Source: Prochlorococcus sp. AG-347-I19
Lineage (GTDB): Bacteria > Cyanobacteriota > Cyanobacteriia > PCC-6307 > Cyanobiaceae
Assembly: GCA_003279105.1 (NCBI GenBank)
Contig: QCBO01000007.1
Coordinates: 1-64,000 of the forward strand
Reading direction: 5' to 3'
DNA length: 64,000 nt
Translations under genes and position numbers: made by a program
Shown: one piece after another, positions 1 through 64,000 of the stretch
Layout: every line of letters begins with the position of its first letter
How positions within the stretch are numbered: the stretch's first letter is position 1
The notes under the pieces: generated by a model
The model's database searches: none
What the model saw: only the letters and a program-made list of their open reading frames with translations
Told to the model about the DNA's origin: nothing

Positions 1-74
1 AAAACTATTTTGTATCTAAACACACTAAAAAATATTTTTACTGGCAAATTTAGGCTAAAAGGCAAAAATAATTA

Positions 75-103
75 TTGACTTTTAAAATATTCAAGCCATT
101 ATT
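75..103 (+). promoter_or_regulatory. possible promoter of the HNH gene
   Basis: A TTGACT hexamer at 75-80 is followed, 17 nt later, by ATTATT (98-103), about 20 nt before the ATG at 124. The -35 is good and the -10 is poor, so this is a weak inference. The rest of positions 1-123 is A/T-rich, and I see no gene in it. Confidence 0.3.
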
Positions 104-123
104 TATTTAACTAAATATTCTGA

Positions 124-525
124 ATGCATATAAATGATGCGGTGTTTTTAGAGGATTTATGTCCTAAGTTCAGATTAAGACAATGGCGAAAATCTATTCA
201 CAGGTTTACAGGAAAAAGTTGTATATATTGTGGAAAACCCTCTGAATCTATTGACCATGTAATACCACGATGCCAAGGAGGCTTAAGTACAACAGAAAAC
301 TGTGTACCTGCATGTCTTTCCTGTAATGGAGATAAATCAGATGAAAATGCTTTGTATTGGTATAGACGGCAAAAATTTTATGATCCTCGAAGAGCAATGG
401 CTATAAGAGCTTGGTTAGAGGGAGATTTAAGATTAGCTATCAGATTACTGCAATGGGCTAATCCTAATTTTAAAATAAAAAATATAAATTACGAAAAAAA
501 TGAATCAGAATATAAAGCAGCTTGA
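124..525 (+). CDS. small HNH endonuclease family protein
   Basis: A 133-aa protein with a stand-alone HNH (beta-beta-alpha metal) nuclease fold. Visible motifs in order are CIYC (zinc pair 1), DHVIPR (the first His of HNH), an Asn in TTENCVPAC, and CLSCNGDK (zinc pair 2 plus the final catalytic region). This is the McrA/HNH layout with two CxxC zinc knuckles. The C-terminal third (YWYRRQKFYDPRRAM onwards) is basic and helical and may contact DNA. No methyltransferase, toxin-antitoxin partner or phage gene lies next to it. Known relatives are chromosomal cyanobacterial HNH proteins of unknown substrate. The ATG at 124 is the first in frame after the A/T-rich leader. It converges on the next gene with no spacer. 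Confidence 0.85.
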   Translation: MHINDAVFLEDLCPKFRLRQWRKSIHRFTGKSCIYCGKPSESIDHVIPRCQGGLSTTENCVPACLSCNGDKSDENALYWYRRQKFYDPRRAMAIRAWLEGDLRLAIRLLQWANPNFKIKNINYEKNESEYKAA

Positions 526-759
526 CTACCAAACACTGCATATTTTTCTAGAGTTATAACTTTCACATAAATTTTCCAATTCTTTTGGGGATTCTGGGAA
601 TATTAAAATTGTCGAAAATGCAATAAGAAAGACAAATAAATTTTGGTAGAATTTAAAACTAACCAAACTTACTTCTTTCTCTACAAAACGGGGATAACTT
701 CTACTAAAACAAAAACTTTTTGATTTAAAATCGGGCTTAAGAGCTGTCTTCATCATCAA
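526..759 (-). CDS. small hypothetical membrane protein
   Basis: Up to 77 aa. The start is uncertain because two further Met codons follow the first one. A basic N-terminus leads into one hydrophobic stretch (FYQNLFVFLIAFSTILIF, about residues 37-54), then an acidic tail with two Cys ending in CSVW. That layout suits a single-pass membrane or secreted peptide. I recall a small conserved Prochlorococcus gene in this position that is sometimes labelled as a possible TFIID-like factor; nothing in the sequence supports that name. It is divergent from the SDR gene (29 nt apart) and convergent with the HNH gene (stop codons adjacent). Confidence 0.55.
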   Translation of the reverse strand: MMMKTALKPDFKSKSFCFSRSYPRFVEKEVSLVSFKFYQNLFVFLIAFSTILIFPESPKELENLCESYNSRKICSVW

Positions 760-788
760 TTAATACATATGTACTACTTTAACCTAGC

Positions 789-1667
789 ATGAAAAAACCT
801 GCAAGTTTACTCGGAGATAAAAATAAATTTTTAATCTTAGGATGCGGATTCAGCGGTAGTTTTTTTGCAAAAACTATTCAAAAATTTGGTTGCCCTGTTT
901 TAACAAGCTCAAGATCTACAAGTAAAGATCCAAATAGTTTTGTTTTCAACAGTGAAAACGGTACAGTTCCTGATGCAAAAATTTTTGATGGAGTCACCCA
1001 TATACTTAGTTGCATACCTCCTGACAAAAATGGTAATGATCCCGTATTAGAAAGCCTTCAAAGTAAACTACAAGATTTACCCCTTGAATGGATTGGATAT
1101 TTATCTACCACAGGAGTGTATGGAAACACAAAAGGTGGTTGGGTTTCTGAAATCGATCAGCCTAATCCTTTTCAAAAAAGAAGTCACATTAGATTAAATT
1201 GCGAAAAAAAATGGATTGAATCTGGTTTACCTGTACAAATTTTTAGATTACCTGGCATTTATGGACCTGGAAGATCTACTTTTGAAGCAATAAAAAATAA
1301 AAAAATTCGTGTTATTTCTAAAAAAAATCAAGTCTTTTCAAGAGTTCATGTTGCTGACATTACAAATGCAATTATCTATCTATTACAAAATAAAAATTCC
1401 TTAAAGTTTTATCAAATTATTAATATTGCCGATGATGAACCCTGTTCTCAAATTGAAGTTATGCGATATTGCTACGATTTAATTGGTTTAACAATGCCAA
1501 AGCCAATTTTATTTGAGGATGCAAAAGAGGAATTATCACCTATCGCTCAATCGTTTTGGATGGAAAATAGAAGAGTTTCGAATAAACTTTTATGCGAAAC
1601 ACTTGGATATAAACTAATTTATAAAAACTATAAAGTAGGCTTAAAAAATTGCTATTCAAATAGTTAA
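789..1667 (+). CDS. NAD(P)-dependent SDR / epimerase family protein
   Basis: 292 aa, an extended/atypical short-chain dehydrogenase. The N-terminal Rossmann loop reads LGCGFSGSFFA (about residues 18-28). The active-site segment STTGVYGNTKGGW contains the Y-x-x-x-K pair (YGNTK), and RLPGIYGPGRS matches the conserved 'R-x-x-x-x-YGPG' element of epimerase-like SDRs. The family resembles YeeZ-type NAD-dependent epimerase/dehydratases; the substrate cannot be told from sequence. The gene is followed 16 nt later by pdxA on the same strand, so the two are probably co-transcribed. Confidence 0.85.
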   Translation: MKKPASLLGDKNKFLILGCGFSGSFFAKTIQKFGCPVLTSSRSTSKDPNSFVFNSENGTVPDAKIFDGVTHILSCIPPDKNGNDPVLESLQSKLQDLPLEWIGYLSTTGVYGNTKGGWVSEIDQPNPFQKRSHIRLNCEKKWIESGLPVQIFRLPGIYGPGRSTFEAIKNKKIRVISKKNQVFSRVHVADITNAIIYLLQNKNSLKFYQIINIADDEPCSQIEVMRYCYDLIGLTMPKPILFEDAKEELSPIAQSFWMENRRVSNKLLCETLGYKLIYKNYKVGLKNCYSNS

Positions 1668-1683
1668 AAAATTCAAACTTTTT

Positions 1684-2718
1684 ATGAACTTTAAGAATAC
1701 TAATAAAGAATTGAAATTAGTAATTAGCGTGGGAGATGAGTCAGGTATTGGACCTGAAATAATCTTAAAAGCACTTTATTCTAATGAAATTCCTGACAAT
1801 ATTGACTTTACATTGGTAGGCTCTAAAAAAAATCTTTTAAATACATACAATCACCTCAAGGCTCTTGGTTTAGAAAAACTAGCTAATCCAAATTCTCTTA
1901 AAATTTATGATGTCGAAATTTCTTCATTAAATAATGACCCTAAATCAAGTTACGGTCATTCAAGTTTCTTTTACTTAACAAAAGCAATTGAAATTGTAAA
2001 ACAATATCGTAATTCAGCACTTGTAACTGGACCAATCTGCAAGAAATCATGGTCTCTAGCAGGTCATTACTTCTCTGGACAAACAGAAGTACTAGCAAAA
2101 TCATGTGGAATAAAAAACGTTGGAATGTTGTTTACAGCAAAATCACCAATTACAGGATGGAGATTTAATACTTTACTAGCCACAACCCACATACCTCTTT
2201 GTGAGGTTCCCAAGCGATTAAATACAGATTTAATACATTCTAAATTAGACCTTTTCAAAGATTTTTGTATTAGCTATATTGATAAACCTAAGTTAAAAGT
2301 AGCGGGATTAAACCCTCATGCTGGTGAGGAGGGAATTTTGGGTAGTGAAGAAAAAGATTGGCTCAATGATGCATTAATTGCATGGAATGAAAAGAATAGA
2401 GATATTAAATTATTAGGCCCTTTATCACCAGATAGTTGCTGGAACTCTTCCGTAAAAGCATGGAATGAAAAAGATGCTGATAAGCACGATGGCATTCTTG
2501 CTATGTATCATGATCAAGGTTTAATTCCAATGAAAGTAATAGCTCTTAATTACTCAGTCAATACCACAATCGGTTTACCTTTTATAAGAACATCTCCGGA
2601 TCATGGAACGGGATTTGATATTGCTGGCAAAGGAATTGCTCAATCTCAAAGCATGATTGAAGCTATAAAAGCTGCTGTAGAAATGACTAAAAATTCAAGA
2701 TTGCTTAACACGCATTAA
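1684..2718 (+). CDS. pdxA: 4-hydroxythreonine-4-phosphate dehydrogenase
   Basis: 344 aa, the expected length for PdxA, which oxidises 4-phosphohydroxy-L-threonine for pyridoxal 5'-phosphate synthesis. Recognisable blocks are GDESGIGPEI near the N-terminus, GLNPHAGEEG (metal-binding His region), YHDQGLIPMKV, and GLPFIRTSPDHGTGFDIAGKG near the C-terminus. The last block carries the third metal-binding His. It follows the SDR gene by 16 nt. Its 3' end overlaps the 3' end of accB on the other strand by 24 nt, so the final residues are encoded antisense to accB codons. Confidence 0.95.
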   Translation: MNFKNTNKELKLVISVGDESGIGPEIILKALYSNEIPDNIDFTLVGSKKNLLNTYNHLKALGLEKLANPNSLKIYDVEISSLNNDPKSSYGHSSFFYLTKAIEIVKQYRNSALVTGPICKKSWSLAGHYFSGQTEVLAKSCGIKNVGMLFTAKSPITGWRFNTLLATTHIPLCEVPKRLNTDLIHSKLDLFKDFCISYIDKPKLKVAGLNPHAGEEGILGSEEKDWLNDALIAWNEKNRDIKLLGPLSPDSCWNSSVKAWNEKDADKHDGILAMYHDQGLIPMKVIALNYSVNTTIGLPFIRTSPDHGTGFDIAGKGIAQSQSMIEAIKAAVEMTKNSRLLNTH

Positions 2719-3201
2719 AACTTGACCAAATTCAACTGGTGTCCCATTTTCAACGAGAATCTCTACTATTTCAGCGTTAAATTCAGATTCAATTTCATTC
2801 ATTAACTTCATTGCTTCCAAAATACAAATAGTTTGACCAACCTTAACGTTATTCCCTACTTCGACGAATGGCTCCTCACCAGGCGCTGCAGCCCTATAAA
2901 ATGTCCCCACCATAGGAGAAGTAATTTCAGTTAGATCAGAACGTCCTGGGGGTGCCACCTGAGGTGCTTCAGGCTGATTAACAACCGGGATATTATCATT
3001 GATAGTTTTTTGATTAGCAATTGTTTGCTTATCAAATGAAGTATTGGAAACTAAATTATTTATAACTTGGTTCTGATCAAATAAATTCCTTTTTATTTCA
3101 AGTTTAAAATCTTCTCCCTCTAGCGAGAACTCTTGTATATCACTTGTAGAGATTTTCTCTATTAAGCGATTTAAGTCTTCATGATCTAATTTCATAGCCA
3201 T
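2695..3201 (-). CDS. accB: biotin carboxyl carrier protein of acetyl-CoA carboxylase
   Basis: 168 aa. It carries the biotin that is carboxylated and handed to the carboxyltransferase in the first step of fatty-acid synthesis. The C-terminal biotinyl domain (about 93-168) has EAMKLMNEIE with the acceptor Lys at about residue 132. The N-terminal part is a dimerisation/docking segment (HEDLNRLIEKISTSDIQEF), joined by a flexible Q/N/P-rich linker. The ATG overlaps the efp stop by one base (TAATG), so translation is probably coupled. A second in-frame Met two codons later is a possible alternative start. Confidence 0.95.
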   Translation of the reverse strand: MAMKLDHEDLNRLIEKISTSDIQEFSLEGEDFKLEIKRNLFDQNQVINNLVSNTSFDKQTIANQKTINDNIPVVNQPEAPQVAPPGRSDLTEITSPMVGTFYRAAAPGEEPFVEVGNNVKVGQTICILEAMKLMNEIESEFNAEIVEILVENGTPVEFGQVLMRVKQS

Positions 3202-3761
3202 TAATTTTCACGTCCAAGATAACTGTCATTACGAGTATCAACTTTAATCATTTCTCCAACAGAAATAAATAAAGGAACCATAACTTGAGCACCTGTTTCT
3301 AGAATAGCTGGTTTAGTGCCCCCACTAGCAGTATCACCCTTAACTCCAGGATCTGTATCAGTAACTTTCAAGGTAATTGATATTGGGAGTTCCACTTCTA
3401 AAACTTTACCATTATGGAAAATTACATTAACCTCCATTCCCTCTTTCAAATACTTTGCACCTTTACCGATTTGTTCAGAGGTTAGCCTTGTCTCTTCAAA
3501 ACTAGTCATATCCATAAAAACATAATCACCAGACTCCACATAAGTATGCTGCAGGTTAGACTTCTCAAGGATAGCCTGCTGTACTGATTCTCCGGCTCGA
3601 AAAGTTTTTTCAACCACGTTGCCGCTTTGAACTGATTTTAATTTCGTTCGCACAAAAGCAGAACCCTTGCCAGGCTTGACATGTAGAAATTCTACAACAC
3701 GCCAAACTTGTCCATCCAATTCGATGGTAGTACCTGTGCGAAAATCGTTACTGGAAATCAT
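3201..3761 (-). CDS. efp: translation elongation factor P
   Basis: 186 aa from the ATG at 3761. The reading frame stays open 12 codons further upstream, but the conserved start [10 protein letters not shown] and the normal EF-P length favour 3761. EF-P relieves ribosome stalling at polyproline. The domain I loop [12 protein letters not shown] places Lys at about residue 32, where E. coli has its modified lysine. No modification enzyme gene lies nearby, and whether this Lys is modified is unknown. Domains II and III follow ([23 protein letters not shown]). It forms an operon with accB and is divergent from the cyclophilin gene across 43 nt. Confidence 0.95.
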
Positions 3762-3804
3762 TCCTGTATTACATCCCCAAGGATCATAAACCTGCAAGAG
3801 TGCT

Positions 3805-4896
3805 ATGCAAAAATTCTTTTCAAATCAGAACAAACTTTTCTTAATTCTATCGCTTGTTATTTTACAGGTTTTTCTCTTAAAACCGATTCAAGTACTAGCT
3901 GATTTACCTACTGGAAATGCAGTAAAAGATCCTAGTGCAATCCTCAGAAACGCGCTCCCTATCAAGCAAGTTGAGTTGCAAGAACTTCAACACAAATTGG
4001 AAGAAACTAGTGACCTTGTAAGAGGAGGAAGATGGCCCGCTCTTGCGAAAACTGTTACAAAATGTCAATCTTTACTAAAAAAATACCAGAGTAAAATTAT
4101 TCAAGAATTGCCAAACGATAAAAAGAAAATTGCTGAAAAAACATTTTTAGAGCTCAAAGAAAATCTTGAAAGTCTTCAAGATTACTCTAAATCTAAGGAT
4201 AAATACTCGTTTATATCGACCCGAAGAGATGCTTTAGATAAAATAGGTGGGTTAGAAGAATATTTTCTACCAAATGAATTTCCATACTCTATCCCCCAGG
4301 AATTTGATAATTTACCAAGATTACTGGGCAGGGCAAAAGTCAATATAAAAACCTCCAAAGGAGATATGCAAGCTATTGTGGATGGATTTAACGCTCCACT
4401 TACAGCGGGAGCATTTATAGATTTATCTTCAAAAAACTTCTACAAAGATTTACCCATCAACAGAGCAGAAGAATTTTTTGTACTCCAAACAGGTGATCCA
4501 AATGGCGAAGATATTGGTTACATAGATCCTGAAACAAATGAAGAACGTCACGTTCCCTTAGAAATTAGAATTCCTGATGAAAAAGATACTTTTTATAATC
4601 AAACATTTGAAGATTTAGGTTTTTATACAGAGACGCCAACATTACCTTTCGCAACACTTGGAACTTTAGGATGGTCCCATTCAAATACCGCAGTAGATGA
4701 TGGCTCATCGCAATTTTTCTTTTTTTTATATGAAGCAGAATTAAATCCGGCAGGTCGTAACTTAATTGATGGGAGGAATGCTGCCTTTGGTTACGTTGTA
4801 GATGGATTTGATGTATTAGAAGAGCTTACTAAAGATGACATAATAATTTCGATTGATGTTTTAGAAGGGATTGAAAACCTCAAATTAAATGCATAA
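3805..4896 (+). CDS. CYP38/TLP40-like lumenal cyclophilin
   Basis: 363 aa. An N-terminal signal peptide ([23 protein letters not shown]) suggests export to the thylakoid lumen or periplasm. Next comes a helical domain (about 35-165) starting [12 protein letters not shown], which matches plant CYP38/TLP40. The cyclophilin domain (about 180-360) has [14 protein letters not shown], giving the equivalents of human CypA R55, F60 and Q63 (R220, F225, Q228), and SSQFFFFL. The Trp121 equivalent falls in [18 protein letters not shown] and is not Trp, as in CYP38 proteins that act as photosystem II assembly chaperones with little isomerase activity (family knowledge). Its stop overlaps the thiL start by 8 nt. 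Confidence 0.9.
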
Positions 4897-5875
4897 AGAA
4901 AAATTAGAAGATATAGGGGAGAAAGAATTAATAAATAGGCTAGGAAAATTTATGCCTAAAAACCAAATTTCAGATGATTGCGCTTTAATCAAAACTAAAA
5001 ATGAGAATTTACTTATTAATACTGATTCTTTGGTAGAAAATGTTCATTTCAATGACATTACTATTTGTCCTGGGGACCTTGGATGGAAAGCAGTTGTTAG
5101 CAACATCTCTGACTTATTATCAAGTGGAAGCAAGCAAACTATCGGTATTACAATAAGCCTAGTTCTACCTGCTAAAACTGAGTGGATTTGGGTTGAAGAA
5201 TTATACAAAGGAATAAACAAAGCATTAAAAGAATATGGCGGGATGATTCTTGGGGGAGATTGCTCAAAAGGAAATGAAAAAATCATTTCAATTACGGCTT
5301 TTGGAATTCAAGGTGAACTTGAATTACGAAGAAACGCATGTAAACCAGGAGATATAATCCTGACTACAGGCATTCATGGTCTTAGCAAACTGGGATTTTC
5401 GATACAGAATCAAATTAATTTTGATGATGAATTTTCACTTAATAAAAGATTAATTATTAAGTCCATAGAACATTTTTGTCGCCCTAAAGTTAACCCAAAT
5501 TTTCTAAATAATCTCCTCAAAACTCGCTCCAATAATAAAATAAGGAGAGTAGGATGCACTGATAGCAGTGATGGTCTATTTCAGGCCTTACAAGATTTAA
5601 CAATAGCTAGCAACTGTAAAGCGATAATAAATTATGAAAAAATACCTAAAGATAAAGATTGGCCTAAAGGAGATAAATGGGACGAATATTATTTTTTTGG
5701 AGGCGAAGACTATGAATTAGTTTTCTCATTGCCAAAAAATTGGGCAAGGAATTTATCTCAACTTGATGAAGATATTTGTGAAATTGGTTTTTTTGCTGAT
5801 GGCAAACCATCAATAGAATTTAAAGATAAGAAAAAAAATAAATTATTCAATAACAAACCTTTCAAACATTTTTAA
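4889..5875 (+). CDS. thiL: thiamine-monophosphate kinase
   Basis: 328 aa. It phosphorylates thiamine monophosphate to the cofactor thiamine diphosphate. ThiL/PurM-fold motifs are DDCALI near residue 30, NTDSLVENVHF, GWKAVVSNISDL, GGDCSKG, GCTDSSDGL and GGEDYELVFSLP, which covers the Mg-ATP and substrate-binding aspartates. The start overlaps the cyclophilin stop by 8 nt in another frame, suggesting coupled translation. The stop TAA directly abuts the stop of gap2 on the other strand with no spacer. Confidence 0.95.
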   Translation: MHKEKLEDIGEKELINRLGKFMPKNQISDDCALIKTKNENLLINTDSLVENVHFNDITICPGDLGWKAVVSNISDLLSSGSKQTIGITISLVLPAKTEWIWVEELYKGINKALKEYGGMILGGDCSKGNEKIISITAFGIQGELELRRNACKPGDIILTTGIHGLSKLGFSIQNQINFDDEFSLNKRLIIKSIEHFCRPKVNPNFLNNLLKTRSNNKIRRVGCTDSSDGLFQALQDLTIASNCKAIINYEKIPKDKDWPKGDKWDEYYFFGGEDYELVFSLPKNWARNLSQLDEDICEIGFFADGKPSIEFKDKKKNKLFNNKPFKHF

Positions 5876-6898
5876 TTATTCCCAATTTTTAGCAACAATC
5901 TCTGCTAAATCTACAACTCTCTGACTATAACCCCACTCATTGTCGTACCATGCAAGAACCTTTACAAGGTTATCTCCGATGCACATAGTAAGATCACTAT
6001 CTACAATTGATGATTCATTGGTACCTGCATAATCGCTTGACACTAATGGTTCATCTCCATACTTAATAATGCCTTTCATTGAGCTTAGAGATGCTTCCTT
6101 GAGAGCATTATTGACTTCTTCAGCTGTGACAGATTTAGAAGATTCAAAAACAAAATCTACTGCTGAAACGTTAGGAGTTGGAACTCTCATTGCAATTCCT
6201 GTTAATTTGCCTTTCATTTCTGGGTATACCAAAGCTACTGCTTTTGCAGCTCCTGTAGAAGTAGGAACAATGTTTGTAGCAGCAGCTCTAGCCCTTCTTA
6301 AATCTCTATGACTATTATCTAAAATTCTTTGATCACCAGTATAACTATGAATTGTAGTCATCAAACCTTTGTTAATCCCAAAAGTTTGGTCTAAAACTTT
6401 AACTACTGGAGCTAAACAGTTTGTTGTACAACTAGCATTACTTAAAATATCATAATCTTTATGTTTATATGTATCAGCATTAACCCCAACTACAAAAGTG
6501 CCAACGCCATCACCTTTACCAGGAGCAGTTAAGATGACTTTTTTTGCTCCTACTTCTAAATGCTTACTTGCGCCTACGTCTGTATTAAATACTCCAGTAG
6601 ATTCAATAACCAAATCTACACCCCAATCTTTCCAAGGGAGATTCATTGGATTTCTATCAGAGAAACATTTAATTGTCTTGTTATTAATTACAAAAGTATC
6701 ATCAGTATATTGAATATCAACACCATCAAGTTGACCAAGGACTGAGTCATACTTTAATAGATGAGCATTAGTCTTAGGATCTGAGGTAACATTAATTCCA
6801 ACTACTTCAATATTGGTGTAAGCTCCTCTACTAAGCCAACAACGCATAAAGTTTCGACCAATTCTGCCAAAGCCGTTAATTGCAACACGCAAAGTCAT
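5876..6898 (-). CDS. gap2: glyceraldehyde-3-phosphate dehydrogenase (Calvin-cycle GAP2 type)
   Basis: 340 aa. Motifs are [12 protein letters not shown] (dinucleotide loop), SNASCTTNC with catalytic Cys157, HSYTGDQR with the catalytic His, [20 protein letters not shown] (the phosphate-site region typical of photosynthetic GAPDH) and WYDNEWGYS. After the second beta strand it reads GINVTSD rather than the NAD-specific Asp context (ND), which fits the NAD(P)-using GAP2 that runs in the reductive direction in cyanobacteria. It lacks the CP12-like C-terminal extension of plant GapB. It is transcribed leftwards from the 193-bp divergent region shared with murC. Confidence 0.95.
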
Positions 6899-6934
6899 AA
6901 CTAATAATTTCTAAATGATTAACCTAAGTTGCTG

Positions 6935-6963
6935 ATCATACTGAATTTTGTGCAATAACGTAA
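6935..6963 (-). promoter_or_regulatory. candidate gap2 promoter
   Basis: Reading leftwards, TTACGT (complement of 6958-6963) and TATGAT (complement of 6935-6940) are separated by 17 nt. The -10 lies about 36 nt before the gap2 ATG. The hexamers are a partial -35 match and a good -10 match to the sigma-70 consensus. Confidence 0.4.
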
Positions 6964-7013
6964 GTTTTTTTTAATTTATTAAGCAAATAAGTCTAGTTTT
7001 GTATTAATTCAAG

Positions 7014-7033
7014 AAAAAAAAACATTTTTTTTT
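7014..7033. repeat. A9-CA-T9 inverted repeat in the gap2/murC divergent region
   Basis: Nine A, then CA, then nine T form a perfect two-armed palindrome between the divergent gap2 and murC genes. It could be an intrinsically bent upstream element or a factor-independent terminator-like hairpin. With only A-T pairs, stable RNA folding is doubtful. Confidence 0.4.
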
Positions 7034-7091
7034 AAGAAAAAATAGCAAAATTATACCTAGAAGTTATTTTGATTTAAGTCAAAGATAAACA

Positions 7092-8513
7092 TTGGATAAA
7101 AAATTACTGTTGAAAAGTCATTTTCATTTTATTGGGATTGGAGGTATTGGGATGTCAGCATTAGCAATTGGTTTACTTAAAAAAGGTTGTTCAGTTTCAG
7201 GATCTGATTTAGTTCAAAACGATGAAACTAAAAAATTGGAGAAATTAGGTGCAGTAATTTTTTATTCTCAAATTCGACAAAATATAGAATTTGTCATTTC
7301 AAAATTTACCAACAAATTGATTAATTTTGTTGTAAGCTCCGCTATCAAGCCAGAAAATGAAGAGTTTTCATACTGCAGAGAAAAAAATTTACCAACAAAA
7401 CATCGTTCAGAGATACTTGCAATGCTAATGCGCACTTATACTGCATTGGCGGTAGCCGGCAGCCACGGAAAAACATCAACCAGTACATTCCTCTCTACAA
7501 TACTTGAGTTATGTACACGTAATTCTTCTTCAATAACTGGAGGAATAATTCCTATTTACAACTCTAATTGTCATTTAGAGAATACAAAATATTTAGTAGC
7601 TGAAGTTGATGAATCTGATGGGACAATTAACAAATATGAATCTGATATCGGAATAATCAATAATATTGATTTTGATCATTGCGATCACTTTTCTGATTTA
7701 AATGAAGTCATATCTTCTTTTAAAAGTTTCGCTAAAAACTCTAAAAAATTACTACTTAATTTTGATTGTGAAACCTCAAGAAATAATTTTTATTCTAACT
7801 ATAAGTGGTCAAACACCACTGCTAAAAACGTAGCTTATGCAATAATTCCAACTGAAATTAATTCAAAGTATACAATTGGAAGATATTATGAAAATGGAAA
7901 TTTTATTAGTAGTTTAAATATTCCAATTCCAGGATTACACAATCTATCTAATATCACTGCTGCAATAGCAGCTTCAAGAATGATAGGAGTAAATTTTGTA
8001 GAAATTAAAAAAAATTTAAAATATCTGAAACTCCCAAACAAAAGATTTGAATTCAGAGGCCAAATAGATGAAAGAAGTTTATATGATGATTACGCACATC
8101 ACCCAAAAGAAATAAAAGAGACGATTAAATTAGGAAGATTATTGATACAGCAAATAAATAATAATGAATTTGAGAAAAGTAGATTAATTGCTATATTTCA
8201 ACCCCATAGATACTCTCGAGTAAAGCAATTTTCTAAAGAATTCGCTGAAGAATTATCAAAAGCAGATGTTATTTATGTAACCTGTATTTATGGAGCAGGA
8301 GAAGCAAACGAAGATCAAATTACTTCGAAAATTATCACTGACCTGATTTATAAAAAAAATAAAAATGTTAGTTATATAAATAATTATTATGAAGTTACAA
8401 AGAATTTTTTCGAATTAACTCAGAAAGGGGATTTAATTTTGAATATGGGAGCTGGTGATTGTCATAAATTCTGGTCAATTTTAAATGAAAAAACAATAAA
8501 AATAGATAACTAA
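7092..8513 (+). CDS. murC: UDP-N-acetylmuramate--L-alanine ligase
   Basis: 473 aa. It adds the first amino acid of the peptidoglycan stem peptide in the cytoplasm. The N-terminus has the Rossmann-type FIGIGGIGMSALA, the ATP loop is AVAGSHGKTSTST (about residues 117-129), and the central domain has EVDESDGT and DFDHCDHF. The third domain has NKRFEFRG and DDYAHHPKE, both diagnostic for MurC. The start must be TTG at 7092: an in-frame TAA lies at 7086-7088 and the first functional motif begins about 12 codons later. murB follows after 3 nt. Confidence 0.95.
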   Translation: MDKKLLLKSHFHFIGIGGIGMSALAIGLLKKGCSVSGSDLVQNDETKKLEKLGAVIFYSQIRQNIEFVISKFTNKLINFVVSSAIKPENEEFSYCREKNLPTKHRSEILAMLMRTYTALAVAGSHGKTSTSTFLSTILELCTRNSSSITGGIIPIYNSNCHLENTKYLVAEVDESDGTINKYESDIGIINNIDFDHCDHFSDLNEVISSFKSFAKNSKKLLLNFDCETSRNNFYSNYKWSNTTAKNVAYAIIPTEINSKYTIGRYYENGNFISSLNIPIPGLHNLSNITAAIAASRMIGVNFVEIKKNLKYLKLPNKRFEFRGQIDERSLYDDYAHHPKEIKETIKLGRLLIQQINNNEFEKSRLIAIFQPHRYSRVKQFSKEFAEELSKADVIYVTCIYGAGEANEDQITSKIITDLIYKKNKNVSYINNYYEVTKNFFELTQKGDLILNMGAGDCHKFWSILNEKTIKIDN

Positions 8514-8516
8514 TTT

Positions 8517-9410
8517 ATGAATAAAAAAAATTTTTCTGAAAACTGTAATTTAAGTAGTTATACAACTATAAAAGTGGGAGGAGTAGCTGAATATTTTGCT
8601 GAGCCAAGAAGTATTGAAGAATTTTCATATCTAATAAAATGGGCTACTTTAAACAATCACAGATGTCAAATAATTGGGGCAGGTTCAAATCTTTTGATAA
8701 ATAATATCTTCATAAAAGGCTTAGTTGTTTGTACAAAAAAATTGAAATCACTAAGGATAGAGCCATATTCAGGGATTGTTGAAGCGGAAGCAGGTGTAAT
8801 GCTCCCAACATTATCCAATTCTCTTGCAAAAAATGGATTACAAGGAGGGGAATGGGCTGTCGGAATTCCAGGAACATTAGGAGGAGCAATTTACATGAAT
8901 GCTGGCACAGGTAATTTATCGCTCGCAAAAAATCTTATTTCCGTAAAAGTTATAAATAATAAAACTTATGAAAAAATTGAAATTAAAAAAAAAGATATCA
9001 ATTTTGAATATAGATTTAGCTCTTTTCAAAGAAACGATTTAACAATTATTAGTGCAAGATTACATTTTGAACCTAATGGAAATCTAGAACATTTAATTCA
9101 AACAACCAAAAATAACCTTAAATTAAAAACAGAAAGACAACCATATCATCAGCCAAGTTTTGGTAGCGTTTTTAAAAATCCTGAAAATAATTATGCAGCA
9201 AAATTAATTGATGATATGGGTTTAAAGGGATTTAAAATTGGCGGTGCTGAAATTTCTACAATGCATTCAAATTTTATAGTTAACACTTCTTCAGCAAGTT
9301 CAAAAGATATTTATGAATTAATAACAGTAATTCAACAAAAAGTACTACAAAAAAAAGGGATTTACTTGCAACCGGAAGTAAGAATGATTGGTTTTGACTA
9401 TCCTAACTAA
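8517..9410 (+). CDS. murB: UDP-N-acetylenolpyruvoylglucosamine reductase
   Basis: 297 aa, a FAD enzyme that reduces UDP-GlcNAc-enolpyruvate to UDP-MurNAc. Visible features are the FAD-binding start [13 protein letters not shown] and GAGSNLLI, the core [30 protein letters not shown], the active-site serine segment [11 protein letters not shown], and [18 protein letters not shown]. The lack of the extra C-terminal insert marks the shorter type II MurB. It sits 3 nt after murC and 17 nt before ebfC, a likely operon. Confidence 0.95.
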
Positions 9411-9427
9411 AGAAACTTTTTTACAAA

Positions 9428-9778
9428 ATGGCGGGTTTTGGACTTCCTAACTTTGGACAACTTACAGAAGCTTTTAAAAAAGCTAAACAAATTCAGCAAG
9501 ATGCTCAAAAATTACAAGATGAACTTGAAAATATGGAGATTGAAGGCAAAAGTGATGATGAAATGATAAAAGTTTGGATAAGTGGGAACCAACTTCCTTT
9601 AAAGGTAGAAGTACAAGAAAATATCTTAAATGCAAATAAAGAACAAATAGAACACAATATTCTACAAGCTATTCAAAAAGCTCATGAATTATCAACTACA
9701 ACTATGAAAGAAAGAATGAATGATTTGACTGGTGGATTAAATCTTAATCTTCCTGGTTTTGATAATAGTGACTCTTAG
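9428..9778 (+). CDS. YbaB/EbfC family nucleoid-associated protein
   Basis: 116 aa, YbaB/EbfC family: a small helical dimer with a beta sheet that binds DNA in other bacteria. It begins with a G/F-rich segment ([33 protein letters not shown]) and has the family stretch [15 protein letters not shown], then a C-terminal helix [17 protein letters not shown]. Gene order murC-murB-ebfC is on one strand. Its last 35 nt overlap the 3' end of rsgA on the opposite strand. Confidence 0.9.
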
Positions 9779-10661
9779 AAGACTCAATCATTTCTCTATA
9801 AAAAGAATATCTTTCGAAGGATTTATTTAAATTACATCCCTCATCTTCTAAATGTAAACAGTTGCGAAATTTACACTTAATTCCTCCTTCGATTACCTGT
9901 TTATATATTTCTGAATAAAGATTTGGTAACAACTTAATATCAAGCTCTAGAGGCTGCATATTAAATCCAGGAGTATCCACAATGTAGCTTTGCTTCGATA
10001 TAGAGAATAACTCAACATTTCGAGTAGTATTTTTTCCTCTCTTAATTTTATTAGAAACTGGAGCAGTACTATTTTGAAGACCTGGAATAATCATATTTAG
10101 CAAAGTAGTTTTACCAACTCCGGATGGGCCCATAAAAATTGAACATTCTTTTTGCTTTAATTCAGCCAATAAATTTTTAAAACAATCAGATTTCTGTAAA
10201 TTTAAAGTTATTACTTGGTAACCCCATTTCTCAAATTTATCAAGTAAATATGATCTTCTTTTATCAGAAATTAAATCACACTTTGTCAAAATTAATGAGA
10301 CTTCAACTTCCATTAATTCTGCTGATATCAAAAACTTATTAACTTGAGATAAATTTAACTCTGGTTCTTCAACGGAAAAAGTAACGTAAATATTAGAAAT
10401 ATTTGCAACTGAGGGTCTAACTAAAAGATTTTTTCTTTTTTTAAGACTTGTTATTACTGCGCGTTTACTTTTAAAATCAATTTTTTCAATTGCTACTTCA
10501 TCTCCAACATAAATAAATTGATCCTTGAAATTTATAGACTTCTTAACCTTACATAAAAATTTCTCGCTATTTCCAGAGTTTTCTTGATTTTTTAAGTCAA
10601 CTAAAAAAAAATCATTAAATTTTTTCGTTACTAAACCTAAATGTTTATTATTAATTTTCAT
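9744..10661 (-). CDS. rsgA: ribosome small-subunit GTPase A (circularly permuted)
   Basis: 305 aa. RsgA helps late 30S maturation. It has an N-terminal OB-fold (about 1-75), then permuted GTPase motifs in the order TKCD (G4), [10 protein letters not shown] (G1/Walker A), NTTRNVEL (switch region) and DTPGFN (G3). A C-terminal zinc knuckle follows: [14 protein letters not shown]. The start overlaps the end of the upstream TusA-like gene by 11 nt, suggesting coupled translation in the grpE-dnaJ-tusA-rsgA run. Confidence 0.95.
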
Positions 10662-10881
10662 TCAATATTTTTATTTTTATAAATTTTTCATTTCTTTTGA
10701 TTTGTGTAAACAAACATCCCATTTCTTTTAAATTGTTCAATACCATTTCTTCTGGTTCACCTTTATCTAATTCAACAATAAGTTGTTCGTTTTTAGATAA
10801 CTTCTCCAAAGCCAATTTGATTTTGACAACATTTAAAGGACATGGAACTGATTTAAGATCCAAATGCTTTAGGGAAGTCAT
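10651..10881 (-). CDS. TusA/SirA-like sulfur carrier family protein
   Basis: 76 aa with the TusA fold signature DLKSVPCPLNVVKIKLALEKL near the N-terminus. The conserved Cys and following Pro of the CPxP motif are present, but the second Pro is Asn (CPLN), which I recall as usual for cyanobacterial members. The acidic middle (ELDKGEPEEMVLNNLKEMG) matches the family's second helix. TusA relays persulfide sulfur in tRNA thiolation in E. coli; the role here is unproven. Its ATG overlaps the dnaJ stop by one base and its end overlaps the rsgA start by 11 nt. Confidence 0.8.
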   Translation of the reverse strand: MTSLKHLDLKSVPCPLNVVKIKLALEKLSKNEQLIVELDKGEPEEMVLNNLKEMGCLFTQIKRNEKFIKIKILNEN

Positions 10882-12005
10882 TAAGATTCTTTACCAAATA
10901 ATTTACTAAAAAGTCCACTGCTGGAATTAATATTTTTATCTGAATATTGAGAAGCTAAACCCTCTAAAAGCTCTCGTTCTACGTCGGTTATACGAGTTGG
11001 TAAATTTACCTTTACTAAAACTTCATGATTTCCTCTCGCAACCGGATTACCGAGTCTAGGTACCCCTTTATTCTCAAGTGAAAGAGTTGTATTTGGCTGC
11101 GTACCACTTGGAATTTTTAAGTTAACATCTCCATCAACTGTAGTAATTTTAACAGTGTCACCTAATATAGCCTGTAAATAGCTCACTGCTATTTCTGAGT
11201 AAATAGTCACACCGTCTCTTTTAAGTTTTGGATCATTCTTAACCTTTATAAAAACATAAAGATCTCCAGGTGGGCCCCCTTTCAAACCAACATTTCCCTC
11301 ACCGGAAACTCTTAATTTAGTGCCAGTATCAACTCCTGCAGGAATATTAATTCTTAATTTTTTTCTGACTTGCTTTACTCCATTACCGCCGCAACTTACA
11401 CATGGATCTGCAATTATCTGACCAGCCCCATTACATGAAGGACATTCAGCTACTTGTGTGAAATTACCAAAAGGTGTTCTTGTAGCTCTTCTAACTTGTC
11501 CACTTCCACCACATGTTGAACAAGTTTTTGGTCCGGTTCCTGGTTTTGCACCTGTTCCCCGACAGACTTCACATGTCTCCAGATGAGGAATTTTAATTTC
11601 TCTTTGTTGGCCAAAAATTGCATTTTTAAAGTCAACATTAAGGTCATACCTTAAATCATCTCCTTGTTGAGGACCTCTTCTTTGTGTTCTTCCTCCCTGT
11701 GGATTTTGCCCCCCAAAACCATTAAAAAAAGTTTCGAATAAATCAGCAAAGCCGCCCATGTCTCCCATGTCAGGCATTCCAGCCGCACCTCCAAGGCCAG
11801 CTTCTCCAAATTGGTCATATCTAGCTCTAGTTTCAGGATCAGCTAATGCTTCGTAAGCCTTACCAATTTCTTTAAATTTATCTTCCGCACCAGGTTCTTT
11901 ATTAACATCAGGATGGTATTGTCTTGCTAATTTTCTATAAGCCTTTTTTAAGGTATCCGCATCAGCATCTCTTGAAACTCCAAGTATTTGATAGAAATCA
12001 GCCAT
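10881..12005 (-). CDS. dnaJ: chaperone DnaJ (type I Hsp40)
   Basis: 374 aa. J domain at 1-70 with HPD (in QYHPDV), then a G/F-rich linker ([20 protein letters not shown]). The zinc domain has four CxxCxGxG-type repeats: [24 protein letters not shown] and CVSCGGNG. The C-terminal substrate-binding domains contain GDLYVFI and GVPRLG. It stimulates the DnaK ATPase; a dnaK gene lies at 45.4 kb. It is 29 nt downstream of grpE and overlaps the next gene by 1 nt. Confidence 0.97.
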
Positions 12006-12034
12006 TAGATAATGTTCAAGTAAAAATTTGGAAT

Positions 12035-12754
12035 TTATACATTTTCAGAAGTATTTTCTTCTGAAGCAATGTCCACTTCAACTTTATCCTTTTCTACTTC
12101 CTCTTGTGAATTTTGTTTTCCGGGTCCCATAGAAACTTTAACCAAAGCATGTCTCAAAACCTTACCTTCAAGATGATATCCTCGCTGCAATTCTTCAATA
12201 ATGATATCTTCTTTAAACTCTTCACTAGAATCTCTTAATACAGCTTCATGCAAGCTTGGATCAAAATGCTGACCAACAACTCTCATAGGTGATACTCCCT
12301 GTTGTTTTAAAACTTCTACCAATTGTTTATACAATCCTTGATAACTTCTATGAAGAGCTTGAGCTTCTTCACTGTCAGGTTTTAGTTGTTGTCTTGCTCT
12401 CTCGAAATTATCAACAATAGGTAGTATTGCAGTTAAAGTCTTTGAAACAAGTTGAATTTTTAAATCGTCCTGATCTCTAGACTGCCTTTTTCTAAAATTA
12501 TCAAAATCTGCTGATATCCTTACATATTGATTTTTTAATGTTTCATGCTCTTTTTCTAGTTGCTCTAATCTTGCATCATTATTAGATATAGAATTTTTTA
12601 ATTCTTCAGTATTTATTTCTTCTGTTTTTTGAGAAGATAATTCATTACTTTGAGTGGTTAATTCTTGAGGAGATGATGAATCTTCAAGAGAATTATCCTG
12701 ATCAGAAAGATCATTTTCTTTATTATCAATATTTTCTGATTGATTTTCAATCAT
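12035..12754 (-). CDS. grpE: nucleotide exchange factor GrpE
   Basis: 239 aa from the ATG at 12754. The frame is open 17 codons further upstream, but that extension is hydrophobic and atypical. The first 70 residues are acidic and Gln/Ser-rich and probably disordered. A long coiled coil follows ([34 protein letters not shown]). The C-terminal beta domain has [17 protein letters not shown] and [17 protein letters not shown], the GrpE signature. It is the first gene of the grpE-dnaJ-tusA-rsgA run. Confidence 0.95.
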
Positions 12755-12828
12755 TTTTCTAAAAATTAATAAGACTATTCTCCAATAAAGTGATCCACAA
12801 AACAAGTTGCGGAAGGCCGCACAAATAT

Positions 12829-13323
12829 TTAGTCAGGAACAAACCTTAATGCTAATCCATTGTTACAGTATCTTTTACCAGTAGGAAGTGGCCCATCATT
12901 GAAAACATGTCCTTGATGACCTCCGCATCTGGAACAATGATATTCGGTTCTAGGGACAATTAACTTAAAATCAACTTTCATTTCTACTGATCCTTGAATT
13001 GAATCCCAAAAACTTGGCCATCCTGTACCACTATCGAACTTTTTATCTGAAGAAAAAAGCGGCAAATCGCAGCCTGCACAATGAAAAATTCCTTTTCTTT
13101 TCTCATTATTTAATTGGCTGCTGAAAGCTCTTTCAGTACCTTCTTCCCTGAGAATATAATATGATTCTGGACTTAACTTAGATTTCCATTCGTCTTTTGA
13201 GAAATTCCACTCTTCTTTAGAAGCAAGTGAAGATGCTAACACTTGCACAGGTTTAAGGATTATTTCTAAGATTGACATAGTAGGAATTAGAATAAAAGTT
13301 CTTCTTGATAGAAATTGATTCAT
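12829..13323 (-). CDS. msrB: peptide methionine-R-sulfoxide reductase, probably exported
   Basis: 164 aa. The MsrB domain spans about 38-164, with zinc pairs CAGC (82, 85) and CSRC (130, 133), [16 protein letters not shown], and the catalytic Cys153 in [11 protein letters not shown]. It repairs methionine-R-sulfoxide. Unlike cytosolic MsrB it has an N-terminal extension with SRRTF, a hydrophobic stretch and VLASSLA, resembling a Tat or Sec signal peptide, so a lumenal or periplasmic site is likely (inference). It is divergent from the dusA-like gene by only 22 nt. Confidence 0.93.
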
Positions 13324-13345
13324 ATATTTAAATCACAAAAAAGTA

Positions 13346-14350
13346 ATGAATTTCATCCAATCTAATTCTATTAAAAATATTCATAAATTAAGTATTGCTC
13401 CAATGATGGATTGTACTGATAAACACTTCAGAATGATAATGAGAAAAATAAGTTCTGCAGCTTTATTGTATACGGAAATGATTGTGGCTCAGAGTTTAGT
13501 TTATACAAATAAAAAAGAAACTTTTCTAGATTTCAATGATGAGGAACACCCGCTATCGATTCAGTTTGGTGGGGACGATCCTAAAATCCTTAAAGAGGCA
13601 GCCCAAATGGCTCAGGATTGGGGTTATGACGAAATAAACTTTAATGTTGGATGTCCGAGTCCAAGAGTCTGTTCTGGAAATTTTGGGGCTTCACTTATGA
13701 AAGACCCTGAAAAAGTAGCAAAATGTATAGAATCCTTAAAAAATAATTGCAACTTACCGGTTACGATCAAACACAGAATAGGTGTAGACAATGATTATAG
13801 TTTCGTTAACTTGAATAACTTCGTAAGAATTGTCGCAAATGCAGGGGCAGACAGATTTACAGTTCATGCAAGGCAAGCCATATTAAAGGGTCTAAATCCA
13901 AAACAAAATAGGACCATACCTCCACTAAATTATGATGTAGTAAAAAAATTGAAAAAATCAAATCCAAAATTATTAATAGAAATCAATGGAGGTTTAACAA
14001 ATATCGATGAATCATTAAAAGCCTTGAATGATTTTGATGGGGTAATGATTGGACGGTCAATCTATAAACATCCATTGAGATGGTCTGAAATTGATCAAAA
14101 GATTTATGGAATTAATAAAAAACCTAAATCTGCTTCGAACATTATATTCTCCTTAATTCCATACATAGAAACTCATTTAAGTAGTGGAGGAAAATCATGG
14201 GATATTTGTAAACATCTTATAAATTTAGTTGAAGGTATACCAAAAGCTAAAATTTGGAGAAATCAAATTTCAAATAAATCTATAAAAAAAGAATTAAATA
14301 TTGAATATCTATTTAAATTAACCACAGCGCTTGAAGAAATGGGTTATTAA
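13346..14350 (+). CDS. dusA: tRNA-dihydrouridine synthase, DusA type
   Basis: 334 aa, a FMN-dependent TIM barrel that reduces uridines in the tRNA D-loop. The DusA-type start is LSIAPMMDCTDKHFR, followed by LLYTEMI, PLSIQFGGDDP, EINFNVGCPSPRV (catalytic Cys in GCPS), TIKHRIGVD, FTVHARQAILKGLNPKQNR and GGLTN, DGVMIGRSIYKHP (FMN phosphate site). The LNPKQNR segment is typical of the DusA subgroup. Its stop overlaps the stop of the RNA-binding protein gene by 4 nt. Confidence 0.92.
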   Translation: MNFIQSNSIKNIHKLSIAPMMDCTDKHFRMIMRKISSAALLYTEMIVAQSLVYTNKKETFLDFNDEEHPLSIQFGGDDPKILKEAAQMAQDWGYDEINFNVGCPSPRVCSGNFGASLMKDPEKVAKCIESLKNNCNLPVTIKHRIGVDNDYSFVNLNNFVRIVANAGADRFTVHARQAILKGLNPKQNRTIPPLNYDVVKKLKKSNPKLLIEINGGLTNIDESLKALNDFDGVMIGRSIYKHPLRWSEIDQKIYGINKKPKSASNIIFSLIPYIETHLSSGGKSWDICKHLINLVEGIPKAKIWRNQISNKSIKKELNIEYLFKLTTALEEMGY

Positions 14351-14862
14351 TTTGTCCCGTTTGAAGCATTGCTCTCATTGGACATTCCCCTTTTTCTTCT
14401 ACTCCTACCATTTTCATATTCAGAATTCTCAGAAGAGTTTCCATAACTTCTGTCTTCCCAACCTGCTGCTCCAGAAGATTTATTGGCGTTAGAGCTGTTA
14501 GATCCAGAATTACTACCGCCGTAGCCACCGCCGTAGCCACCATTATTTCCACCGCCGTAGCCACCGCCATAGCCACCATTATTTCCACCTCTTCCTCCCC
14601 TACGAGATCCACCTGAAGAACCCCTAGGCTCAGCTTTATTAATTCTTAATGGCCTACCCATAAGTTCCGTGCCTTGCAAGCCATCAATAGCAGTTAACTC
14701 AATCGCTTCATCTGCCATTTCAATAAAAGCGAATCCTCTTTTCCTTCCAGTATCTCTCTCCAGAGGAAGAGAACAATTTAAAACTTCACCAAAAGGGGCA
14801 AATAATTGTATTACATCTTCACGCTCTGCGCGGAACGGCAAATTGCCAACAAAAATACTCAC
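14347..14862 (-). CDS. glycine-rich RRM RNA-binding protein
   Basis: 171 aa. A single RRM at about 1-77 has RNP2 IFVGNLPF and RNP1 KRGFAFIEM. A Gly/Tyr/Asn-rich tail (about 81-125) follows, then a Ser/Asn-rich basic end (RSRRKRG). This is the layout of cyanobacterial Rbp proteins, which are often cold-induced and act on mRNA stability or localisation (family knowledge). The start is GTG at 14862, directly before the conserved SIFVGNL; no ATG fits. A candidate promoter and a small hairpin lie upstream. Confidence 0.93.
   Translation of the reverse strand: MSIFVGNLPFRAEREDVIQLFAPFGEVLNCSLPLERDTGRKRGFAFIEMADEAIELTAIDGLQGTELMGRPLRINKAEPRGSSGGSRRGGRGGNNGGYGGGYGGGNNGGYGGGYGGSNSGSNSSNANKSSGAAGWEDRSYGNSSENSEYENGRSRRKRGMSNESNASNGTN
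14518..14589 (-). repeat. two tandem 12-codon repeats in the glycine-rich tail
   Basis: Residues 92-103 and 104-115 of the RRM protein are the same 12-residue unit GGNNGGYGGGYG, encoded by near-identical 36-nt repeats. They are in frame, so slippage would change tail length without breaking the gene. Confidence 0.8.
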
Positions 14863-14896
14863 TTTAAATTCAACAAAAAATTTAACTTATAAAAAA

Positions 14897-14942
14897 ACTA
14901 CAATAAGTAGTCTTATAAATTTACCTTATTATTCTACTTCAA
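14897..14942 (-). promoter_or_regulatory. candidate promoter and leader hairpin of the RRM gene
   Basis: Reading leftwards, TTGAAG (complement of 14937-14942) is followed 17 nt later by TTTATA (complement of 14914-14919), about 52 nt before the GTG start. Within the resulting leader, ACTAC-AATAA-GTAGT (14897-14911) is a perfect 5-bp inverted repeat. A structured leader would fit temperature control of such proteins, but this is inference. Confidence 0.35.
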
Positions 14943-14975
14943 AGCATACCCTTGTTGTAGAAAAATAATTGAGAT

Positions 14976-16355
14976 TCAAAGTAACAATCTTTTTTGCCAA
15001 TTATTCACCTCTTTTTCTACCTGCGCAAAACCTGTACCACCTTCGCTATTTCTTGATTTAACGACATTAAGAGATTGAAGATCCACAAAAACGTCCTCTT
15101 CAAATTCGGGATGGAATTTTTTAAATTCTTCAATTTTGAGATTTTTAAATAACATTTTCCTCTCCAGACAATATTTAACCATTTGACCAACAACTTGATA
15201 AGCGGTCCTAAAAGGAACATTTTTACCAACTAAGTAATCTGCTAAATCAGTAGCATTAGAAAAGTCGTTTTCTACAGAATCAGATAGATTTTTAATATTA
15301 AATTCAATACCCTCACTGATTAAAATAGTCATTGCTTTAGTACAAGAAGATATAGTTTCTGCAGTATCAAATATTGGCTCTTTATCCTCTTGAAAATCCT
15401 TATTGTAAGAAAGTGGTAATCCCTTGACCATCGTTAATAATGCCTGGAGATGTCCATAAACTCTTCCTGTCTTACCTCTTATCAATTCTGGAACGTCAGG
15501 ATTTTTTTTCTGCGGCATTAAGCTACTCCCTGTGGCACATTTATCTGTTAATTTTGCAAAAGAAAATTCATCAGTCACCCATAAAATTATTTCCTCTGAA
15601 ATTTTACTTAAATGAGACATCAACAAAGCGGATGCAGAAACAAACTCTATACAAAAATCTCTATCACTTACTGCATCAATACTGTTTTTATAAATCTTTT
15701 TAAAACCCAATTCTGCAGCTGTAAAGTGCCTATCTATTTTTATTTTTGTCCCGGCCAATGCTGCAGCTCCTAACGGGGAAATATTAACTCTTGAGCGTAC
15801 TTCTTTATACCTGTCACGGTCTCTTTGGAGCATTTCTATGTAAGCCAACAAATGATGAGCCAAAGATAATGGTTGAGCTCTTTGCATGTGGGTATAACCA
15901 GGAATTAAGGTATAAATATTGGATTTGGCTAGATTTAAGAAGGCTTTTTGTAAATTGGTTATTAAAATTTCAACATTGTCAATCTCTTTTCTTAGCCACA
16001 ATCTTATATCTGTCCCAACTTGATCATTTCTACTTCTGCCTGTGTGTAATTTTTTTCCAGTTTCACCAATTAAACTTATCAGCTTTTCTTCTATGCAATA
16101 GTGAATATCTTCAGAAGGTGGACCAGGAGTAAATTTACCCTCCAAATACTCAACTTTTATTAACTCTAAACCTTTAATAATTTGCAAAGCTTCAGAAGAG
16201 GATAAAACTTTTGTTTTGCCAAGCATTTTTGCATGAGCAATCGAGCAATCTAAATCTTCTAAAATAAGCTTTCTATCAAAATCAATTGAAGCATTAAACT
16301 TTTCAATAAAAGGGTCAAGTGCATTATCAAACCTTTTACTCCAAACTTTTGCCAT
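14976..16355 (-). CDS. argH: argininosuccinate lyase
   Basis: 459 aa. It splits argininosuccinate into arginine and fumarate, the last step of arginine synthesis; its partner argG is at 42.65 kb. Fumarase/aspartase superfamily motifs are [32 protein letters not shown] (catalytic His region) and [12 protein letters not shown] with the catalytic Ser, the family signature. Length is standard. It starts at the ATG at 16355, with 62 nt to the upstream phosphatase gene on the same strand. Confidence 0.96.
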
Positions 16356-16417
16356 ATCAATTAGTGACTTTAAGTATCTCTAATAAAGCATTTTTTTATA
16401 TCAGTGACAAAAAAAAT

Positions 16418-17761
16418 CTATTTCAATTGAAAAATAACCATTGAGGCATCATCTTCAAGATGTCTATTTTGCCCTGTAAAATCATCTAACTTTTTAAATA
16501 TTTTATTTAAAATTTCTTGGGATGTATAGGATTGCTTACATAATTTTGTAAGGATTTTAATTAATCTTTCCTCATCAAATCTTTGCCCTAAAGAGTTAGA
16601 AGTATCAGTTACTCCATCTGTATAATAAAGAACTAAATCATTTTGATTAAGCTTAATTTCACCACAATCATATTCAGCATCTTTTTGTAGTCCAAGTACA
16701 AATCCTTTTGCATCTAATTTAATAATTTTCTGATCTGAACTTTTCCAAAGCAGAGGAGGATTATGTGCTGCGTTAGCAAATCTCAATTTTCTAGTTCTAG
16801 GATCATAATCTGAGTAAAATAATGTCACAAATCTATGCGATTGATCTAAATCATTTATTGCTAGTTGATTCAAATCATGCAAAATTCTATCTGGAGGCAG
16901 ACCTGTAAGAACCTCTGCACGTAACATTCCTCTTAACATAGTCATTAAAAGACCGGCTGGAATCCCTTTACCCATAACATCACCAATTACAAAAGCCCAT
17001 CTTGATTTTTCTTTCCTTTTTTCAGAAATATTCGTCTTTAAGCACATGAAATCATAGTAATCCCCACCGAGCTGAAGAGCTGGTCTGCAATGTGCAGCAA
17101 GTTCTATACCGTGGATAATTGGACAATAATCTGGGAGTAATTGAGATTGAATTTCAGCACCAGTGGAAATTTCTCTATCTACATTTTCATGCTTTTTCTT
17201 TGTTTTTATTAAATAGTGATTTTCTAATCCAACAGCTAGGCAATTTTCAATAAAATTAAAATTACTGTCTTCAGTAATCGAATGACTAGAAATATCTTGG
17301 CTAAAAATATAAATAAATCCTCTACATTTACCCCTAGATATTATTTTTTTTGTTTCAATTTTATATTCTTTAAATTTATTTTTTAAAGCTCTTTCAAAAG
17401 TTAGAATTTCTTTTATTTTAAAATTTTTCGAAAAATGAAATTGATTCAAAAAATTATTAATTTCTTCTTGAACTGTTAAATATTTATAATTAAGAGAAAT
17501 TTTTATATTTTCATTCCATATCTCCCCCTCATAATTTAGAGGAATAATTAAAATTATATTCTCAGAAAAAAGATATTTAAAAATTAAGCTAACATAATCC
17601 AGTAATTTATTTATGTTGGAAAACGATTTTAAATAATATCCTAAGGAAGATGCAATTTCAGCAAATTTATAGTTATTTTTTAGAGTTACTTTAGGATCAT
17701 TTTCTAAAAATTTTTGGATAAATTTATTCGAAAATATTTTTTCTTTTTGATTATTTGTCAA
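16418..17761 (-). CDS. SpoIIE/RsbU-type PP2C serine phosphatase
   Basis: 447 aa. The first 190 residues form a GAF-like sensor region. The phosphatase domain starts at about 200: AEIQSQLLPDYCP is the RsbU linker motif, and the metal-binding aspartates lie in LGGDYYDF, VIGDVMGKGIPAGLLM, YYTDGVTD and LEDDASMV. Such enzymes dephosphorylate anti-sigma-factor antagonists in partner-switching systems. No kinase or antagonist gene is adjacent, so the substrate is unknown. The start appears to be TTG at 17761; no in-frame ATG exists before the upstream stop. Confidence 0.85.
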   Translation of the reverse strand: MTNNQKEKIFSNKFIQKFLENDPKVTLKNNYKFAEIASSLGYYLKSFSNINKLLDYVSLIFKYLFSENIILIIPLNYEGEIWNENIKISLNYKYLTVQEEINNFLNQFHFSKNFKIKEILTFERALKNKFKEYKIETKKIISRGKCRGFIYIFSQDISSHSITEDSNFNFIENCLAVGLENHYLIKTKKKHENVDREISTGAEIQSQLLPDYCPIIHGIELAAHCRPALQLGGDYYDFMCLKTNISEKRKEKSRWAFVIGDVMGKGIPAGLLMTMLRGMLRAEVLTGLPPDRILHDLNQLAINDLDQSHRFVTLFYSDYDPRTRKLRFANAAHNPPLLWKSSDQKIIKLDAKGFVLGLQKDAEYDCGEIKLNQNDLVLYYTDGVTDTSNSLGQRFDEERLIKILTKLCKQSYTSQEILNKIFKKLDDFTGQNRHLEDDASMVIFQLK

Positions 17762-17828
17762 AGCAGATCTAATAGATAAATATGTTTTACCATTAAATTT
17801 AAGTTTTTAAAAAAAATTAATTAAATAT

Positions 17829-19034
17829 TTATTTATCTGCAAGCATAGCTTCTACAAATTCATAACTATTAAATGGTCTCAAATCTTTTATACCTTCTCC
17901 AGCTCCAATAAACCTTATAGGCAAATTTACTTCTTCAGATACAGCTAAAGATACTCCTCCTCTAGAAGTACCATCTAATTTAGTAATAATTGCTCCACTT
18001 AAGTCTGCTGATTTTGCGAAACTTTTTGCTTGCTTTAAGCCATTTTGTCCCTGACTTGCATCTAAAACTAATAATGATTCAACAATTGCATCTGGGACCT
18101 TTTTATCAATAATTTTTTTTATTTTTGCTAATTCATCCATCAAATTATTTTTTGTTTGCAATCTACCTGCTGTATCAACAAGTAATAAATCAACATTTCT
18201 TTTTTTTGCAGAATTAATTGCATCAAAAACTACAGCAGCTGGATCAGCATTTTTTGATTGATTAGATATAACATCAACATTACTTCTGTCTCCCCACACT
18301 TTAAGTTGTTCTACTGCAGCTGCTCTAAAGGTATCAGCAGCAGCGATCAAAGTTTTATAATTACTTTTTGATGATAAATAAGCTAATTTTCCTAATGTAG
18401 TAGTTTTACCAACACCATTAACTCCTACTAATAACCAGACATTTAACTTACCCTTTTGGGGAACTAAGAGATCAGAGCCCGAATTTTTTATTGGTTTGTC
18501 GATTATTAATTTTAATTCCTGCTTCAAGAATTTTATACCTGCTTCTGCTCCCACGACTTCTTCATTTAATTTTGTTCTAAGAGAACTTATAACTTTATCG
18601 GTTGAATCAATCCCCACATCAGCTCTTATTAATAAAGTCTCTAAATCATCAAGAGATTCAGGAGTAAGAGGATCATCTCCTAATTTATCCAACAATTCAG
18701 TAACAAATCCTTTTCGAGTTTCTTCTAATCCTCTACGTAATTTAGTTAACCAATCAATTTCATCAATCGATATTTGATTTATTTTTTTCCCTTGAGCAGC
18801 TAATACCATTGCAGACCAAGTAAAATTATCATCAAATTCTCCTAATTCAGGTTCAGCAATTTTTTCTTCATTAGGAATATCAATCAATTCTTGCTTTTGC
18901 TGTTCCTGTTTCTCTAGTTCTTGCTTTTGCTGTTCCTGTTTCTCTAGTTCTTGCTTTTGCTGTTCCTGTCTTTTTTTTAGAAGTGCATAAGCTTGAGCTG
19001 CCCATTCACGAGAATTATCAGATTCAGTAGTCAT
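17829..19034 (-). CDS. ftsY: signal recognition particle receptor FtsY
   Basis: 401 aa. FtsY receives SRP-ribosome complexes at the membrane. The acidic/Gln-rich A domain (about 1-75) contains a tandem QEQQKQELEK repeat. The N domain follows (about 85-180), then the G domain with GVNGVGKTTTLGKLA (G1), DTFRAAAVEQL, LLVDTAGRL (G3), TKLDGTSRGG (G4) and GEGIKDLRPF. The start is ATG 19034. It lies downstream of nusB on the same strand (66 nt). Confidence 0.96.
   Translation of the reverse strand: MTTESDNSREWAAQAYALLKKRQEQQKQELEKQEQQKQELEKQEQQKQELIDIPNEEKIAEPELGEFDDNFTWSAMVLAAQGKKINQISIDEIDWLTKLRRGLEETRKGFVTELLDKLGDDPLTPESLDDLETLLIRADVGIDSTDKVISSLRTKLNEEVVGAEAGIKFLKQELKLIIDKPIKNSGSDLLVPQKGKLNVWLLVGVNGVGKTTTLGKLAYLSSKSNYKTLIAAADTFRAAAVEQLKVWGDRSNVDVISNQSKNADPAAVVFDAINSAKKRNVDLLLVDTAGRLQTKNNLMDELAKIKKIIDKKVPDAIVESLLVLDASQGQNGLKQAKSFAKSADLSGAIITKLDGTSRGGVSLAVSEEVNLPIRFIGAGEGIKDLRPFNSYEFVEAMLADK
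18888..18969 (-). repeat. 30-bp tandem repeat (2.7 copies) inside ftsY
   Basis: Two perfect 30-bp units (18888-18917 and 18918-18947) and a partial third (18948-18969) encode a 10-residue unit QEQQKQELEK in the N-terminal A domain. The unit is a multiple of three, so copy-number change keeps the frame. Confidence 0.92.
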
Positions 19035-19100
19035 TATTATCTATAGTGCGTAATAAAAATTTTCTAAATACTATTTATTTATATCAAATAATTATGACAA

Positions 19101-19718
19101 TTAAATTGTTTGTAATCTCCTTAAAACTCCATTAATAAATTTTCTTCCTTGCAAATCACTATACTTATTAGCTAAATGAACTGCCTCATCACAAGCAACA
19201 GCGACAGGTGTGTCCAAAAAATTGATATCCACGTAAGCTAGACGCAAAATATCCCTATCAATTCTTGGTAATCTTTTTAATCTCCAGCCATCCATTACTT
19301 GATCAATATCAGAATCAATACTTTTAAGATTATTAATTATATTACAAATCCTTTGATTTACATCCTCTCTTAAATCTATTTGACCACTAGAAACAATTAA
19401 TTTTGGAAAATCTAAAGTGACAGAGAGTGTATTCATTACAGTTTCAATTTTTATAAGAGATTTTTTTAACTCATCTCGAACATTTGAATATGAGGAATCA
19501 ACACCTTCTTGCAACTCACTATCTAGTATTTTTTGTGAAGCATTTTCTAATTCTGACTCACAATTATCGAGTTCCTCTCTGCAATGATTTATTAGAGAAT
19601 CCAAAGCAGATTCAAAAATTTCTTCTATCTGAAATTTATTAAGCTTAAAATCACCTTTATCTTTTATAAGGCCAAGAGAAATTAAAGATAATTCTCTAGA
19701 AAGGGATCTATTATGCAT
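19101..19718 (-). CDS. nusB: transcription antitermination protein NusB
   Basis: 205 aa from ATG 19718; the preceding TTG codon at 19721 could also serve. NusB binds boxA RNA with NusE in rRNA antitermination. The all-helical fold shows RSLSRELSLISLG at the N-terminus, and WRLKRLPRIDRDILRLAYVDI, PVAVACDEAVHLANKYSD and KFINGVLRRL at the C-terminus. It is longer than the roughly 140-aa E. coli form because of an acidic helical insert (about 30-115), as in cyanobacteria. The start follows the DUF502 stop directly, implying coupled translation. Confidence 0.92.
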   Translation of the reverse strand: MHNRSLSRELSLISLGLIKDKGDFKLNKFQIEEIFESALDSLINHCREELDNCESELENASQKILDSELQEGVDSSYSNVRDELKKSLIKIETVMNTLSVTLDFPKLIVSSGQIDLREDVNQRICNIINNLKSIDSDIDQVMDGWRLKRLPRIDRDILRLAYVDINFLDTPVAVACDEAVHLANKYSDLQGRKFINGVLRRLQTI

Positions 19719-19721
19719 CAA

Positions 19722-20456
19722 TTAAGAAGAAGTATTAGTGGAAGCTCGTAATTGAGAAAACAATTTTGAAAATGTTGGATTTGTAGAGTTATTTTTCTCA
19801 TCTGGATTAACTATCCCAGCAGAAATTATAGTTCTAAAAGCATCTTCAACAGATATTTCCAAATCCTTAACAGAAGACTCAGGAACGAGTGTATACCAGC
19901 CAGTAGTTGGGTTTGGTGCTGTGGGGATGAAAACACTAAGTAATTTTTCTTCCAATTCTGGCTGCAATGAAGGTCCTACGTCTCCAGTTACAAAGCCTAC
20001 ACTATATAGTCCCTCACGCGGATATTCAACTAAAACAACTCGTCTAAATCTATTAGATTTATTACTTAAGAAAGTTTCTAGCAGTTGTTTAAGAGTTTTA
20101 TAAACAGCTCCAGCTACTGGGATTTTGGATAAAGTACCCTCTCCAAATTCTAATAACCATCTTCCTACAAAATTTCTCGCCATCAAACCTATAAGCAAAA
20201 TAGCTAATAAAGGAACAGTTAAACCTAAGGTGAGATTAATTAAATCTTGTAATAAAGGATTTAGAGTAATAAAAGGATTTAGTTGCTTGGGAACTGAAGT
20301 AACTAACGTTAAAACAAATTTACTAACTAATGATGACAGCCAGATTGTTGTTGCTAAGGGTATTACAACTAATAACCCCGCAATAAGATCATTTTTGAGA
20401 TCTTGTTGAAGCCTAGATCCCAAATTCGAATCTTGATTTTGATTAGATTCAACCAA
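19722..20456 (-). CDS. DUF502 family membrane protein
   Basis: 244 aa. Two transmembrane segments (about 25-55 and 75-95) sit in the family's conserved context, NDLIAGLLVVIPLATTIWL and LGLTVPLLAILLIGLMARN. A soluble domain follows with GEGTLSKIPVAGAVYKTLKQ, GLYSVGFVTG and VFIPTAPNPTTGWYTLVP, the DUF502 signature. Function is unknown. The start is probably TTG 20456, because an in-frame TAA lies four codons upstream and no ATG intervenes. It is the first gene of the DUF502-nusB-ftsY run. Confidence 0.88.
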   Translation of the reverse strand: MVESNQNQDSNLGSRLQQDLKNDLIAGLLVVIPLATTIWLSSLVSKFVLTLVTSVPKQLNPFITLNPLLQDLINLTLGLTVPLLAILLIGLMARNFVGRWLLEFGEGTLSKIPVAGAVYKTLKQLLETFLSNKSNRFRRVVLVEYPREGLYSVGFVTGDVGPSLQPELEEKLLSVFIPTAPNPTTGWYTLVPESSVKDLEISVEDAFRTIISAGIVNPDEKNNSTNPTFSKLFSQLRASTNTSS

Positions 20457-20595
20457 AATAACGTTTTAACTATATTAACTTTACTAATAATTTAACTGTT
20501 TTTACTAAGTTAGGATATATTTTTCTTAAATATATCTATTTTAGTTATAAGTTTATTCTCCAAAAATAACTTTTAAAGGAAATGCTCTTAAAAAA

Positions 20596-21552
20596 ATGAT
20601 TGATAAGATTCAATACAGAAAAGAAATAAGTAAACAATTAAAAGAGAAAGCTATTTTTGAAGGTTTTTCACTTGCTGGAATAGCTTCAATACCAAGTAGT
20701 TCGCGAATAAAATTAAGAACTAATGCATTAGAAAGATGGTTATCAAATAACTACCATGCTGAAATGAAATGGATGGAAACAGAAAAAAGAAGAAATATCG
20801 GCTCACTTTTTAAAGAGGCAAAAAGCGTTTTAAGCGTTGGATTTACTTACATTAATTCACAAAACAACGACAACAGTTTCCTGAAAGTAGCTAAATTTAG
20901 CCAAGGTGAAGATTATCATAAAGTCATTTACAAAAAATTAAAGAATATTGGTAAATGGATCGACCTAGAAATTCCTGATTGTAAATGGAAAATATGCGTT
21001 GATACCTCTCCGCTTCTTGAAAAAGCATGGGCAGAGGAGGCAGGGATTGGTTGGATAGGTAAAAATAGTAATTTAATCAGCCAAAAAAATGGTTCTTGGT
21101 TTACTTTGGGCTTTATGATTCTCACAAAAGATTTAATACCAGATAAACCTCATCAATCACTTTGTGGGAAATGTGATATTTGTATTGAACATTGTCCCAC
21201 AAAGGCAATCGTAGAACCATTTGTAATACAATCAGATCTTTGTATTGCGTATCACACAATAGAGAGCAGAGATAAAACTATTCCAAAGAAAATAGAAAAA
21301 AATTTAGGTGGATGGGTTGCAGGATGTGACATTTGTCAAGATGTTTGTCCATGGAATAAATCAGTTCCATACAATAATAATCATGAAACTACACCGAAAG
21401 ACTGGATTAAAAATCTTAATATTGAGTCCCTCAATTGGGATGATAAAACGTGGCAAGAAAATCTTAAAGGAACTACATTAAAAAGAATTAAACCATGGAT
21501 GTGGAAAAGAAACATACAAGCAAATATAAATAATAAAAAAATTAAAATATGA
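20596..21552 (+). CDS. queG: epoxyqueuosine reductase
   Basis: 318 aa, a cobalamin and 4Fe-4S enzyme for the last step of queuosine synthesis in tRNA. The N-terminal domain contains ARFSQGEDYHKV-like sequence (AKFSQGEDYHKVIYKKL) and EKAWAEEAGIGWIGKNS. Two ferredoxin-like clusters follow: CGKCDICIEHCPTKAI and CDICQDVCPWN. It lacks the long C-terminal HEAT-repeat extension of some homologues. The partners queC and queE are at the right end of the window. Its TGA overlaps the ATG of the TPR gene. Confidence 0.95.
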   Translation: MIDKIQYRKEISKQLKEKAIFEGFSLAGIASIPSSSRIKLRTNALERWLSNNYHAEMKWMETEKRRNIGSLFKEAKSVLSVGFTYINSQNNDNSFLKVAKFSQGEDYHKVIYKKLKNIGKWIDLEIPDCKWKICVDTSPLLEKAWAEEAGIGWIGKNSNLISQKNGSWFTLGFMILTKDLIPDKPHQSLCGKCDICIEHCPTKAIVEPFVIQSDLCIAYHTIESRDKTIPKKIEKNLGGWVAGCDICQDVCPWNKSVPYNNNHETTPKDWIKNLNIESLNWDDKTWQENLKGTTLKRIKPWMWKRNIQANINNKKIKI

Positions 21553-22409
21553 AGTTTTTCAAAAAAACAATCTGGATCTTCTTGATCTGTTTTTACTTTG
21601 TTCAAATAGAAATAGTTCGAGCAATAGTTCCCTACTATTATTTCCCAACAATAAAAAATTTACAAAAGCAAAGTTTATATATTGGGGAAAATGCATATCA
21701 ACTACTTTATTTTGGTCAATTTGAAGACAGCCTTAACTTAGCGAAATTAGCAGTAAAAATTAATGCAAAAGATGAAAAACTATGGTTGATTTTAGCTGAA
21801 GCACAAATAGCTAACAAAAAATACAAAAACGCATTAAATTCTCTAAATAAAGCAGAACAGATCAATTCAAATATAAGCGAAATATATTTTGCTAAAAGTA
21901 ATGTTTATCTAAAAATATCACAACAAACAAAAGCAAAGAGTGCTTTAGAAAAAGGAATAAAGATTGAGCCTAATAACTACAAAGCTATTTTTCAATTAGG
22001 AAATATTTTATTAATGGAAAAAAATTATTTGGGAGCTATAAAATTGTTTGATAAATCTATAAAAATTAAACCTGATTTCTGGCAAGCAATCAATAATCAA
22101 GGTTTAGCTTATTTTGAGAGAAACAATATAAATCTCTCAACCAAACTTTTTGAAAGTGCAATCTCAATTGAGGAAAATGCTGAACCATTACTAGGGCTAG
22201 CCTCATGTATAAATATTCATGATAATAAATTAGCAATTCAGCTAGCAAAAAAAGCTTTAGCTAAAGACCCCAAATATGTCAATTATGATTATAGAAAAGA
22301 ACAGTTATGGGGAGAAAAATTACAAGCCACTACAGAAATTCTTTTACAAAATGAACAACTAAAAAAAGATGTAATACTGGCAAAATCCAAAATAAATGAA
22401 TCGTCTTAA
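21549..22409 (+). CDS. TPR-repeat protein, exported or membrane-anchored
   Basis: 286 aa. An N-terminal hydrophobic segment (KKTIWIFLICFYFVQIEIVRAI) looks like a signal peptide or anchor. At least five tetratricopeptide repeats follow (about 40-235), for example AKLAVKINAKDEKLWLILAE, ALEKGIKIEPNNYKAIFQLG and FDKSIKIKPDFWQAINNQG. These repeats mediate protein binding; in cyanobacteria such proteins often help assemble photosystems, but nothing here fixes the target. It is translationally coupled to queG (ATGA). Confidence 0.85.
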   Translation: MKFFKKTIWIFLICFYFVQIEIVRAIVPYYYFPTIKNLQKQSLYIGENAYQLLYFGQFEDSLNLAKLAVKINAKDEKLWLILAEAQIANKKYKNALNSLNKAEQINSNISEIYFAKSNVYLKISQQTKAKSALEKGIKIEPNNYKAIFQLGNILLMEKNYLGAIKLFDKSIKIKPDFWQAINNQGLAYFERNNINLSTKLFESAISIEENAEPLLGLASCINIHDNKLAIQLAKKALAKDPKYVNYDYRKEQLWGEKLQATTEILLQNEQLKKDVILAKSKINESS

Positions 22410-22420
22410 TGTTCAATACT

Positions 22421-22438
22421 GGTAAATATTGTTTTACC
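22421..22438. repeat. inverted repeat between the TPR gene and gyrA-like gene
   Basis: GGTAAA-TATTGT-TTTACC is a perfect 6-bp inverted repeat 11 nt after the TPR stop and 49 nt before the gyrA-like ATG. It could be a weak terminator stem or a protein-binding site. There is no T-run right after it. Confidence 0.35.
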
Positions 22439-22487
22439 TATTAGTCTTAATTTAGTTGATTAATAATTTATTCAATTTTGCGCTCTA

Positions 22488-24929
22488 ATGGATAAGAAAA
22501 ACTTCACTTCCATCTCACTTCAAGAAGAAATGCAACGTTCTTATTTGGAGTATGCAATGAGCGTTATAGTTGGACGTGCTTTGCCTGATGCAAGAGACGG
22601 TCTTAAACCTGTACAAAGAAGAATCATATTTGCAATGTATGAATTAGGTTTAACACCTGATAAACCATTTAGGAAGTGTGCAAGAGTTGTTGGAGATGTA
22701 CTTGGGAAGTACCATCCTCACGGTGATCAAGCGGTATATGACGCATTAGTAAAGCTAGTACAAAATTTTTCAACTAAATATCCTACTCTTGACGGTCATG
22801 GAAATTTTGGATCTGTAGATAATGATCCGCCGGCAGCAATGAGATATACTGAGACCAGATTAGCTCCGATAGCTCATAAAGGATTTCTTGAAGAAATTGG
22901 ATCAGAAACAGTAAACTTTTCAAATAACTTTGACGGTTCTCAAAAAGAACCAGATGTGCTTCCAGCCCAACTTCCATTTTTATTATTGAACGGCTCATCA
23001 GGTATTGCAGTTGGCATGGCAACTAATATTCCGCCTCACAACCTAGGCGAAATTGTAGATGGTTTAGTTGCCTTAGTTAAAAATAAAGATATTAGTGATA
23101 AAAAACTTTCTAACATTATCAAAGGACCTGATTTTCCTACAGGCGGTGAATTAATTTATAGTCATGCAATAGAAGAACTTTATCAAACTGGGAAAGGATC
23201 TATAACAATAAGAGGAGTTGTAAATATGGAAGAGGTAAATTTAGGCAAAGGGAAACATAAAAAGAATGCAATAATCATTACAGAACTTCCTTATCAAGTT
23301 AATAAAGCAGGTTGGATTGAAAAACTCGCAGAACTGGTTAATTCAGGCAAGATTATTGGGATTTCTGATATTAGAGATGAGAGCGACAGAGATGGAATGA
23401 GAATTGTAATAGAACTAAAAAAAGATTCAAATTCTGAACTTGTTATTTCTAATTTATACAAAAAAACAACTCTCCAAACAAACTTTGGCGCAATATTCTT
23501 AGCTTTGATTAAAGGCAAGCCTGTACAACTAAACCTGAAAAAATATCTTAACTATTTTCTTGAATTTAGAGAAGAAACAATTAGAAAAAGAACTTTTTAT
23601 TTTCTAAAAAACACCCTTGATAAACTAGAAATATCAGAAGGTTTATCTAAAGCTACAAAAAACATAAAAAAAGTTATCGCAATTATTGAAGAATCAGAAA
23701 ATTCTGTGCAAGCTAGATCAAAATTAGTAGAAAATTTTTTCTTAAGTGAAAAACAGGCAAATTCAGTTTTGGATATGCCACTAAAAAAATTAACAAATCT
23801 AGAAAAAAATCAAATTGATAATGAAATAATAAATTTAGAAGAAAAAAAGAATTATTTTCAAAAATTATTGAACGAAAGGGAATTATTACTTAAATTACTC
23901 ATAGAAGAATTATTAATCTTAAAGAAAAAATATAATGTTATACGTAAAACAAAAATAATTAAAAATATAAATCAAAATGCAGAATTAGAAACGCTTAATA
24001 ATCAGATATTAGAAGACCTTATAAATAAAAAAACAAAATTATATATAGACAATAGACTTTATTTAAAAAGGATGATTTTAGGTAATTACAAGAAATCATT
24101 TGAGGCTGTAAATAAAATTATAGATAATAAAAATATTCAAAAATTTATATGTAATATTGAAAAAAATATAAAATTAATTGGAATCACAAATACGGGAAAA
24201 GTATTTAACATTGATTGGGAATCAAGTATTAATAAAGACTATAAATTAGATAATAAAATTCTTGGAAATATCCATCCTAATGAAATAATAAATTTTCATT
24301 CAATAAAAAAAGAAACTAGAAATTATTTATGCATATTAAATTCAGATGGAAGATTTAAAAAGGTTTTATTTGATGAAGATATGATTAAAAGTAATAGATC
24401 TTTCACTATTGCAAAATTAAAAAATAATTTAAAAACAATTGATTCTTTTATTTCTAATGAAAGAAAAAATTTTATAATATTAACCTCGATAGGAAGAATT
24501 TTTAAATTTAATTTATCAAATAAATTTTTAACCCCAACTTCTAAACAATCTCAAGGATTGATAATTACAAAACTTTTACCAACTGAAAAAATCGTTTCTT
24601 GTTGTACATTCCATGATGGAGAAAATATTTTTTTAATATCTAAACAAGGAAGAATCTTTTGCATAAGTAGTAATGAAATTTACTGCTCAAATGAGTACAG
24701 TTTAGGATATTTGAATGAAAAAACCCAACTTAAAAACGATTACTTTCTCAAAATAATAACAAGTAATCATTACCTTGATATTGAAACTAATAAAAATAAA
24801 TCTGCAAGATTGGACCTGAATAAATTAACTTTCAAATCCAATAAATCAAACTTTTTAATTGATTTTTTAAAATTAGATAATGATGAATACCTTGAAAATT
24901 GTTTCCGACTTGAAAACTATCTCAACTAA
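22488..24929 (+). CDS. type IIA topoisomerase A subunit (GyrA/ParC-like)
   Basis: 813 aa. The breakage-reunion domain is complete: [34 protein letters not shown] and [14 protein letters not shown] with catalytic Tyr120. The Ser83 position of E. coli GyrA is Gln here (GDQAVYD). A coiled-coil tower and the C-terminal beta-pinwheel (about 510-800) follow, but I see no GyrA-box (QRRGGKG-like) in the first blade, where GyrA needs it to wrap DNA. This suggests a ParC-like or divergent paralogue; cyanobacteria commonly carry two A-subunit genes. It lies about 6 kb from the putative origin and its end overlaps purF by 4 nt. Confidence 0.92.
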
Positions 24930-26386
24930 GATTTATATTCATTTTCAACCCAATTTAAGTATTCTTGATTTACTGTTCCAGTTACATAATCACCAGTAAA
25001 ACAACTCATCTCTAAACCTTTAATAGGAGAATCACTGATTATAGATTTACGCAAACTTTCAACACTTTGGTAAACAAGATTATCAATTTCAAGTTTATCG
25101 GCGATTTCACTAATTGTCCTATTATGAGCTATTAATTCATCTCTATTAGGCATATTAATTCCATAAACGTGAGGATAACGAACAGGAGGAGCTGCTGATG
25201 TAAAAAAAACTTTATTTGCTCCTGCGTCTTTTGCCATCTGGACAATTTCTTTTGAAGTAGTTCCTCTTACTATAGAGTCATCAACGATTAATACATTTTT
25301 ATTTTTAAACTCTGCACTCATAGCATTTAATTTTTGCCTTACAGATTTTTTACGTTTCTGCTGACCAGGCATTATGAATGTTCTGCCAACATATCTATTT
25401 TTAAAAAAACCTTCCCTATATTCTATCCCTAACTGTCTTGCAACTTGCATTGCTGCGGGTCGAGAAGAATCAGGAATAGGCATAACTACATCAACATCTC
25501 CAGAATTGATTGTTTCTTTTATTGTTTCTGCTAAATAATCTCCCATCTTTAAACGAGCTTTATAGACTGAAATTCCATTCATAATTGAATCTGGCCTAGC
25601 TAAGTAAACATATTCAAAAGCACAGGGAAATAACATTGGATTTTCAGAACATTGCTTAGAGAAAAACTCCCCATCAAGATTTATAAAAACAGCTTCTCCT
25701 GGATCTACATCTCTTACTACTTGATAATCATTATTCTCAAGTACTAAGGATTCACTTGCAACCATCCATTCTTCCTTTTTTGTGGTTAATGAAAGTCTTT
25801 TCCCTATGACTAAAGGCCTAATACCAAAAGGATCTCTAAAGGCTAATAAACCATGTCCTGAAATTAATGCAATTGAAGCATATGATCCCTGAATTCTTTT
25901 ATGTAAAGATTTGACCGCATCAAAAATAATGTCAGGTTCTAATTCTTGATTATGAATTTGTTCTTGTAATTCTGTCGCAAATACATTTAACAACATTTCA
26001 GTATCACTTGAAGAATTTGTATGCCGCTTGTCAACATTAAACAACTGTTTTTCTAAATCTCTAGTATTAGTCAAATTTCCATTATGTATCAAAACGATTC
26101 CATAAGGAGCATTAACATAAAAAGGCTGTGCTTCTTCTACACTTTCTGCTGATCCCTTTGTTGCATACCTAACATGACCTAATCCAATTTTGCCAATTAA
26201 ATTCCTCATATCTCTAGTTCTATAAGCAGTATTAACCTGTCCTTTGACCTTATGTATATGAAAAATAGTATTTTCCATTGTTGCTATACCTGTTGAGTCT
26301 TGACCTCTATGCTGCAAAAGCAAAAGGCTATCGTAAATTTGTTGATTTACATCATTTGAAGAAACGATTCCAACTATTCCGCACAT
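24926..26386 (-). CDS. purF: amidophosphoribosyltransferase
   Basis: 486 aa. It makes 5-phosphoribosylamine from PRPP and glutamine, committing to purines. Cys2 (MCGIVGI) becomes the N-terminal nucleophile with no propeptide, and the glutaminase domain has [16 protein letters not shown] and HNGNLTN. The phosphoribosyltransferase domain has [13 protein letters not shown] and the PRPP loop [14 protein letters not shown]. It is downstream of purL on the same strand (47 nt), in the dnaN-PRC-purL-purF run leading away from the origin. Confidence 0.97.
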
Positions 26387-26433
26387 AACTTAATATCTTA
26401 AAAAAATTAATAGTTGAGAAATGTTTTTCATAT

Positions 26434-28773
26434 TTAAAAGTAACTTGAAATACTATTATTAAATTTTTCGGTTAATTCCTCAACCCTAATATTGCAAATA
26501 TTTTTTTCATTGATTTTTATCTTCAGAGTGTTATTAGATACGTATCCTATTTTTTTTACATACACACTTGATGGAAATTTTATTTGATTTTGTTTTAAAT
26601 AATTGAACCATTCATTTTGTTTCATTTTACTAATTGAAAAAATAATTCTTGACCCCCCTTCAGCAAACAATAAATTATCAACTCTATTTAAATCTTTCTC
26701 TAATTCTATAGTTGCACCCATTGCGGACAAAATACAAGATTCTGCTAAAGCTACAGCCAAACCTCCGTCGCTTATATCGTGAGAAGAAACTACAAGACTT
26801 TTTAAAATCGCATTTCTTAAAAAACTCTGGCAAAACTTTTCATCCAACAAATCTATTTTTGGAGGCCGACCTGTAATTTCTCCATGAAAATATTCCAAAT
26901 AAGAACTAGCTGCAATTTTTATTTCTGATTTGGAAGAACCAATTAACCAGATTTGATCTTCAATATTTTTCCATTCACTACTTATAGCTTTTTCGACATT
27001 ATCTATAATTCCAACCATTCCAATAACAGGTGTAGGATTGATAGGAGTAATTAGATTATCTCTTTTTTTAGATTCATTATATAGAGATACATTACCTCCT
27101 GTAACAGGAGTTTCTAAAGCTTTACAGGCTTCACCAATTCCATTACATGAAGATGAGAGTTGCCAATATCCAATTTCATTCTCAGGGGAAGAAAAATTTA
27201 AATTATTTGTAATTGCTACTGGTTCAGCCCCAACGCAACTAACATTTCTAGCAGACTCTGCAACGGCTGCAATAGAACCTCTAAAAGGATCAAGTGCAAC
27301 CCATCTACTATTGCAATCCACTGAAGCAGCGACACCAGAAAATTTTTTACTTTTATTTTTTTTATTTTGTTCCCTTAGTCTTATTACGGCTGCGTCTGAT
27401 TTTCCAGGTGTAAATACTGTATTCGCTTGTACTTGACAATCATATTGTTTATAAATCCATCGTTTAGAAGCTATTGACGGATTAGAGAGTAGTTTTAAAA
27501 TGATTTCTGAAAAAGAAAAATTCTTGTTTTCCTTTAAAGAAAATATTTTTTGCTCATTAATTTCTGGTAAATCATTTTCTTTCCATTCCCATTTCCTTAA
27601 AAGATCATCGGGTGGATTATTACTCACATTATGAAAATTCACAGGAGTATCATCAGATAAGGCAGAAGTAGGTATTTGGGCCACAATTTTACCTTTATGA
27701 GAAATAATTATCTCATTAGTTCCTATCACTTCACCAATAACACTTGCATATAATCCCCATTTATTAAATTTATCAATAAGATCATTAATTTTTTCTTCTT
27801 TAACGACGAACAACATTCTTTCTTGCGATTCAGATAATAAATATTGGTATGAGGACATATCATCTTCTCTAGAAGGGACCAAATCTAAATCAATAGATAT
27901 CCCTAGATTTCCATTTGCGGCCATTTCTGCGCTACTGCATGTTAAGCCTGCAGCACCCATATCTTGCGCTGCAATTACGTCCCCTGTCTTAAAAGCATCC
28001 AAACAAGCTTCAATAAGACTTTTCTCAATAAAAGGATCACCTACCTGGACTGCAGGTCTATCATCCAATGAAGTTGTAGTTAGTTCTGAACTAGCAAAAC
28101 TAGCACCACCAACACCATCTCTGCCAGTTGTATTACCAACATATAGCACTGGTGATCCTACATTTTTAGCTCCAGAACAAACAATTTTCTCTGTCTCTAA
28201 AAGTCCTAAAGCCATAACATTCACTAAAGGATTTCCAGAGTAACTATCATCGAAGTCAATTTCACCTCCAACAGTTGGCACACCAACACAATTTCCATAA
28301 TGTGCAATACCGGATACAACTCCTCGAAGTAAATCAACATTTGATGATTTATCAAGGTTGCCGAATCTCAATGAATTCAACACTGCGATTGGCCTTGCAC
28401 CCATTGTAAATATATCTCTCAAAATTCCTCCTACACCTGTTGCTGCGCCTTGAAAAGGTTCAATAGCAGAAGGATGATTATGACTTTCTATTTTAAAAAC
28501 AAGTTTTTGATTATTTCCTACATCAATAACACCAGCATTTTCTCCAGGTCCAACTAAAACATTTTTACCTTTAGTGGGAAACTTAGATAGTAAAGGTTTT
28601 GAATTTCTATAACAACAATGTTCGGACCACATAACGCCAAACATCCCTAATTCTGTTCTATTAGGTTTTCTGTTTAATCTTTTGCAAATTTCTTCGTAAT
28701 CATTAAGAGTTAAATTTTCAACTTTTAGTGCTTCATTAAGATCATATAGATCATTATTTTCTTTATTTAACAT
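26434..28773 (-). CDS. purL: phosphoribosylformylglycinamidine synthase, large subunit (PurL)
   Basis: 779 aa, the small-type PurL that needs separate PurQ and PurS subunits. It converts FGAR to FGAM. Motifs are [95 protein letters not shown] and [17 protein letters not shown]. The ATP/substrate-binding blocks of both PurM-like halves are present. It begins 3 nt after the stop of the PRC-barrel gene and is probably co-transcribed from the dnaN promoter. Confidence 0.97.
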
Positions 28774-28776
28774 TAT

Positions 28777-29484
28777 TTATATCCAAGGGTCATCTTCTTT
28801 TTTTTCACTAAACGGTATAGATGTTCTGCCATTATTATAAAAACTTTTTTGTTTAAAATCTAAGTTTTGGCTAATATCTTCATCTTCTTCAAGCCATTCC
28901 TCTAATCTATTAGAAGCAATATTTTTCATATCATCAAATCTATCAAAAATTTTTTTTCCTTTTTGCATAAATTCGTTTTTCATACTTGATTTTATTAAAA
29001 CTAAATCATCTAAAGAATTACTTTTACAAAATACCAATCCCGGTTGTTGATCATTGATATTATCAATAGTTAGTTTCCATCTACTAGAGCCTGGAATCTT
29101 AGGATTAGATCTAGAAACTAAGTAATATTTAATTTTTCCCGTTTTCATTTCAAATAAGAAATCTGCAATAACTCCTATTTTTGATCCATTTATATTAATA
29201 AGATTAGCTTCTATTAAAGTTGGAAACCTATTTAAAGTTGCTAAATCCGAAATAGCTGGATCACCTTTGACATAAATTTCATTATCTATTATTTGAGTAA
29301 TTTGATTTAGTCGCCAAACATTTCTTTTTAAATCAAAATTTGAAGGACGAGAATACCATCCTAAAATCCGATGAACTGGAGGGTGCATCCAAACATTTTC
29401 GCCATTTCCATAATTAAGGACCAAATTACCCTTAATACTATAATTTAGTAATTCACTTAATAAAATTTCTTTAGGTAATTTCAA
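28777..29484 (-). CDS. PRC-barrel domain protein of unknown function
   Basis: 235 aa. A PRC-barrel-like segment (about 85-130) contains IGVIADFLFEMKTGKIKYYLVSRSN, following a first half ending VWRLNQITQIIDNEIYVKG. The C-terminus is acidic (EEWLEEDEDISQNLDF) and probably disordered. PRC-barrels occur in photosystem H subunits and in RimM, so RNA or protein binding is possible; I do not recognise a function. It lies between dnaN and purL. The start is TTG at 29484, one base after the dnaN stop, and there is no ATG before the hydrophobic N-terminal helix. Confidence 0.8.
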   Translation of the reverse strand: MKLPKEILLSELLNYSIKGNLVLNYGNGENVWMHPPVHRILGWYSRPSNFDLKRNVWRLNQITQIIDNEIYVKGDPAISDLATLNRFPTLIEANLININGSKIGVIADFLFEMKTGKIKYYLVSRSNPKIPGSSRWKLTIDNINDQQPGLVFCKSNSLDDLVLIKSSMKNEFMQKGKKIFDRFDDMKNIASNRLEEWLEEDEDISQNLDFKQKSFYNNGRTSIPFSEKKEDDPWI

Positions 29485-29485
29485 A

Positions 29486-30643
29486 TTAAGAACGAACCTG
29501 CACAGGCATAACTAAATAAGTAAAAGAATTAAGATTATCTTCTGGTACAAAAACAGCTGGAGTAGTTGCAATATTGCACTTTAAAAGTACATTTTCAGAA
29601 GCAATCACTTTTAAACCTTCTAACAGATATCTAACGTTAAATGCAATATCAAAATTTTCTCCAGAATAAGTAACAGGTATTGATTCATTTGCATTTCCAA
29701 TATCTTGAGCATCTGCGCTGATTGAAGCTAAATCTTTATCATCTAATTTAATCTTTACAACACTACTTTGTTGATCAGCCAAAACAGCGATTCTTTCTAA
29801 TGCGTCAATTAATTTTTTCGTATTAAAATTTAGAGTTTTAGAAAAAGAATCAGGAATTAATTGTGAATAATTAGGATAAGTACCTTCTAAAGTTCTTGTA
29901 GTAATTATTTGATTAGAAGATATAAATACTACTTGTCCTTTGTCATAGAAAAGCTTAATTGAATTTTCTGAACTTCTCAAAGATACTAGTTTTTCAATTT
30001 CTCTTAACGATCTAGTTGGGATAGTTACCGATAAATCATCAACACTTGAAGATAAGTTTTCTTTATTTTCTAAATGTTCTTCATTACCAATTAAAGCAAC
30101 TGCCAATCTATGGCCATCTGTAGAAGCAGACTCTAAATAATTTGGTTTGAAGGTAAAATTGACACCTGTAAGTAGTTGCTTTGAATCATCGTTACTACTA
30201 GCAAAAATGGTAGATTTTAAAGCTTTTAAAAAAGAACTAGGATCAATATTCAAAGAAGTACCGCTTTCAACAAATGGTAAATTTGGATATTCATCAGAGG
30301 GGATCCCTTTTAGATTAAAAGAACCTCTGTCACTTTTTATTAGGATATTATCTGAATTCTCGTCTACTTCTAAAGAAACAGGAGTTTCATTAGGTAGTTT
30401 ATTTACTATTTCGGATAAAAGTTTTGAAGGTATCGTAATAGCTCCACTATTTTTAACAGTTCCATCAAAAGAAGTTTGAATTCCTAAATTAAGATCAAAT
30501 CCTGTGACGCTAATTTTATTAGTCCCTTCGTCAGCTGTTAAGAGTATATTTGCAAGAATTGGATGAGTTGGCCTTGTAGCAACTGCTTTGCTTACTAGTT
30601 GTATAGCATTATTTAATTCATTTTGATTACAAATAATTTCCAT
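29486..30643 (-). CDS. dnaN: DNA polymerase III beta subunit (sliding clamp)
   Basis: 385 aa with three clamp domains. The start is MEIICNQNELNNAIQLVSKAV, and motifs are THPILANILL, VTGFDLNLGI, the domain II LLTGVNFTF and TDGHRLA, and the C-terminal LVMPVQVR (usually LVMPMRL). The ring tethers polymerase and other proteins to DNA. It is transcribed leftwards away from the putative origin and heads the dnaN-PRC-purL-purF run. The ATG at 30643 has a good promoter 27 nt upstream. Confidence 0.97.
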   Translation of the reverse strand: MEIICNQNELNNAIQLVSKAVATRPTHPILANILLTADEGTNKISVTGFDLNLGIQTSFDGTVKNSGAITIPSKLLSEIVNKLPNETPVSLEVDENSDNILIKSDRGSFNLKGIPSDEYPNLPFVESGTSLNIDPSSFLKALKSTIFASSNDDSKQLLTGVNFTFKPNYLESASTDGHRLAVALIGNEEHLENKENLSSSVDDLSVTIPTRSLREIEKLVSLRSSENSIKLFYDKGQVVFISSNQIITTRTLEGTYPNYSQLIPDSFSKTLNFNTKKLIDALERIAVLADQQSSVVKIKLDDKDLASISADAQDIGNANESIPVTYSGENFDIAFNVRYLLEGLKVIASENVLLKCNIATTPAVFVPEDNLNSFTYLVMPVQVRS

Positions 30644-30669
30644 CAGAATTTGGAACTTTTTACAAATAC

Positions 30670-30698
30670 AATATACTTTTTTCGTAAATTAAATTCAA
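30670..30698 (-). promoter_or_regulatory. dnaN promoter
   Basis: Reading leftwards, TTGAAT (complement of 30693-30698), exactly 17 nt, then TATATT (complement of 30670-30675). The -10 ends 26 nt before the dnaN ATG, giving a leader of about 20 nt. This is one of the best sigma-70 matches in the window. Confidence 0.55.
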
Positions 30699-30751
30699 TA
30701 AATTTATTTTTTCTTTTTTTCTAATATAAAAAAATAATAAAATTAAAAATT

Positions 30752-30785
30752 TAGTAGTAGTAGTTTTTGTGGGAACTGTGGAATA
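30752..30785 (+). promoter_or_regulatory. DnaA-trio-like element plus tandem DnaA boxes
   Basis: TAG x4 (30752-30763), TTTT, then two back-to-back 9-mers TGTGGGAAC and TGTGGAATA. Order and polarity match the basal unwinding system described for Bacillus subtilis: A/T-rich unwinding tract, 3'-GAT-5' trios, then DnaA boxes. The spacer here is T-rich instead of G/C-rich. Confidence 0.6.
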
Positions 30786-30979
30786 CTTAAATTAAATAGT
30801 TTGTATAGCTAGTTTACGAAGAAAAGAATATGTGTAAAAAAAGTTTTATTTGTTGAATATTTTTACTTATTTCTAAAAACCTTAAATTTATTCTACAAAA
30901 TAGAATTTCTTATTATTTACTTTTCAACAAATAAGAATTGTTTTTAATTGATTTCCACAGACACTATTTTTTTTGGATT

Positions 30980-32083
30980 TTAATATCCTAAGATTTTAGT
31001 TATATTTTTTAATGAAGGTTCAATATTTTTTCTAAAAATAGCATCGTTATTTTTTATAGCGCAATCAGGATCTTTCAAGCCATTTCCAGTCAGAACACAA
31101 ACAATAGTAGATTCTTTCTGAATTCTATTTTTATTTTTAATTAGTCCAGCAACTGATGCTGCACTTGCAGGTTCACAAAAAACCCCCTCTTTGGCAAGAA
31201 TTTTATAAGCATCGATTATTTCTTCATCTGTAACTGACTGAAAATCTCCTTTACTCTCCTTTCTTACTTTTTTTGCTTTTTCTCTGTTTACAGGATTACC
31301 AATTCTTATTGCAGTTGCAATTGTTTCTGGATCTTTAACTATTATATTTTTTACTAATGGAGCAGAGCCTTCGGATTGAAAACCCATCATTATTGGTAAT
31401 TTAAAATTTCTTTTTATTTTTGAATATTCTTTAAATCCTATCCAATAAGCAGTTATGTTTCCTGCATTACCCATTGGAATACAAAGCCAATCAGGGGCAT
31501 GACCTAAGTCATCAACTATTTCAAAAGCTGCTGTCTTTTGTCCTTGTATTCGATATGGATTAACAGAATTAACAAGCTCTATGGGATGCTCTGAGGATAA
31601 ATCTCTAACAATTTCAAGAGCCTTATCAAAGTTTCCATTAATAGATATTATCTCAGCGCCATACATTAATGCTTGTGCGAGCTTTCCTTGTGCAACAAAT
31701 CCTTCTGGTATTAAAACATAAGGTTTTAATCCTCCTCTTGAAGCATAAGCAGCAGCAGCAGCAGAGGTATTTCCAGTACTTGCACAAATAACTGCTTCAC
31801 TACCTTCTTCTTTAGCTTTGCTAATTGCCATAGTCATGCCACGATCTTTAAAAGATCCTGTTGGATTAAGGCCATCATATTTTAAAAAAACTTTTGTTCC
31901 ATTTCCAATTAAGTTACTAATTGACTCGCTTAAAATCAGTGGTGTATTTCCTTCATTGAGGGAAATAATAGGAGTTTTCTTAGTTACTGGGAGATATTTT
32001 TTATAAGCTTCTATAAGGCCTGGCCATCTTTTTTTTCTATAATTAAAACCCAATTTATCTTTGATTTTATTTAATAACACCAT
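30980..32083 (-). CDS. thrC: threonine synthase
   Basis: 367 aa, a PLP enzyme converting O-phosphohomoserine to threonine. The PLP lysine is Lys79 in [13 protein letters not shown]. The cofactor phosphate loop is [11 protein letters not shown], and [20 protein letters not shown] and [10 protein letters not shown] are typical. The 367-aa length without an N-terminal extension is the bacterial short form. It is transcribed toward the putative origin and lies 6 nt downstream of the DUF1400 gene. Confidence 0.95.
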
Positions 32084-32089
32084 GATTGT

Positions 32090-32662
32090 TTAATTTGTTT
32101 TGATTTTTTCTAAAGGGGAATTGGTGAAAAAGTTTAATAATTCTGAAATCGATTCTACTTTATTCATAACTTTGCTCAAAGCACTTACATCTAAAATTAC
32201 AGTTTTAGTTGGATATCCTTCAAAAAAATTTATTAGGTTTATTTTTCCATTTCCTATGTTAATACCTTGAATCACGCTTGCTCTTAGGGCTAGCATGCCT
32301 GTTCTTTCATCAGTTGCTCTGGGTGGGTGGATAATAGATGAAAGTCTTGTTAAAAAAACATTTCCTATTTCAGAGTATACTAGTTTGCTTGCAATGGTAA
32401 TAGGTACTTCAAATTCTTTGTTTAAAATTGCTCTAATTTCTTTATCGGGAGACCCAGTTGCTTTCAAAATTCTCTTTAATTTCCTTGTGGATTTACCTTC
32501 TTTGGCATAAGTTTTTAAAGAATTGACTTTAATTGTTCTAGAAAATATGCTGTATATGATCTTAATTTCTTCAGCAGCATTAGCTTTTGGAACATTTAAA
32601 AATAATGGAGAAATTACTAAAATAAAAAATATTTTAAATATTAAAATTTTCCTAAGCTTCAT
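32090..32662 (-). CDS. exported DUF1400-type protein
   Basis: 190 aa. A signal peptide (ILIFKIFFILVISPLFLNVPKANA) precedes a mature domain beginning AEEIKIIYSIFSRTIKVNSL. It resembles the cyanobacterial family labelled alpha/beta hydrolase of unknown function (DUF1400): ATGSPDKEIRAILNKEFEVP, GNVFLTRLSSIIHPP, ALRASVIQ, LINFFEGYPTKTVILDV. It is only the N-terminal portion seen in longer members, with no visible hydrolase triad. It abuts the UbiB gene (stop and start adjacent) and precedes thrC. Confidence 0.75.
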   Translation of the reverse strand: MKLRKILIFKIFFILVISPLFLNVPKANAAEEIKIIYSIFSRTIKVNSLKTYAKEGKSTRKLKRILKATGSPDKEIRAILNKEFEVPITIASKLVYSEIGNVFLTRLSSIIHPPRATDERTGMLALRASVIQGINIGNGKINLINFFEGYPTKTVILDVSALSKVMNKVESISELLNFFTNSPLEKIKTN

Positions 32663-34519
32663 TTAAATATTTGCACCAGCAGCAATCTTAACAAGTCTTA
32701 CTACTCCTTTTTCAGTAACTTTTTTTGCAATTTTTATACCCATTTCTTTTGTATAGGGTTCATTTACAAGTCTTGGAACCCTTTTTAGGAAAATGTCAAT
32801 TGAATAACCTGGTACTTTCTGTAAAATCTCTAAAAAGTTTCTCAGTGGCTCTACATACATTATAAGGTCACTTAAGTTGTTTTTTTCTTCAATGGTATTT
32901 AATTTAATTGATTGTGGAAGGTAGTTATTCAAACTTTTCAATATTTTTAGACTAAGTAAATCTATCTGATTTGTTAAACCTTCAACTATCTCATTTCTAA
33001 GAAATCCTCCATTTGCAGAAAAGAGAAGATTTATAACTTCGTCTAGAAGTTTTTCTAAATCGAGATTTGTTTGCTTTGCAGCATTAGAAAGCAGATCTTC
33101 TAAACGGTCCCATTTAAATTTTTTATTATCAAAAAGCATTTCCTTAAGGCTTTCCCTTAATTGTGGATCAGGATCTTCCATCAATCTTCTTGCAAAATAT
33201 GGATAAGCCGCGCCTAATATTTTGAAGTTTGGATCTACGCTTAAAGCTATTCCTTCTAATGTAAGTAATGACCTAATTATGAGCGCATAATATGGGGGTA
33301 GTCTGAAAGGGAATTTATACATAACACCAGACATATCGTCTGTAACGCTTTTAAAATCCATTTTTGAAACTCCTTGTTCAACGGCGTTAATAAAAACATC
33401 TTGAAATGCTGGAACAATTGGTTCTAGATCAACTTCCTCTGATAAAAATCCCAATTTTACGAAATCTCTAGACAATTTATCGAAGTTTTTATTTACTAAA
33501 TGCACTACTGCTTGAATTAATCCTGATCTAGATTCTCTGGAGACCTCGCTCATCATTCCAAAATCTAGATAACATAATCTTCCATCTTCTAAGGCTAATA
33601 AATTTCCTGGATGTGGGTCTGCATGAAAAAAACCATGTTCTAAAAGTTGTTCTAAACTGCATTGCACGCCTATATCAATCATTTCATCAGGATTAATTCC
33701 TAATTTCTTTACGTCTTCTAAATTTGTTAATTTTGTACCGTCTATCCATTCCATTGCTAAAACTCTTCTTGAAGTTATTTCTTTATAAATTTTTGGTACG
33801 GCAATCATTTTGTTATGTTTATGCAAATCTCTAAATTTTTCTGCATTTGCAGCTTCGTTTAGATAATCCATCTCTTCAAAAACTCTCTTACCTAATTCAT
33901 CAATCAAAGCAACTAGGTCACTTCTGATTAATCCAATATTGTTTTTTAGCCAATAAGCTATATTTCTTACTATGTAAAGATCCAAGGTTATTTGTTCTCT
34001 TAAACCTGGTCGTTGTACTTTAATTGCAACGATCTCTTCATTTTTTAATTTAGCTTTATGCACTTGCCCTAAAGAAGCAGCAGAAATTGGCTCTTTGTCA
34101 ATTTCTAAAAAAAGCTCATCTATTTTGTTTCCTAAATCTTCCTCTATTAATTCCATAGCTTTATCGCCATCAAACCCGGGGAGCTGATCTTGCAATTCAG
34201 ATAATTCTTCAAGGAGAATCCCTGGGATTATATCTGGTCTTGTTGATAAAGCTTGGCCTGCTTTAACAAATGCTGGTCCAAGTTTTACTAACAAATTTGT
34301 TAATTCTTTTGCTCTAAATCTCGCTTGCGGTTCATTTTTCAATCTTCCAGTTAATTTATCCCAGCCAACGGAGAAGATGTAAGCAAAAATAGGTATGAGT
34401 GTTTGCCAAAGTCTTTTTAAAAGTCTTTTAGGATTTTTTTTGTAAATTTTAGAAATTGTATCTGGATCATAATTCAAGAGTCCAGATACCTCAATAAAAT
34501 CAGTAAAATCTTCTTTCAT
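32663..34519 (-). CDS. ABC1/UbiB family atypical kinase
   Basis: 618 aa. ABC1/ADCK family marks are the KxGQ motif in GPAFVKAGQALSTRPDIIP (about 90-108), the Ala-rich loop AASLGQVHKA, VAIKVQRPG (the kinase Lys), catalytic HADPHPGNLL, and LDFGMMSE in place of DFG. The C-terminal 200 residues are helical and may associate with membrane. Family members support prenylquinone (plastoquinone, tocopherol) metabolism in plants and cyanobacteria; the substrate here is not known. It is divergent from recN across 68 nt. Confidence 0.92.
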   Translation of the reverse strand: MKEDFTDFIEVSGLLNYDPDTISKIYKKNPKRLLKRLWQTLIPIFAYIFSVGWDKLTGRLKNEPQARFRAKELTNLLVKLGPAFVKAGQALSTRPDIIPGILLEELSELQDQLPGFDGDKAMELIEEDLGNKIDELFLEIDKEPISAASLGQVHKAKLKNEEIVAIKVQRPGLREQITLDLYIVRNIAYWLKNNIGLIRSDLVALIDELGKRVFEEMDYLNEAANAEKFRDLHKHNKMIAVPKIYKEITSRRVLAMEWIDGTKLTNLEDVKKLGINPDEMIDIGVQCSLEQLLEHGFFHADPHPGNLLALEDGRLCYLDFGMMSEVSRESRSGLIQAVVHLVNKNFDKLSRDFVKLGFLSEEVDLEPIVPAFQDVFINAVEQGVSKMDFKSVTDDMSGVMYKFPFRLPPYYALIIRSLLTLEGIALSVDPNFKILGAAYPYFARRLMEDPDPQLRESLKEMLFDNKKFKWDRLEDLLSNAAKQTNLDLEKLLDEVINLLFSANGGFLRNEIVEGLTNQIDLLSLKILKSLNNYLPQSIKLNTIEEKNNLSDLIMYVEPLRNFLEILQKVPGYSIDIFLKRVPRLVNEPYTKEMGIKIAKKVTEKGVVRLVKIAAGANI

Positions 34520-34587
34520 AACTTTATATATTTAAACCCTTTATTTTTTTAAAAAAGAAGTTAATTTTTTTATATGGAAGATTTATC

Positions 34588-36267
34588 ATGTTAATACAAC
34601 TAAAAATAGAAAACATCGCCTTAATAGAAATTATAGAAATTAATTTCGAAAAAGGTTTGAATATTATAACTGGGGATTCAGGCTCAGGAAAATCATTAAT
34701 TTTGGACTCCTTAAATGCTTTATTTGGTGGAACCAATATACCTCTAAAACATTTAATACGTCCAGGAAAAGATTTCTGCGTTATCGAGGCGATATTTTCT
34801 TCTTCTTCCCAAATTAATAATTGGTTAATTGGTAATGGTTTTGAAATAAATTCTTCAGAACTACAAATTAAAAGAAAATCTTATAAAAAAAATAATAAAA
34901 TTTTATCCAAATATAGTCTTAATAATTTTTCAATTAGTAGACAATTATTAGAAAAACTTGGACGATTTTTAATAGACTTTGCAGGTCAATCGGATACTTT
35001 TATCTTTGATTCTTTAGATAAGAGAAGAATAATTATTGATGACTTATGTTCCCAAGATTCAAGAAATATTAGCGAAAGGATAAAAAGTAAATGGGGAGAA
35101 ACTAAAGTTTTAAAAGGATTAATGGATGAAAAAAAGGAATTTGCTAGGAATCAAGAAGAAAAAAACTTGGTAATTAAACATATGTTGAAGAGTTTAGAAG
35201 AAGCTGATTTAAAATCCAGTGAAGAAATTTTAGAATTAGAGTTATTAGAAAATAAACTTGTAAATAATCTCGAAATTAATAATTCAATTAAATCATCATT
35301 AGAAAACCTAAATAATTTTAGTCATGATGAACCATCAGTGACTTTTTTGATAAATCAATCAATAAAAATTTTAAATAAAACAGCAGAATTCGATCTTAAG
35401 ATTCAAAAATTTAGAGAGAAATTATTAAATATCCATGCTGATGTTGAAGATTTAATTTTTGATCTAAACTCATATCTACAAGACATAGAAAATTTTGAAT
35501 CCAATCTTCCAGAAATACAAAAAAGATTATTTTTTTTAAAAAACTTAGAAAGAACTTTTTCATTGGATTTGCCTCAATTAATTGAAAAGCGTGATCAATT
35601 AAAGATGTATTTTCAACAAAACGATCAAGTTAATGATATTTGCAGGATTAAAGCTCAAATTGAGCATTTACAAAGAGATTTAAATTCTTTATTTGATATT
35701 CAATCTGCTGAAAGAAAAAAAATTGCTAAACATTTACAAAATTCAGTAATGTCGATCTTAAGAAATCTTGGTTTAGAAAATGCAAACTTTTCAATTCAAT
35801 TTTCTGAATGCAAGCCTTCTGGCGATGGAATTGATGATATAAATTTTTTGTTTTCTGCTAATCCTGATCAGAAGCTTGCTCCATTATCAAATGTTATTTC
35901 TGGTGGAGAAATGTCAAGATTCTTGTTAGCTATTAAATCTAGTATTTTTAAAAAACCTAATACTTTCTTTTTAGATGAAATTGATAGTGGTTTAAGTGGT
36001 AAATCTCTATTTTCTTTGGTTGAGCTGATAAAAGAAATTTCTAAAAATCAACAAGTTTTATGTATTACACATCAGCCTTTCTTAGCTGCTAGGGGAGTGG
36101 CTCATTTTAAAGTTAATAAAAAAGTAGTTAATGGAGTAACTTATACTTCAATTGCAAAATTATCTACAAAAAATCAAAGAAAAAATGAATTAATAGAACT
36201 TATAGGTGGAGGTTCTCGCGAAGTAAACGAATATGCTTCTAGACTTCTTGACTGTTCAGCTGCGTAA
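34588..36267 (+). CDS. recN: DNA repair ATPase RecN
   Basis: 559 aa, an SMC-like protein for double-strand-break repair. N-terminal QLKIENIALIEIIEINFEKGLNIITGDSGSGKSLILDSL holds Walker A. Two long coiled coils flank a hinge (about 160-380). The C-terminal ATPase half has VISGGEMSRFLLAIKS (signature) and NTFFLDEIDSGLSG (Walker B). uvrA follows on the same strand after 54 nt, giving a small repair cluster. Confidence 0.95.
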   Translation: MLIQLKIENIALIEIIEINFEKGLNIITGDSGSGKSLILDSLNALFGGTNIPLKHLIRPGKDFCVIEAIFSSSSQINNWLIGNGFEINSSELQIKRKSYKKNNKILSKYSLNNFSISRQLLEKLGRFLIDFAGQSDTFIFDSLDKRRIIIDDLCSQDSRNISERIKSKWGETKVLKGLMDEKKEFARNQEEKNLVIKHMLKSLEEADLKSSEEILELELLENKLVNNLEINNSIKSSLENLNNFSHDEPSVTFLINQSIKILNKTAEFDLKIQKFREKLLNIHADVEDLIFDLNSYLQDIENFESNLPEIQKRLFFLKNLERTFSLDLPQLIEKRDQLKMYFQQNDQVNDICRIKAQIEHLQRDLNSLFDIQSAERKKIAKHLQNSVMSILRNLGLENANFSIQFSECKPSGDGIDDINFLFSANPDQKLAPLSNVISGGEMSRFLLAIKSSIFKKPNTFFLDEIDSGLSGKSLFSLVELIKEISKNQQVLCITHQPFLAARGVAHFKVNKKVVNGVTYTSIAKLSTKNQRKNELIELIGGGSREVNEYASRLLDCSAA

Positions 36268-36284
36268 AATAGAAAAAATTCTAC

Positions 36285-36290
36285 TATAAT
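36285..36290 (+). promoter_or_regulatory. uvrA -10 element
   Basis: A perfect TATAAT lies 31 nt before the uvrA ATG, just after the recN stop. No good -35 stands 16-18 nt upstream. I saw no LexA-type palindrome. Confidence 0.45.
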
Positions 36291-36321
36291 ATCCTTTTTA
36301 AATCATATATTAGATTTAAAC

Positions 36322-39225
36322 ATGGTTAATAAAGTTGATAGTAGTTTCGAAGAAGATAACTCAATAAAAATTAGAGGAGCTCGTCAGCACAATTTAAAAA
36401 ATATTGACCTTTCATTACCTAGGAATAAATTTATAGTTTTTACAGGTGTGAGTGGAAGCGGTAAAAGTTCTCTAGCTTTTGATACCATTTTTGCTGAAGG
36501 TCAAAGAAGATATGTTGAAAGTCTTTCGGCATACGCAAGGCAATTTTTGGGTCAAGTAGACAAACCAGATGTTGACAATATTGAAGGTTTATCACCTGCT
36601 ATCTCAATTGATCAAAAATCTACAAGTCATAATCCTCGATCAACAGTTGGAACGGTAACAGAGATACAAGATTATTTAAGATTATTGTTTGGTCGTGCTG
36701 GTGAGCCGCATTGTCACCACTGCGGGATTCCAATTGCGCCTCAAACAATTGATGAAATGGTTGATCAAATTCTTCTTTTACCAGAAGGAACAAGGTACCA
36801 ATTGTTGGCCCCTGTCGTAAGAGGTAAGAAAGGAACACATACAAAACTAATTAGTGGACTCGCTGCTGAAGGATTCGCTAGGGTAAGAATCAACGGAGAG
36901 GTTAGAGAACTAGCTGATAGTATTGAATTAGATAAAAATCAAATCCATAATATTGAGGTAGTAGTTGATAGATTAATTGCAAGAGAAGGTATACAAGAAA
37001 GGTTAAATGATTCTCTACAAACTTGTCTCAAAAGAGGCGATGGCTTAGCAATAGTAGAAGTTGTTCCAAAAAAGGGAGAAAATTTACCTTCTAACTTAGA
37101 GAGAGAGAAACTTTACTCAGAAAATTATGCATGTCCTGTACATGGCTCTATTGTTGAAGAACTTTCTCCTCGATTATTTTCTTTTAATAGCCCATATGGG
37201 GCCTGCCCAGATTGTCATGGGATTGGTTATTTAAAAAAATTTACTGCCGATAGAGTTATACCTGATAAAACATTGCCTGTTTATGCTGCAATAGCTCCTT
37301 GGAGTGAAAAAGATAATACCTATTACTTCTCTTTACTTTATTCTGTAGGACAAGCTTATGGTTTTGAATTAAAAACTCCTTGGAAAGATTTAAGTGATTT
37401 GCAAAAAAAAGTTCTACTCATGGGTTCTGATAAACCAATATTAATTCAAGCTGATAGTCGTTTTAAAACCTCTAGTGGTTTTGAAAGACCTTTTGAAGGG
37501 ATTTTGCCAATATTAGAAAGGCAATTTAACGAAGCTAATGGAGAATCAGTTAAACAAAAATTGGAAAAGTATCTAGAATTAGTTCCCTGTAAGACATGTT
37601 CTGGAAAAAGATTAAGACCTGAGGCTTTGGCCGTTAAACTTGGTCCATACAACATCACTGACTTAACTTCTATAAGCGTTTCTGAAACATTAAATCACGT
37701 AGAGCGCATCATGGGTTTAGCTAAGACAAAGAAGGAAAATATATCTTTATCAGAAAAACAAAAGCAGATAGGTGAATTAGTTTTAAAAGAGATTCGTTTA
37801 CGTTTGCAGTTTTTAATTAATGTAGGATTAGATTATTTGACTCTAGATAGACCAGCTATGACTTTGTCTGGTGGTGAGGCTCAGCGTATTAGATTGGCTA
37901 CACAAATAGGTGCAGGTCTTACTGGCGTTTTATATGTATTAGATGAACCAAGTATTGGTTTGCATCAGAGAGACAATGACAGATTATTAGATACATTAAA
38001 AAGCTTAAGAGACTTGGGAAATACTTTGGTTGTTGTTGAACATGATGAAGATACTATGAAATCCGCAGATTATTTAGTAGATATTGGTCCAGGGGCAGGT
38101 GTTTATGGTGGTGAAATTATTGCTAAAGGATCTTATCAAGATGTCTTAAATTCAAAGAGATCATTAACTGGAGCTTATCTTAGTGGTAGGAAGTCAATTC
38201 CTACTCCAAAAGAACGTAGATCATCTGTAAAAAAAAGTTTAATTTTAAATAATTGCTCTAAAAATAATTTAAAAAATATTTCTGTGGAATTTCCTTTAGG
38301 AAGATTAGTTTCTGTAACTGGTGTGAGTGGAAGTGGAAAGAGCACTTTGATAAATGAATTACTTCACCCTGCATTGTGTCATTCTCTAGGATTAAAAGTC
38401 CCTTTCCCTCAAGGTGTAAAAGAACTAAAAGGTATAAAGGCAATTGATAAAGTTATCGTTATTGATCAATCTCCAATAGGAAGAACTCCAAGATCAAATC
38501 CTGCTACATATACAGGTGCTTTTGATCCTATAAGGCAGATATTTACTGCCACAGTAGAAGCAAAAGCAAGAGGTTATCAAGCTGGTCAATTTAGCTTTAA
38601 CGTGAAAGGAGGAAGATGTGAAGCTTGTAAAGGCCAGGGAGTCAATGTTATTGAAATGAATTTTTTACCTGATGTATATGTTCAATGTGAAGTATGTAAA
38701 GGAGCTCGTTTTAATAGAGAAACTCTTCAAGTTAAATATAAAGGTTTCAATATATCTGATGTTTTAGAGATGACTGTTGAACAAGCTGCAGAAACTTTCT
38801 CTGCTATACCTCAAGCTGCTGATAGATTATCTACATTGGTAGATGTCGGCTTAGGATATGTCAAATTAGGCCAGCCAGCTCCTACATTATCTGGTGGAGA
38901 GGCTCAAAGAGTTAAGTTAGCGACGGAATTGTCAAAAAGGGCTACTGGAAAAACTTTATATTTGATTGATGAACCAACAACTGGGTTAAGTTTTTATGAT
39001 GTTCATAAATTAATGGATGTGATACAACGTTTGGTAGACAAAGGTAATTCAGTAATTGTTATTGAACATAATTTAGATGTTATAAGATGTTCAGATTGGA
39101 TTATCGATTTAGGACCTGATGGAGGAGATAAAGGCGGAGAAATTATTGCAGAGGGGATTCCAGAGGATGTAGCTAAAAATCCTACAAGTCATACAGCAAA
39201 ATATCTTAAAAAGGTTTTAAAATAA
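36322..39225 (+). CDS. uvrA: excinuclease ABC subunit A
   Basis: 967 aa, the damage-recognition ATPase of nucleotide excision repair. Two ABC modules are present: Walker A GVSGSGKSSLAFDTIF and GVSGSGKSTLINELL, signature TLSGGEAQRIRLATQIG and TLSGGEAQRVKLATELS, and Walker B LYVLDEPSIGLH and LYLIDEPTTGLS. Zinc modules are seen in CHHCGIP, CPDCHGIGYL with CKTCSGKRL, and CEACKGQG with CEVCKGARF. Length is slightly above E. coli UvrA (940). It starts at ATG 36322. Confidence 0.98.
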   Translation: MVNKVDSSFEEDNSIKIRGARQHNLKNIDLSLPRNKFIVFTGVSGSGKSSLAFDTIFAEGQRRYVESLSAYARQFLGQVDKPDVDNIEGLSPAISIDQKSTSHNPRSTVGTVTEIQDYLRLLFGRAGEPHCHHCGIPIAPQTIDEMVDQILLLPEGTRYQLLAPVVRGKKGTHTKLISGLAAEGFARVRINGEVRELADSIELDKNQIHNIEVVVDRLIAREGIQERLNDSLQTCLKRGDGLAIVEVVPKKGENLPSNLEREKLYSENYACPVHGSIVEELSPRLFSFNSPYGACPDCHGIGYLKKFTADRVIPDKTLPVYAAIAPWSEKDNTYYFSLLYSVGQAYGFELKTPWKDLSDLQKKVLLMGSDKPILIQADSRFKTSSGFERPFEGILPILERQFNEANGESVKQKLEKYLELVPCKTCSGKRLRPEALAVKLGPYNITDLTSISVSETLNHVERIMGLAKTKKENISLSEKQKQIGELVLKEIRLRLQFLINVGLDYLTLDRPAMTLSGGEAQRIRLATQIGAGLTGVLYVLDEPSIGLHQRDNDRLLDTLKSLRDLGNTLVVVEHDEDTMKSADYLVDIGPGAGVYGGEIIAKGSYQDVLNSKRSLTGAYLSGRKSIPTPKERRSSVKKSLILNNCSKNNLKNISVEFPLGRLVSVTGVSGSGKSTLINELLHPALCHSLGLKVPFPQGVKELKGIKAIDKVIVIDQSPIGRTPRSNPATYTGAFDPIRQIFTATVEAKARGYQAGQFSFNVKGGRCEACKGQGVNVIEMNFLPDVYVQCEVCKGARFNRETLQVKYKGFNISDVLEMTVEQAAETFSAIPQAADRLSTLVDVGLGYVKLGQPAPTLSGGEAQRVKLATELSKRATGKTLYLIDEPTTGLSFYDVHKLMDVIQRLVDKGNSVIVIEHNLDVIRCSDWIIDLGPDGGDKGGEIIAEGIPEDVAKNPTSHTAKYLKKVLK

Positions 39226-39287
39226 GAAATTTTTGTTGTATTTCTTCGTATTTTTAACTATTTCAGCAAAATGAAAGTCTTTTTTAG

Positions 39288-39320
39288 AGGAGCATAATAC
39301 TTGTCAGTTACTCCTTTTTT
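39288..39320 (+). terminator. possible terminator downstream of uvrA
   Basis: AGGAG (39288-39292) and CTCCT (39311-39315) can pair across an 18-nt loop, and the right arm runs into a T tract ending at 39320. The stem is short, so this is tentative. The rest of the 203-bp gap to the next gene is A/T-rich with no ORF I can support. Confidence 0.3.
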
Positions 39321-39415
39321 AAAACTTTTGCATTAAAAAAAAATTAAAAATCATAATGCTTTCTTAATATTTTCTCAGAAAAATTCAGCTTATTTGTATT
39401 AAAGGCCGTTGATCG

Positions 39416-39420
39416 GAGGA
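39416..39420 (+). promoter_or_regulatory. strong Shine-Dalgarno of sucrose-phosphate synthase
   Basis: GGAGG lies 8 nt before the ATG at 39429. Most genes in the window show only weak A-rich leaders, so this fixes the start and suggests efficient initiation. Confidence 0.6.
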
Positions 39421-39428
39421 TTTGCTGA

Positions 39429-40838
39429 ATGAGGTTGAAATTTGTACATTTACATTTACATGGTCTTATACGTTCTAACAATCTTGAGTTAGGCAGGGAT
39501 GCAGATACAGGAGGGCAAACCCAATACGTTTTAGAGTTAATTAAAAGTTTGGCTAATACTTCAGAAGTTGATCAAGTGGACTTAGTTACTCGTTTAATAA
39601 ACGACCCTAAAGTAGATGATCAATATTCTCAAGAAAAAGAATTTGTAGAACCTGGAGTTAGAATTTTAAGATTCAAATTTGGACCTAATAAATACTTAAG
39701 AAAGGAATTGCTTTGGCCTTATTTAGATCATTTAGCTGAAAGACTAATTTCCTACTATAAGGAAAACAAAAAGCCTAATTTTATTCATGCACATTATGCA
39801 GATGCTGGATATGTAGGAGTAAAACTAAGTAAATCCCTTAACGTTCCACTTATATTTACGGGACATTCTCTAGGAAGAGAAAAAAAGAGGAAATTGATTG
39901 ATACTGGCTTAACAACTAATAAAATAGAAAATCTTTATTCCATAAGTAAAAGAATTGAGGCAGAAGAAAAAGCGTTAAAGGCCGCAGACATAGTTGTTAC
40001 AAGCACCAAACAAGAGTCAGTTTATCAATATTCCCAATATTCTTCTTTTTCACCTCATAAAGCTAAAGTTATTCCTCCCGGTGTTGATCATAATAAATTT
40101 CATCATTTTCACTCCACAACCGAGACAGCCGACATTGATAATATGATGAAACCTTTTCTAAAGGATTCTACTAAACCTCCATTATTGACAATTTCTAGAG
40201 CTGTACGAAGAAAAAATATTCCCTCGTTGATTGAGGCATATGGAAGATCTGAAAAATTAAAAAGAAAAACTAATTTGATTTTAATTTTGGGTTGTCGAGA
40301 TAGTACTTCAAAACTTGACCCTCAACAAAAAGATGTATTTCATAATATTTTTGAAATGATTGATAAATATAATTTGTATGGGAAGGTAGCTTATCCAAAA
40401 AAGCATCTTCCAAGTCAGATTCCTGCTTTGTATAGGTGGGCTGCTAGCAGAGGGGGTGTATTTGTAAATCCAGCTTTGACTGAGCCGTTTGGTTTAACTC
40501 TGCTTGAAGCTTCTTCATGTGGATTGCCAATAATATCAACAAATGATGGAGGTCCAAAAGAAATCCGCTCAAAATGTGAAAATGGACTTCTCGTAGATGT
40601 TACTGATATTAATGAACTGAAAGTTATTCTTGAAAAAGGTATTTCTAATACTAATCAGTGGAAATTATGGAGCAGAAATGGAATTGAGGGTGTTAACAGG
40701 CACTTTAGTTGGAACACTCATGTACGCAATTATTTATCAATACTTATTGAAAAGTTTTCAAGATCTAACAGCTATTCTTCTTCTGATATTAAACATAGTT
40801 GTTTAAAGGGGAGTTCTTCACTTATAAAACCCCATTGA
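39429..40838 (+). CDS. sucrose-phosphate synthase, glucosyltransferase domain only
   Basis: 469 aa, GT4-type GT-B fold. It joins UDP- or ADP-glucose to fructose-6-phosphate; sucrose is a compatible solute in these cells. The SPS-type start is FVHLHLHGLIRSNNLELGRDADTGGQTQYV. IHAHYADAGYVG, FTGHSLGREK and the nucleotide-sugar E-x7-E motif in EPFGLTLLEASS follow. The second, sucrose-phosphatase-like domain found in longer cyanobacterial SPS is absent. The protein ends about 25 residues after the GT domain, in a Ser-rich tail encoded antisense to the next gene (67-nt overlap). Confidence 0.9.
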   Translation: MRLKFVHLHLHGLIRSNNLELGRDADTGGQTQYVLELIKSLANTSEVDQVDLVTRLINDPKVDDQYSQEKEFVEPGVRILRFKFGPNKYLRKELLWPYLDHLAERLISYYKENKKPNFIHAHYADAGYVGVKLSKSLNVPLIFTGHSLGREKKRKLIDTGLTTNKIENLYSISKRIEAEEKALKAADIVVTSTKQESVYQYSQYSSFSPHKAKVIPPGVDHNKFHHFHSTTETADIDNMMKPFLKDSTKPPLLTISRAVRRKNIPSLIEAYGRSEKLKRKTNLILILGCRDSTSKLDPQQKDVFHNIFEMIDKYNLYGKVAYPKKHLPSQIPALYRWAASRGGVFVNPALTEPFGLTLLEASSCGLPIISTNDGGPKEIRSKCENGLLVDVTDINELKVILEKGISNTNQWKLWSRNGIEGVNRHFSWNTHVRNYLSILIEKFSRSNSYSSSDIKHSCLKGSSSLIKPH

Positions 40839-41017
40839 TCAAATACTTTAGGATCAGGGTGAAGAATTAATTGATTGTTCTGAGTTTTCTTTAGTTTGAA
40901 ACCCCTTTTAGATAGTTTTTTCATTAAGTTAGCAGTTTCTTCAAATCTTGATGCCATTGCATCAAGACTTGAGCAGTCACTTGTTAATCCATTATCTTTC
41001 CATGTAAAAAAACTCAT
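40772..41017 (-). CDS. small conserved cyanobacterial hypothetical protein
   Basis: 81 aa, starting MSFFTWKDNGLTSDCSSLD and continuing with a helical basic middle (RFEETANLMKKLSKRGFKLKK) and HPDPKVFDQWGFISEE. I recall this pattern as a small protein conserved in marine picocyanobacteria, with no known function. Its 3' 67 nt overlap the 3' end of the sucrose-phosphate synthase gene on the other strand. It lies 10 nt upstream of the mraY stop, on the strand that carries mraY, and does not look like an antisense shadow because the overlap covers only its last quarter. Confidence 0.75.
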   Translation of the reverse strand: MSFFTWKDNGLTSDCSSLDAMASRFEETANLMKKLSKRGFKLKKTQNNQLILHPDPKVFDQWGFISEELPFKQLCLISEEE

Positions 41018-41027
41018 AACAAATTTT

Positions 41028-42104
41028 TTAAAGAGTGATTTTTAAGACTATACCTAAAATTATAAGTAAAATGTTGATTTTCCAAAAATTTTCAACTATT
41101 TTTTGTTCCTTAACTCCTTTAAGTTCAAAATGATGGTGCAGTGGAGCCATTAAAAATATGCGTTTACCTCTGCGAAATAATTTTTTTGAAATTTTAAAAA
41201 AACCTACTTGAATGATTACTGATAATGATTCAATAATAAATATTCCCGAGAAAATAAATAAGGTAAAAACGCTATTAGTTAATAACGCTATAGAACCAAG
41301 AATTGCACCAATAGCTAAAGAACCTGTGTCACCCATAAAAATTTTTGCAGGATAACTATTGTATTTGAGAAATCCTAAGCAAATGCCGGACATTGAATAA
41401 CATAAAATACTAAAAATAAAAAGTTCTTGCTGTCCCTTCATTAATATTTCTGTTCCTAATCCATAAAAGACAACCCCACTGCAACCAGCTGCTAATCCGT
41501 CTAGTCCATCAGTTAAATTTACGGAATTACTTATACCAACAAGTACTAAAAAAGAAATTGGTAAAATCAAAATATTCATATTTATTCCCCAAGAGTCAGA
41601 TACTATGATAAATGGATCTATTAAATTTTTTTTATAAGCTAAAAATATAAAAATTATTGAGATGATACTTTGAAGGGCAAATTTTTCTTTTGTTTTTAAA
41701 CCTGTATTCTCTTTTTTTTTAATGCTTAAATAATCATCTAAAAATCCTGTCGTAAAGAAGCCAAAAATAGTAATTAATAAAAGAAATAATTTTAGGGAAC
41801 CTAAATTTATGGTTATTATCAACAGAAAAATTAAAAAAGGGATTATCATAAAAACCCCACCCATTGTTGGTGTATCACTTTTTTTAAAGTGATAAGTTGG
41901 ACCTTCAATTCTAATATTTTGAAGTAAATTAAATTTTTTGATAATCTTTAACCCGTTTTTCGTTGTGAAAATAGAAATTAAGAAGGATAATATGTAAACT
42001 CCTATAAAAGTAAAATTATTAAAAAAGTAGGAGGTAACTATTAAAGCAAAAGTATTTAATATTAATAAAGATTCAAAGTTAAACTTTTTAATCTTCCCAA
42101 TCAT
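41028..42104 (-). CDS. mraY: phospho-N-acetylmuramoyl-pentapeptide transferase
   Basis: 358 aa with about ten transmembrane segments. It transfers phospho-MurNAc-pentapeptide to undecaprenyl phosphate at the inner membrane face, making lipid I. Family motifs are PTMGGVFMI, FLDDYLSIKKKENTGL (DD of the catalytic site), NLTDGLDGLAAG, FMGDTGSLAIGA and PLHHHFELKG. The start overlaps the DUF3134 stop by 17 nt, so the two are probably coupled. Confidence 0.96.
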   Translation of the reverse strand: MIGKIKKFNFESLLILNTFALIVTSYFFNNFTFIGVYILSFLISIFTTKNGLKIIKKFNLLQNIRIEGPTYHFKKSDTPTMGGVFMIIPFLIFLLIITINLGSLKLFLLLITIFGFFTTGFLDDYLSIKKKENTGLKTKEKFALQSIISIIFIFLAYKKNLIDPFIIVSDSWGINMNILILPISFLVLVGISNSVNLTDGLDGLAAGCSGVVFYGLGTEILMKGQQELFIFSILCYSMSGICLGFLKYNSYPAKIFMGDTGSLAIGAILGSIALLTNSVFTLFIFSGIFIIESLSVIIQVGFFKISKKLFRRGKRIFLMAPLHHHFELKGVKEQKIVENFWKINILLIILGIVLKITL

Positions 42105-42369
42105 CTTCTAATGAAGGATCTTCTTCAGTTTTATAATCTTCTTTTTCTCCCATAAGTGCTGAAAGTTCTTCTTCTTCTATTGTACTAATCTCTTGTGAAT
42201 CTCCTTCTTTTTCTGCAACAAGTCTACCTGTATTTTCGAGCCAAGATAGTAGGTCAGGCTCCTCTCTTAATGGCAACACAGGAGCTGGATCATTTCTGTG
42301 ATAGCACGTTAAAGCTGGATTGACTTCAGAAATATCGTCCAATCTAAGTTTTAATTTATTTGAATCCAT
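42088..42369 (-). CDS. DUF3134 family protein
   Basis: 93 aa from the ATG at 42369; a longer frame adds 23 residues but lacks conservation signs. The family core is NPALTCYHRNDPAPVLPLREEPDLLSWLENTGRLVAEKE, followed by a very acidic C-terminus (EDDWED). This small cyanobacterial protein has no known function. It precedes mraY with a 17-nt overlap. Confidence 0.85.
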   Translation of the reverse strand: MDSNKLKLRLDDISEVNPALTCYHRNDPAPVLPLREEPDLLSWLENTGRLVAEKEGDSQEISTIEEEELSALMGEKEDYKTEEDPSLEDDWED

Positions 42370-42422
42370 TAAAGAATATGCTCTATATATAGGATAATAC
42401 ATAATGATGCACACGAAAAACT

Positions 42423-42617
42423 TTGTTTGATAAAGCAAATTTAAAATACTATTTTATCTGGTTAATTTCATTGTTACTGTCTGGATTATTTAAGCTTATT
42501 GGATACTTGTACCCCAATGTTTTAATAATTAATAACTTTCTTCTCTTGTTACTAGTTTTTGGTCCAGCTCTTTTAGTTACAATAATATTATTATTTAATA
42601 AGTTTTCAAATTCTTAA
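42423..42617 (+). CDS. possible small two-helix membrane protein
   Basis: 64 aa, almost entirely hydrophobic, with two predicted transmembrane helices (about 9-30 and 35-58) joined by YLYPNVLIINN. The start would be TTG at 42423; the frame has no ATG. It lies between the divergent DUF3134 gene and argG (36 nt upstream of argG). Small hydrophobic genes are common in Prochlorococcus, but I cannot name this one and it may be a chance frame. Confidence 0.45.
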   Translation: MFDKANLKYYFIWLISLLLSGLFKLIGYLYPNVLIINNFLLLLLVFGPALLVTIILLFNKFSNS

Positions 42618-42653
42618 TTACCTCAAAAACTTAAATTTATGGAGCAAATTTAG

Positions 42654-43868
42654 ATGCAGCAGATAAAAAAAGTTGTACTAGCGTATTCTGGTGGGGTAGA
42701 TACGAGCGTGTGTATTCCATATTTAAAGAATGAATATGGAATTTCAGAAGTGGTTACTTTTGTAGCAGATCTTGGACAAGGCGAGGATTTAGAACTTATT
42801 AGGAAAAAAGCTTTAAATTCTGGTGCATCTAATTCAATCGTTGGCAATTTAGTTAATAGTTTTGTTGAGAGATACGCTTTTCCAGCCATTAGAGCAAACG
42901 CATTATATCTAGATAAATATCCCTTATCAACTGCCCTTGCTAGGCCTTTAATTGCTGAAAATCTCGTGAATATTGCTAGAGAGATTAATGCTGATGCAGT
43001 AGCTCATGGATGTACTGGTAAAGGGAATGATCAAGTTCGGTTTGATTTAGCAATTCATGCTTTAGGTCCAGATTTAAAAATAATTACTCCTGCAAGGGAG
43101 TGGAATATGAGTAGAGAAGAGGCAATAGTTTATGGAGAAAAATTTGGGATACCTGCACCAGTATCAAAAAAATCGCCATATTCAATAGACGTTAACTTAC
43201 TTGGTAGGAGTATTGAAGCAGGCATATTAGAAGACCCCATGCAAGAAGCACCTGAGGATATATTTGCGATGACATCATCAATTGATAACTCACCTGATTC
43301 TCATCATGATATAGAAATTGTTTTTAAAAATGGGTTTCCAGTTGGAATTAATGATGAATTGTTAACTCCCGTTGAGATTATTCAAAAAGCAAATGATCTT
43401 GCAGGTATCCACGGTTTTGGAAGAATAGATATGATTGAAGATCGAGTTGTAGGAATTAAAAGTAGAGAGATTTACGAAACACCTGGCCTCTCACTTTTAA
43501 TCAAAGCTCATAAAGAATTAGAGAGCATAACATTAAACCCCGATGTTATTGATTTTAAAGGAATAGTGGAAAAAAAATGGGGTCAATTAGTTTATCAAGG
43601 CTTTTGGTTTGGACCTCTTAAAGAAAGTTTAGATGCATTTATATCATCGACTCAAACTTCAGTTAATGGAAGAGTAAAGATTAGACTTCATAAGGGGAAC
43701 GCAATAGTCATTGGGAGAATATCGGAAAATAATTCACTTTATAGGGAAGATTTGGCAACTTACAGCAAAGATGATGTTTTTAATCATTCTTTAGCTGAGG
43801 GTTTCATTTATATGTGGGGTATGTCTAATAAAATATGGGCTGAGTTAAATTCGAAAACAAATGATTAA
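42654..43868 (+). CDS. argG: argininosuccinate synthase
   Basis: 404 aa. It condenses citrulline and aspartate with ATP. The N-type PP-loop is [11 protein letters not shown], followed by [32 protein letters not shown] and [31 protein letters not shown] Shine-Dalgarno (42641-42644) sits 9 nt before the ATG. The product feeds ArgH (14.98-16.36 kb). It converges on rpsF with a 3-nt gap. Confidence 0.97.
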
Positions 43869-43871
43869 CAT

Positions 43872-44333
43872 TTAAGATTCAGCACTTTCTTTAGTTTCAG
43901 CATCATCTTTTCCCGAATTTGAAGTATCTCCACTAGTTACTGGTTGTTTTTCTTTAGGATCAACTTTACCATCTGGACTATCTTTTTTCTCTGATTGAGA
44001 TGCGCTCTTGCTCGAAGGTCTTGGGGTTGGTAAAGGACCTTCTTGTTTAACGGTCATGTATCTAATAACATCTTCACTGAGTCTCATTGCTTTTTCAATT
44101 TTGAAAATATGTTGCCCATCACCTTGATGACTTAATTGCACGTAAATGCCCTCTCTATGTTTTGCTATTTGATAGGCTAGTCTTCTCTTCCCTCTCATTT
44201 GACTATCAAGAATCGTACCGCCAAATTCTTCTAAAAGCTTATTGTATTTATCAATGTGATTAGTAACTTCATCTTCCGCAATGTCTGGGCGGAGGATATA
44301 CATGGTTTCGTAATAAGATTGTTGATCGTTCAT
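43872..44333 (-). CDS. rpsF: 30S ribosomal protein S6
   Basis: 153 aa from ATG 44333; an upstream TTG would add four residues. The S6 fold is [54 protein letters not shown] and DVIRYMTVK. After residue about 98 there is a 55-residue charged, Ser/Lys/Asp-rich tail ([17 protein letters not shown] and on) that E. coli S6 also has in shorter, Glu-rich form. It lies downstream of aroE on the same strand. Confidence 0.95.
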
Positions 44334-44437
44334 AGTTTCAGACAAGGTCTTTGGCTCATAAATTGGTGTAATGAGCGTCTGTTCATTATTTACGATACAT
44401 TACCAAAGGCGATTTCTTTAAAAATTAGGGTTATTTT

Positions 44438-45298
44438 TTAAAGATATTTTTTTAGTGCGTCATTCATTACATGAAAAGGTACTTCTAAACCATCAGTCCA
44501 AAATGATATTGATTTCATTCCTTGAGCAATAAGCATTTCCAAACCATTTATAGTCATGCATCCTTTTTTGGCGCTAAATTTTAATAAATGAGTTGGGGCA
44601 GGATTGTAGATTAAATCATAAACAATTGTTTTTGAATTAAGAAATCTCCAAAAATCCTCGCCATAAGGCAATACATTATTTTCATGTTTAGTTGTTTTCA
44701 TCCCTACTGGTGTTGTATTTACAATTAAATCTGCTTCTTGAATTAAAATTTGAGCTTGATCATCATTATTTAAGAAACCCTGCAGTTTAATTTGATTATC
44801 AAAGTTTTTTATTAGTTCATTTAGTGATGATTTGTTACGTGATATTACTGAAATTTTTGAGAGATTTAAATTTATTAAACCTTGAATAACAGATCTTGCT
44901 GCACCCCCTGAGCCAAGAATTATTGATTTTTTCTTTGCTAAGTTTAAATTTTTTAATGGATAAATAAATCCTTCTACATCGGTATTAGTTGCACTCCATT
45001 CTTTTTGGGAATTTAATTTCAGGGTATTTATTGCTTTAAGTTTGCGAGCAATAGGTGAGATTTCACTACAAAGGTTAAATACTTTTTCTTTGTGTGGAAT
45101 TGTGACGTTTAAACCTTTGCAATTAATCTTCTTAAAAGAATTCAGAACTAATTCTAGATCTTCATCTTTACAGGGTACAGCAATATAGATTAAATCTAAC
45201 CCTAAATATTGAAGGGCAGCATTCTGCATAATTGGTGACAAAGAATGGCTTACTGGATTACCAATTAATGCTATAAAAGATGTCTTACTTGAAATCAT
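44438..45298 (-). CDS. aroE: shikimate dehydrogenase
   Basis: 286 aa from ATG 45298; a GTG 15 codons upstream could extend it. It reduces 3-dehydroshikimate with NADPH. Motifs are IGNPVSHSLSPIMQNAA, LNVTIPHKE (catalytic Lys), NTDVEGF, LGSGGAARSVIQGL (NADP loop), VNTTPVGM and NGLEMLIAQG. It belongs with the DAHP synthase at 53.4 kb and pabB/pabC at 61 kb in the chorismate route. It is divergent from dnaK across 117 nt. Confidence 0.95.
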   Translation of the reverse strand: MISSKTSFIALIGNPVSHSLSPIMQNAALQYLGLDLIYIAVPCKDEDLELVLNSFKKINCKGLNVTIPHKEKVFNLCSEISPIARKLKAINTLKLNSQKEWSATNTDVEGFIYPLKNLNLAKKKSIILGSGGAARSVIQGLINLNLSKISVISRNKSSLNELIKNFDNQIKLQGFLNNDDQAQILIQEADLIVNTTPVGMKTTKHENNVLPYGEDFWRFLNSKTIVYDLIYNPAPTHLLKFSAKKGCMTINGLEMLIAQGMKSISFWTDGLEVPFHVMNDALKKYL

Positions 45299-45415
45299 GT
45301 TTAGAATTTTTTCCTTAAAAAAACTGATCTGTTCGGGAACCACACCCCGTCTTTGAGTAACAATAATGACGACGATGACCGATTATGGAGAATAACAAAT
45401 ATTAAGAATTTACCC

Positions 45416-47323
45416 ATGGGTAAGGTTGTAGGAATTGATTTAGGAACAACAAACAGTTGTGTCGCTGTAATGGAAGGTGGTAAACCTACTGTAATAGCAA
45501 ATGCTGAGGGTTTCAGAACTACTCCATCAGTTGTTGCATATACAAAAAATCAAGATCAGCTTGTTGGACAAATAGCAAAGAGACAAGCTGTGATGAACCC
45601 TGAAAATACTTTTTATTCTGCAAAACGTTTTGTTGGTAGAAGAGTTGATGAAGTTAATGAAGAATCTAAAGAAGTTAGTTATTCTGTTGAAAAATCTGGT
45701 TCTAGTGTCAAATTAAAATGTCCTATTTTAGATAAGCAGTTTTCTCCTGAAGAGGTTAGTTCTCAAGTTTTAAGAAAGTTAGCAGATGATGCGGGTAAAT
45801 ATCTTGGAGACAAAGTTACACAGGCTGTAATTACAGTTCCTGCTTACTTTAATGATTCTCAGAGGCAGGCTACTAAAGATGCTGGAAAGATTGCAGGTTT
45901 AGAAGTTCTGAGAATTGTTAATGAACCAACTGCTGCAGCTTTAGCTTATGGCTTGGATAAAGAAAATGAAAAAATTCTTGTTTTTGATTTAGGGGGAGGA
46001 ACATTTGATGTCTCAGTTATTGAAGCTGGTGATGGAGTAACTGAAGTTCTATCTACATCTGGAGATACACATTTAGGTGGTGATGATTTTGATAGATGCA
46101 TCGTAGATCACTTAGCTAATACTTTTAAAACAAATGAGGGAATTGACCTTAGACAAGATAAGCAAGCATTGCAAAGATTGACTGAAGCTGCAGAAAAAGC
46201 AAAAATAGAGCTTTCAAATGCTACGCAAAGTGAAATAAATCTGCCTTTCATTACAGCGACTCCCGAAGGACCAAAACATTTGGATTTAAACCTCACTAGA
46301 GCAAAGTTCGAGGAATTAGCAGCTTCTTTAATTGATAGGTGTAAGACCCCAGTTGAGAGAGCTATAAGTGATGCAAAAATTTCTACTAGTGAAATTGATG
46401 AAGTTGTTATGGTTGGAGGCTCATCTAGAATTCCTGCTGTTTTAGATTTAGTTAAAAAAATAATTGGTAAAGAACCAAATCAAACTGTTAATCCTGATGA
46501 AGTAGTAGCTGTTGGAGCTGCAATTCAGGGAGGAGTTTTAGCAGGAGAAGTTAAAGATATTTTGTTGCTCGACGTTACTCCACTTTCTCTAGGTGTAGAG
46601 ACTTTAGGGGGAGTAATGACAAAAATGATAAATCGAAATACTACAGTACCCACGAAGAAATCTGAAACATATTCAACTGCTGTAGATGGTCAAACAAATG
46701 TAGAAATTCACGTATTGCAAGGTGAAAGAGAAATGGCTTCTGATAATAAAAGCTTAGGAACTTTTAGATTGGATGGTATACCTTCAGCACCAAGAGGCGT
46801 TCCGCAAATTGAAGTTACATTTGATATCGATGCAAACGGTATCCTTAGTGTTACTGCTAAAGACAAAGGAAGCGGTAAAGAACAAAGTATTTCTATTACT
46901 GGTGCTTCAACCCTATCTGATAATGAGGTAGAAAAAATGGTAAAAGATGCTGAATCAAATGCATCTGCAGATAAAGAAAAAAGAGAAAAAATCGATTTAA
47001 AAAATCAAGCTGAAACACTTGTCTACCAGACAGAAAAGCAACTTGGTGAATTAGGAGACAAAATTGATGCTGCAGCAAAGTCTAAAGTTGAAGAAAAAAG
47101 TAATGCTTTAAAAGAAGCAACTTCAAAAGAAGATTATGAATCAATGAAAAAACTTCTTGAAGAACTTCAGCAAGAACTTTATGCAGTTGGTTCATCTGTT
47201 TATCAGCAACCAGGTAATCAGCCACCATCACCTGGCGCTGCAGGCGGTCCTGATCAGAGTGATTCAAGCGAAAAAGGTGGAGATGATGTAATTGATGCAG
47301 ATTTTACTGAAACGAAAGATTAA
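45416..47323 (+). CDS. dnaK: chaperone DnaK (Hsp70)
   Basis: 635 aa from ATG 45416 ([18 protein letters not shown]). The frame opens at a TTG 63 nt earlier but the extra 21 residues are not Hsp70-like. Motifs are [30 protein letters not shown], the linker [13 protein letters not shown], and a C-terminal ENIDA-type acidic end ([10 protein letters not shown]) after a Gly/Pro/Gln-rich linker. Co-chaperones dnaJ and grpE are at 10.9-12.75 kb. I saw no CIRCE element in the 117-bp leader. Its end overlaps the oxidoreductase gene by 4 nt. Confidence 0.97.
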
Positions 47324-48402
47324 GAAAAGTAATTTTTAACTTTATTAGCAACCCATTTAGAACAAGCTGGAGCAAGTAAAATCCCATTTTTATAAAAACC
47401 TGTACATATAATTAGTCCATCTTCAAAATTTTTCATTATCGGTGAAGGCTCACCATCTGGCCTTGACCTTATTCCGTACCATTTTTTAGAAATCTTCCCT
47501 TTCATCAGCCAGTTTGGTTTTTTATCAAGAAAATTTGTAAGTTTTTCGAAAGTATTTTCTTCTGGTTTAGTACTATATTCATCAGTTGATCCAATAATTA
47601 GCTTATTGTTTGATTTTGGAATTATATTTTTACCATTTATGTTGAATTGTTTTGGCAGCGTTAATAAATCAACTTCTGCATCATTTATCTCAATTTCTAT
47701 AGCTTGACCTAAAACAGGTTTTAATTTGATGTTGTGAGATAGGCTACCTATTAAATCAATCGCTTTTAGTGAATTACACAAAATAACCATGTCAGATTTG
47801 ATGTTTTCATTATTCCTTGTTGTAGAAATCCATTGATTGTTTAATTTTCTGATTTTTATTATTTCTCCTTCTGAAAAATTGATTTTTTTATTTTTTAGAT
47901 ATTTATCTAATGTTTGAAGTAAAGAAAAAGGCTTTATTCTTCCATCTTTGAAAGAGATCATTCCTTTTATATTTGTTGCTTGGAAGGCTTTATTAATATT
48001 CTTGATAAATATTGAGTCTCTTTCTAAAATTCGCAAGTTTTGATCATTATTTTCATAAACAAATTTCTCTAATTTTTTAAACTTTTCTTTATCTGTAGTT
48101 AGTTGTATTAATGGTTTTTCGATATTTAATTCACAATTAAATTTTTGCAGGAATGTAATCCATTGTGGCCATAATTCAATGCTCTGTTTCCTGAGATCCC
48201 AGCTTCTACCTCTTCTTTTTTGATACATATTACCCATTAGTAATCCTAAAGCTGCATTGCTACTATTTTGGTGTTGAGCTGGATCTATTATCGTTACCTG
48301 GAAACCTAATTCTGATAATTCTAAGGCGTTAAATTTTCCAATAATCCCTGATCCAATAATAACTATGTGTGCTTTTTGAAAATTTTCTTTTAAGCTTTTC
48401 AT
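47320..48402 (-). CDS. FAD-dependent amino-acid oxidase (DAO / ThiO-like)
   Basis: 360 aa. The N-terminal FAD loop is [28 protein letters not shown], followed by [13 protein letters not shown]. The C-terminal FAD block is [15 protein letters not shown] with [21 protein letters not shown]. This is the D-amino-acid/glycine oxidase fold; glycine oxidase ThiO for thiamine is one possible role (thiL is at 4.9 kb), but glycine, sarcosine or D-amino-acid dehydrogenase activity cannot be excluded. It is divergent from purU across 48 nt. Confidence 0.8.
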
Positions 48403-48450
48403 TGATATATTAGATATACTTGTTTATTTGACTTAATAGTTAAAGATTTT

Positions 48451-49305
48451 TTGGAACATCCTTCAATTATATTCAAAATTGTTTGTCCCGATCGTCCTGG
48501 TCTTGTAAGTCTACTTACAAGTTGGATTTCAAATTATGGTGGCAACATAAAACATTCTGATCATCATACAGATCAAGATGCAGGATTATTTCTTAGTCGA
48601 ATTGAATGGAATAGTAACAATGAATTTTTTAATAGAGATGAAATTTATAAAGAATTTGAAAAAATTGCAGATGAAGTAAATGGAAAATTTAACGTAAATT
48701 ATTCAGATGAAATTCCAAATGTTGCTATTTTCGTGAGTAAACAAAATCATTGTTTGATTGATTTACTTTGGCGAGTAAGAAATGGAGAACTCAAAATGAA
48801 AGTCCCGTTAATAATTTCAAATCATTCTGATCTTGAAATTATTGCAAATGACTTTAATGCAAAATTTGTTCATATAGATACCTTTAAAACTGATAAATCT
48901 ATTGTTGAAGATCAATTTTTATATTTACTAAAAGAATATGAAATTGATCTCGTTGTATTAGCTAAATATATGCAAATTTTGAGTGACTCTTTTTTAAAAA
49001 AGTTTTCTTCAATAATAAATATTCATCATTCTTTCTTACCTGCATTTAAGGGCGGGCAACCATATCATCGAGCTTGGAAGAGAGGCGTTAAATTAATCGG
49101 TGCTACAGCTCACTATGTTACTGAAGATCTTGATGAAGGCCCGATAATTGAGCAATGCACAGTTAATGTAAGTCATAGGGATGAAGTTGACGATTTGATT
49201 AGAAAAGGAAGAGATATTGAAAGAATAGCTTTAGCAAGAGCAGTTAGATTACATCTGAATCATCAAGTATTTGTTTATAACAGCAAAACTGCTGTTTTTG
49301 ATTGA
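48451..49305 (+). CDS. purU: formyltetrahydrofolate deformylase
   Basis: 284 aa. It hydrolyses 10-formyl-THF to formate and THF, balancing one-carbon pools and supplying formate. An N-terminal ACT domain (IFKIVCPDRPGLVSLLTSWI) is followed by the formyltransferase-like domain with IISNHSDL, VLAKYMQILS, INIHHSFLPAFKGGQPYHRAW (catalytic His) and GATAHYVTEDLDEGPII (catalytic Asp). The start is TTG 48451; no ATG lies in frame upstream or before the ACT domain. Confidence 0.94.
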   Translation: MEHPSIIFKIVCPDRPGLVSLLTSWISNYGGNIKHSDHHTDQDAGLFLSRIEWNSNNEFFNRDEIYKEFEKIADEVNGKFNVNYSDEIPNVAIFVSKQNHCLIDLLWRVRNGELKMKVPLIISNHSDLEIIANDFNAKFVHIDTFKTDKSIVEDQFLYLLKEYEIDLVVLAKYMQILSDSFLKKFSSIINIHHSFLPAFKGGQPYHRAWKRGVKLIGATAHYVTEDLDEGPIIEQCTVNVSHRDEVDDLIRKGRDIERIALARAVRLHLNHQVFVYNSKTAVFD

Positions 49306-49314
49306 AGATAGTTT

Positions 49315-50673
49315 TTAGTCTTCTAATTCTATTTGTATTTGTCTTTCATAAATTGATTCTTCATTAAAAACTCTTGCTATCAAGAAACTGGCAATGCAGC
49401 TGATTAACACAGGTTTCATTATTAATAAATTTTTTGTTAAAGCGAAAGCTAAAAACATTGCGGTAATTGGTGTTCGCGAACATCCTGCTACGAAAGCTCC
49501 CATTCCCGCAAAAATGTATGTACTTGGTGCATGTCCTGTCGCAATTTCCACCCAGCTCCCCATTATTAGTCCAATTGACCCACCTAAGGTAAGCATTGGA
49601 TAGAACAATCCTCCAGGAGCTCCAGATGCTGCAGCTAAGCCTGTCGTGATAAATAATACTAAAACTGCTAATAAAGCAATTCCAATACTTGTATTTTGTT
49701 CAGCTATTATTTTCTGTAATTCATCTAAATTATGAAATGTACTGGGTAAAAAAGAGTAGATGCTTCCTAAAATAAGTCCACAAATACTCATTTTTAAAAC
49801 AAATTTATTTTTATACCACTTTTTCCCAAGATTTTGCATCAACAAAACATATCTGCTGTACAATTCTGCAAATATTCCAATAATTATTCCTAGTAAAACT
49901 AAGTAAATAAAATCTACAGGTAAGAAAAAAACTGATGGGTCATATTCTTTTTGAATCAAAAATCCGAGGTTAAAATCAAACCCTCCTGCTTTAGGATCTA
50001 AGCCTAAGGCTTGAATAATATCAGCAGATGAATCTGCAATGAAAGTTGTAATTACTACTAATAGCAAAATTACTGGTCTTGCAGAGTTTAATAACTCTTC
50101 TATTGCATAGACAAACCCTCCTAATGGAGCGCTAAATACTGCAGCTATTCCAGCACCACCCCCTGCTGCTACTATTACTCTTCTAAAAGCTGTGGGAGCT
50201 TTGAGCCACTTGGCCATTTGCCAAGCTACTGATCCTCCCATTTGAACGGATGGACCTTCTGGACCCAAAGGAAATCCACTACCAATCGCAATAATTCCTG
50301 ATATTAGCTTTACTGAGCCTACTTTTAAATTCATTGGAACTTTTTTATGTCTTAAAAAACCCATGATTTGACTAACTCCAGAACCTTTTGCAGCAGGTGC
50401 TATATTTTTGATCAAATATCCTGCAATAGCCCCTCCTAGAGCTCCAAAAATAGGTAAGACCGCAATAGATGGGAATTGGTCTAATAATGCTAATCTCCAA
50501 TTATTAATAAAATAGATTCCAGTTTTAAAAGATATGCTTGTAATTGAGGCTCCTAAACCTGTTAACAAGAGCGAAAATGCAACGACTAGAGATCTTTGTT
50601 TTAATAATTTTTTGATGCTACGAGACGAATTATTACTTGTTTTTTGAATATTATCTTTTATAAAGTTTGGCAT
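49315..50673 (-). CDS. ClC-type chloride channel or Cl-/H+ antiporter
   Basis: 452 aa with roughly 10-12 membrane helices. ClC selectivity-filter regions are AKGSGVSQI (usually GSGIP), GSGFPLGPEGPSVQMGG (usually GKEGP; the gating Glu is kept, Lys/Arg replaced by Pro), and GAFVAGCSRTPITAM. No CBS domains follow, as in ClcA/ClcB-like bacterial forms. Whether it is a channel or a proton exchanger cannot be read reliably. It converges with purU (9-nt gap) and lies 9 nt downstream of acnB. Confidence 0.9.
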   Translation of the reverse strand: MPNFIKDNIQKTSNNSSRSIKKLLKQRSLVVAFSLLLTGLGASITSISFKTGIYFINNWRLALLDQFPSIAVLPIFGALGGAIAGYLIKNIAPAAKGSGVSQIMGFLRHKKVPMNLKVGSVKLISGIIAIGSGFPLGPEGPSVQMGGSVAWQMAKWLKAPTAFRRVIVAAGGGAGIAAVFSAPLGGFVYAIEELLNSARPVILLLVVITTFIADSSADIIQALGLDPKAGGFDFNLGFLIQKEYDPSVFFLPVDFIYLVLLGIIIGIFAELYSRYVLLMQNLGKKWYKNKFVLKMSICGLILGSIYSFLPSTFHNLDELQKIIAEQNTSIGIALLAVLVLFITTGLAAASGAPGGLFYPMLTLGGSIGLIMGSWVEIATGHAPSTYIFAGMGAFVAGCSRTPITAMFLAFALTKNLLIMKPVLISCIASFLIARVFNEESIYERQIQIELED

Positions 50674-50682
50674 AGTCCATGA

Positions 50683-53256
50683 TTACTTTGTCAAGCTGAA
50701 ATCGTTTATTTCATCAAATTGAAGATAGCGATAAAGTTCATCTGAATATGGATTAATTTTATTTTTAGTAATATCCTGATATTCCTCAACTTCAGGTATT
50801 TTGCCAAGCAGTGCGCAAACTGCTGCTAATTCTGCACTCCCTAAAAATACTTGCGCATTCTTGCCAAGTCTATTGTCAAAATTTCTTGTACTAGTAGAAA
50901 ATACTACAGAACCTTCATCTACTCTGGCTTGATTTCCCATACATAAAGAACAACCCGGTAACTCTAACCTTGCACCACAATCTTCAAAAATTTTATAGTA
51001 ACCTTCAGCTTTTAGAGTTTCTTCATCCATCTTTGTTGGTGGACAAATCCATAATTTAGCTTTTAAATTTTGTACTCCTTCAAGAACTTTTGCAGCTGCT
51101 CTGTAATGACCAATATTTGTCATGCAAGAACCTATAAAAACCTCGTCAATATTTGTATTTGCAACATCAGTGATTTCTTTTACATTATCTGGATCATTAG
51201 GGCAAGCAACTATAGGTTGTGCTACTTTTGCTAAATCAATTTCAATGATTTCTTCATACTGAGCGTTTGAATCTGGTTGAATTAATGATGGTTTTTTTAA
51301 CCAATTTTTCATATCATTTATTCTTCTTGAAATCGATTTTGAATCTTCATAATTACTCTCGATCATTTTTTCTAGCAGGCAAATATTGCTTTTTAAATAT
51401 TCTTGAACAGTTTCTTGGGATAAAAGTATTGTGCTACCAGCGCATGAGCGTTCTGCAGTAGCATCAGTAAGTTCAAAAGCCTGTTCAAGTTTTAGGTTTG
51501 GTAATCCTTCAATTTCCATAATTTTCCCGTTGAATATATTTTTCTTATTTGCTTTCTCAACAGTTAAGAGTCCTTTTTTAATTGCGAAGAGAGGGATTGC
51601 ATTTACTAAATCTCTAAGAGTGATTCCTGGTAATAATTCTCCCTTAAATTTAATCAGCACAGATTCTGGCATATTTAATGGCATTGATCCTATTGCAGCG
51701 GCAAAGGCAACAATGCCCGAGCCTCCAGGAAATGAAATGCCAAGAGGAAATCTAGTATGACTATCTCCGCCAGTGCCAACAGTATCTGGGAGAAGCATTC
51801 TATTAAGCCAGCTATGAATTATGCCGTCTCCAGGCTTAAGAGCTACTCCACCTCTTTGAGATATAAAATCAGGTAATTCTTTATGGGTAACCAGATCTAC
51901 TGGTTTAGGATACGCAGCTGTATGACAAAAACTTTGCATCACTAAATCTGCAGTAAATCCTAAACAAGCTAGTTCTTTTAGTTCATCTCTAGTCATTGGC
52001 CCAGTAGTATCTTGACTACCAACTGTGGTCATAATTGGCTCACAGGTCATTCCTGGCCTTACTCCCTCTAAACCGCATGCCTTGCCCACTATTTTTTGAG
52101 CTTGAGTAAAGCCGGCATTACTTTCGGTTGGATTTTGTGGTCTAGTAAATATTTCACTTGGTTGATAATCTAATTTGTTTCTAATTTTGTCCGTAAGAGA
52201 TCTTCCAATCATAAGATTTATTCTTCCTCCAGCTTGAATTTCATCAGTAAGAGTTGATGGATACAACTCGAATTTGCTTATTAATTCTTCAGTATTTGAA
52301 TCTTTTTCAATTTTTTTAATAATGCCTTTATAAGGATATATTTTAATAACATCTCCTGTTTTCATTTGAGATACATCAGCTTCTATAGGTAAAGCTCCTG
52401 AATCTTGTGCAGTATTGAAGAAAATTGGGGCTATTTTGCTGCCAATTATTATTCCACCTGTTTTTTTGTTGGGCACAAAAGCGATATCTTCTCCTATATG
52501 CCAAATGAGTGAATTAATAGCAGATTTTCTAGAACTCCCTGTTCCAACAACATCACCAACATAAGCTATTGGTAAATTTTGTTTTTTTAAATTATCAAGA
52601 ATGTTTAGTCCATCAGGTTTTTTAAATTCCAACATAGCTAATGCATGCATTGGAATATCCGGGCGTGTTGTTGCATGTACAGCTGGAGATAAGTCGTCTG
52701 TGTTTGTCTCACCGTCAACTTTAAATACTAAACAAGTAATCTCTTTCTCCAGAACTTTTTTATTTATGAACCATTCTGCATTTGCCCAACTATTTACAAC
52801 TTCTTTTGCATAAATATTACTGTGAGATAATTCATAAATTTCATTAGCCGAGTCGTAAACAAGAATAATATTTTTTAAAACTTCTGCCGCTTTTTTTGCG
52901 AGTAAACTATTTTCTCCTTTAAGGATTTCAACCAAAGAATTTACATTGTATCCGCCTATCATTGTTCCTAGTATTTCAATTGCTTTTTCGGGATTAATTG
53001 ATTTGCAATATTTTTCGGAATTAACAATAGCCGTAAGCCAGCTTGCTTTTATGTAAGCAGCCTCATCAACTCCTGGGGGTACTCTATTTATTAGTAAATC
53101 AAGTAAATAAGATGAATCGTAAGTACTATCTTGTTCTAATAATTTTGTAATACAATTTGTTTGTTCAGCATTTAAAGGTAAAGGTGGTATACCTTTGGCA
53201 GCTCTTTCAGCTACATGATCTTCATAATCTTTTAGCAATGTTTCCAAATTCTTCAT
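50683..53256 (-). CDS. acnB: aconitate hydratase B
   Basis: 857 aa, B-type aconitase interconverting citrate and isocitrate. The N-terminal helical HEAT-like domain (about 1-160) is followed by the swivel domain with VVGTGSSRKSAINSLIW. The catalytic core has GTGGDSHTRFPLG, FIGSCMTNIGHYRAAAKVL (Fe-S Cys) and LPGCSLCMGNQARV with the other two cluster cysteines. It ends with FSTSTRNFDNRLG (active-site Ser/Arg). It is divergent from DAHP synthase across 97 nt. Confidence 0.97.
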   Translation of the reverse strand: MKNLETLLKDYEDHVAERAAKGIPPLPLNAEQTNCITKLLEQDSTYDSSYLLDLLINRVPPGVDEAAYIKASWLTAIVNSEKYCKSINPEKAIEILGTMIGGYNVNSLVEILKGENSLLAKKAAEVLKNIILVYDSANEIYELSHSNIYAKEVVNSWANAEWFINKKVLEKEITCLVFKVDGETNTDDLSPAVHATTRPDIPMHALAMLEFKKPDGLNILDNLKKQNLPIAYVGDVVGTGSSRKSAINSLIWHIGEDIAFVPNKKTGGIIIGSKIAPIFFNTAQDSGALPIEADVSQMKTGDVIKIYPYKGIIKKIEKDSNTEELISKFELYPSTLTDEIQAGGRINLMIGRSLTDKIRNKLDYQPSEIFTRPQNPTESNAGFTQAQKIVGKACGLEGVRPGMTCEPIMTTVGSQDTTGPMTRDELKELACLGFTADLVMQSFCHTAAYPKPVDLVTHKELPDFISQRGGVALKPGDGIIHSWLNRMLLPDTVGTGGDSHTRFPLGISFPGGSGIVAFAAAIGSMPLNMPESVLIKFKGELLPGITLRDLVNAIPLFAIKKGLLTVEKANKKNIFNGKIMEIEGLPNLKLEQAFELTDATAERSCAGSTILLSQETVQEYLKSNICLLEKMIESNYEDSKSISRRINDMKNWLKKPSLIQPDSNAQYEEIIEIDLAKVAQPIVACPNDPDNVKEITDVANTNIDEVFIGSCMTNIGHYRAAAKVLEGVQNLKAKLWICPPTKMDEETLKAEGYYKIFEDCGARLELPGCSLCMGNQARVDEGSVVFSTSTRNFDNRLGKNAQVFLGSAELAAVCALLGKIPEVEEYQDITKNKINPYSDELYRYLQFDEINDFSLTK

Positions 53257-53353
53257 TAGTAAGGTTTAATGCCTAATCTATTGTTATTTTTAATATTGAA
53301 AAGGAGAGTATTCATAAATGCTTTTTTAAATATTCAAACTTCTTAATTAATCA

Positions 53354-54421
53354 ATGACGACTTCATCAAATAATTCAGCTTTAGAAAAGACATCAGATTT
53401 ACATGTTCTTGAAACACGTCCATTAATACCTCCAAGCAGATTACATAATGATATACCTTTAGATCACGACTCTGCTAATACAGTATCTAAAACAAGAAGA
53501 TCGATACAAAATATTTTGCATCATAATGATCAGAAGCTTTTAGTCATTGTGGGTCCATGTTCAATTCATGATCTTGAGGCGGCAAAGGAATATTCAAAAT
53601 ATATTCAAAAATTCCGAGAAATGTATAACGATAAATTAGAAATAATTATGAGAGTATATTTTGAAAAACCAAGAACAACTATTGGTTGGAAGGGATTGAT
53701 AAATGATCCTCATCTAGATGATTCTTATGATATTAATACTGGTTTAAGAAGGGCAAGAAGTTTGCTTTCATATTTAGCAACTCGAGGCATACCCTCTGCT
53801 ACAGAATTACTAGATCCAATTGTTCCTCAATACATTGCCGATTTAATAAGTTGGACAGCCATAGGTGCGCGGACCACAGAAAGTCAAACTCATAGAGAAA
53901 TGGCATCAGGATTATCAATGCCTATAGGCTTTAAAAATGGAACGGATGGTTCTTTTACTACTGCAATTAATGCAATGCAGTCAGCTTCAAAGTCCCATCA
54001 CTTCTTAGGTGTAAATGAAAATGGAATGGCTTCTATAGTTAATACTACAGGAAATCCAGATGGACATATAGTTTTAAGGGGCGGTTCAAAAGGTCCAAAT
54101 TTTGAAAGTGATCATGTACAAAGAATTTCAGCAGAATTGAGGCAGTGTAATCTTCCCCATAAAGTGATGATAGATTGTAGTCATGGAAATTCCAATAAAG
54201 ATTTCCGAAAACAGTCAGAAGTGCTAAAAAGTGTAGCTTCTCAAATTAGTAATGGTGAAAAAAATATTTTAGGAGTTATGCTTGAAAGTCATTTGAAGGA
54301 AGGAAATCAAAAACTTTTAAAAAAAGAAGATCTCCAGTTTGGCAGAAGTATTACAGATGCATGTATAGATATAGAAACAACAAAAGAATTAATCGCTATT
54401 TTATACGATTCACTTAGCTAG
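53354..54421 (+). CDS. 3-deoxy-7-phosphoheptulonate (DAHP) synthase, AroG/F/H type
   Basis: 355 aa. It condenses PEP and erythrose-4-phosphate, the entry to aromatic synthesis. Type I-alpha motifs are VIVGPCSIHD-like (LVIVGPCSIHDLEAAKEY), RVYFEKPRTTIGWKGLINDPHLDDS, GARTTESQTHREMASGLSMPIGFKNGT (shown in parts), LRGGSKGPNF and IDCSHGNSNKD. Which aromatic amino acid inhibits it cannot be stated. The last 8 nt overlap the phytol kinase-like gene. Confidence 0.94.
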   Translation: MTTSSNNSALEKTSDLHVLETRPLIPPSRLHNDIPLDHDSANTVSKTRRSIQNILHHNDQKLLVIVGPCSIHDLEAAKEYSKYIQKFREMYNDKLEIIMRVYFEKPRTTIGWKGLINDPHLDDSYDINTGLRRARSLLSYLATRGIPSATELLDPIVPQYIADLISWTAIGARTTESQTHREMASGLSMPIGFKNGTDGSFTTAINAMQSASKSHHFLGVNENGMASIVNTTGNPDGHIVLRGGSKGPNFESDHVQRISAELRQCNLPHKVMIDCSHGNSNKDFRKQSEVLKSVASQISNGEKNILGVMLESHLKEGNQKLLKKEDLQFGRSITDACIDIETTKELIAILYDSLS

Positions 54422-55055
54422 TTATTAAAAAATTAAAAAATAATGCTGAAGAGATTGGAACAATGAAATTATCTATTCCTACAATACTAAATTGTTCGAG
54501 CAAAGTCGCAAAAAAAGCTATTGTAAAATAATTTAAATTTAGACTATTTTGTTGAGAATATCCTATTGAGCAAACTACTATCAAACTTGTTAAAAACATT
54601 GTTATGGTTCCATATAAAGATTTTTTTTGTTCAAAAAAAATCCAACTCTTTGAGTTAAAGCTTTTTCCTATTAATCCAGCTAATCCATCACCAAAAGTCA
54701 TTATGAAAAATCCACTAATTAGTGCATATGGATCTTTATCCCAGAAAAGATAAATCAAAATAAATAAACTTAGACAATAAAATAATGTCCCATAACTTTT
54801 TCTCTCAACATCCTCAATTGTTGGAAATAATTTATAGTTGTAATTGGTGAAAACCATTAATGAAACAATACCCGTAAAAATTAGAGCAGAGTTTTGATTA
54901 ATTTTTAAAAATTGAGCAATTGGTATTAGAGGACCTATTCCAATATGTATTATTTTTCTGACTATTTCTTTGTTAGCTTCATTATATTTTTTAAAAACTA
55001 TTGAAATTAAAAAAATTAAAAATAAATATAATAAAATTACAGTAAATTTTATCAA
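54414..55055 (-). CDS. phytol/dolichol kinase-like membrane protein
   Basis: 213 aa with about six transmembrane helices. CTP-dependent polyprenol kinase motifs are EIVRKIIHIGIGP near the N-terminus, RKSYGTLFYCLSLF and TFGDGLAGLIGKSFN. This matches the VTE5/slr1652 type that phosphorylates phytol released from chlorophyll for tocopherol or chlorophyll recycling (family knowledge). The start is TTG 55055, 5 nt after the sigma-factor stop; I found no in-frame ATG nearby. Confidence 0.82.
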   Translation of the reverse strand: MIKFTVILLYLFLIFLISIVFKKYNEANKEIVRKIIHIGIGPLIPIAQFLKINQNSALIFTGIVSLMVFTNYNYKLFPTIEDVERKSYGTLFYCLSLFILIYLFWDKDPYALISGFFIMTFGDGLAGLIGKSFNSKSWIFFEQKKSLYGTITMFLTSLIVVCSIGYSQQNSLNLNYFTIAFFATLLEQFSIVGIDNFIVPISSALFFNFLITS

Positions 55056-55060
55056 TTTGG

Positions 55061-56080
55061 TTAAGCTGCTTTTTGATGAGTTGTCATTACTCGAAGCTTT
55101 AATATTGCTTTAGCTTCTAGTTGCCTTACTCTTTCTCGCGAAACATTAATTTGTCTTCCTATTTCTGCGAGTGTTAATGGTTCTGCACCATCTAGCCCAA
55201 ATCTGAGCTTCATGATTTTTTGCTCTCTTTCATTTAATTGAGAAAGCCAAGTCCCTAAATGCTCTTTTTGAATAGTTCTATCCATACCTTCCATAGGCTC
55301 TTCACAGTTTGGATCAGGTATGAGTTCACCAAGTGTACTTCTGTCTTCTTCACCTCTTGCATGTGCATCTAGGGAGGCGCAAGGAGCACTTTGAGAAATT
55401 AAATCTTCTAAATCTTTTTGATCAATTCCCATCTCAGTTGCCATTTCCAATCTTGTAGGTTGTCTGCCAAATTTGTGTGATAATTCTCTGGAGACTCTTC
55501 TCATTTTGGATAGTTTTTCACTTATGTGAATAGGCAAACGAATGGTTCTAGCACTGTTATCAATTGCCCTTGTCATTCCTTGTCTAATCCACCAGTAAGC
55601 ATAAGTTGAGAATTTATATCCCATAGCAGGATCAAATTTATCTACGGCTCTTTCAAGTCCAATAGCTCCTTCCTGGACAAGATCTAATAATTCAAGCCCT
55701 TGGTTTTGGTATTTTTTGGCAACGGAGACAACCAGCCTTAGATTAGCTGCCATCATTCTATCCCTGGCTCTTTTGCCAATCTTAATTTGATAAAGATTTC
55801 GTTGGGTTCTATCAGTTTCAGGAATTTGTAGCAACTTTTTCATGTTCTGAACATGATGCGCTAACTCTATTTCCTCTGCTGGAGTCAAAAGAGGTATTCT
55901 TCCAATGCTACTTAAGTAATAGCCAATAGAATCTGAAGTGAGTCTACCAGATCTTTTTTGGCTTTGTTTTGCCCTAAGACTGGATTTCGATTTGCGAGAC
56001 TTGCCCGCAGTGTTTGGTAATCTTGGCTCATCAAAATTGTTATCTGAAGAGCTTTTCGCAGATTCCAGAGGGATCCCCAT
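55061..56080 (-). CDS. RNA polymerase sigma factor, group 2 sigma-70
   Basis: 339 aa from ATG 56080. A basic Ser/Lys-rich N-terminus (about 1-50) precedes region 1.2 (DSIGYYLSSIGRIPLLTPAEEIELA), region 2 (LLDLVQEGAIGLERAVDKFDPAMGYKFSTYAYWWIRQGMTRAI, seen in overlapping parts), region 3 and the region 4 helix-turn-helix (TLAEIGRQINVSRERVRQLEAKA). No long region 1.1 is present. The size fits a cyanobacterial group 2 factor rather than the primary sigma. An AGGAGG (56089-56094, read leftwards) lies 8 nt from the ATG and supports that start. ppk is upstream. Confidence 0.9.
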   Translation of the reverse strand: MGIPLESAKSSSDNNFDEPRLPNTAGKSRKSKSSLRAKQSQKRSGRLTSDSIGYYLSSIGRIPLLTPAEEIELAHHVQNMKKLLQIPETDRTQRNLYQIKIGKRARDRMMAANLRLVVSVAKKYQNQGLELLDLVQEGAIGLERAVDKFDPAMGYKFSTYAYWWIRQGMTRAIDNSARTIRLPIHISEKLSKMRRVSRELSHKFGRQPTRLEMATEMGIDQKDLEDLISQSAPCASLDAHARGEEDRSTLGELIPDPNCEEPMEGMDRTIQKEHLGTWLSQLNEREQKIMKLRFGLDGAEPLTLAEIGRQINVSRERVRQLEAKAILKLRVMTTHQKAA

Positions 56081-56088
56081 CACCCTGG

Positions 56089-56094
56089 CCTCCT
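56089..56094 (-). promoter_or_regulatory. consensus Shine-Dalgarno of the sigma-factor gene
   Basis: AGGAGG on the minus strand, 8 nt before the ATG at 56080 (and 5 nt before a GTG at 56083). It is the strongest ribosome-binding site I noticed here. The remaining 190 bp up to ppk is A/T-rich and must hold the sigma promoter; I see no convincing -35. Confidence 0.7.
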
Positions 56095-56288
56095 AAATAA
56101 TGGATTTTTTAAAAAGCTAGCACTGAAATTGAAATAAAAACTACTTTTACGTTGAAATTTTAAAGACAAAAAATTTATTTTATAAGCTTATTTCTTGAAA
56201 TCTATTGATATGAGACGATTTTATAAAAATTAAAAAAAATTTAAAATATTAAGTATTTTTTAAAATGTTGTAAAAATAAATATTAATT

Positions 56289-58367
56289 TTATTTTTCTAC
56301 TAGGTCAATTTGAGAACGATTATCCGATGAACCTAATTCATATTTCGAATATGAACCATCATCTTTCATTATCCAAGAAAAGTAATTATCTTTAATGTAA
56401 GTTTGCAAAAGCGTGTATATTTTAGATTTCAATTCATAATCCTCTATAGGAGTAACAGCTTCTATTCTTCTATCAAGATTTCTTCTCATCCAATCTGCAC
56501 TCCCTATAAAAACCTCATTATCCCCGTTATTACAAAACCAAAAAATTCTTGAGTGTTCAAGAAAATGGCCAATAATGCTTATAACTTTAATATTTTCACT
56601 TAAATTTTTTCTTTGGGGATATAGGCAACAAATACCTCTTATGATGAGGCTAATTTTTACACCTGAGTCTGAAGCTAAATAAAGCAGTTTAATTATTTCT
56701 GGGTCTACTAAAGAATTCATTTTTGCGATTATTTCGGCTTTTTTGCCTTCCTCTGCATGTTTAATTTCTCTTTTTATCAGAAATATAAATTTCTCTCGCA
56801 TCGATGAGGGAGAAACTAATAACTTTTGATAACTTTTTTGTTTAGAGAAACCAGATAAGTAGTTAAATAACTCAAGTAAATCAGATGCAATATCAGGATC
56901 CGTTGAAAGTAATCCTAAATCTGTATAAAACTTTGAAGTATTAGAGTTATAATTTCCTGTTCCAATATGGAAATAATTCCTTAATCGTCCTTTCTCTTTT
57001 CTTACTGTTAAGGCAATTTTTGTATGTGTTTTAAATCCGATGATTCCATATACAACATGAATGCCAGCTTGTTCAAGTTGTTTGGCCCATTGAATATTAT
57101 TGTCTTCATCAAATCTTGCTTTTAGTTCAACAAGAGTCATTACTTCTTTACCATTCTCTGCAGCTCTCATTAAAGCTGCAATTATAGGGGAATCTTGGGA
57201 AACTCGATATAAAGTAATTTTTATAGCCATTACAAGTGGATCATCAGCTGCTCTGTTTATAAATTCTTCAACTGAAGTTTTAAATAGGTCATAGGGATGA
57301 TGAAGCAGAATATTTTTTTTCCTAAGTATCTTGAAAATAGAATTAGGGTTTTTGTTTGAAGGCAAATCTAAATGTTTTAATTCTGGGTGAGTTTTTCCAA
57401 TTAGTAGATTTTCTTTTAAATCATCTCTATCAATTTTTGTAAGCTGATTTAAATCGTCTAGGCCTAATAAACTTTTGCAAAAGTATATATATTCTTTCTG
57501 TATTGCGATACTTTCAATAAGTAACTTTAGAATATTTTCTGGCATATCTGACTCCACTTCTAATCTAACTACGTCTCCACCTAATCTTCTTTTTTGCAAA
57601 CTTTGTTCAACAGCTAAAAGTAGATCATCAGCTTCAAGTTCTTTTAATTCTAAATCTGCATCTCTAGTCACTCTAAAAAAAGAGTAATTTATACATTCCA
57701 TTCCGTTAAATAAAGTATTTATATTATTCCCAATTAAATCTTCAACACTTATGAAATAGTGAGAACTTTCATCACTAAGTTGAGTAATTTCATTGGGAAT
57801 TCTTATAAATCGGGGTATATTTTTTGTTGGTATTTTTACTCTGACAAACTGATTTTTAGAATTCTCCTCATCCTTTATTAAAGCTGCTAAATTTAGACTT
57901 AAATTACTTATAAAAGGAAATGGATGTGCCGGATCAACAACTAATGGAGTTAATAAAGGGAAAATAGATGTTGTAAAGAAGTTATTACACCAATTTCTTT
58001 GATTATCACTTAGGTCCTTATATTTTTTTAAAATTACACCTTTTTCTTTTAATTCATTTTTTAATTCATTATTTACATAGTTTTCTTGGAGAATAGTTAA
58101 CTTCTTTATTTCATTATTGATTTTTTTTAATTGCTCTTTAGGGGTAAGTCCGTCAATACTTTTTTTAGTAATTTCTGCTTCAACTTGAGCCTTTAATGAA
58201 GCTACTCTTACCATAAAAAATTCATCTAGGTTATTACTAAAAATTGAACAAAATTTTACTTTGTCTAGGATTTTGTACTCCCTTTCCATTCCAGTAAGGA
58301 GAACTCTTTTATTAAATTCAATCCAACTTAATTCTCTATTAATAAAAACATCAGCCTGGCGTTTCAT
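56289..58367 (-). CDS. ppk: polyphosphate kinase 1
   Basis: 692 aa. It builds polyphosphate from ATP. The N-domain start is FINRELSWIEFNKRVL. The catalytic PLD-like C domains have MTLVELKARFDEDNN, GFKTHTKIALTVRKE, YFHIGTGNYNS (the His that is phosphorylated is expected in the HxK/HIGTGN region), GICCLYPQ and HSRIFWFCN. Length matches PPK1. The ATG overlaps the MFS stop (ATGA), suggesting coupled translation. Confidence 0.96.
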   Translation of the reverse strand: MKRQADVFINRELSWIEFNKRVLLTGMEREYKILDKVKFCSIFSNNLDEFFMVRVASLKAQVEAEITKKSIDGLTPKEQLKKINNEIKKLTILQENYVNNELKNELKEKGVILKKYKDLSDNQRNWCNNFFTTSIFPLLTPLVVDPAHPFPFISNLSLNLAALIKDEENSKNQFVRVKIPTKNIPRFIRIPNEITQLSDESSHYFISVEDLIGNNINTLFNGMECINYSFFRVTRDADLELKELEADDLLLAVEQSLQKRRLGGDVVRLEVESDMPENILKLLIESIAIQKEYIYFCKSLLGLDDLNQLTKIDRDDLKENLLIGKTHPELKHLDLPSNKNPNSIFKILRKKNILLHHPYDLFKTSVEEFINRAADDPLVMAIKITLYRVSQDSPIIAALMRAAENGKEVMTLVELKARFDEDNNIQWAKQLEQAGIHVVYGIIGFKTHTKIALTVRKEKGRLRNYFHIGTGNYNSNTSKFYTDLGLLSTDPDIASDLLELFNYLSGFSKQKSYQKLLVSPSSMREKFIFLIKREIKHAEEGKKAEIIAKMNSLVDPEIIKLLYLASDSGVKISLIIRGICCLYPQRKNLSENIKVISIIGHFLEHSRIFWFCNNGDNEVFIGSADWMRRNLDRRIEAVTPIEDYELKSKIYTLLQTYIKDNYFSWIMKDDGSYSKYELGSSDNRSQIDLVEK

Positions 58368-59656
58368 TTCAATACTTTTGATTTTTGATTATTAAAAGAA
58401 TTATTACTTTTACCCTCTGCAATAAGGTATATCATGAAAAGCAAGATAACGGAACCAGCTATAAAAGGAGATTTAGGACCAAAACTATCATAAACCCTTC
58501 CTGCCATTGCAATTCCTAAAACCCCCCCAAGACTCTGTAGACCTTGAAGATTACTTAAAATTGATCCTTGTTTATCAGTGTCTAATTTTTTTGATATTAG
58601 TGCTCTTAAGGTGGGCGTAATTAATCCTGCCCCAACGGCTAAAAATGATACAGCTGAATAAATATTAATTGTCGCATTTTCTTTTGGAGCAGTTATTAAA
58701 AGAGCACATGCTACAAGAATGAAGCCTGATCCGATAAGTGTTAATCGCATTTCTCCAAATTGTTTTACGAGAGGCCCAATTAGTCCTCCCTGAACGATAA
58801 TTGCAATTATTCCTACTACAACAAGAGTTCCGCTTGATGCTTTTGTCGTCCAGTTTAAAGATTCTTGAAGGAAGAATATAAGTATATTGGTCAATCCAGT
58901 AAAAGCAATAAAGTAAATAAAAAAAGCTAATGATAATTTTTTAATCTTTTCTTCTTTGAAAACTGTAAATAGGTTTTTTAAAGGGTTTTTTATAAAAGGT
59001 TTTGATTTATTTGAGTCACTATTAGGCTTGGTTTCCGGTAAGTAAAAAAATACAAGGAGGAAATTTATTATTGGAATGATTGAGGCTATCAAAACTGGAA
59101 TAATAAAATTATTATTTGTATTTTTGGCAAAAATAACAACAAAAATATTACCTAAGAAAAAACTTAAACCAAAAGCTACACCAATAAGTCCAAATGTTTT
59201 TGCTCTTTTTTCAGGGCTTGAAATATCTGCAAGAATTGTTGTTGCAGTAGCTGCAGTTCCCCCACTTAAACCGTCAATTAGTCTTGCTAAAAATAATAAA
59301 AATAAAGGGATAGAGGCTATTGAATTTGACCAATTATGTAGAACCGTAAAAGATAATATTGATATTCCTATGACTGAACCAGTAATACAAAAAAGAGTGA
59401 CAGGTCTTCTTCCATATCTATCGCTCATAAGTCCTATAAAAGGAGAAGCTGTAAATTGAGCTAATTGGTAAGTGCATGATAATAAACCATATGTACTTGC
59501 TTTAGAATCAAAAAGTAAAACAAAGGAGGGTAATATAGGTAGTAGTATGCTTTCACTTAAACGATCATTTAGAAGAGTGATAAAGGCACTAAGAAGAGTA
59601 AATTTTTTATTTGGTTTTAATAAACTTTCTTTCACAATATTTACCTTCATTACCAT
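58364..59656 (-). CDS. major facilitator superfamily transporter (DHA1/TetA-like)
   Basis: 430 aa with about 12 membrane helices. The loop 2-3 signature is GLMSDRYGRRPV, and motif C-like sequence is FLARLIDGLSGGTAATATTILADISSPEKRAKTFG (seen in parts). This is the TetA/multidrug-exporter branch; the substrate is unknown. It heads the MFS-ppk pair with a 4-nt overlap and is divergent from cobA by 24 nt, so promoter elements must lie close to or inside the neighbours. Confidence 0.88.
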   Translation of the reverse strand: MVMKVNIVKESLLKPNKKFTLLSAFITLLNDRLSESILLPILPSFVLLFDSKASTYGLLSCTYQLAQFTASPFIGLMSDRYGRRPVTLFCITGSVIGISILSFTVLHNWSNSIASIPLFLLFLARLIDGLSGGTAATATTILADISSPEKRAKTFGLIGVAFGLSFFLGNIFVVIFAKNTNNNFIIPVLIASIIPIINFLLVFFYLPETKPNSDSNKSKPFIKNPLKNLFTVFKEEKIKKLSLAFFIYFIAFTGLTNILIFFLQESLNWTTKASSGTLVVVGIIAIIVQGGLIGPLVKQFGEMRLTLIGSGFILVACALLITAPKENATINIYSAVSFLAVGAGLITPTLRALISKKLDTDKQGSILSNLQGLQSLGGVLGIAMAGRVYDSFGPKSPFIAGSVILLFMIYLIAEGKSNNSFNNQKSKVLK

Positions 59657-59680
59657 TAACTTCTACTACCATACTTGTTA

Positions 59681-60496
59681 ATGGAAATTATTGTGCCCGG
59701 CATTGTTTATTTAGTTGGAGCAGGTCCTGGTGACCCTGAGCTTCTAACTCTAAAAGCTTTACGCCTAATAAAAAATTGTGATGCATTAGTACATGATGCT
59801 TTGATCCCGAATGAAATAACAAAAGAGGCAGGAAAACATACAGAAATTTTCCATGTAGGTAAAAGAGCTGGAAAGTGTTCTGTACCTCAGAATGAAACTA
59901 ATGCTCTTATTTTGAAATTGGCAAAAGAAGGCAAAAATGTTGTAAGGCTTAAAGGGGGAGACCCATTCGTTTTTTCTAGAGGTGGTGAAGAGGTATCGAT
60001 TTTAGAAAAAAATGGAATTTCAGTTGAAATAGTGCCAGGGATTACTTCTGGTATAGCTGCCCCTACATATTTTGGTATTCCACTAACCCATAGAGATGCT
60101 GCGAGTTCCGTAACTTTCGTCACTGGACATGAGCGTGTAGATAAGGAAAAAAAGACAGTGAATTGGAGAGGTTTAGCTAAATCATCAGATAGCTTAGTAA
60201 TTTTTATGGGTATAAAAAATATTGAATTTATTGTGGAAGAATTAATTTTAGGTGGTTTAGATAAGAGTACTAAATGCGCTGTTATTCAAGAAGCAACTTT
60301 AAAAAATCAAAAATGTTTGATAGAGAAATTAGATAATCTTCCAGATAAAATCAAAGATAAAGAATTTTTAGCTCCATCAATTATCATTATTGGAAAAATT
60401 GTTGAATATAAGGTTAATAACAATATAACTAAAGTATCTGATGTCTATTTACCAGATATTAACAAAGTTCAACTATATAATAAATCCCAAAAGTAA
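59681..60496 (+). CDS. cobA: uroporphyrinogen-III C-methyltransferase
   Basis: 271 aa from ATG 59681. It methylates uroporphyrinogen III at C2 and C7 using SAM, feeding cobalamin or sirohaem. Motifs are VYLVGAGPGDPELLTLKALRLI, RLKGGDPFVFSRGGEE, PGITSGIAAPTYFGIPLTHRD, VTGHE and a C-terminal APSIIIIGKIV. There is no fused CysG oxidase or HemD domain. Cobalamin is the cofactor needed by QueG in this window. The last 28 nt overlap pabC on the other strand. Confidence 0.95.
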   Translation: MEIIVPGIVYLVGAGPGDPELLTLKALRLIKNCDALVHDALIPNEITKEAGKHTEIFHVGKRAGKCSVPQNETNALILKLAKEGKNVVRLKGGDPFVFSRGGEEVSILEKNGISVEIVPGITSGIAAPTYFGIPLTHRDAASSVTFVTGHERVDKEKKTVNWRGLAKSSDSLVIFMGIKNIEFIVEELILGGLDKSTKCAVIQEATLKNQKCLIEKLDNLPDKIKDKEFLAPSIIIIGKIVEYKVNNNITKVSDVYLPDINKVQLYNKSQK

Positions 60497-61296
60497 ATTG
60501 GATCGAATTTAGGTTTAAGCTTTAAATCATCAACTTGATAAATTTGTCTGCAAGATAAGCTATTAATTGCAACTATTATGTCATCATTTTGAAATTCTGG
60601 AGGAATTAATTTTTCTTTTACAATTTTCAATTTTAAAGCTTGAGAAACCATAATCCCCTCTAAACAGCCGCTCTCTTTTCTAGGAGTTATCCATTGATTA
60701 TTTCTTTTAATTAGAAGATTAAATGTACTTCCACAACAAAGTTCACCTGAGGTATTCAAAAGGATAGAATCATCAAATGATTTTTCATTAGCTTCTGTCA
60801 AAACTTGTATTGCCTGATTATATGAAAATGTTTTGCATTTACTTATAAGACTGAATTCATTTATTTTTTCCGTTTGACTAATGCAAACGTTTATCGGATT
60901 AAAATTTGGTTTGATTCTATAAAACTCAAGCCATAAATTGTCCAAATTTTTTGTTTCTAAAGTGCTGTCAATTCTTAGTGTTCGACCTTCATTAGTTCCT
61001 CGACTATAGTTTATTCTTACTGAAGCAAATTGATCATTTTTAAGCGATAACTTTTTAATTCCATCATGAATAAGTTGTCTCAAAGTTAATTTATTTATTT
61101 TGAGGTTAATATTTAAAATCTTGCTACTTTTTTCTAATCTTTTTAGATGTTCATCAAAAAGAATAGGTTTGTTTTCTTTTATCAAAATGGTTTCAAATAT
61201 ACCATCAGCAAATTTTAATCCTCTATTATTAGCAGCAATAAATATTCTATCAATATCCAACCATTGATCCTTGTGCCAGCCTAATGTTTCAATCAT
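60469..61296 (-). CDS. pabC: class IV aminotransferase, probable aminodeoxychorismate lyase
   Basis: 275 aa, PLP fold type IV. The early block GLKFADGIFETILIKENKPILFDEHLKRLEKSS is typical of PabC/branched-chain aminotransferases. The PLP lysine is likely in ISKCKTFSYNQAIQVLTEA, and the phosphate loop is in GSTFNLLIKRN followed by GCLEGIMVSQAL. Assignment to 4-amino-4-deoxychorismate lyase rests on coupling to pabB (ATGA overlap). A general branched-chain or D-amino-acid aminotransferase is the alternative. Confidence 0.8.
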   Translation of the reverse strand: MIETLGWHKDQWLDIDRIFIAANNRGLKFADGIFETILIKENKPILFDEHLKRLEKSSKILNINLKINKLTLRQLIHDGIKKLSLKNDQFASVRINYSRGTNEGRTLRIDSTLETKNLDNLWLEFYRIKPNFNPINVCISQTEKINEFSLISKCKTFSYNQAIQVLTEANEKSFDDSILLNTSGELCCGSTFNLLIKRNNQWITPRKESGCLEGIMVSQALKLKIVKEKLIPPEFQNDDIIVAINSLSCRQIYQVDDLKLKPKFDPIYFWDLLYS

Positions 61297-62606
61297 TTTA
61301 GTGAATCAATTAATGGTAAAAGTTTCCACTTTAGTTCATCAGTTTCCTCCTCCGGGTCTGAGTCAATAACTATTCCGCAACCAGCATATATATTGATTTT
61401 TTTGTCTTTAATTAAAAATGATCTTATTAGTATATTGCTGTCAAACTCTCCATTCCAGTCAAGCTTCAAAAATGAGCCACAGTATGGTCCGCGTTCATAT
61501 TCTTCTAATTCAAAAAGTCTCTGGCATGATCTTAATTTAGGTGCTCCAGTTATAGAGCCCCCAGGCCAACAAGCTTTTAGTAAATCAATCCAGTTCGTGT
61601 CTTTTTTTAATTTGCCTCTGATTACTGAAGTTAGATGATGAACTTTTAAGAAACTTTCAAGTTTTAATATTTCTGGCACCATAATACTTCCTGTTTCGCA
61701 AACTTTACTTAAATCATTTCTTATTAGGTCAACAATCATAATATTTTCGGCTCTATCTTTCTCGTTAGTTATTAAATCGATAGCATTAAGTGCGTCTTGA
61801 TTTAAATCTTTATCTCTGGATCTAGTTCCTTTGATAGGTCTTGATTCTACAAAATTTTTTTTATCTATTTTTAAAAATCTTTCTGGCGAGGTAGATAATA
61901 CAGCCTCTTTATAATTATTATTTATTATTATTCCTCCAAAGGGAGCTCTTAATTTCCTTCTTATTTTCAAATAAATATCTAGAGGATTATAGTTTTTGGA
62001 AGATTCAATTTCGCATTTAGTTGTAAGGTTTGCTTGAAATATATCTCCTAAGGAAATTAATTTTTTCAATTTTAAAATATTTTTCTGAAATTTTTCAGCC
62101 ATTTCGTCCAAATTTATTTTTGAAAAATCAAAATTCAACTTTTTTTTAATAATATTTTCTTCTTCGATATTTTTTATATTGTTGATTATGTTTTTATAAT
62201 TCATCAGTTCAGATGAGTTTGTGCCTTCGATAATTATTTCTTTTTTTATTAGATTACATTTAATGATTGGATCATATGATGCAATCCATAAAGTTGCCAT
62301 ATTAGATTTTTTCCATGGGTTTTTTGGTTCTATGTAAACTCCAGCTTCATAACTTAACCATCCGATCCAAAATCCTTTTTCAATATTTCTTAAATTGTTA
62401 AATGGATTATTAGTTTTGTCTAAGTTATTGATATCTCTTGATTGGATTATTTTTTTAGGTTTAATTCCTATTATTGACCATTCCCCATTTTCTTTGCCAT
62501 CGCTGTCTAGCCAAGCTAATCCTTTATCTCCAAATTTTTTTGTTAGATGATGCGTAATCAGTGCTGGATCTATCCATTTTTCTAGAATTATTTTTTTTAT
62601 TTTCAT
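61293..62606 (-). CDS. pabB: aminodeoxychorismate synthase component I
   Basis: 437 aa, a chorismate-utilising enzyme. The signature SRPIKGTRSRD carries Lys where TrpE-type anthranilate synthases have Ala (PIAGT). That Lys forms the covalent intermediate in PabB, so folate rather than tryptophan is indicated. DLIRNDLSKVCETGSI, CWPGGSITGAPKLRS and GIVIDSDPEEETDELKWK follow. No PabA glutaminase is fused or adjacent. It overlaps queC by 4 nt and pabC by 4 nt. Confidence 0.92.
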   Translation of the reverse strand: MKIKKIILEKWIDPALITHHLTKKFGDKGLAWLDSDGKENGEWSIIGIKPKKIIQSRDINNLDKTNNPFNNLRNIEKGFWIGWLSYEAGVYIEPKNPWKKSNMATLWIASYDPIIKCNLIKKEIIIEGTNSSELMNYKNIINNIKNIEEENIIKKKLNFDFSKINLDEMAEKFQKNILKLKKLISLGDIFQANLTTKCEIESSKNYNPLDIYLKIRRKLRAPFGGIIINNNYKEAVLSTSPERFLKIDKKNFVESRPIKGTRSRDKDLNQDALNAIDLITNEKDRAENIMIVDLIRNDLSKVCETGSIMVPEILKLESFLKVHHLTSVIRGKLKKDTNWIDLLKACWPGGSITGAPKLRSCQRLFELEEYERGPYCGSFLKLDWNGEFDSNILIRSFLIKDKKINIYAGCGIVIDSDPEEETDELKWKLLPLIDSLK

Positions 62607-63277
62607 TTTTTATTATTGTTATTAAGCCATTTTTCATAAGCAGCATTTCTAATTCTGCAGCTATCACACTTACCGCATGGTTTTGAATTACCCGAATAAC
62701 AACTCCATGTTTTATCTAAAGGGACGTGATTATCAAAAGCTAATTTAATAATTTCCTCTTTATTTAAATCTAATAGTGGTGTCCAAAGTTTTATTGGATT
62801 ATTTTCTCTTCCTCTTTTATTGGCTAAATCTGCTAACTCTTGAAATTTTTTAATGTAGTCAGGTCTGCAATCTGGATAACCAGAATAATCTAGTGCATTA
62901 ACTCCTAATCCTATAAAATCAGCATCTATTGCTTCGGCATAACTTAGTGCAACGGAAATAAATATAGTATTTCTCCCAGGAACATAAGTATTAGGAATTT
63001 TATTAGTTTGTACTCCTTCTATTGGAATATTTTTTTGAGTATCAGTTAATGACGAGCCTCCCCATAAAGATAAGTCAAGCTTAATGATTTTAAATTCGTC
63101 GATATCAAAGTGTTTTGCAATTATTGATGCAGAATTTAATTCTTTTTTATGACGTTGACCGTAGTCAAATGAAAGGCCAAAAATCTTAGCTTCGGATTTT
63201 TTGGCGATACCAGTAACTGTAGAAGAATCTAAACCTCCAGATAATAAAACTACTATCGATTTATTTTTAAGAGTCAT
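62603..63277 (-). CDS. queC: 7-cyano-7-deazaguanine synthase
   Basis: 224 aa, an ATP-dependent enzyme turning carboxy-deazaguanine into preQ0. The PP-loop is VVLLSGGLDSSTVTGIA, followed by SFDYGQRHKKEL and VPGRNTIFISVALSYAEAI. The C-terminal zinc site is CYSGNSKPCGKCDSCRIR. It lies between queE (6 nt upstream) and pabB (4-nt overlap), so queE-queC-pabB-pabC probably form one transcript. Confidence 0.97.
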   Translation of the reverse strand: MTLKNKSIVVLLSGGLDSSTVTGIAKKSEAKIFGLSFDYGQRHKKELNSASIIAKHFDIDEFKIIKLDLSLWGGSSLTDTQKNIPIEGVQTNKIPNTYVPGRNTIFISVALSYAEAIDADFIGLGVNALDYSGYPDCRPDYIKKFQELADLANKRGRENNPIKLWTPLLDLNKEEIIKLAFDNHVPLDKTWSCYSGNSKPCGKCDSCRIRNAAYEKWLNNNNKK

Positions 63278-63283
63278 ATGATT

Positions 63284-63961
63284 TCAATTAATTTTTAAGT
63301 ATTTGTGAGTTTGAAGGCTCAATTTCCAATCGGGATTATTTTTTACAAAATCAATAGCAAGAGAAAAACCATTCGCATTGTTCCATGCTGGCTGTAAATA
63401 AAAAATTTTATCTTCTTTTTTTAAGCCATCTTCGCTTTTAGAGAGTTGATATTGTTTTAAAGTTTCTTTTTTTATTTGAATAGCAAATTCAATATCTTCT
63501 ATTTCATTTATGATTATTTTGATCTCATTACAGTTTTTTAAAAAATAATTTTTTGGAGGTGAGTGTCTTTTAGGAGATAAAGTAATCCAGTCATAGCTTC
63601 CTGATATCGAATTAACTCCACTTGTCTCAATATGAATCTTCATTGGCTTTTGTTCTTCTCCCATTGTCATTTTTTTTATAGCTTTGCAAAAATTATCCAA
63701 GTTATGTTGTAAAGGTTCTCCACCTGTAATAACGCAAAAAGATGCTCCTTTTTTTCTGGCAATTTTTATGCGATCTATTATTTTTTCAATCGATATAGAA
63801 GGGTGTTTTTTCTCGTCCCATGAATTCTTGGTATCGCACCACGAACATCCAACTTTGCATCCGGCTAATCTTACAAAAAAAGCACTTTTTCCAGCGTGAT
63901 AACCTTCACCTTGTAATGAATGAAATTGTTCTACTAAGGGTAAAAAATTTGTCATTTTCAT
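63284..63961 (-). CDS. queE: 7-carboxy-7-deazaguanine synthase
   Basis: 225 aa, a radical-SAM enzyme producing the deazapurine ring from carboxy-tetrahydropterin. N-terminal EQFHSLQGEGYHAGKSAFFVRLAG leads to the CxxxCxxC cluster (Cys35, 39, 42) in GCKVGCSWCDTKNSW. FCVITGGEPLQHN, IHIETSGVNS and WITLSPKRHSPPKN (SAM and substrate sites) follow. It is the first gene of the queE-queC-pabB-pabC run within the window; positions 63962-64000 show nothing. Confidence 0.96.
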   Translation of the reverse strand: MKMTNFLPLVEQFHSLQGEGYHAGKSAFFVRLAGCKVGCSWCDTKNSWDEKKHPSISIEKIIDRIKIARKKGASFCVITGGEPLQHNLDNFCKAIKKMTMGEEQKPMKIHIETSGVNSISGSYDWITLSPKRHSPPKNYFLKNCNEIKIIINEIEDIEFAIQIKKETLKQYQLSKSEDGLKKEDKIFYLQPAWNNANGFSLAIDFVKNNPDWKLSLQTHKYLKIN

Positions 63962-64000
63962 TCAAAAAAATAAAGAATATTAATTTGATTGAGTTAACTT

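Follow-up and report, generated by a model that had tools for sequence, protein, structure and literature searches.

The 64,000-nt window analysed here, which is the whole stretch of DNA under study (Prochlorococcus sp. AG-347-I19, contig QCBO01000007.1), carries in the gap between dnaN and thrC a run of TAG triplets, a short spacer, a pair of abutting DnaA-box-like 9-mers and further box-like sites (Table 1). The consensus used for the boxes, TTTTCCACA, is the cyanobacterial DnaA box (PMC6323995), and both boxes of the pair depart from it, by two mismatches for the proximal and one for the second. The sequence-only reading had described four TAG triplets 4 nt away from two adjacent box-like 9-mers, which direct reading confirmed exactly; the A/T-only tract that it placed across from the boxes was found as the run 30722-30753 on the dnaN side of the module, and the TIGR00663 and TIGR00260 matches agree with its naming of the neighbouring genes. 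By nearest-neighbour stability, no other 100-bp stretch of the window is less stable than the segment 30656-30755, just before the trios, which shares the lowest rank, and the end of this segment ranks among the window's least stable 30-bp stretches. No terminators were found in the dnaN-thrC gap.

Table 1. Features of the dnaN-thrC gap and its flanks in window coordinates; the functional names of the non-coding features are assignments from sequence, and offsets are counted from the second box.
Feature	Position	Strand	Basis or remark
dnaN, beta clamp	29486-30643	-	TIGR00663, 331 bits
Candidate unwinding AT-rich tract	30656-30755	.	Nearest-neighbour stability; ends in A/T-only run
dnaN promoter-like site TTGAAT-17-TATATT	30670-30698	-	Consensus match only, in conserved block
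Putative DnaA-trio tract (TAG)4, TAGTAGTAGTAG	30752-30763	+	Direct read; 3'-GAT-5' x4 seen from the boxes
Spacer TTTT, 4 nt	30764-30767	.	Sequence; length constant, outside the genus mostly GC-rich
Trio-proximal DnaA box, + strand TGTGGGAAC, reverse complement GTTCCCACA	30768-30776	-	2 mismatches to TTTTCCACA
Second DnaA box, abutting, + strand TGTGGAATA, reverse complement TATTCCACA	30777-30785	-	1 mismatch to TTTTCCACA
Third DnaA box TTTTACACA	30831-30839	-	+54 from second box
Weak DnaA-box-like site	30851-30859	-	+74, 2 mismatches
Weak inverted DnaA-box-like site TATTCTACA	30889-30897	+	+112, 2 mismatches
Inverted DnaA box TTTTCAACA	30921-30929	+	+144 here, +143 typical
Inverted DnaA box ATTTCCACA	30951-30959	+	+174 here, +173 typical
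thrC, threonine synthase, other flank of origin gap	30980-32083	-	TIGR00260, 321 bits

One copy of the composite motif (up to 3 mismatches) was found in the window and none in 100 shuffles, and the same counts were obtained for (TAG)4. Across the 1.46-Mb draft assembly TAGTAGTAG is found 11 times and its reversed control 38 times; overlapping copies of it are present at the trio tract only, and (TAG)4 is therefore unique in the draft assembly. A shorter pattern of the basal unwinding system (BUS) gave one match in the genome, its reversed control none. Since the box core TGTGGNAA is not enriched in the window (5 observed, 8.2 expected), the claim rests on the combination of the elements, and single-box enrichment, being without signal, was dropped as evidence. 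Judged by these counts, the combination of trios, spacer and boxes is not a product of chance.

DnaN was found in 96 of the 121 genomes of the genus, the 25 misses all falling outside the 42 genomes with at least 90% completeness and at most 5% contamination, every one of which (42/42) yielded it. The genus sample comprises 95 upstream regions plus the window (96 sequences), three of which end too near dnaN, leaving 93 evaluable. At least 24 of the 27 fixed letters of the 33-bp module, written as TAGTAGTAGTAG-N4-TGTGGAAA-N-TGTGGAA, are kept in 91 of these 93, against a maximum of 18 in 1640 mononucleotide shuffles; as the sequences are related, these counts are not phylogenetically independent events. 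One exception (L072) has its first box cut by the contig end and still shows the TAGs, whereas the other (L097, genome G081), which was retained in the denominator of 93, does not contain the module. On that contig (G081:C30, L150) the upstream frame runs continuously into dnaN as a 624-aa open frame, for which reason the draft contig is probably misjoined. The spacer measures 4 nt in 91/91 sequences, three of its four positions belonging to the module's most variable ones. Going outward from the boxes, TAG is kept in 91/91 sequences at the fourth triplet, 88/91 at the third, 84/91 at the second and 83/91 at the first. A manual tally over the 91 sequences gave 19 base changes in the triplets: 15 replace the third-base G by A or T, one affects the first base (CAG) and three the central A (TTG, TTA and TGG, all in triplet 2). 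The alignment of the gap in relatives thus shows the triplet register, the 4-nt spacer and the tandem boxes kept in 91/93, as the sequence-only reading would have it.

It could be argued that only the DnaA boxes are functional and that the TAG triplets reflect passive microsatellite growth or unselected shared ancestry, given that slippage can create tandem triplets and that the sampled genomes are related. However, no run of five TAGs occurs among the 96 genus sequences, and a copy number that never exceeds four makes the run unlike a slipping microsatellite. Moreover, in the 91 aligned genus sequences the flanking A/T columns vary whereas the triplet columns hardly do, and outside the genus the triplet register persists as TAG/TCG/CCG. 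We consider this explanation extremely unlikely.

According to the published definition of the BUS, a box with at most two mismatches (at most four for its tandem partner) lies within 16 bp of a run of three or more NAN triplets, with a preference for 3'-GAT-5' beside the box, and the trios are on the strand that forms a 5' tail relative to the boxes (PMC8287927). At the Prochlorococcus site, boxes with two and one mismatches stand 4 nt from four TAGs, the proximal triplet is TAG in 91/91 genus sequences, and the + strand reads 5'-(TAG)4-TTTT-boxes-3', an order also seen in the cyanobacterial locus L123. The BUS-like order and polarity proposed earlier are supported by these observations, and the module recurs in many other cyanobacteria as well. 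In B. subtilis, DnaA bound to the boxes extends onto the trios and captures their G and A; the trio centre requires an exocyclic amine, so that A is replaceable by C, and the contacts involve N187, I190, I193, R202 and E228, residues that are not universally conserved (PMC10721633). All five are identical in the DnaA of this genome when aligned to PDB 8btg, which was taken as B. subtilis DnaA because the residue numbering fits. Taken together, the sequence, its conservation, the fixed spacings, the base-specific pattern of substitution and a dnaA that encodes the contact residues lead us to read the module, with a probability of about 90%, as the unwinding end (BUS) of the chromosomal origin oriC.

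We infer that DnaA binds here and grows onto the triplets, that the duplex opens and helicase is loaded, and that replication starts at this site. DnaA would bind the abutting box pair in its double-stranded form, aided by the +54 box and the outer inverted boxes, and from there would span the 4-nt spacer onto the + strand. It would then capture the bases of the TAG triplets, gripping the central A through its amine; the duplex would open toward the AT-rich tract before dnaN, and the helicase would be loaded at the opened tract. The likely origin-opening site of a very abundant phototroph is in this way narrowed to a 33-bp element with rules for its triplet register, its 4-nt spacer and the box at +54.

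The wider box array was counted from the second box in those 81 genus sequences that extend far enough. The third box (at most one mismatch) lies at exactly +54 in 68/81 and within +48 to +65 in 76/81, and it is present in 81/81 when two mismatches are allowed. Among the named loci (best 80 of 556), it is found with up to two mismatches at +50 to +57 in 39 of the 44 that keep the pair, and 13/15 among the 21 class-level loci L122-L142 have it at the same distance. The inverted box near +143 (at most one mismatch, +138 to +155) is present in 66/81 genus sequences and the one near +173, likewise with at most one mismatch, in 68/81 at +156 to +173 and 10/81 at +174 to +191. The two weak sites are less well kept: within +66 to +83, 54/81 sequences have a site with at most two mismatches and 2/81 one with at most one, the corresponding values being 61/81 and 7/81 for the inverted site within +102 to +119. 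These spacings place the module at one end of an array of boxes in fixed phase. Opening in B. subtilis is aided by a box at a distance from #6/#7, probably via a phased DNA loop (PMC6669920), and by analogy the third box may assist opening as the distal Bacillus box does.

The dnaN/threonine synthase gap had been predicted as the Prochlorococcus oriC from GC skew, gene order and DnaA boxes (PMC2836286); the locus is the same as ours, and the passages of that paper do not contain the trios, the spacer or the box array. Prochlorococcus is also described as having no box near dnaA (PMC4674748), which fits an origin beside dnaN. Cumulative GC skew, proposed earlier as a check of the origin, agrees only roughly. 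Its minimum in the window is at 34.4 kb, 3.6 kb from the site, with the switch in the region; in the closed relative G109, whose contig starts 167 bp before dnaN, the minimum falls 40.7 kb upstream of that start, at which the skew value is itself close to the minimum. Minima that are 3.6 and about 41 kb off do not pin the site, and GC skew was dropped as an origin locator, being coarse only. The ORF strand bias around the site was weak and was likewise dropped as evidence.

Many cyanobacteria outside the genus also carry the module ahead of dnaN, and in most of them the 4-nt spacer is rich in G+C. The pattern TAGTAG-N4-TGTGGAAA-N-TGTGGAAA (at most 3 mismatches) matches in 175 of 242 class-level genomes, and its reversed control, by manual count, in 22. 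In the named loci (best 80 of 556), where spacer lengths from 2 to 6 were allowed, 21/80 have trios matching in at least 8 of 9 letters, all 21 with a 4-nt spacer. The locus L123, which we take to be S. elongatus, resembles the Prochlorococcus site in having CAGTAGTAGTAG, the spacer GGGC, a box pair and, at +53, a third box; the boxes of its pair are perfect and its spacer GC-rich, whereas both are degenerate in Prochlorococcus. A genome without a match (G159) nevertheless shows TAGAAGTAGTAG-GCTC-TGTGGTATT-TGTGGTTAA in its gap, so that a non-match is not an absence; several genomes of families f16, f25, f30 and f36 gave no match in the same scan although dnaA is present.

The bases at the triplet centres were counted in 89 picocyanobacterial matches from 150 genomes outside the genus (at most two mismatches, one per genome, irrespective of the distance to dnaN), the pattern fixing the TAG next to the boxes and the G at third positions, with mismatches allowed; matches with three mismatches were dropped because the reversed control also matches in dozens of genomes. 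Among these listed matches the central base of the second triplet is A in 46, C in 43 and G or T in none, and that of the third is A in 54, C in 29, T in 5 and G in 1, so that A or C stands at the centre in 89/89 and 83/89, respectively. Both A and C occur at the second-triplet centre within 7 of 28 picocyanobacterial genera. A to G is usually the commoner kind of base change, and at these centres it is nearly absent among the listed matches. The A/C exchange matches the published amine rule and gives evolutionary support for the triplets being read as DnaA-trios. The rule does not predict the G or T at the third-triplet centre in 6/89 of the listed matches, nor the 3/91 kept genus sequences whose second triplet has T or G as its central base.

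The T-rich spacer had been called atypical in the sequence-only reading. The spacer is indeed TTTT here, so that the length of 4 agrees with the BUS and the composition does not; the BUS spacer is described as GC-rich and 4 bp on average, while the published search rule takes its length only (PMC8287927), for which reason we do not count GC-richness as defining. The mean G+C of the spacer is 0.19 in the genus (92 sequences) and 0.84 in the 89 other picocyanobacterial matches listed. On this comparison the T-rich spacer is a lineage-specific compositional drift with the length retained, and no mechanistic anomaly, which suggests that spacer GC-richness is dispensable in evolution and its length is not.

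Another explanation is that the element is a site for some other regulator of dnaN transcription, its likeness to DnaA boxes being secondary. Strong conservation of the promoter-like block that separates the module from dnaN implies that the control of dnaN is under constraint. However, the same module stands up to about 640 bp from dnaN in cyanobacteria (L129) and elsewhere sits between dnaN and dnaA (e.g., G143), and its substitutions obey the DnaA-trio rules; a dnaN regulator is thus a very improbable account of the module. The block itself (30669-30701, CAATATACTTTTTTCGTAAATTAAATTCAATAA, the 17-bp promoter spacer included) is kept at 33/33 positions in 51 of the 96 genus regions and at 30 or more in 78. 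The promoter-like consensus has 5 matches in the scanned region for 3.9 expected, and the block may hide an operator.

The state of the trios was followed across the class. The dnaA gene scored above the family cut-off in 237 of 242 genomes. Three genomes (G253, G260 and G267) have no credible dnaA and no BUS match better than three mismatches, and G253 has no DnaN match either; in G267 (L147) the 700 bp upstream of dnaN hold one box-like 9-mer with at most one mismatch (TTTTGCACA) and no BUS. In family f31 (14 genomes including G253) the BUS was found in 0/14 with at most one mismatch and in 1/14 with two, and the other 13 genomes have a full dnaA; three of three members compared by DnaN are 93-99% identical to named Nostocaceae. 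Trios were also searched within 1.5 kb upstream of dnaN (less at contig ends) in the named loci (best 80 of 556), of which 50 are presumably Nostocales, the assignment being made from genus names with one checked. Trios of at least 8/9 letters beside a box pair were seen in 2/50 Nostocales and 19/30 other loci, a box pair with weaker trios in 14/50 and 9/30, and no such box pair in 34/50 and 2/30. In Nostocales the trios seem to be lost before the boxes, and, from these loci, trio erosion extends beyond Nostocales.

Nostoc 7120 tolerates deletion of dnaA, and Synechocystis 6803, Nostoc 7120 and PCC 7002 initiate without DnaA (PMC7198777). With dnaA dispensable in several cyanobacteria, the module could be a conserved relic in Prochlorococcus, which would start replication without DnaA. 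Against this, the site and the DnaA residues are strongly conserved, Nostocales, to which Nostoc 7120 belongs, show eroded trios instead, and in Prochlorococcus PCC9511 the dnaA transcripts increase just ahead of S phase (PMC2921402). We therefore hold a relic to be highly unlikely and retain the reading as an active BUS. Between trio loss and DnaA independence the link is correlative, and in some genomes the origin may be away from dnaN. A broader proposal is that cyanobacterial origins test the trio code: (i) the A/C exchange would reflect reading of the amine, (ii) trio integrity would follow DnaA dependence, and (iii) Nostocales would lose trios and then boxes. We offer it tentatively, its chances being a little short of even; if it holds, a cyanobacterium's continuing need for DnaA could be guessed from sequence.

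A BUS was predicted in 1755 of 2070 species, and S. elongatus DnaA required its own boxes and trios for unwinding in vitro (PMC8287927). A trio motif in a cyanobacterium, held earlier to be informative, is consequently less new than implied, although the motif is clear here; the Prochlorococcus site is a well-supported further case of an already known BUS. S. elongatus DnaA unwound with ADP too, and crosslinks of the AAA+ oligomer were undetected for Gram-negative homologs (PMC8287927), which suggests that the filament step may differ from that of Bacillus. Among the papers searched, none has a text that brings together DnaA-trio and Prochlorococcus; supplementary BUS or DoriC tables may list Prochlorococcus. 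As far as we searched, two findings appear to be new, the near-exclusive A/C exchange at the triplet centre in other picocyanobacteria and the presence of intact triplets beside the box pair in only 2/50 named Nostocales loci.

Among the closest known systems is the B. subtilis incC BUS (DnaA-box #6/#7 with DnaA-trios), which likewise has tandem boxes, a short spacer, 3'-GAT-5' repeats and the same strand polarity, and in which an additional box, distal to the trios, contributes in a helically phased manner (PMC6669920). In contrast to incC, the Prochlorococcus spacer is T-rich, the TAGs are four and regular, and dnaA lies on another contig; the third box stays at a single distance, whereas the distal box of Bacillus tolerates many distances and both orientations.

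Some cyanobacteria keep the tandem box pair (named loci L165 and L175; genomes G225, G278, G305, G318 and G351) and have, at the position of the TAG repeat, TTGTACGAC in the five genomes and TATTGTACGAC in the two named loci, which is possibly a divergent trio. A search of viral contigs for the module gave two matches. The first (L237) lies inside a 226-aa frame of a phage contig. The second (L238:3034-3058, - strand) lies beside a lysin-like gene and consists of (TAG)4, the spacer AGCC and two boxes, after which come several TGTGGATAA boxes; it may be a phage origin mimic or a host origin flanking a prophage.
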